A DNA stretch of 22,229 nt from positions 1-22,229 of IMG/VR virus record IMGVR_UViG_3300042519_001398, one strand, 5' to 3'. This DNA is from a virus. The notes beneath the pieces were generated by a model. That model saw only the letters and a list, made by a program, of their open reading frames with translations, ran no database searches and had not been told where the DNA came from. The position numbers and the translations under genes are program-made. Positions 1 through 22,229 of the stretch are shown in pieces. Every line of letters begins with the position of its first letter. Within the stretch, counting starts at the first letter, position 1.

Positions 1-737
1 TTTGTGTACACGTTGAAAATATAGGGCTGTTGCTCTAGGTCTTCTTGAGACAGGTCTGGGATAAACAAATGGAACGGAGAAACTACTTCAAACTTAACGT
101 CACCAGTAGTGGAGACTGCCCTTCGGACTGTCTTTCTTCCTGTCATTGGGTCTACAAGTGTTTCATTCTCATAGTGCTTAATGGTTGGATCCCAGAAACA
201 TTTAATAAATCCATTACCGCAAACTGCACGCCAAAACTCTGCCTTCTGAAGGATCTCAGTCTGGAAGTTGTTTTTGTCATATACTGCTTGCCAAACTTGC
301 TCGCCGGCTGTAGCGCTTAGCAGATCTTCTTCATCGTTTGATGCCGGTACTACGGCTGCGGATGGCTGCTGAGATGTAGTCTTTGCAATCTCTGTGCGGA
401 TTACTGGTTCAATACGGTTAATGGTAATACGCGGTAAGTTGGCTGGATTAGGCTCTTCCATAAGGCCCTCTTTGCCGTTAATGGTTCCCCAGTTATGGTA
501 TTGCTTACCGTTGTAAAAGGCGATCTGAAGGTACCAGTCAATCTCTTCGTTCTTTCGGGCTGACTTGCACTTCTCGTATTCGGCCTTGATCCAAGCTACT
601 AGCTTCTTTGAGTCTTGGTCTTTTTTAAACTTATTAAGAATGCTGTCTTCAACAAGTTCCCCAGGCATGGCTGGATCCTTTTGATAGAGGGCTTGATCGG
701 CTACGGTAATTTCCTTGCCGAGTTCGTCAGTCGCCAT
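1..737 (-). CDS. Portal protein, N-terminal part (cut by window edge)
   Basis: The minus-strand frame is open from an ATG at 737-735 to base 1, giving about 245 residues without a stop. The protein begins MATDELGKEITV. Around residues 55-75 it has a W-Y-L-x-I-A-F-Y-N-G-K-Q-Y segment, then P-R-I-T-I-N-R-I-E-P-V-I-R-T-E, then S-A-A-V-V-P-A-S, and later W-R-A-V-C-G-N-G-F-I-K. I recognise this series as the N-terminal region of P22-like portal proteins, which form the dodecameric DNA channel at the capsid vertex and dock the terminase. The gene lies downstream of terL on the same strand, the usual order with two small genes between. Its ATG lies 11 bp inside the preceding gene, so translation is probably coupled. 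The missing C-terminal half is beyond the left edge. Confidence 0.85.
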   Translation of the reverse strand, partial: MATDELGKEITVADQALYQKDPAMPGELVEDSILNKFKKDQDSKKLVAWIKAEYEKCKSARKNEEIDWYLQIAFYNGKQYHNWGTINGKEGLMEEPNPANLPRITINRIEPVIRTEIAKTTSQQPSAAVVPASNDEEDLLSATAGEQVWQAVYDKNNFQTEILQKAEFWRAVCGNGFIKCFWDPTIKHYENETLVDPMTGRKTVRRAVSTTGDVKFEVVSPFHLFIPDLSQEDLEQQPYIFNVYT

Positions 738-1080
738 TATTTATATCCAAATCTTTCCAGAGTTCCTGCATGCGCTTTTCGTCGGCCAGAAGTTGTTCGT
801 ATTCTTCGCCCGATACATACGGTCCATTATAGCCTACATCTTTGATTGGCTCCGGTGTAGCAGCCTGAATCATTTGATAAGCTATTGGGTCTTTACTTGC
901 TAGCAGATTTAACGCTTGGCTTAGTAATCTTTGCTGTTCCTTTGCTGCTTGCCTCTGTAGCTCCAGCGACGACAGCAGGGTCTCCAGCGTCGGCTTTATC
1001 ACTTTCAGATTGAACAGGCTTATTAGGGCTAGTGACGCTAGCAAGGCTAGTGACAAACTCGCCAAGTAGAGAGTTGACAT
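727..1080 (-). CDS. Small membrane-anchored coiled-coil protein overlapping its upstream neighbour
   Basis: 117 residues. Residues 3-24 are strongly hydrophobic (Leu/Ala/Ser/Ile-rich), one predicted membrane segment. Residues 30-65 are heptad-like and rich in Leu, Gln and Glu, a probable coiled coil, followed by an acidic tail. The ATG at 1080 follows AAAGGAG with a 10-nt spacer, a good ribosome-binding site, which argues that it is really translated. The first 188 bp lie inside the C-terminal part of the CxxC protein gene in another frame, and the 3' end overlaps the portal start by 11 bp. One anchor plus a coiled coil resembles phage lysis accessory or i-spanin-like proteins in outline only, and the position between terL and portal does not settle a role. 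Function unknown. Confidence 0.7.
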   Translation of the reverse strand: MSTLYLASLSLALLASLALISLFNLKVIKPTLETLLSSLELQRQAAKEQQRLLSQALNLLASKDPIAYQMIQAATPEPIKDVGYNGPYVSGEEYEQLLADEKRMQELWKDLDINNGD

Positions 1081-1369
1081 TGTGGGTTAGCTCCTTTATT
1101 AGTCTCGGTGATGCTTGGATCTGATCTTCTAGTTTTGCAACTTCTGCCTTTAATTCAGAGGTGTCTTTCTCGTAAACTGCCTTGAGAACAAATCCAGCAA
1201 AAAGCGCTAGATCTTGTAGACACATGTCACAAAGGTAAGCCCCGCGATTTGTCCCGCTAATCATGCCGAGATCCCACAGCTTATTAACATTTGAGCAAGC
1301 AAGGCAAACGCCGGGAAATGGTGCTCCGGCTTCATAAAATCTGTAACTTCTGTCGAATATATTAGTCAT
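893..1369 (-). CDS. Small CxxC zinc-binding-type protein of unknown function
   Basis: 158 residues starting at ATG 1369, preceded by AGAAGGATGAG and separated from the terL stop by one base. The N-terminal third holds two CxxC pairs (CLAC near residues 22-25 and CDMC near 48-51), a likely four-cysteine metal site. The middle (residues about 62-110) is helical and charged. The last 45 residues are low-complexity, rich in Ala, Ser, Lys and Thr; this tail coincides with the stretch that also encodes the membrane segment of the next gene in another frame. Its composition may be a by-product of that double use. Its place between terminase and portal suggests a morphogenesis or packaging accessory role, but this is inference from position only. 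Confidence 0.75.
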   Translation of the reverse strand: MTNIFDRSYRFYEAGAPFPGVCLACSNVNKLWDLGMISGTNRGAYLCDMCLQDLALFAGFVLKAVYEKDTSELKAEVAKLEDQIQASPRLIKELTHNVNSLLGEFVTSLASVTSPNKPVQSESDKADAGDPAVVAGATEASSKGTAKITKPSVKSASK

Positions 1370-1370
1370 C

Positions 1371-2906
1371 TCATCCTTCTAAGTTTTGCGTCGTGCCGAA
1401 ATTCTTCCAGCTTCTTCCCCAAGAATCGCTGTCATCATTATCGGAAAGTGGTGTGACGGGAGAAAATCGTTCCTGGAAAAGACTATGAAACCTCTCGTCA
1501 ACTTCACGGCCGGCCATTTTGTCTGGGGTCAGGTCGTCCATGAAAGTCATTGCATACTTAAGAGCATCATAGCAGTGGTTGTTCACGTCTCTAATGTCTT
1601 CTTGTTTGTTGTGTTGCTCTGCCATTTTAGCAGATGCCCACTTCTTCCATTTAAGCTTTGGCAGCTCAGCTATCAGATGAGGGCAATCATCCGTAATCAT
1701 CAAGAACGGTTTCTTTGTCTTGGGGTTGATCTTGAAGTACTTTTGAAGCCTTTCTAAGCCTACCCTACGATCTGTAGGAATAGAGTCAACCGAGATGTAA
1801 ATGCCGGCCTTTTGATACTCCTGCAAAATTGAGGTACCGCTGTGTTCTTTGGTTTGCTTGATTGCTGGATCTCCGGTGGTTAGCCAAACGTCACAGCCAT
1901 AGTCTTCTTCTATCTCTTTGGTTATTTTATTAACTATCTCTGCATGCTCAGCCACGGTCTTTTTGGCAGCATAATGCTCTCTAAACACTGTGATTGTTCC
2001 ATCCGGAGCTATTGCTAGCCATAGCCAAACGGTGGGGTTGGTCCAGCCAGAGTCCATTGTTCGCACGATCCTGTAGCCCTGCTTAGGCATAAAGACGCCT
2101 TTGGGAATGCAGTGAGTTACTGGGGAGAAGTCTGGAAATACGGCACCACCAAGATGTACATATTGACCCTTGGACCTAACTTCCCTCTCTTCTGGGGATA
2201 GCATGTCAAGGAACTTCTCAATAGCGTCTTTAGATAGTGAGGGGTTGTCGTAGATCTCAGCCTCAGTAATACCAATGTTTTTTTTGCCTTCTTTTGCTGG
2301 TGTGTAGATCTCGTCAAAGATCCATTCCATACCTTCAACTGGAGTCTGAGACATCCACCAAACACCCGCCGTGTCAACCAATCGGGCAAGACATTCCTTA
2401 AAGATTGACTGTGGGCACTCCTCGTCAAAGTGAATAAAGTGCCTAGATGATCCGGCAAACTTATCTAGATCCTGATCCTGGGACATGAACTCTACAAAGG
2501 ACCCGTTGTTCAGGGTTAGCACGTGGCGTTCTTTTGAGTAGCTTTGCTCCCAGGATCCGTTGATTAAGAAGGTTTTTGGAAGCCATTGCTTGTAAAGCGG
2601 AAGGATAATCTTATCCACACCGTTTAGAAAGTCAACCGCTACTACTCGTCCTCGTATTGGTCCGTCTGGTACGTCTCTAAAAGGATGTGATCCGGTGAGC
2701 CACCAGATTGCCTCAATAGTCGAGCCAAGTGACTTACCAGATCGGTTTCCTCCAATGTAAAGACGATCCGCGTGTACGTCACAGTGAAATTGCTTCTGCT
2801 TATCACTTGGGATATAGTCATAGAGATTAGGCTGTCGGCTTGCCTCACTGAGCCCCTCCCCGAGTTGGAGAAGAACGGAAGCCACGTCATATGTCTCTTT
2901 AGCCAT
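1371..2906 (-). CDS. terL: Terminase large subunit (DNA-packaging ATPase/nuclease)
   Basis: 511 residues, normal length for TerL. Walker A is GGNRSGKS at residues 52-59, and the Walker B/catalytic pair is D161-E162 in FIHFDEE. The C-terminal RNase H-like nuclease shows its acidic residues at D285 (TMDSGW), D346 (TGDPAI) and D447 (CYDALK). The enzyme powers translocation of concatemeric DNA into the prohead and makes the packaging cut, acting at the portal encoded two genes downstream. The ATG at 2906 overlaps the stop of the upstream nuclease gene by 8 bp and has no clear ribosome-binding site of its own, so translation is probably coupled. No terminase small subunit is recognisable next to it. 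Confidence 0.96.
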   Translation of the reverse strand: MAKETYDVASVLLQLGEGLSEASRQPNLYDYIPSDKQKQFHCDVHADRLYIGGNRSGKSLGSTIEAIWWLTGSHPFRDVPDGPIRGRVVAVDFLNGVDKIILPLYKQWLPKTFLINGSWEQSYSKERHVLTLNNGSFVEFMSQDQDLDKFAGSSRHFIHFDEECPQSIFKECLARLVDTAGVWWMSQTPVEGMEWIFDEIYTPAKEGKKNIGITEAEIYDNPSLSKDAIEKFLDMLSPEEREVRSKGQYVHLGGAVFPDFSPVTHCIPKGVFMPKQGYRIVRTMDSGWTNPTVWLWLAIAPDGTITVFREHYAAKKTVAEHAEIVNKITKEIEEDYGCDVWLTTGDPAIKQTKEHSGTSILQEYQKAGIYISVDSIPTDRRVGLERLQKYFKINPKTKKPFLMITDDCPHLIAELPKLKWKKWASAKMAEQHNKQEDIRDVNNHCYDALKYAMTFMDDLTPDKMAGREVDERFHSLFQERFSPVTPLSDNDDSDSWGRSWKNFGTTQNLEG

Positions 2907-3330
2907 GAATTAATGATACGAGCTCTCGCAGTGTCAGGCGAACTAAAATGTCGCTATTGGTCTCTAGGTAAGTCCTTAAATATATCAGATCGCTGAGCTT
3001 AGCATAAGCCCACCATTCACCGGCTCGGGGGTACCCAACACCAGAGCGCTGAGTAACAAGAAAACCAAACTTGCCATCAGCATTAATTTTTTCAGTTTCG
3101 GCCTCTTCATACCATTTCCTTATTTGTTCGTGGCTGGCATCTTTAGCGGACTTCCCGCCTTTGATTTCAAATACAACAAGACCATAGCTTTCACGTAGCC
3201 AAACATCTCCTTCATCGGCTGATCCTTTCAATACGTTACGGTGAGCTGTCATTGGATCATAGCCAACTGACAAAAGGTAGTTTCTAACAGCAGTCTCGGC
3301 ACGTGTGCCAATGTCTTTGGATTTACTCAA
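2899..3330 (-). CDS. PD-(D/E)XK nuclease, Holliday-junction-resolvase-like
   Basis: 143 residues from a TTG at 3330. The frame extends upstream to a TTG at 3378, but I prefer 3330 because AGAGAGGGAG lies six bases before it and a promoter (TTGTCT, 17 bp, TAGAAT) ends just upstream. The PD-(D/E)XK core is visible: E12 in GTRAE, D42 in EGDVW, and E55-x-K57 in FEIKGG, followed by a helix with an HEQ segment. The small single-domain form resembles archaeal and phage Holliday-junction resolvases and VRR-type nucleases. It directly precedes terL, a common place for nucleases that help resolve or trim packaging DNA. The nuclease fold is fairly sure; resolvase activity is inferred. Confidence 0.78.
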
Positions 3331-3342
3331 GAGTGTCTCCCT

Positions 3343-3378
3343 CTCTGGTATTCTATTAGTTATGGGCTTTTCAGACAA
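3343..3378 (-). promoter_or_regulatory. Promoter for nuclease-terL-portal block
   Basis: On the minus strand TTGTCT (3378-3373) is followed after 17 bp by TAGAAT (3355-3350). The predicted start near 3343 leaves a short leader that begins at the GAGGGAG ribosome-binding site of the TTG start at 3330. Confidence 0.45.
3349..3361 (+). promoter_or_regulatory. Candidate -10 for a leaderless tail-fibre transcript
   Basis: TATTCT at 3349-3354 is followed by seven bases and then the ATG at 3362. This places a typical transcription start at or one base before the A of the start codon. There is no ribosome-binding site on the plus strand here. The -35 region is weak. The box shares its base pairs with the minus-strand TAGAAT. 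Confidence 0.35.
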
Positions 3379-4711
3379 TATACAACCAACATATCAGGAA
3401 ATTAAGGAACTTCACCTTAATTCTGATGTTGACGAAAATCCGCTTGCTATCCATCATACACTAGGCGCCCGTCCAAATCAGGCTAGTCCTGGAGATCACA
3501 CGCATGATGGTAAAACGTCTAAAAAAATACAAGCTACCGACATTCTTGGCTTAGCAGAGATGACTGGACCAGCTGGGCCGACTGGGCCAACTGGTCCAAC
3601 TGGCCCTACTGGACCGACTGGACCAGCTGGGCCCACAGGAGCTACTGGGGCTGACTCAACTGTACCTGGCCCAGCTGGACCGACTGGACCAACTGGCCCT
3701 ACTGGTCCCATCGGGCCTACAGGTCTAACTGGACCTACTGGTCCAAAGGGTGATACTGGAGACACTGGCCCTCAAGGCATCCAAGGTATCCAAGGTATTC
3801 AGGGTATTCAGGGTGAGATAGGAACTGGTGGTGCACTAGGTCACTACGGGTCTTTCTACGACATGACTGACCAACCGCTTGCTTCAGTTTCAGCAGCTCA
3901 GGTTATTGCAATTGGCACAACCGCAGAAGCTAACGGTGTAAGCATCGTCAGCGGGAACAGAGTAACCTTTTCAAATGCTGGAACTTACAGCATGACGTTT
4001 TCGATTCAGGTTACTAACTATGCTAACTCTGTACAAAAGGCAATTTTTTGGGTAAAGAAAAATGGAGTTGACTACCCAGACTCAGCTACCGAGATTGATC
4101 TGCAGCCACGTAAATCTGCAGGTATCCCTAATCGCCAAGTTATAACAATTAACTACGTAGCAACAGCCGCGGCGGCTGATTACGTTCAAGTTTTCTGGGC
4201 TGGAGATAGCCTAGATCTGCAGGTTGAGGCTTTGCCTGCTGGAACCTCTCCAACCTACCCAGCCGTACCTTCCATTATTTTGACAGCCGTGCAGGTTATG
4301 TACACTCAGGCTGGCCCTACTGGTCCCGCTGGTCCTACTGGTCCTGCAGGTCCAACTGGTGATAACGGTGAGGCAGGCATTGTATTCCAGACTGGTCCCC
4401 CGACAAGCACCGAGGTTTTATGGGTAGACACAGATGAAACTGCAATTGAAATTCCATCTGGCGGAACAGCTGGTCAAGTCCTAGCAAAGGTAGACGCTAC
4501 CGACTTTAATACGGAGTGGGTAGATGTTGATATTGATGCACTTGATGATCTAGTGGTGGCAAGCACTTTCCCCATCAAGCTAAACCTGCAAACCATCTCA
4601 GCTAACTACGCTATCCCAGCAGGCTATAATGGACTTAGCGCTGGACCAATCACAATCGCCAGCGGTGTTATAGTCACAATCCCTACTGGGTCTTCTTGGA
4701 GCGTTGTTTAA
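3362..4711 (+). CDS. Collagen-like minor tail/fibre protein
   Basis: 449 residues from ATG 3362. The frame is open further upstream, but that extension mirrors the nuclease gene and lacks a start signal. The N-terminus holds the A-I-H-H-T-L-G-x-x-P-N-Q-A-x-x-G-D-H-T-H-D-G signature known from actinophage minor tail proteins, probably the part attached to the tail. Residues about 69-156 are a Gly-X-Y collagen-like rod (GPT/GPA triplets, then GIQ repeats). A beta-rich globular domain fills about 157-315, a second short collagen segment about 317-339, and a C-terminal region ends in [11 protein letters not shown], a typical trimeric fibre end. It is expected to trimerise and take part in host binding. 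It abuts the next gene with no gap. Confidence 0.85.
3566..3829 (+). repeat. Collagen-like Gly-X-Y coding repeat
   Basis: Nine-base periodic DNA encoding Gly-Pro-Thr/Ala triplets, interrupted once by an ADSTVP insertion, then by [10 protein letters not shown] and finally a short run of GIQ triplets. Shorter copies of the same pattern occur at about 4312-4378 in this gene and 6825-6882 in the collar-fibre gene. The codon repetition makes length change by slippage or recombination plausible. Confidence 0.9.
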
Positions 4712-5293
4712 ATGAGCGAATTAAGCGTTGGGCAACTAAAAGGTTTGCTTGCTAACAACAACGTTATCACCGTGCCTTCTGGGCATACTATTTATGCGCC
4801 TGGTTCTGTGGTCCAAGTGCAAACTGTCAGAAGTGATTCTAGAACAACCATCTCTTCACTTAACTCAGGTAACGGAACAACTATCACTCAATTAAATTTA
4901 AGCATCTCTCCGAAATTTGCAAATAGCAGGCTTCTAATTCAATGGATGGTAAACTGCGAAGTTAATAATAATAATGTTTTTCTCATTCATAAAAACGGCT
5001 CTTTAATTACTACAGCAGGGGAGACTGGTTATAATTCTGAAAGCGGAATTGCTAGATGGTCTGGTTTTGTTTCTGCAAATTATGACCAAGATGTAAACAG
5101 TACGCCAGATAACTATTTCATACAATATTCCTGCATAGCTGGATCTACTGCTTCACAGGTTTTTGCTCCAGCCATTAAATCAACCGACGCTACATCTTAC
5201 ACTTTTTTTCTAAATAGAACAGCTAACAACACTGGACAAGATGGTTATGAAACAATGGTTTCAACAGGCACAATTTGGGAGATAGCACAATGA
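4712..5293 (+). CDS. Tail-fibre/receptor-binding module protein
   Basis: 193 residues starting directly after the stop of the fibre gene (TAA then ATG). The opening segment, with N-N-N-V-I-T-V-P-S-G-H and A-P-G-S-V-V-Q-V, is a pattern seen at the N-termini of many aquatic phage fibre modules. The core includes L-S-I-S-P-K-F-A-N-S-R-L-L-I and the protein ends with I-W-E-I-A-Q. The same two signatures recur in the protein at 5887-6426, so the two are paralogues. Beta-rich, with no catalytic motif. Its likely role is a distal fibre subunit or receptor-contact domain; because the preceding gene ends exactly here, the pair may once have been one longer fibre. Confidence 0.72.
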   Translation: MSELSVGQLKGLLANNNVITVPSGHTIYAPGSVVQVQTVRSDSRTTISSLNSGNGTTITQLNLSISPKFANSRLLIQWMVNCEVNNNNVFLIHKNGSLITTAGETGYNSESGIARWSGFVSANYDQDVNSTPDNYFIQYSCIAGSTASQVFAPAIKSTDATSYTFFLNRTANNTGQDGYETMVSTGTIWEIAQ

Positions 5294-5880
5294 GTCAGCT
5301 AAGAGTAGCAAACGTGGCAAATGCTGGCGGAACAAACGTATTAGTAAACGGATACCCAACGCAACCTGGGCAGATTATTGAATACTTAACTAGCCCGTGT
5401 GATGGCTCTACTGTAATTGGTCAGTCGGGGTCATACACTTGGCCTAGCGTTACGGGACTGCAGACTTTAACAAACAGTTATGCAGACATTACGGGCTCAT
5501 CAATAGCATATACGCCACCAGCAGGAGCAAAAAAGGTGCATTACAAATTTAACTTTGGAATGAACTGGGTTCACGACCACGCTATAACGCATAACAGATT
5601 CTTAATCGACGGAGTTGAAGTCGTGTGGGCTAGACAAAGCCGCTCTGGTAGATACCCCGAAGATAAAACTTCTTTTGAATGGGTAATAAACATAGGTGGA
5701 ACGGCAAGCACTAACAGTGGTAGGCAGGCTTCTTGGACTTCCCCTAAAACCCTAGCTGTAAGCTCAAGAACTTATGGTGTAGCCAACAACTCAAGAAACG
5801 TTCACGGAACATTTTACTGGGACGGGGCGACCTCAAGTCAATTTGTAATGCCAGTTCTTACAATAATTGCGATAGCGTAG
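5290..5880 (+). CDS. Tail-fibre/receptor-binding module protein
   Basis: 196 residues. The start is taken at 5290, where ATGA overlaps the stop of the previous gene; an in-frame ATG at 5275 lies deeper in that gene and is less likely. The N-terminus has P-G-Q-I-I-E-Y-L-T-S-P-C-D-G-S and S-G-S-Y-T-W-P-S-V-T, segments I associate with marine and freshwater phage fibre proteins. The rest is beta-rich (Y-T-P-P-A-G-A-K-K-V-H-Y-K-F) with no enzyme motif. It belongs to the same contiguous fibre array as its neighbours and probably forms a trimeric or virion surface domain. The individual function cannot be told from sequence. Confidence 0.7.
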   Translation: MSQLRVANVANAGGTNVLVNGYPTQPGQIIEYLTSPCDGSTVIGQSGSYTWPSVTGLQTLTNSYADITGSSIAYTPPAGAKKVHYKFNFGMNWVHDHAITHNRFLIDGVEVVWARQSRSGRYPEDKTSFEWVINIGGTASTNSGRQASWTSPKTLAVSSRTYGVANNSRNVHGTFYWDGATSSQFVMPVLTIIAIA

Positions 5881-5886
5881 GACACT

Positions 5887-6426
5887 ATGACTTCGACAAT
5901 GAGATTTGATAAATGGGAAAACACCCTTGGGCAAGCAGTCGGAACTGTCTTGCAGGTTGTAAGCAAAACAAGTTCTATTCCATATGCTACAACAATTACT
6001 GCTCATACTGGATGGTCAACTTTCCCTTCTAATGGTTTACAGATTTCTATTACTCCAAAATTTTCAAGTAGCAAATTGTTGCTAATGGCAAATATTACTT
6101 TAGGTGGAACCACTTCAAATAACGCAGCTTTTAGGTTTACACGAGGCGGAAGCCCCATCGGTATTGGTGATGCAAACGGATCGCGGCCTAGAGTTACTGC
6201 TCTCAGCGGATGGTCCAACCAGGCAGACGGCAACCATGTCTCAAGGACTATCTCTGCAAACTTTTTAGATAGCGCTGGGTCTACTTCACCAATTATTTAT
6301 GACATTCAAGGCGTAACTGAATCAACAAGCTTGCTTTGGAATAGGGCTTCAACTTACGGTGATAGCAACCTTATTTACAACGGTACAGCAATATCGACGT
6401 TTACCGTAATGGAAATAGCCCAGTAA
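5887..6426 (+). CDS. Tail-fibre/receptor-binding module protein, paralogue of the 4712-5293 product
   Basis: 179 residues from ATG 5887, six bases after the previous stop; TAGGA precedes it with a short spacer. The N-terminus M-R-F-D-K-W-E-N-T-L-G-Q-A-V-G-T-V-L-Q-V-V is a typical fibre adaptor. The I-S-I-T-P-K-F-S-S-S-K-L-L-L segment and the terminal V-M-E-I-A-Q match the corresponding parts of the protein encoded at 4712, with diverged sequence between. That suggests duplication followed by diversification of the receptor-contact part. No catalytic residues are evident. Confidence 0.72.
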   Translation: MTSTMRFDKWENTLGQAVGTVLQVVSKTSSIPYATTITAHTGWSTFPSNGLQISITPKFSSSKLLLMANITLGGTTSNNAAFRFTRGGSPIGIGDANGSRPRVTALSGWSNQADGNHVSRTISANFLDSAGSTSPIIYDIQGVTESTSLLWNRASTYGDSNLIYNGTAISTFTVMEIAQ

Positions 6427-6434
6427 GGAAAATA

Positions 6435-6758
6435 ATGAACAGAACATTCGGAATAGTAGAAGCACTTCAAGCACTGACACCTGGAGCGCAATGGACTCTA
6501 ACAGGCGATGACTACTCAGGTCTTGAGTGGCTAGATGAAGAACAGACTCAGCCAACTGAAGAGCAGTGTCTAGCAGAGGCAGCAAAGCTACAAGCTGCTT
6601 ACGATGCACTAGAGTATCAGCGCCTTCGTGGACCAGAGTACCCGCCAATCACTGACTACATTGACGGCGTGGTAAAGCGTGATCAGGATCAGATCGACGC
6701 TTACATTTCTGCTTGCCTTGCCGTAAAAGAAAAATACCCAAAGCCTAGCGCAGAGTAA
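6435..6758 (+). CDS. Small XkdW-like / fibre-associated protein
   Basis: 107 residues from ATG 6435 behind AAGGAAA. The N-terminal half has an A-L-T-P-G-A-Q-W-T-L-x-G-x-D-Y-S-G-L-E-W pattern followed by P-T-E-E-Q, as in XkdW-type domains. The C-terminal half has Y-Q-R-L-R-G-P-E-Y-P-P-I-T-D-Y-I-D and ends K-Y-P-K-P, a motif common in small proteins encoded among phage tail-fibre genes. It is soluble, with no membrane segment. A role in fibre assembly (chaperone-like) is inferred from family resemblance and from position between fibre genes. It ends two bases before the collar-fibre gene. Confidence 0.72.
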   Translation: MNRTFGIVEALQALTPGAQWTLTGDDYSGLEWLDEEQTQPTEEQCLAEAAKLQAAYDALEYQRLRGPEYPPITDYIDGVVKRDQDQIDAYISACLAVKEKYPKPSAE

Positions 6759-6760
6759 CT

Positions 6761-7396
6761 ATGCCAAGACTAAAAGCCTATAACGCAGCTACCTCCCAAT
6801 GGGAGTACATTGCTGTAGGCGGTCAGGGACCAGCTGGAGCAACTGGTCCAACTGGTCCTGCAGGTCCAACTGGTCCCGCTAGTATGCCAACTGGAGCGCT
6901 TACTCAATTTGCTGGCGCAACTGCACCTAGTGGTTTTCTACTGTGTGAAGGTCAATCAGTCAGCACAACTACTTATGCTGATTTGTTTGGTGTTATTGGA
7001 TATACCTACGGTGGTTCTGGTGCAAGCTTTTTAGTACCTAACTTACAAAATAGAGTGCCAGTTGGTAAGGGTCCAGATACAGAGTTTGACACACTAGGCG
7101 AAACTGGCGGTGCTAAGACCCATACTCTTACTGAAGCACAGATGCCTTCCCACACTCACACGGGAACTACATCTTCCAACGGAAGTCACGACCACTATGT
7201 TAATAACATTAGAACTACTGGTTCTGGAACTGGTGCTTTTGCCGAATCTTGGGGTGGTGGTTCTGGAAACCGTGACGTTCGGACAGATGCTCAGGGTGCG
7301 CACACTCACACATTTACCACAGCGGCTACTGGTGGCGGACTTGCTCACAATAACTTGCAGCCATACATAGTTCTTAATTACATAATCAAAACATAG
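6761..7396 (+). CDS. Tail collar-domain fibre protein with short collagen segment
   Basis: 211 residues. Residues about 22-40 form a short Gly-X-Y rod (GPT/GPA). Residues 42-100 match the phage tail collar / microcystin-dependent-protein fold (F-L-L-C-E-G-Q-S-V-S, Y-A-D-L-F-G-V-I-G, F-x-V-P-N-L-Q-N-R-V-P-V-G). The C-terminal part is His-rich with several HxH motifs (HTHT, HDH, HTHTF), which in known fibre tips can bind iron, and ends with N-N-L-Q-P-Y-I-V-L-N-Y-I-I-K, the usual end of this family. It should be a trimeric short fibre or fibre tip. It closes the first tail-fibre transcription block; the next gene follows a new promoter. Confidence 0.88.
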   Translation: MPRLKAYNAATSQWEYIAVGGQGPAGATGPTGPAGPTGPASMPTGALTQFAGATAPSGFLLCEGQSVSTTTYADLFGVIGYTYGGSGASFLVPNLQNRVPVGKGPDTEFDTLGETGGAKTHTLTEAQMPSHTHTGTTSSNGSHDHYVNNIRTTGSGTGAFAESWGGGSGNRDVRTDAQGAHTHTFTTAATGGGLAHNNLQPYIVLNYIIKT

Positions 7397-7409
7397 ATTA
7401 CCTAAGAGC

Positions 7410-7449
7410 TGCTCAAATGGCTCAATCTAAGCTATAATGGGGCTTAGAT
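7410..7449 (+). promoter_or_regulatory. Promoter with inverted repeat around the -10 box
   Basis: A perfect TATAAT at 7433-7438 sits 17 bp after TGCTCA (7410-7415), a weak -35. The -10 lies inside the 9-base spacer between ATCTAAGC (7425-7432) and GCTTAGAT (7442-7449), a perfect 8-bp inverted repeat that could be an operator. It would drive the genes from 7474 onward. Confidence 0.6.
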
Positions 7450-7473
7450 CAACATAATTAACGGGAGCATTTA

Positions 7474-7788
7474 ATGCCTAGAGTAAACCAAATTCAGCTT
7501 CGCAGGGATACTGCTGCTAACTGGACTAGCGTTAACCCTACCCTTGCTGCTGGCGAAGTAGGCTTAGAAACTGACACTCGCTTGATGAAAGCCGGAACCG
7601 GATCTACTGCCTGGACTAGCCTTGCTTACCTTGCAATCCCAGACGCTAGCGTTACTACTGCTAAGTTTGCATCCGCTGCTTCAATAGGTCTAGTAAACGA
7701 CAAAAGCTTTATAGTTCAGACAACGCAACCAACTACAAGGCCAGGCGGAGCAGCCTTAGTTACGGGCGATGTCTGGATCTCCTACTAA
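7474..7788 (+). CDS. Small tail protein with Mtd/hyaluronidase-type N-terminal fibre domain
   Basis: 104 residues from ATG 7474, with GGGAG six bases upstream. The first 55 residues, I-Q-L-R-R-D-T-A-A-N-W-T-S-V-N-P-T-L and then A-A-G-E-V-G-L-E-T-D, match the domain found at the N-terminus of major tropism determinants and of phage hyaluronidases and fibres, where it mediates attachment and trimerisation. Here no large receptor domain follows: only about 45 residues remain, ending in D-V-W-I-S-Y. It may act as a small adaptor for the protein encoded next, 10 bp downstream. No reverse transcriptase or variable repeat accompanies it. Confidence 0.75.
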   Translation: MPRVNQIQLRRDTAANWTSVNPTLAAGEVGLETDTRLMKAGTGSTAWTSLAYLAIPDASVTTAKFASAASIGLVNDKSFIVQTTQPTTRPGGAALVTGDVWISY

Positions 7789-7798
7789 GGGGCTGTAA

Positions 7799-8563
7799 AT
7801 GGCTTCGGGCAATTTTGTAATTTCAGCCACATTTGCTGGCTCTGTAACTCAAACAAATGGTTATTGGTCTTCTACCCCAAACTATGGAAACAACACCTCA
7901 ACCATGTCTGTTTCTTTTTATGTAACTAAAGCATCGGGATTTTCAACTACTTTTGGAGCTGGAACATGGGGAATAATTGTAGATGGGGTTGACTACCAGA
8001 CTTCTTATACTATCTCAGTTCCTGGAGGTTCAACAGTTCTTGTCCACAGCGTTTCTGGCATAGTAATAACTCATAACCCCAATGGAACCCGTTCAGTTGG
8101 TATTAGCGTTTATGGTAGCATCCCCGCTACTTCTTGGACTTCAACATCTGGAAGCACAACGGCGGTATTAGAAGACACGCTACCTGATCCAGTATTTACA
8201 GATTCAACAGTAGTGGCTACTGGCAATGTCGGCACTGCTTACTCGGATGCTGTAGCCGCAAGCAATGCAACAAGCTATTCTGTGTTTTCTGGAGCCCTGC
8301 CTACCAGCCTTACGCTAAACACCTCAACTGGTGCCATTACTGGAACTCCTACGGTTCCTGGAGTATTTACTTTTGTTCTTAGGGCTACTAACGCATCAGG
8401 ATCAGTCAACACTGGCACTTTGACGATTACCGTACTAGGTGGCGGAAAAGTCTGGAACGGAACTGCCTTCGTAGCAGGAACTACAAAAGTTTGGAACGGA
8501 ACTGCTTTCGTTTCCACAACAACAAAGGTTTGGAATGGCTCAGCTTGGGTCAGCTCCACATAA
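7799..8563 (+). CDS. Beta-rich tail protein with Ig-like domain and C-terminal tandem repeats
   Basis: 254 residues from ATG 7799 after AAGGGG. Residues about 1-128 are a beta-rich domain ([19 protein letters not shown]) resembling siphophage tail proteins of the DUF859 type. Residues about 130-212 look like a putative-Ig (He_PIG) domain, with G-T-A-Y-S and L-P[16 protein letters not shown]. The end is three 13-residue repeats of the type KVWNGTAFV. The Ig-like and repeat parts are typical adhesion add-ons that bind carbohydrate on the host surface, so a role in adsorption is inferred. It lies directly before the endolysin gene. Confidence 0.75.
8447..8551 (+). repeat. 39-bp tandem coding repeats (2.7 copies)
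   Basis: Units start at 8447, 8486 and 8525 and encode [26 protein letters not shown] and KVWNGSAWV plus a short end. The invariant Trp and Gly suggest a small beta-hairpin repeat. Synonymous differences between units show that they are not a very recent duplication. Confidence 0.85.
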
Positions 8564-8580
8564 CAAGATAGGAAAATAAA

Positions 8581-9339
8581 ATGAGTTGGTATCCAAAAGT
8601 AGCAGGTATTCAAGACAACGGTTTTGGCGGATCTCGTAACGGGCAGGCGATCAACGGTGTTGTAATTCACCACGTTGCAGGAACTAACGGCCTTAACTAT
8701 GTTGCTAACAAGAACCCACGCAACTCTCACCCCACCTATCACATCTCTAACTCAGGTGCAGTAACAGGAATCGTAAACCCTGAGCGCAGACCTTACTCAA
8801 CAGGTGGACAGCCTGACCCTAGTGCTGTGACTTTTGAGATTGACAACTCATCTGTCGGTGGAGATTGGCCTATCTCATCTGCTGCCCTTGAAGCTTTGAT
8901 AGATGTCATTATCTTTCATGCAAGCATTTCACCAAGAGCCAACCGAGGCTTTGCTAAGAACATCAAAACTCAAGTGCAGAGCGAGTTTTACATTGCTTGG
9001 CATCAGCAGTATGTAGCAACCGCTTGCCCAGGGCCATTTATCCTTTCACAGCTCGATTACATTGTTTCAGAGTGTAACCGCAGGGCATCTCAGGCAGTTG
9101 CACCTGTAGCACCGCCAATCCCAACACCACCACCTACCAGCAACAAGCCAAGGCTATTTAAGTTCTTACGGCGTGGATCAACAGGCTCAAATGTCAAATA
9201 CCTTCAGAGCGTTTTAGGCATCAAGGCTGACGGCATCTTTGGCCCAATCACCGATGCCAGAGTCAGGCAGTTCCAGCGTGAGCAGGGCATTCAGGTGGAT
9301 GGCGTAGTTGGCTGGGTTACTTGGGGCAGGCTTCCTTAG
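8581..9339 (+). CDS. Endolysin: N-acetylmuramoyl-L-alanine amidase with peptidoglycan-binding domain
   Basis: 252 residues behind an AGGAAAATAAA leader. Residues about 22-155 form an Amidase_2/PGRP domain: V-V-I-H30-H31, Y-H-I-S, then W-H141-Q-Q and T-A-C149-P-G. H30, H141 and C149 are the expected zinc ligands for hydrolysis of the amide bond between muramic acid and L-alanine. A proline-rich linker (about 170-187) leads to a PG_binding_1 domain (residues 193-251, L-x-R-G-S-T-G-S-N-V-K-Y-L-Q and D-G-I-F-G-P-I-T). The architecture is classic for lysis of Gram-positive-type walls. No signal peptide is present, so a holin should be needed, but none is encoded beside it. Confidence 0.93.
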   Translation: MSWYPKVAGIQDNGFGGSRNGQAINGVVIHHVAGTNGLNYVANKNPRNSHPTYHISNSGAVTGIVNPERRPYSTGGQPDPSAVTFEIDNSSVGGDWPISSAALEALIDVIIFHASISPRANRGFAKNIKTQVQSEFYIAWHQQYVATACPGPFILSQLDYIVSECNRRASQAVAPVAPPIPTPPPTSNKPRLFKFLRRGSTGSNVKYLQSVLGIKADGIFGPITDARVRQFQREQGIQVDGVVGWVTWGRLP

Positions 9340-9362
9340 ACACGCCGAGAGGCTAAATAAGC

Positions 9363-9389
9363 TTGACATGCAGCCTAAGAGACTAGGCT
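9363..9389 (+). promoter_or_regulatory. Candidate promoter upstream of HTH/metallophosphoesterase pair
   Basis: A perfect TTGACA (9363-9368) is followed after 15 bp by TAGGCT (9384-9389). The -10 is weak and the spacing short. AGCCTA (9372-9377) and TAGGCT (9384-9389) form a 6-bp inverted repeat across the spacer, so part of this could instead be an operator or small hairpin. Confidence 0.4.
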
Positions 9390-9421
9390 AAACCCTGAAG
9401 TACTACATGAAGGAGACGATC

Positions 9422-9646
9422 ATGCTAAAAGGGCTTACCCCGCCTGAAAAGGAACACATCTGCGCATTCATTAGAACTGCCGTAGAAAAGCTAGACAAGG
9501 ACGACTACAAAATCCTTGAAGACAACCTTGCTGACACCAGATGGAACCACGCTAACTTAGCCACAGCTCTAACTGAGCGTGGTTTTAAGTGTTATGCTGA
9601 TCAAGTAAGGCTACACAGAACGGGCAGGTGTATTTGTGCTAAATGA
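9422..9646 (+). CDS. Small HTH-like protein with C-terminal RHRxGxCxC-type motif
   Basis: 74 residues. The start is taken at ATG 9422, placed six bases after AAGGAG; an in-frame ATG at 9407 would lie upstream of that site. The body is helical (residues about 10-60), with an L-A-T-A-L-T-E-R-G-F segment reminiscent of a helix-turn-helix, and it ends V-R-L-H-R-T-G-R-C-I-C. Similar small proteins with a terminal H-R-x-x-x-C-x-C occur in actinophages and are sometimes called HTH or terminase-small-subunit-like; I cannot choose between these from sequence. The stop overlaps the GTG start of the metallophosphoesterase by 11 bp. Confidence 0.75.
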   Translation: MLKGLTPPEKEHICAFIRTAVEKLDKDDYKILEDNLADTRWNHANLATALTERGFKCYADQVRLHRTGRCICAK

Positions 9647-10601
9647 CTTGAGGCCACAACCTAAATGGGATCTGGTGCAACCAGCTAAACCTGTTTACAT
9701 TAACAACCCTAAAGAACCCAAAAAGGTTAAGTCCAAGCAAAAGGTCTGGGTGGTTTTGCCTGACCCGCAAATTGGCTACCGTCATATTGACAACCAGTGG
9801 TTGCCGTTTCACGATGAGGGCGCTATTGATGTAGCGCTTCAAATTACTAACTGGCTTTACCATAACGATCGCGTCGATGGCGTAATTAACTTAGGTGACT
9901 TTCTGGATCTACCAAGCCAAGGTCGCTTTGAACAAGAAGCTGCATTTGCCGGCACAACTCAAGCAGCATTTGATAGAGGTCATAAGTTCTTGCAGGAGCA
10001 ACGAGCTGCAGCTGGTCCTAATGCTGAGATTGTTTTGATTGAAGGTAATCACGATCGCAGACTTGAGAAATTTATTATGATCAACGCTGCTAGCGCGTGG
10101 GGGCTCAAGCGAGCTAACATGGAAGAGCTACCAGTAATGAGCATTCCTTATCTACTTAGACTTGATGAGATCGGAGTACAGTACATTGATGCCTACCCAG
10201 CGGGAGCCTATTGGCTTACTGATAGTCTCAGGGCCATCCACGGAACAAAAGCAAGGTCAAACGGATCTACAGCAGCCGCTTACACCAACGCAGACCCACA
10301 CATCTCAACCATTTTTGGACACTCCCACAGACTTGAAATTCAGTCCAAGACCGTCTTTAACCGTGACGGATCTATTAAATCAGTCGCCGTCAGTCCGGGA
10401 TGCTTATGTCGAGTTGATGGAGCGGTTCCTAGCGTTAATGGATCCACAGGAATTGACGGAACTTCGGCCAGGTACTACGAGAACTGGCAAAACGGAATCT
10501 TGATTGTAACGATTGAAGACGAGAAGCCATATTTCGAGCTAGTGCAGATCAATGACAGTGTGGCTTACTTCAGGGGACAGAAGTTTAAATCTACTTTGTA
10601 G
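9636..10601 (+). CDS. Calcineurin-like metallophosphoesterase
   Basis: 321 residues from a GTG at 9636 (AGGTG upstream). The dimetal phosphoesterase motifs are in order: D43-P-Q, G87-D88-F-L-D, G137-N-H-D140, I-H202-G and G228-H-S-H231. These residues coordinate the two metal ions for phosphodiester or phosphomonoester hydrolysis. The first 35 residues are basic and lack a signal peptide, so the enzyme is cytosolic. Such enzymes are frequent in actinophages and may act on nucleic acids (Mre11/SbcD-like chemistry) or nucleotides; the substrate cannot be deduced. The gene is the last on the plus strand and ends 11 bp inside the end of the convergent HNH gene. Confidence 0.9.
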   Translation: MLNDLRPQPKWDLVQPAKPVYINNPKEPKKVKSKQKVWVVLPDPQIGYRHIDNQWLPFHDEGAIDVALQITNWLYHNDRVDGVINLGDFLDLPSQGRFEQEAAFAGTTQAAFDRGHKFLQEQRAAAGPNAEIVLIEGNHDRRLEKFIMINAASAWGLKRANMEELPVMSIPYLLRLDEIGVQYIDAYPAGAYWLTDSLRAIHGTKARSNGSTAAAYTNADPHISTIFGHSHRLEIQSKTVFNRDGSIKSVAVSPGCLCRVDGAVPSVNGSTGIDGTSARYYENWQNGILIVTIEDEKPYFELVQINDSVAYFRGQKFKSTL

Positions 10602-11208
10602 CGTCCTCTACACGGCGCTTTTCAGCCTCTAGCAGCTCCTGAGTAGTAGCCTTTGTAACGTCGTTGTGCGCCTCGTACGCGCCCTCAGGCACAAAAGGTA
10701 GAGTTTGATCAGGGCGCTCGCCATAATGCGGGTCATTTACTCCGTGCCAAGTATTGTGACAGTATGAGCAGATCCGGTGAACGTTGCCCGGAGCATTGTT
10801 CATTGTGTTCTTATCTGGGCCGTGATGCCTGTCTGTAGCAGCTCTACCAATACAACCAACGATCGGCACTACGCCACCGCCAGCAAATTTAAGATTGGCC
10901 CATTCGCAGATCATTCCAACTTCAATAGGATACATTTCTGCAGCACGCTTACGTCCGGTAGAGATCGGATCCTTGTAGCTACCAATGTCTTTTGTGCCAC
11001 CGTAGCCATCTTCAATGTAGCCTGTATCGGCCAAGGAAGCTGGGCCTGAAAGGGTAAGCGACCCAGCCTCCTTAACCTCTCCGGTAGGAGAGAAGACTAA
11101 CCCGCCACCGCAGCAGCAAGTTCCATCGAAGTCTTCTTCCCAAGCTTTTTCACATTCGTTACAAAATCCAGATCTGCAAAGGTAGCAGAACTCATCGCCA
11201 ATACTCAT
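10591..11208 (-). CDS. HNH endonuclease with N-terminal cysteine-rich domain
   Basis: 205 residues with the start taken at ATG 11208, 17 bp inside the end of the primase gene; an upstream in-frame ATG at 11265 lies deeper in that gene. Residues 8-33 have CYLC, CNEC and CCC, a probable zinc-ribbon. The HNH core is near residues 126-155: D-R-H128-H129-G-P-D-K-N, N-V-H-R-I-C147-S-Y-C150-H151-N-T-W-H155. The His pair and the CxxCH cluster supply the metal site of the beta-beta-alpha nuclease. It sits at the end of the replication block, so it may be a free-standing HNH element or a DNA-processing enzyme for replication or packaging. Confidence 0.86.
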   Translation of the reverse strand: MSIGDEFCYLCRSGFCNECEKAWEEDFDGTCCCGGGLVFSPTGEVKEAGSLTLSGPASLADTGYIEDGYGGTKDIGSYKDPISTGRKRAAEMYPIEVGMICEWANLKFAGGGVVPIVGCIGRAATDRHHGPDKNTMNNAPGNVHRICSYCHNTWHGVNDPHYGERPDQTLPFVPEGAYEAHNDVTKATTQELLEAEKRRVEDATK

Positions 11209-13678
11209 CACGTTCTTCTTTCTCGACGATAGATTCAGTTGACATGGCCAAGTTAACCAATTCAACGCCAGTGAACATTCTAATGCCTGCTGTGTCAGTC
11301 TCTCCTACGTTTAGGCGCGATCTGATCTCACGGGCTATGGCGTTCTGGGTAATAAACTTCTCACCATTGTCAATACACCAGTCACGATAAGCGTTGAAGA
11401 CTGAGGTCTTTGTAGCGGTACCAGTTGCAGCAAGTACCAGACGCTCATCAATAAACTTAGCAATGTGGTCTTCTTCATGGCGGTAGGTTAAAGTAGCCAA
11501 CCTAATTGACTCAGGCTCGTTGAAGCCCTGAGTAGTAACACGTACAGCGCCATCTATCATCCACTGCAAGATTCCAGCACCCTCTTTGTCAACCATTAGC
11601 TGAGCAAAGTTTTCGCGACGCTTCTCGCTAGGGATAGTTATGTTGAAGTCGATCTTACGTAGTCTTCTCCAGAAACCATCACCACCAGACTTTACAGCTG
11701 GTAGGTGGTTAACGGCTAGGAACAGCGTATGCGTAGGCTTGAAGTCAAAGAAGTTCTGATTCATAAACCGAGCTGACAGCGTGTCGCCACCAGTTAGCAT
11801 CTTGACTCGCGACTCATTAAATTTTCCATCCGGACGGGTCTCAGAAGCCATGGCAAAGCGAACGCCACGCAACCGAGCAATCTCGGTAGGGTGTGTCGTG
11901 TTGCTGGCATCCAACAAGAAGTTCTCAGGCATGGTTGCGGCATAATCGCCTAGGATTCCTGCTACTACGTCTAGAAGGGTCGATTTACCGTTCGCTCCCG
12001 ATCCGACAAGCACCGGAAGCACATGGAACCTCGAGTCTCCGAAGAGCGAGGCTCCAAGCAGTTCTTGCAGATACGCAATTCTCTCAGGGTCTTGGAGTAC
12101 GTCTTTGAGAAAGGTATCCCAGAGAGGAGTGTCAACTTTATTCGGAGATACAGTCGTCTGGCGCGTAACAAGATCGACCCTACGATCTGCCTCGCGTATC
12201 TCACCCGTCTGTAAATTAACAATCCCCTTTGGTGTGCAGAGGTCATTGGGTTGAGAGTCCATCTCGAGTGCTTGGACTTGAACTTCTGGATCTGTTCCAG
12301 CGATGGTGATTGCATTTACTATCCTATCTTTGTTAACGGAAGACTGCGCCCATTTGACTTGATCATCGTTCGCAGGTGTTTGTACAATAAATTCAGCAGC
12401 ATCGATAGCTGCTTGATATAGCGCTTTTTCTTTGTCCTGAACAAAACGTCCACCATCCCAGCGGAACCATCCAAGATCAGGCACAAACTTATAATGTCCT
12501 TGGTTGAAATAAACTAGGCGACGTGCATTAGCCGAGTCAGTGCGTCCATAAGTTCCGTAGCTAGCCCTGTAGACTTCGACAAGTTGATCGAAGTCAAAAT
12601 CCTGATTAGCTGATGGCTCCCCAAGGACGCTGGTCGGGTCGCCTAAGAAAAAATCTGAGTGCTTGTGCCTGCGTAGTTCTTGCTCAAGCTTGTCAGAGGT
12701 AAAGGTCTCTACTTTTGCAACTGCCCACTTGTTAGCACCTTGGATCTCTCCCTGATGCATCTCGCGCTTAGGCGCAAGTGTTAAGAAGTACTTAAACCTT
12801 TCTGATACTAGGCCAAACAATTCCTCATAGGTAGCTTCAGTAATGCAACCATTCCGGTGCGAGGCGTTGATCAACACTAACTGCTGTAGTAGCCAGCCGT
12901 GTCGAGACTTAGGTGCCCCGTTAGTTGGCCTAACGCCTGCAAATAAGGATGGGGTGAATTGGCAGTCATGGGCCGCAAACTCCCATTCGCTAGCCCCTGA
13001 GATCAACTCGTACTCACCCGGCATTGAAGCTTCTCCGCTTATACCGTGAGCTACTAGCACATCATTAATCTCGTCAATTGTAATTGGACGCCAATTATCG
13101 TGCAGTACTGTGACTACTGGTACTGGGTTTTCTGCATCCTTAAAGTTGCGAGATCCTGGAACACGGAAGATCCTTGGTAGGTCAAATACGCTATCGAGCT
13201 GAATGTTTTGTGATGCAGCTAAGAACTTGCAGAACGCTCCCCAGCGATTCAATACACCGGTTGCAAGTGCGTTGTCCATGTGATCATCTTCGATTGCCCA
13301 GTAAGGCTGAATGCCGTGTCCTGAGTAAACGGTTGCTGTTGGTCCAACACCGATTACATCGGTGATCAGCTGAACAAAGTCACGTGCAGCTTTAACTGAT
13401 CCAGCTCCGCCATCTTTGTAATCAATGTCAATATATACGGCAGCTAACCTCTCGATGTCTCTGGCCATTGCGCGACCGTTAACTGATGATGGGTTAATCT
13501 CGAACCATATATTGTTATCAAGCGCATCGAGCGCTGAGATAACTGAGTCGGCAAGATCAACCTTAATTGTCTTAGCCATAAACTTTTGCTTGGATGACTG
13601 GTAAGCGATAGTTACGTTGTCGTCCGAAGACCTGCCTAATCTTTCGAGAAGGTCTTTAAATTGGGATGATGAGTCCAC
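11192..13678 (-). CDS. PrimPol / D5-like primase-helicase fusion
   Basis: 828 residues from a GTG at 13678 preceded by AAAGGATATC. The N-terminal primase-polymerase domain shows D84-I-D86, S119-G-H-G122 with W127, and D166-L-P-R-I-F-R-V-P-G-S-R-N. A linker with a D5_N-type region follows, then an SF3 helicase: Walker A G559-S-G-A-N-G-K-S-T, a region with M-A-S-E-T-R-P (about 610-616), and F-L-A-V-N-H-L-P with F-W-R-R-L (about 653-673). It should unwind the fork and make primers, in place of separate DnaG and DnaB. The gene lies downstream of the SSB-like gene across a 94-bp spacer with two hairpins. Confidence 0.94.
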   Translation of the reverse strand: MDSSSQFKDLLERLGRSSDDNVTIAYQSSKQKFMAKTIKVDLADSVISALDALDNNIWFEINPSSVNGRAMARDIERLAAVYIDIDYKDGGAGSVKAARDFVQLITDVIGVGPTATVYSGHGIQPYWAIEDDHMDNALATGVLNRWGAFCKFLAASQNIQLDSVFDLPRIFRVPGSRNFKDAENPVPVVTVLHDNWRPITIDEINDVLVAHGISGEASMPGEYELISGASEWEFAAHDCQFTPSLFAGVRPTNGAPKSRHGWLLQQLVLINASHRNGCITEATYEELFGLVSERFKYFLTLAPKREMHQGEIQGANKWAVAKVETFTSDKLEQELRRHKHSDFFLGDPTSVLGEPSANQDFDFDQLVEVYRASYGTYGRTDSANARRLVYFNQGHYKFVPDLGWFRWDGGRFVQDKEKALYQAAIDAAEFIVQTPANDDQVKWAQSSVNKDRIVNAITIAGTDPEVQVQALEMDSQPNDLCTPKGIVNLQTGEIREADRRVDLVTRQTTVSPNKVDTPLWDTFLKDVLQDPERIAYLQELLGASLFGDSRFHVLPVLVGSGANGKSTLLDVVAGILGDYAATMPENFLLDASNTTHPTEIARLRGVRFAMASETRPDGKFNESRVKMLTGGDTLSARFMNQNFFDFKPTHTLFLAVNHLPAVKSGGDGFWRRLRKIDFNITIPSEKRRENFAQLMVDKEGAGILQWMIDGAVRVTTQGFNEPESIRLATLTYRHEEDHIAKFIDERLVLAATGTATKTSVFNAYRDWCIDNGEKFITQNAIAREIRSRLNVGETDTAGIRMFTGVELVNLAMSTESIVEKEERDEYWR

Positions 13679-13707
13679 GATATCCTTTCAAAATTCAATT
13701 GAGAAGC

Positions 13708-13743
13708 GCGGGTGCCCAGAAAGAGGAGGGACTGGGCACCCGC
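13708..13743 (-). ncRNA. GC-rich 12-bp perfect hairpin between SSB-like and primase genes
   Basis: GCGGGTGCCCAG (13708-13719) and CTGGGCACCCGC (13732-13743) pair perfectly over 12 bp around a 12-base loop. On the transcribed minus strand the loop reads UCCCUCCUCUUU. No U-tract follows the stem, so it is not a canonical terminator; attenuator, RNA processing site or U-tract-less terminator are possible. Confidence 0.75.
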
Positions 13744-13749
13744 TAGTAT

Positions 13750-13785
13750 CTTGACGTCTAGAGAGAGAGGGACTAGAAGGTCAAG
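13750..13785 (-). ncRNA. Second hairpin spanning the stop codon of the SSB-like gene
   Basis: CTTGAC-TCTAG (13750-13761, one unpaired G) pairs with CTAGA-GTCAAG (13773-13785, two unpaired bases) around an 11-base loop that reads UCCCUCUCUCU on the minus strand. The stem contains the TAG stop at 13775-13773. It lies six bases from the perfect hairpin and has a similar pyrimidine loop. Confidence 0.6.
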
Positions 13786-14399
13786 ACGTTTTGTACTGCA
13801 GTAACTGATACGCCAAGGTTCTCGGCAATCTCTTCTGCAGTGAAACCATTAGACTGCAATGTCTCAGCGACCTTAGTCTGCTTTGCGTCTAGTGTTTCAA
13901 CTTTACCACCCTTTACTGGTGTTGCACCAGATGATAGGAGGGCATCAACTGCTGGGCTTGACTTAGCAGCTGATAGCTCAATGCCGTAAAGCTTCACGTC
14001 ATTGTAGCGAGGGTTCTTTGCAGGCTTGGTGCCAACTAGCGTGATCTTAAAATTAGATCCGATCTCTAGCTTGGTCAGGCCCTTACGCTTTAGTTCTTCT
14101 TTCGCGGCTGTCAACTTCTGACCAAATAGGAATACACGGCGCTCGCCAGTATCCTCATCATCTGTTGCATCCTTGTAATCGGTGTCAAGTGTGACCTCGA
14201 TCTGCAGCTTAGGCTTGCCGTCGTCCCAGAATTCTAGCTTGGTTGGGTCGTCGTAGTTGCGTACCTGTACTGTGCGAAGGCCAATGATGGTTCCTTCGTA
14301 TGAGTCTCCAACACCAAAGTCCTTGAAGGACAATGACTTGGATCCACCGCCGGCTAGTAAGTCGTCGACGGTAGGTAGTGCCTCGTTGAATTCATTCAT
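13773..14399 (-). CDS. OB-fold single-stranded DNA-binding candidate with C-terminal HTH
   Basis: 208 residues from ATG 14399 behind AAGGAAACTATA. After a short acidic N-terminus, residues about 30-145 alternate strands with basic and aromatic residues (Y-E-G-T-I-I-G-L, L-Q-I-E-V-T-L, R-R-V-F-L-F-G, F-K-I-T-L-V-G, V-K-L-Y-G-I-E-L), like the phage OB-fold proteins that coat ssDNA. Residues 175-206 look like a helix-turn-helix (G-F-T-A-E-E-I-A-E-N-L-G-V-S-V-T-A-V), where bacterial SSBs carry an acidic partner-binding tail. Placement between the RecB-like nuclease and the primase-helicase fits recombination or replication. The SSB role is inferred from pattern and context. Confidence 0.7.
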   Translation of the reverse strand: MNEFNEALPTVDDLLAGGGSKSLSFKDFGVGDSYEGTIIGLRTVQVRNYDDPTKLEFWDDGKPKLQIEVTLDTDYKDATDDEDTGERRVFLFGQKLTAAKEELKRKGLTKLEIGSNFKITLVGTKPAKNPRYNDVKLYGIELSAAKSSPAVDALLSSGATPVKGGKVETLDAKQTKVAETLQSNGFTAEEIAENLGVSVTAVQNVLTF

Positions 14400-14425
14400 T
14401 ATAGTTTCCTTAGTTTTTTAGTTTG

Positions 14426-15175
14426 TCAGATCAATGACGAGGTGTCATTGTCTGTTTGCTCATAGCGTCGGCAACTAAAGCAGAAGCCTGCCTTAGGTGC
14501 CTTGTCTATGACTTTCTCCCAACCCACCAGCTCAGCAGCATCGATCATCGATTCGAGCTGTGCCAGTGATTCGAGAGCAAGATTTTGGTTATAACGTAGA
14601 AGTACTACTTGAGCTTCTTCTAGTTTTCCTTCGCGTGGTAAAAATGTTAGTGATACGTGCGTAACGTTGTAGCCCTTCTGCACCCATCCGTAGCCGTACA
14701 ACATTGCTTGTACTCGGTACTGATCTTTGATCTTACCTCGGGCCGCATCTGCTAGAGCTGTCTTACCAACAACCTTCCAATCATTTACAACTCCGGTCCA
14801 ACCAGCGTTGCCGGTCGATGCGTACATGTCGCATGATCCTGAGAGTTCAAGATTCTTGTAGCTGTGTACGTGCAAACGATTCTCAAGTAAGTAATCAAGT
14901 GGCCAGCGCTCGCGAAAGCCGTGCTCAAGTGCATCATGTACTGCCGTACCAATAAACGGATACCATGCACCATCAGGATTGCGAGGTGTAAGTGCGAGCT
15001 TGCGAGCGATGCACTTCTTGCAGTCCATGCCAACTTCGCTGATACCAATTTGGATCTGCTTAGATCTCTCAGAAATAAATAGCTCTGGGATTCTTCTCAT
15101 CCATGTATGTGCAGTCTCGATTGCTTTTGCATCGGTACTGTCTTCAACACTGTCAATCAGTTTTACTGTTGCCAA
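14426..15175 (-). CDS. Cas4/RecB-like PD-(D/E)XK exonuclease with cysteine pairs
   Basis: 249 residues from a TTG at 15175, six bases after AGAGGAGG; no ATG is better placed. The nuclease core shows H80 in G-T-A-V-H-D-A-L-E, D116 in G-S-C-D-M, D132-W-K134 in V-V-N-D-W-K, and Q152/Q156 in the Q-Y-R-V-Q-A-M-L-Y motif of RecB-family enzymes. C52-x-x-C55 near the N-terminus and C232-x-x-C235 near the C-terminus could hold an Fe-S cluster or zinc, as in Cas4 and AddB. The expected activity is 5' end resection for recombination, with the downstream SSB-like protein as partner. No CRISPR array or other cas gene is present. Confidence 0.86.
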   Translation of the reverse strand: MATVKLIDSVEDSTDAKAIETAHTWMRRIPELFISERSKQIQIGISEVGMDCKKCIARKLALTPRNPDGAWYPFIGTAVHDALEHGFRERWPLDYLLENRLHVHSYKNLELSGSCDMYASTGNAGWTGVVNDWKVVGKTALADAARGKIKDQYRVQAMLYGYGWVQKGYNVTHVSLTFLPREGKLEEAQVVLLRYNQNLALESLAQLESMIDAAELVGWEKVIDKAPKAGFCFSCRRYEQTDNDTSSLI

Positions 15176-16667
15176 GTGGGGCCTCCTCTAATCTGCCAGT
15201 CAAGTGCTGGACTACTTTACGACTGAAGTCTACTCCTCTAGCTCCATCTAGCAAGGAGCGAGTGGTTAGTCGGCGTGTCGTGGACACCTCAGCTATGGCT
15301 GTGTCGATCGTGGCCCGAGATAGCAGGTGCCAAATAGACACCTTGTGCATGTTAGAGGCACGGTGTACTCGGTCCTCAATCTGTTCTAGCTTGTCTGGGT
15401 CATATGGTAGGTCAATCATTATCAAATCGTCAGCCGTGTCAAGCGTGATACCAACACCCATAGATCCGGATAGCAAGACAACCCTGAGTGGGTCGTTCGG
15501 GTCTTGAAACCTTCGCTGTACGTCTGCTCGTTGTGTTGCGCTGAGATCACCGGTGAGCAACTCAGCGTGGACATTATGCTCAGCTAACTTGCGCTGAAAC
15601 CATTTCAATGTCTTGACGTATTGCGATGCAAGTACAACCTTGCCGTTGAGTCCTAGATCCTCCATGTAGCCACGCTCAGCCATCCATTCCAATAACCAAT
15701 CGAGCTTGCTTGATTCTTCTCCTGCATATGTTGCAAGTTGTCTAGCAATAGTTGAAAACACTAGCAACGATGTCGGTGATTCATCATTCATCGCTTCTGA
15801 CTGTGCCTTTCTATATTCTTCTCGATGTGCCTTGCTAAGTGGTAGCTCAATAAAGTGATAAGACTTTGGTGGTAGCTCCGGTAGCACTTCTTCTTTGGTG
15901 CGTCTAATCATTAGAACTTTGTCAAGCTGTGCCCAATCATAAGGTCGCTTGAGTGTGCCAATCTTTTTTACTGTGCGCGTGCGAGAGATCTTCTGGTCGT
16001 ACACGTTGAACTTATCTTCCAACCAACCCCAGTGCGAACTAGGTAGGTGCGATGGTGCCATAAATTTCATCGTGCCGTATCGGTACTCAAGCTTGCCTCG
16101 GTCAGGCGTACCTGAGATTGCTATCTTGAATGCGGTAGCGTTGTCGTGCACTTTTAGTTTGCTAAGTCCACGCCAGAAGTTGGTAGTCGTGTTGGGCTTC
16201 ACTACTGGCAATACTAAGTGAGACTCATCAATCGCAATTGCACTCCAGTAAGGATCTTGCAGTGCAGGGATCTTTGCGCCCTTCTTGGTATGTGCTAGTG
16301 CGTCGTGGTTAGCTACAACAATTATCGGTTGGGTACCCTCGTCGGCGAGTGCCGAACTTAGTCTCTCCTGCTTCTTTGCGCTGGAGCCACTGGATAAATC
16401 GATAACCTGAACGTTCGGGTAGCGGGGCATCACAAACCGTTCTATCGTGTCGATCCACGCCGTCCTTGCATTCACAACTGGTGTGAGTATAAGTATCGCG
16501 TTGCTGTCGTTCGGGTTGTATAGATCCGCTAGCTCGAATGACGCCAGCACCTCTAGTGTCTTCCCCAGCCCGGGCTGATCTGCTAATAGTATCTTGCGTT
16601 GCTTTTCCATCCGCGTCGCGGCTTCTCTTTGATAAGGGTAAAGTACTTCCTGATAAATCGATTCCAA
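15153..16667 (-). CDS. SNF2-family DEAD/H helicase-like ATPase
   Basis: 504 residues from a TTG at 16667, preceded by GGAG with a 7-base spacer; the frame has a stop shortly upstream and no ATG. Motif Q/I: L-Y-P-Y-Q-R-E-A and D30-Q-P-G-L-G-K-T37. Motif II: D147-E-S-H150. The C-terminal RecA lobe has L-S-G-S-M-G-V-G-I-T-L and I-E-D-R-V-H-R-A, motifs V and VI. Phage SNF2-like enzymes of this size track on dsDNA and are common beside RecB/Cas4-like nucleases and SSBs. The 3' end overlaps the nuclease gene by 23 bp. The first 359 bp are shared, in another frame, with the gene at 16309-16863. Confidence 0.93.
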   Translation of the reverse strand: MESIYQEVLYPYQREAATRMEKQRKILLADQPGLGKTLEVLASFELADLYNPNDSNAILILTPVVNARTAWIDTIERFVMPRYPNVQVIDLSSGSSAKKQERLSSALADEGTQPIIVVANHDALAHTKKGAKIPALQDPYWSAIAIDESHLVLPVVKPNTTTNFWRGLSKLKVHDNATAFKIAISGTPDRGKLEYRYGTMKFMAPSHLPSSHWGWLEDKFNVYDQKISRTRTVKKIGTLKRPYDWAQLDKVLMIRRTKEEVLPELPPKSYHFIELPLSKAHREEYRKAQSEAMNDESPTSLLVFSTIARQLATYAGEESSKLDWLLEWMAERGYMEDLGLNGKVVLASQYVKTLKWFQRKLAEHNVHAELLTGDLSATQRADVQRRFQDPNDPLRVVLLSGSMGVGITLDTADDLIMIDLPYDPDKLEQIEDRVHRASNMHKVSIWHLLSRATIDTAIAEVSTTRRLTTRSLLDGARGVDFSRKVVQHLTGRLEEAPLGNSKTD

Positions 16668-16863
16668 AATCTCTCTCCAATTTCGATTCGTATGAGTCTG
16701 CTATGTCTTTTGATAGGTATGTCAGTGTCTGAATATATTTGTCATGTGTCATGTCTTTGGTACCTCGAGCCGATTCAAAAAAATCAAGCGCATCCATCAG
16801 TCCAAAGATCCAAGCGTCGTGCTCTTTGTCGGTATCTAAATACCTTGGTTCTAAGTTAGGCAT
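16309..16863 (-). CDS. Small acidic N-domain protein overlapping the helicase gene
   Basis: 184 residues from ATG 16863, with GGAG five bases upstream and an 8-bp overlap with the whiB stop, so it is probably translated. Residues 1-65 look like a genuine acidic helical domain (D-A-W-I-F-G-L-M-D-A-L-D-F-F-E). From about residue 66 on, the frame runs inside the 5' 359 bp of the helicase gene, and the translation turns into an Arg/Ser/Asp-rich, disordered-looking tail with scattered cysteines. The tail may be non-functional read-out. I found no family for the N-terminal part. A fusion with the helicase by frameshifting is not supported. Confidence 0.6.
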   Translation of the reverse strand: MPNLEPRYLDTDKEHDAWIFGLMDALDFFESARGTKDMTHDKYIQTLTYLSKDIADSYESKLERDFGIDLSGSTLPLSKRSRDADGKATQDTISRSARAGEDTRGAGVIRASGSIQPERQQRDTYTHTSCECKDGVDRHDRTVCDAPLPERSGYRFIQWLQRKEAGETKFGTRRRGYPTDNCCS

Positions 16864-17158
16864 TCTTACTCCATATCTCTTTACGATCGTTGTAGCTCAT
16901 GCCACCCCATATGCCATCTTCTTCTCGATGTCTGATTGCATATGTTGCGCACATCTTTAGTACTGGACACTTCTGGCATGCTTTCTTTGCCATCTTTGCA
17001 TCCATTGCAGCTGTTCCGGTGCCTCCCTCAGGGAAGTATAGGTCCGGTGCTTGTCTGCAAGGTATTTGCCCTGCTACATCATCAATTGCATTGTTCAGGT
17101 CGAGCCATTCGCGCATCTGTTGATTGACGCTGTAGTTCCTAGCTTTCTGTACTCCCAT
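16856..17158 (-). CDS. WhiB-family Fe-S transcription regulator
   Basis: 100 residues from ATG 17158; an ATG three codons upstream (17167) has a ribosome-binding site directly against it and is less likely. The four cluster cysteines are present (C34 in I-P-C-R, C61-x-x-C64 and C70 in A-C-Q-K-C-P-V-L-K-M-C), and the G-I-W-G-G-M turn follows with a basic end (N-D-R-K-E-I-W). WhiB proteins bind a [4Fe-4S] cluster and contact domain 4 of the primary sigma factor; they are confined to Actinobacteria and their phages. A phage copy in the early region would be expected to redirect or block host transcription, as shown for WhiB of mycobacteriophage TM4. It is coupled to the next gene by an 8-bp overlap. 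Confidence 0.95.
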   Translation of the reverse strand: MGVQKARNYSVNQQMREWLDLNNAIDDVAGQIPCRQAPDLYFPEGGTGTAAMDAKMAKKACQKCPVLKMCATYAIRHREEDGIWGGMSYNDRKEIWSKNA

Positions 17159-17357
17159 TTTCTTCATCCTCTTTCTTTAGCCATGTGTAATATTCATCTG
17201 GTAGGTATTCGTTGGGTCTACCGTAGTAAGATCCTTCGATGGTCGCGCAGAACAAACATAAGATCTGGTCGCGATGTATAACGGTGTCTTCGCCTTTGAT
17301 TATTTGATCGCAGGACATGCATAGATAGTTTTCATTCTTGTGAGTCAAAGTACTCAT
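17139..17357 (-). CDS. Small zinc-ribbon protein
   Basis: 72 residues with the start taken at ATG 17357 (M-S-T-L-T-H-K-N); an upstream in-frame ATG at 17399 lies inside the previous gene. Two CxxC pairs (C-M-S-C and C-L-F-C) are about 20 residues apart with a G-E-D-T-V-I-H segment between, a typical zinc-ribbon. The C-terminal end is acidic. AAGGA lies about 11 bases before the start. It overlaps the upstream gene by 26 bp and whiB by 20 bp. Function unknown; small zinc-ribbons in phage early regions often bind host transcription or repair proteins. Confidence 0.68.
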   Translation of the reverse strand: MSTLTHKNENYLCMSCDQIIKGEDTVIHRDQILCLFCATIEGSYYGRPNEYLPDEYYTWLKKEDEENGSTES

Positions 17358-17499
17358 CAGCTTTCTGTTCCTTGTATGCCTCGTAGAGTGCATCTTCATC
17401 CGGCCCTAGGCTTCCTTCTTGGCCGTAGTTGCATTCTTCAGCATCGATGCAGTCATCAACAGTGTCGCCACAGTACTCGCATGTTTCTTTTTCAGTCAT
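17332..17499 (-). CDS. Very small acidic zinc-knuckle-type protein
   Basis: 55 residues with the start taken at ATG 17499 (M-T-E-K-E-T), which overlaps the end of the 47-residue gene by 8 bp; the in-frame ATG at 17556 is inside that gene. The N-terminus has C-E-Y-C-G-D-T-V-D-D-C and a later Cys, possibly one metal site. The rest is strongly acidic (D-E-D-A-L-Y-E-A). Acidic small proteins of this type can mimic DNA, but nothing here proves it. Function unknown. Confidence 0.6.
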   Translation of the reverse strand: MTEKETCEYCGDTVDDCIDAEECNYGQEGSLGPDEDALYEAYKEQKADEYFDSQE

Positions 17500-17635
17500 T
17501 GCTCTCTTCTTTCTTTTCTTGTTTGACGCATTCGCACACGCTAATGCGCTTGCCACACTTCTGGCATGGTGCTATGTAGATATCATCAACATAGCGTAGT
17601 GATCCTTCACTTTCTTTTATCCAAACGTAAGTCAT
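17492..17635 (-). CDS. 47-residue zinc-binding-type microprotein
   Basis: ATG at 17635 with AGGAAG upstream and an ATGA overlap with the previous stop, ending TGA at 17494-17492. The protein begins MTYVWIKESEGSLRYVDD, then has C-Q-K-C-G-K-R-I-S-V-C-E-C, a compact four-cysteine site, and a charged K-K-E-E-S-N-D tail. It fills what would otherwise be a gap between the two neighbouring genes, and both junctions overlap by 4-8 bp. This tight packing and the ribosome-binding site make it a credible gene although it is short. Function unknown. Confidence 0.72.
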   Translation of the reverse strand: MTYVWIKESEGSLRYVDDIYIAPCQKCGKRISVCECVKQEKKEESND

Positions 17636-17871
17636 CTTATCTTCCTATCTTCAAACGGGTCATATTCTTTTGCCGGTATGTCAGCAACCGTAAAGCCAAT
17701 TGATCTTTCTAACTCTCCGGTGCTACCATGCAAGGCTTGGATCTCTTTCTCAGCTGGGTTGCAACTGTGGTTAGATCTCCATGCCTTGATCGATGCGAGC
17801 GCGTTAGGGAGAGGTGCGTCGGTGATTTCCATCTCAGCCCCACAACTACACTTCTCCCTAACGCTTGGCAT
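17632..17871 (-). CDS. Small CxC...HxxC protein
   Basis: 79 residues from ATG 17871, overlapping the previous stop by one base (TGATG). The N-terminus C-S-C-G-A-E-M-E-I and the later W-R-S-N-H-S-C give a probable Cys3His metal site, a pattern seen in many small actinophage proteins. The C-terminal half is acidic/basic mixed and probably flexible, ending D-R-K-I-R, where the codons double as the ribosome-binding site of the next gene. No own ribosome-binding site is clear, so translation is probably coupled. Confidence 0.7.
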   Translation of the reverse strand: MPSVREKCSCGAEMEITDAPLPNALASIKAWRSNHSCNPAEKEIQALHGSTGELERSIGFTVADIPAKEYDPFEDRKIR

Positions 17872-18245
17872 CAGTGAACCGTCAATCGAGTCTTGTTGAT
17901 TCGTTTGTATAGTTCAGGGTACTCAGCTATCGGGAATGTTTCTTTCACCGTGTCGGTGATCAGCGATGTCTCGCGCCACCTTGCGATGCTTGCAACCCTC
18001 GCGCCGTGAATGTGTAGCTCATCGTTGCTACCAATCATGTCCTTGATAATGGCGTCAACTTCTTTGAGCTCATCCTCAAGGCGTTTCTTGGCATCGTAAA
18101 GCGAGCTACGCTTGGCAAGTAGTTCATTCGCTAGCGTTAGATCTGCTGGCTCAGCTACCTTTACCTTAGCCTTAGACTCCTTAGGCTTGCTAACTAACTT
18201 GGACTTGGCCTCGTCAATTAGATCTCTAGTAGTCGTTGTTTCCAT
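17871..18245 (-). CDS. Hypothetical protein with coiled coil
   Basis: 124 residues from ATG 18245 behind GAGGAATC. Residues about 35-70 are heptad-like and charged (A-K-R-S-S-L-Y-D-A-K-K-R-L-E-D-E-L-K-E-V), a likely coiled coil. The C-terminal half contains L-H-I-H-G-A-R-V-A-S-I-A-R-W-R and P-E-L-Y-K-R-I-N-K-T-R-L-T-V-H. Phage proteins with such a coiled-coil plus short beta module often sit near recombination exonucleases, but I do not recognise a defined family. It overlaps the previous gene by 28 bp. Confidence 0.72.
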   Translation of the reverse strand: METTTTRDLIDEAKSKLVSKPKESKAKVKVAEPADLTLANELLAKRSSLYDAKKRLEDELKEVDAIIKDMIGSNDELHIHGARVASIARWRETSLITDTVKETFPIAEYPELYKRINKTRLTVH

Positions 18246-18616
18246 GATTCCTCTTCTTTGTCATATTCATGTATTACCGGTGCGTACTCAGGTAGGTCAG
18301 TTATAAATTGAGCTATCCGAGCTGGTACCTTGTCTCTAGTTATAAAGTCAAGGGCTACCCATTCATCATAGTCGGTGAGTGGGTAATTGTTGATATACAG
18401 GTCATCAAGTAGGTACTCGATCTCTGCAATGTCTTCTGGTGCGGTGAATGTAATGCTGTGATATTTACTGCTGTTGGTCTGGATGTTGCTAGTTCCAAAC
18501 GATCCTGCGAAACTCAGCTCATAAGCCGTGAGCGTTATGCTTCCATCCGCCTGCGACCAAACGTTGAAGTCATAAGCTGACTCCAAGCCGAGCTCTCTAA
18601 TTAGTTGCTTGTTCAT
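18218..18616 (-). CDS. Hypothetical acidic protein
   Basis: 132 residues. The start is taken at ATG 18616, directly after GAGGAAGAAT; an in-frame ATG at 18628 would overlap that site. Sequence is mixed alpha/beta: F-N-V-W-S-Q-A-D-G-S-I-T-L, then acidic (I-A-E-I-E-Y-L-L-D-D-L). No cysteine motif, membrane segment or recognisable fold. It overlaps the gene before it by 20 bp and the one after by 28 bp, in keeping with the tightly packed early operon. Confidence 0.7.
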   Translation of the reverse strand: MNKQLIRELGLESAYDFNVWSQADGSITLTAYELSFAGSFGTSNIQTNSSKYHSITFTAPEDIAEIEYLLDDLYINNYPLTDYDEWVALDFITRDKVPARIAQFITDLPEYAPVIHEYDKEEESWKQRLLEI

Positions 18617-18872
18617 ATTCTTCCTCATCTCTGTAGTCTTCGTGCCATAGATCTTTCGCTAGGCACCATGGGTGGTAGAAACCGAGCTCATATCTATCCC
18701 TGACTTCTGCATCAAGGTAAATATCTTTTTCGCAACTCTCGCATTCATAGCCCGAGCATTGAGCGCAGGCCCATCCATCATCGTATCCAATACGGTTCAC
18801 AAACCTGCCGTATCCGAACGCTGTACTCTCTCCACAATGTGCGCATGGATCGATAATTATTTTCTTGGTCAT
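18597..18872 (-). CDS. Small multi-CxxC zinc-finger-like protein
   Basis: 91 residues from ATG 18872 behind GAGGAGGAATC, one of the strongest ribosome-binding sites here. CAHC, CAQC, CESC and a later W-C-L give at least two metal sites, arranged like a LIM- or RING-type double zinc-ribbon. The last 20 residues are acidic. Function unknown; with four cysteine pairs in 91 residues it is most likely a protein- or nucleic-acid-binding adaptor. Confidence 0.76.
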   Translation of the reverse strand: MTKKIIIDPCAHCGESTAFGYGRFVNRIGYDDGWACAQCSGYECESCEKDIYLDAEVRDRYELGFYHPWCLAKDLWHEDYRDEEEYEQATN

Positions 18873-18882
18873 GATTCCTCCT

Positions 18883-19185
18883 CTATTTTATTCTCTGTAT
18901 TACTTGCTCATCTGGTTCGCTATCAAGCGTGATTCTCCAGAACTCCGGTTCCTCAAGGCTAGCTAAACTCAGATCGCTTGCCTCATGGATGACGTAAAGG
19001 TAATTACCAAACACGCCAGTGAAATAGCCGTGGTACTCAGCAATTTGCAACAAGCTCAGCATCGAGTTGTCGGTGCCAAAGTGCCGAGTCATTTTCTTTA
19101 TTGCTTTTTTTAGTGATCTCTCAGTGGTGCTAGATAGCTTTACTGTTATTACTTCTGGTGCTATCCGTGGGTCAAAACCTCTCAT
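18883..19185 (-). CDS. Hypothetical protein
   Basis: 100 residues from ATG 19185 with GAGGAGG eight bases upstream. The N-terminal half is basic and helical (T-E-R-S-L-K-K-A-I-K-K-M-T-R-H-F), the C-terminal half acidic with aromatic residues (Y-F-T-G-V-F-G-N-Y-L-Y-V-I). I do not recognise a family. No cysteines or membrane segment. Ten bases separate it from the next gene, and 24 from the one before. Confidence 0.7.
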   Translation of the reverse strand: MRGFDPRIAPEVITVKLSSTTERSLKKAIKKMTRHFGTDNSMLSLLQIAEYHGYFTGVFGNYLYVIHEASDLSLASLEEPEFWRITLDSEPDEQVIQRIK

Positions 19186-19209
19186 GTTTTCCTCCTCTTG
19201 CTCATTCTT

Positions 19210-19449
19210 TCAGTTGGTAGTATCACTTGTCAAGTATTTTATTAGCGTGTCTTGGTCCATGCCTCCGGTGAGTCCCTTGCGATCAGGATACTCGACGACG
19301 ATCGCATAGCGTCCCTTGTGAGTCTTGCTGGGTTGGATGTAGAGCTCAACATCAGGCTTGCGATACTTGGATACCCCAGCCGTGCTGTTGATCTCCTGCC
19401 ATCCGGTCTTGGATAGCGCTTCAATGAGTCTCTGGGTCAACTTAGCCAT
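19210..19449 (-). CDS. Hypothetical small protein
   Basis: 79 residues from ATG 19449, overlapping the stop of the HTH gene by one base (TAATG), with GGAC just upstream. The pattern is strand-rich: W-Q-E-I-N-S-T-A-G-V-S-K-Y-R-K-P-D-V-E-L-Y-I-Q and Y-A-I-V-V-E-Y-P-D-R. The Y-A-I-V-V-E-Y end resembles small dsRBD- or toxin-like folds in layout only. It is the partner gene of the HTH protein in an apparent two-gene module; a toxin-antitoxin link is possible but not supported by any motif. Confidence 0.68.
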   Translation of the reverse strand: MAKLTQRLIEALSKTGWQEINSTAGVSKYRKPDVELYIQPSKTHKGRYAIVVEYPDRKGLTGGMDQDTLIKYLTSDTTN

Positions 19450-20054
19450 TAGTCCAACTTACTTGGTGGCACTTCGCCGACCGGTAGCTCGATGATCTCT
19501 TGATCAGTGATCTCATGGCCTCTGACTTGTGCTACTGCCTTGCGCATCGCGAAAGTAATGCTAGGCCAGAATCTTAGGGGATCCTCAGCTCGCATCTTAT
19601 AGAATGCAGACTTAGGGTAGAGCTCATCCAGATCTTCGCCGGTGCTAAGTTTCCATAGCTCAACTTGCCACTTGCGCGTGTCTCCATATGGATCTTTCCA
19701 TCCAGATTGATCAGTGAACCATGTATACCATTTTGTCCAAGCGTTGCGCGTAGTGATCTTCGAGAGCTCGTCTAAGTACTCCTTGCGCTGTCCAACTGCA
19801 GACTCGTTCACTAGCGGTGTCGCGATTGACTCAGGGCCTCCGATATATTCCCATTCTGATCCGCCGTTGATCTCAATGTAAGCATCAACATCAGACTTGC
19901 GATACCAACTCGTGCCTCCCTGCCTAACGAATTTGATCGGGGATGTCTCTGGTTTGGTCCTCTGGTTGCGTAGCTGGTTCATGGTGAAGCCGGTCAGATC
20001 CGAGACTTCTCTCGATGTCAAAAGCTCACCGTATTTGGGGTGATAGGTGCTCAA
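19449..20054 (-). CDS. AlpA/excisionase-like HTH protein with C-terminal extension
   Basis: 201 residues from a TTG at 20054, five bases after AAGGAG. Residues 10-60 match an HTH_17/excisionase-type winged helix: L-L-T-S-R-E-V-S-D-L-T-G-F-T, then S-W-Y-R-K-S-D-V-D-A-Y-I. Such domains occur in Xis, AlpA and small phage regulators. The remaining 140 residues are Trp-rich (W-T-K-W-Y-T-W-F) with no known fold. It is the first gene of the long minus-strand early unit, directly behind a promoter and a repeat (TAGTAGGTAAGTAG) that could be its own binding site. Regulator is the most likely role; no integrase is present. Confidence 0.76.
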   Translation of the reverse strand: MSTYHPKYGELLTSREVSDLTGFTMNQLRNQRTKPETSPIKFVRQGGTSWYRKSDVDAYIEINGGSEWEYIGGPESIATPLVNESAVGQRKEYLDELSKITTRNAWTKWYTWFTDQSGWKDPYGDTRKWQVELWKLSTGEDLDELYPKSAFYKMRAEDPLRFWPSITFAMRKAVAQVRGHEITDQEIIELPVGEVPPSKLD

Positions 20055-20066
20055 TGTGTCTCCTTG

Positions 20067-20109
20067 TAGTAGGTAAGTAGATTGTATTACAGATCTACAG
20101 AATGATTAT
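20067..20109 (-). promoter_or_regulatory. Promoter and possible operator of the long early unit
   Basis: On the minus strand TACAAT (20086-20081) is a good -10; a weak -35 (ATAATC, 20109-20104) is 17 bp upstream. The predicted start near 20074 gives a 20-base leader containing the AAGGAG of the TTG start at 20054. TAGTAGGTAAGTAG (20067-20080, plus strand) overlaps the start site and shares GTAAGTAG with the inverted repeat at 20253-20260. Confidence 0.5.
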
Positions 20110-20158
20110 GATTTTGTAAGTTTAGCTGTTTTTTGGATTTTGTTTGAAAAAAACTGAG

Positions 20159-20188
20159 GTGTTTTGGCCTTTATTTTCCTCAAAACAC
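20159..20188. repeat. 8-bp inverted repeat in AT-rich spacer
   Basis: GTGTTTTG (20159-20166) and CAAAACAC (20181-20188) form a perfect 8-bp inverted repeat with a 14-base loop. AAAACACT recurs at 20182-20189 and 20213-20220. The surrounding 20100-20220 is A/T-rich and carries no gene. Confidence 0.6.
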
Positions 20189-20210
20189 TGTTTTCCAATT
20201 GAGCTCCTAA

Positions 20211-20267
20211 GAAAAACACTTACTACTTACTAATCTACTACTTAGCCGATTAGTAAGTAGTAAGTGT
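20211..20267 (-). terminator. Terminator with 20-bp perfect inverted repeat
   Basis: Arms 20216-20235 and 20248-20267 pair perfectly over 20 bp around a 12-base loop. On the minus strand the stem is followed at once by TTTTTC, a U-tract, so it should end transcription of the five-gene operon 33 bp after its last stop codon. Each arm is itself two tandem TAGTAAG/CTTACTA heptamers plus flank, an unusual internal structure that could also bind a protein. Confidence 0.7.
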
Positions 20268-20299
20268 CCGTATAGGGATGCTGGTTGGATTTGCATTAT

Positions 20300-20713
20300 T
20301 TATCCGTAGACGATCTCTCCGAATAGCCCAACTTGAATGATCACGTCGAGAGCTTCGTCGTTTATGTATCCATAATCAAGTCCCTCAGCAAGGTCCTGAG
20401 CAATACTCCTCCGGATCGCTTCGTTGACTTGGGTTGTTTTGTTCAATACGCGTTCGATACCCTCGATTATTGTATTGACGGTGATCAAGTACCATATGTC
20501 ATCCGCTAGGACTTCAAATTGGTACCAGTTGCGGTGCCCAGACTCATCCGGTAATCCGCGTTTTGCGTTTCTACTCGCTTCGCTCCAATAGGCAATAGCG
20601 CCTCCGTCATAAGCGGTGTCAACTAGGCTAATTAGGCTAGAGACCAACACTCCTTGACGGATCTTCAGTGCCACTGTATCGGTTGGGAATAGTACTCTTT
20701 GTGCTGTTTGCAT
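20300..20713 (-). CDS. Hypothetical protein, last gene of five-gene early operon
   Basis: 137 residues with the start taken at ATG 20713, seven bases after AGAGGAAAA; the frame stays open to 20884, but that extension runs through two other small genes and has no ribosome-binding site. It holds an A-Y-D-G-G-A-I-A-Y-W pattern near residue 35, resembling actinophage proteins with an EGG-xxYW motif, and a helical, hydrophobic second half (I-W-Y-L-I-T-V-N-T-I-I-E-G-I). Function unknown. TAA of the microprotein gene overlaps the ATG by one base. Confidence 0.74.
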   Translation of the reverse strand: MQTAQRVLFPTDTVALKIRQGVLVSSLISLVDTAYDGGAIAYWSEASRNAKRGLPDESGHRNWYQFEVLADDIWYLITVNTIIEGIERVLNKTTQVNEAIRRSIAQDLAEGLDYGYINDEALDVIIQVGLFGEIVYG

Positions 20714-20811
20714 TAGTTTTCCTCTTTCTTTAGATATGTCCAAATTACTAGGGTTGCGCATAGCGCAAGTAGTGTGAATAGTATACTCATCGCTACTGTG
20801 TAGAAGATCAT
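20713..20811 (-). CDS. 32-residue single-pass membrane microprotein
   Basis: ATG 20811, stop TAA 20715-20713. The sequence starts MIFYTVAMSILFTLL, continues A-L-C-A-T-L-V-I-W-T-Y-L and ends K-K-E-E-N, so about 24 hydrophobic residues are followed by a charged tail: one membrane helix, probably with the tail inside the cell. AAGGA lies 10 bases upstream, and one-base overlaps (TGATG and TAATG) tie it to both neighbours. It could act on the host membrane, or as a holin/antiholin or anti-defence peptide; the sequence does not decide. Confidence 0.7.
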   Translation of the reverse strand: MIFYTVAMSILFTLLALCATLVIWTYLKKEEN

Positions 20812-20972
20812 CAGTTATCTTCCTTAGTCCATGTCCATCTAACCTTGTAGCCGGCTCTCTCGAATCCCTCAACCGTTGATCCAATTGGGATCGTGGTTGG
20901 CAGGGTTGCTAGTACTTGATCAGTGCCTTCTTCAATGATCGTGAATTGACTATATCCTTCTGGTGTTTTCAT
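20811..20972 (-). CDS. 53-residue hypothetical protein
   Basis: ATG 20972 behind GAGGAGGAAAAC, stop TGA 20813-20811. It starts MKTPEGYSQFTIIEEG, has a strand-turn-strand look (Q-V-L-A-T-L-P, then S-T-V-E-G-F-E-R-A-G-Y-K-V-R-W-T-W) and ends T-K-E-D-N. A small beta-sheet domain is likely. Both ends overlap neighbours by one base. No family recognised. It is real by spacing, ribosome-binding site and the lack of any other gene in this stretch. Confidence 0.72.
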   Translation of the reverse strand: MKTPEGYSQFTIIEEGTDQVLATLPTTIPIGSTVEGFERAGYKVRWTWTKEDN

Positions 20973-21325
20973 TAGTTTTCCTCCTCATAACTGTCGTCGC
21001 AAGCGTTGCAGGATTTTTCATTATCCAGACAAAAAGTGCAGATAATCTCCTCCGCTTCAGTGATCCAAGCGTCTAGGTGGTGCGCTTCGATCAGGTTGCG
21101 AGCTGGTGCGGTGGTGTTGCCTCTCCAACTGATACCCTCAGGCAGATCGATCTCACGTGCAAGATCGTCATCCCAATAGGCGTCGATGGCTTCGATGCAC
21201 GGTTGGACCATGCTTAGTGGTACTGGTGGATAGTGGTTGCTTCTCAGGTGAATTGCCAACTGGTCCGCTAGGGTAATTGTGCCTAGTGTGCCATCAGCTA
21301 GTTCGTGCGCGAAATTGCTTCCCAT
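20972..21325 (-). CDS. Conserved actinophage-type small protein with C-terminal CxxC
   Basis: 117 residues from ATG 21325 with AGAGGAG upstream. H-L-R-S-N-H-Y-P-P-V-P, A-I-D-A-Y, L-P-E-G-I-S-W-R-G-N-T-T-A-P-A and I-E-A-H-H-L-D-A-W-I form a pattern I associate with early-region proteins of actinophages; no function is established to my knowledge. The C-terminus adds C-T-F-C and C-N-A-C, a probable zinc site, and an acidic E-E-E-N end whose codons serve as the next ribosome-binding site. Confidence 0.78.
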   Translation of the reverse strand: MGSNFAHELADGTLGTITLADQLAIHLRSNHYPPVPLSMVQPCIEAIDAYWDDDLAREIDLPEGISWRGNTTAPARNLIEAHHLDAWITEAEEIICTFCLDNEKSCNACDDSYEEEN

Positions 21326-21615
21326 TAGTTTGTCTCCTCTGTTTTGTATAGTTCCGCATATGCGCGGGTTGCTAGATCGTAATAGTAATTGAATAGATCA
21401 ATACCCATTAGGGAATAGATCGTTGAGTCAGGCGCGACTCCGTACTCTTGCCAAGTATCTTTGTACTCAGCATCTAGATCGGTCCACTCCTGAAGGATCT
21501 CACTGTAATAGATCGGGACTAGGCCATCTGCATATTGGTGCAGATCGTCTTCAGGGTAATCGTGTCCCTGAAAGGGTGCCAGACCCTCCTTGATATCTTC
21601 GTAATCGGTTAGCAT
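21325..21615 (-). CDS. Hypothetical acidic protein, first gene of five-gene early operon
   Basis: 96 residues from ATG 21615 behind GAGGAGATAAGA. Strongly acidic and rich in Tyr (Y-Y-S-E-I-L-Q-E-W-T-D-L-D-A-E-Y; L-F-N-Y-Y-Y-D-L-A-T-R-A-Y), largely helical, without cysteine or membrane segment. High acidity and small size fit a DNA-mimic or protein-inhibitor role, but this is only a possibility. It is the promoter-proximal gene and probably the most abundant product of the operon. Confidence 0.72.
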   Translation of the reverse strand: MLTDYEDIKEGLAPFQGHDYPEDDLHQYADGLVPIYYSEILQEWTDLDAEYKDTWQEYGVAPDSTIYSLMGIDLFNYYYDLATRAYAELYKTEETN

Positions 21616-21665
21616 TCTTATCTCCTCTATTTGCTTAGCCGGCGGGGTTGCTAGCTAATAAGTTC

Positions 21666-21724
21666 ACTCTAATAGTCGGTTAGTCGATTAGTCAAGCATA
21701 TTTTTATAACGGTTTGATAACGGT
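21666..21724 (-). promoter_or_regulatory. Repeat-rich promoter of the five-gene early operon
   Basis: On the minus strand TTGACT (21695-21690) and TAGAGT (21671-21666) lie 18 bp apart. Between and across them TAGTC occurs three times at 8-bp steps (21673, 21681, 21689 on the plus strand). Upstream of the -35, ATAACGGT occurs twice at an 11-bp step (21706-21713 and 21717-21724). Both look like protein-binding sites. Confidence 0.6.
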
Positions 21725-21970
21725 ATTTTAGGCTAGCCATCCCCTGCCTCACGTGCTCAAAATTTCAATATTGGCAGTGTTTGCAGTGTCTATCCAATTG
21801 CTACGTATCACCGCGAGCGCTTTGGGCACTCCCTATACCGCAATTTGGCCACATCGCATCACATTCCACTCATTCCCTAGGTTTGTTTTACGATTTTTGC
21901 CATCTCAGTGAGATTTATTAGGCCCTGTGCGCCTCGTACGCGCCATAGCGATGCTTAGGGTATAAGATAA
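21725..21970. other. Gene-free stretch between operon promoter and terminator
   Basis: No frame with a credible start and ribosome-binding site is present on either strand. It holds a direct repeat GCAGTGT (21774-21780 and 21783-21789, 9-bp step) and a GC-rich patch at about 21925-21950 with GCGCCTCGTACGCGCC. I see no tRNA. A replication origin or regulatory region is possible, unproven. Confidence 0.4.
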
Positions 21971-22001
21971 CCCCGCTAGCATCCTCACGGCGCTAGCGGG
22001 G
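21966..22001 (-). terminator. Intrinsic terminator of the right-edge gene
   Basis: CCCCGCTAGC (21971-21980) and GCTAGCGGGG (21992-22001) form a perfect 10-bp GC-rich stem with an 11-base loop. On the minus strand it is followed by TTATCTTAT, a U-rich tail, 12 bases after the stop of the gene ending at 22014. Confidence 0.75.
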
Positions 22002-22013
22002 CTCTCAGGGCTG

Positions 22014-22229
22014 TTAGAGGTAGATAGCCTCTCCCTTGGCAATATCCCAAATGCTTATCTGGTTATACTGTCGGCCAAGTTCCAAGGCCTTGTCTAGGTT
22101 GATTTCATAGGTGGTTATGTCATAGTAGCGCTGGCCATCTTTTTGGTCAGTCCAGACTCCAACGAAGTCGTATGGCTTTGCATCATCGACGGTCTCAATG
22201 GATCGAATACCAACCCAATAACCGCTAGT
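22014..22229 (-). CDS. Hypothetical phage protein, C-terminal part (cut by window edge)
   Basis: The minus-strand frame is open from the right edge for 71 residues to TAA at 22016-22014. It reads Y-W-V-G-I-R-S-I-E-T-V-D-D-A-K-P-Y-D-F, then W-T-D-Q-K-D-G-Q-R-Y-Y-D-I-T-T-Y-E-I-N and L-G-R-Q-Y-N-Q-I-S-I-W-D-I-A. The composition is coding-like and a terminator follows immediately. The tone is that of a small conserved early phage protein, but I do not know its function, and its start lies outside. Confidence 0.7.
   Translation of the reverse strand, partial: TSGYWVGIRSIETVDDAKPYDFVGVWTDQKDGQRYYDITTYEINLDKALELGRQYNQISIWDIAKGEAIYL

Follow-up and report, generated by a model that had tools for sequence, protein, structure and literature searches.

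Five small genes in a phage genome fragment rather probably make up an early, promoter-proximal operon of standardised coupling junctions that join interchangeable small accessory genes, with g1, whose product is Ocr-like, at its head. The phages that carry this operon are uncultured and apparently actinobacterial. The DNA analysed here, which we call the window, is a full IMG/VR record of 22,229 bases and represents a fragment of a tailed phage. On its minus strand the open reading frames g1 to g5 lie head to tail, with a one-base overlap between every stop codon and the ATG that follows; judged by their conservation in other phages, all five are real genes. The anatomy of the four junctions (here called seams), their excess uniformity and the turnover of genes with breakpoints at or near them are observed directly. 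The parts of the operon in window coordinates are as follows.

21616 to 21700, minus strand: leader with a promoter-like site (TTGACT ... TATTAG) and the ribosome site GAGGAG before g1, from the sequence.
21325 to 21615, minus strand: g1, 96 amino acids, putative Ocr-like anti-restriction protein at the head of the operon (PHROG 2568 and T7 Ocr profile).
21323 to 21341, minus strand: seam 1, g1/g2 junction, exact sequence CAGAGGAGACAAACTAATG.
20972 to 21325, minus strand: g2, 117 amino acids, with a conserved core from residue 1 to about 90 (IHLRSNHYPPVP) and here an extra Cys-rich C-terminal tail, from alignment.
20970 to 20988, minus strand: seam 2, g2/g3 junction, exact sequence ATGAGGAGGAAAACTAATG.
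20811 to 20972, minus strand: g3, 53 amino acids, accessory gene with homologs in L295 and L316.
20809 to 20827, minus strand: seam 3, g3/g4 junction, exact sequence CTAAGGAAGATAACTGATG.
20713 to 20811, minus strand: g4, 32 amino acids, one membrane helix predicted by eye, with relatives in A, B, C and D.
20711 to 20729, minus strand: seam 4, g4/g5 junction, exact sequence AGAAAGAGGAAAACTAATG.
20300 to 20713, minus strand: g5, 137 amino acids, PHROG 2355, last gene of the operon, with homologs in Streptomyces camviruses, for example Amela gp71.

The preliminary description of this DNA had aligned four 19-nt minus-strand junctions, at 21341-21323, 20988-20970, 20827-20809 and 20729-20711, and these match letter for letter. 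Each contains a Shine-Dalgarno sequence within the final codons of the upstream gene and a one-nucleotide stop/start overlap (TAATG or TGATG), the site being of the GAGGA type and lying a few nucleotides ahead of each operon ATG within the upstream reading frame. A 16-mer derived from the seams, with up to three mismatches allowed, finds all four junctions and one other site in the window, a count reached by none of 100 shuffles; since this pattern was drawn from the data itself, an internal comparison is the better test.

The relatives in which the operon was followed are all metagenome contigs. Four of them, A (IMGVR 3300042445_002584), B (3300042307_000516), C (3300032222_000314) and D (3300032299_000677), share the leader with the window, and A is identical to it over 89 nt spanning the promoter and the start of g1; the -35/-10 reading of this leader was made by eye and marks a candidate promoter. 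L295 (F, 3300032307_000122), L298 (H, 3300043436_001565) and L316 (3300034108_000621) are more distant. The order in the window, g1-g2-g3-g4-g5, has a second instance in 3300043438_001804 (99.96% identical). The other orders are g1-gX-g4-g4b-g5 in A, g1-g2-g4-g5 in B and C, d0-d1-g2-d3-g4-g5 in D, f1-f2-g3-f4-f5-f6-f7-f8 in L295, g1-f2-h3-f4-[homolog of window gene 18628-18218]-h6-f5-h8-h9-f7-f8 in L298 and f2-g1-m3-g3-...-f8 in L316; most arrangements come from one contig each, and such single-contig arrangements may be chimeric assemblies. Among near-identical phages, then, g3 is missing, g2 and g3 are together replaced, or a gene is gained before g5. Missing from A, B, C and D, g3 has homologs in L295 (51%) and L316 (67%) with other neighbours, so that it is found between three different neighbour pairs. 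The gene after g1 is g2, gX, f2 or m3, and the order of f2 and g1 is inverted between L298 and L316. The preliminary description had named, as the outcome that would speak against shuffling, related phages with an invariable set and order of genes; what the relatives show is gain, loss, replacement and one reordering at the seams.

Two genes of the neighbourhood may be mentioned here. Directly downstream of the operon (19449-20054, minus strand) lies a gene whose conserved product of 201 aa weakly resembles phage DNA-binding proteins; this gene anchors the locus in relatives wherever the contig reaches it. The window gene at 18218-18628 (minus strand) has its homolog within the variable operon of L298 (40%, E 4e-22), which implies that the gene has passed between the accessory operon and the early region downstream of it.

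At seam 1 the next gene differs in A and the preceding gene differs in D; a near-identical counterpart of seam 2, TATGAGGAGGAAAACTAATG, links two other genes in L295; homology between the window and A picks up again at seam 3; and just upstream of the seam 4 site A has an additional gene that retains the g4 tail. Homology ends at the ATG or in the seam when g1/g2 is compared with g1/gX, g3/g4 with gX/g4, g3/g4 with g2/g4 (window and C), d1/g2 with g1/g2, f2/g3 with f2/h3, f5/f6 with f5/h8, g3/f4 with h3/f4 and f4/f5 with h6/f5. At most turnover sites the alignment breaks within a few bases of the ATG. Several breakpoints are exceptions, with 20-45 nt between them and the start codon downstream; for the insertion point in A the distance to the g5 ATG downstream is about 27-30 nt, and in the leader D and the window diverge tens of bases ahead of the start.

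The uniformity of the seams was measured over the 14 bases preceding TAATG or TGATG. In the window their mean pairwise identity is 9.3/14, and letter-shuffled window seams give a mean of 5.4/14 with a maximum of 8.5 in 20,000 trials. In the relatives the means of operon seams span 5.5-11.3/14. For B, C, D, L295 and L298 they are 7.7, 9.7, 9.3, 9.0 and 5.5, as against 3.8, 3.8, 4.7, 4.5 and 4.2 for one-nucleotide-overlap junctions outside the operon, and permutation of the labels gives p = 5e-5, which is the floor for 20,000 trials. The possibility, raised in the preliminary description, that the seam is no more conserved than other ribosome sites of the phage does not hold for the other one-nucleotide-overlap junctions of the same phages. 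The overlap itself is concentrated in the operon: of 36 operon junctions taken from seven phages, 29 have it (the remainder include 4-nt overlaps), versus 40 of 221 same-strand pairs elsewhere (Fisher p 3e-13), the latter count being approximate, as non-operon genes were called by a simple script that misses very small ones. The same script supplied the outside junctions for the 14-base comparison. The comparison of junctions inside and outside the operon was made first with hand-listed junctions and then repeated with called genes. The lower uniformity of L298 (5.5/14) and the few seams in L316 imply that the standard junction is characteristic of the window and its close relatives.

What such a junction could do follows from its anatomy, that is, a stop/start overlap of 1 or 4 nt with the Shine-Dalgarno sequence inside the upstream gene, which is what translational coupling calls for. 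We infer reinitiation at the seams, selection for coupling and selection for intact neighbours. With the Shine-Dalgarno sequence in the last four or five codons and a stop that shares a base with the next ATG, a terminating ribosome would restart on the downstream gene. Every gene would then supply the ribosome site of its successor and would itself need nothing but a bare ATG at its front, and insertion, removal or replacement at a seam would leave the neighbouring genes unharmed. Selection for coupling would make the junctions uniform; the breakpoints would fall there mainly since these are harmless places, retained by selection for intact neighbours, and short homology possibly helps. Reinitiation at 1-nt and 4-nt overlaps, often dependent on an intragenic Shine-Dalgarno sequence, has been demonstrated in E. 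coli and Haloferax (PMC6728339). The seam shares with these overlapping genes both the stop/start overlap and the Shine-Dalgarno sequence in the upstream gene; termination-reinitiation is a general phenomenon, whereas here a near-identical sequence recurs along one operon.

Of the two readings that the preliminary description had offered, selection for tight coupling accounts for the junction sequence itself. The other, a microhomology seam through which small early genes are shuffled as cassettes, stands as far as turnover at the seams is concerned, while microhomology as the route is not established. In its fuller form this second reading makes the seam a recombination boundary, at which 14-30 bp of common sequence would let an annealing recombinase or host recombination swap, delete and insert genes, with gene flow keeping the seams alike; we regard this as somewhat unlikely. 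Several observations do point towards it. The window and C share 151 identical nt in a row, beginning precisely with the ATG of g4 and reaching 53 nt into g5, on a background of about 80% identity downstream of the seam. Further long stretches of identity, again in diverged pairs, begin 7, 6 and 6 nt before an ATG, and these overlap as evidence, the g2 start being common to three phages. D and the window have unrelated genes before g2 and agree at 18 of 19 seam bases, and the window encodes an exonuclease (14429-15175, PHROG 1674, E 4.5e-41). The 3' end of g4b in A is the same 30 nt as that of the window's g4, which places the insertion point in A within the g4 tail. Against it, junctions with no seam are equally mosaic (f2/h3 and h3/f4 in L298, and most of L316), breakpoints 20-45 nt from the start lie off the seam, the homology is short and often imperfect, and no annealing protein was identified. 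Moreover, only events that leave genes intact survive in a packed operon, so that breakpoints at gene starts are expected from that alone. The narrower proposal that the coupling junction serves at the same time as a patch for recombination, with anti-defence genes exchanged singly by short homology and the hybrid junctions translated at once, is in our view likewise doubtful.

Precedents for exchange at gene boundaries exist. The seam is like the boundary (linker) sequences of lambdoid phages (Susskind and Botstein 1978; Clark et al. 2001 for HK620), which, as summarised in PMC3029335, are short conserved junctions where gene content changes: it is a conserved sequence repeated between unrelated genes, and gene content differs exactly at it, save for the exceptions given above. 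It differs from them, going by the same summary, in that the boundary here is a ribosome site with a stop/start overlap inside coding sequence and is repeated along one operon. The cluster I mycobacteriophages Island3 and Brujita offer a likeness to g4b and g4 of A, in that an inserted small gene repeats the C-terminal codons of its upstream neighbour; Island3 gp68 and gp67 share 18 C-terminal residues, and recombination between gene-end repeats of about 50 bp has been proposed (PMC3029335). That is one case with repeats of about 50 bp, whereas here there is a series of junctions.

The reading of the seam as a plain convergence of ribosome sites, in which a strong Shine-Dalgarno sequence and a one-nucleotide overlap are alike by function and turnover is unrelated, we consider improbable. 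It would fit the uncoupled early genes of the window, which share a site of the GAGGAGGAA type (for example caagaggaggaaaacATG at 19185), and it would fit a scan of viral contigs, in which the seam motif gave at least 119 matches and a control with permuted spacers 115, both mostly at ORF junctions. This near-equality also speaks against the recombination boundary and against the idea that the motif is peculiar to this group of phages, and the bare motif is not diagnostic. Convergence is at odds, however, with the heterogeneity of other one-nucleotide-overlap junctions, where the in-frame [E/K]-E phase is found in 0 of 36 and AAC before the stop in 2 of 36, each being present at 14 of 26 such junctions in the operon, and with breakpoints that fall on seams in most comparisons.

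Two named phage elements were considered and set aside. The start-associated sequences (SAS) of cluster K mycobacteriophages are similar in that, in the account of PMC3203893 available to us, an AGGAG repeat lies a few bases before the ATG of many unrelated non-structural genes of actinophages, and the upstream stop codon is sometimes inside the SAS. Their definition in that account holds no fixed one-nucleotide overlap and the account as available describes no gene swapping at them. The 13-bp SAS consensus GGGATAGGAGCCC is absent from all the operon ribosome sites listed, which excludes that the seam is a cluster K SAS, and no extended inverted repeats of the SAS kind were seen at the operon. 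The PeSL cassettes of T4-type phages (Arbiol 2010; Comeau 2014), as reported in PMC4503421, likewise set a short regulatory sequence between small variable genes and are associated with modular shuffling. They are described there as an early promoter and stem-loop in intergenic space, and the one-nucleotide overlaps at the seams leave no intergenic DNA, so that a PeSL can be rejected.

The preliminary description had further read the junctions as writing a common acidic C-terminus on four unrelated proteins. The endings are as claimed (EETN, EEEN, KEDN and KEEN), but they are no feature at the protein level: the embedded ribosome site, GAG GAN xxx AAC TAA, when read as codons in one frame, yields the acidic C-terminus as a side effect. 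This reading rests on three observations. In L295 the protein F2 ends in ...TTLELEEAN with a seam after it, and its homolog H2 in L298 ends in ...TTLEL with a separate ribosome site after it. In A the seam GAGGAAAGGAAGACTAATG between g4 and the extra gene is intact, although g4 runs through it in a different frame and has its end, WTYIEERKTNGN, past the seam; the nucleotides are therefore conserved and the peptide is not. Ahead of TAATG the base is C in most cases, for AAC (Asn) and TGC (Cys) codons alike. That selection acts on the acidic peptide, for example as a degradation or localisation signal, with the nucleotide pattern secondary, would suit the E/K-E-x-N common to four different proteins, and is nevertheless very improbable, given a tail that comes and goes with the seam, its out-of-frame retention in A, the fixed GAG-GA codons, and the operon-final genes g5 (ending in EIVYG) and f8, which have neither seam nor acidic tail.

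As to what the operon encodes, g1 matches PHROG 2568, 'ocr-like anti-restriction', with E 1.6e-5 (8e-7 for the homolog in C) and the T7 Ocr chains by profile with E 1.3e-3 over residues 5-96. It has homologs in L298 (H1) and in L316 and is, by eye, strongly acidic. Its predicted structure is all-helical at low confidence (pLDDT 61), and Foldseek returned no match to the model with E <= 0.001. At the right end of Streptomyces phage Amela (NC_028904.1, L301) a homolog of g5 and a gene annotated as OCR-like antirestriction are two genes apart, which suggests that this pairing is widespread in actinophages. Together, the Ocr-like matches of g1 and the proximity in Amela make it likely that the operon consists of early anti-restriction or accessory genes, the function being judged from sequence similarity.

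The g2 product is predicted to be well folded to about residue 90, with pLDDT < 50 in the tail, and its model has no fold match in the PDB. The Cys-rich tail (CTFCLDNEKSCNAC; 20975-21048, minus strand) is missing in 15 of 15 aligned relatives. It probably came in together with the insertion of g3, since it starts at the position of the seam in B and C. A fusion to an f4-like gene (L295/L298) was rejected, with p 0.5-0.7 versus shuffles when the YEEEN end common to both was left out of the comparison, and no source of the tail was found.

The operon is closed by a long inverted repeat downstream of g5, ACACTTACTACTTACTAATC ... GATTAGTAAGTAGTAAGTGT (20190-20265, minus strand); in the same place L298 has a different sequence with an equally good stem, which gives the impression of a terminator or regulator site that has undergone compensatory change.

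The terminase of the window phage is 41% identical to Arthrobacter phage terminases, and a WhiB-type regulator (16856-17167, minus strand; Pfam Whib E 2.8e-17) supports an actinobacterial host. A scan of GTDB genomes with g2 was discarded as a route to the host: it yielded two MAG contigs with conflicting labels (Methylophilaceae and Actinomycetota), probably misbinned viral DNA. Megablast of the operon region against phages gave no match, no relatives in isolated phages were found for g2, f7 or the downstream DNA-binding-protein-like gene, and an exact search with the promoter yielded no relatives besides those already known. The tail region encodes a protein with long collagen-like Gly-x-y repeats (GPTGPTGP...; 3305-4711, plus strand).

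How tiny early phage genes are reassorted without damage to the expression of their operon has long been asked, and two explanations compete: illegitimate recombination followed by selection, and short boundary sequences. Since natural phages that are almost identical differ in this locus by a single gene swapped at a defined 19-nt junction, experiments could tell the two apart. The locus also carries a warning, namely that C-terminal residues held in common may be a disguised ribosome site. Many tiny early phage genes probably act against host defences. As a practical rule, the seam flags a hypervariable accessory locus, here headed by an Ocr-like gene, and thus a place in which to seek anti-defence candidates.
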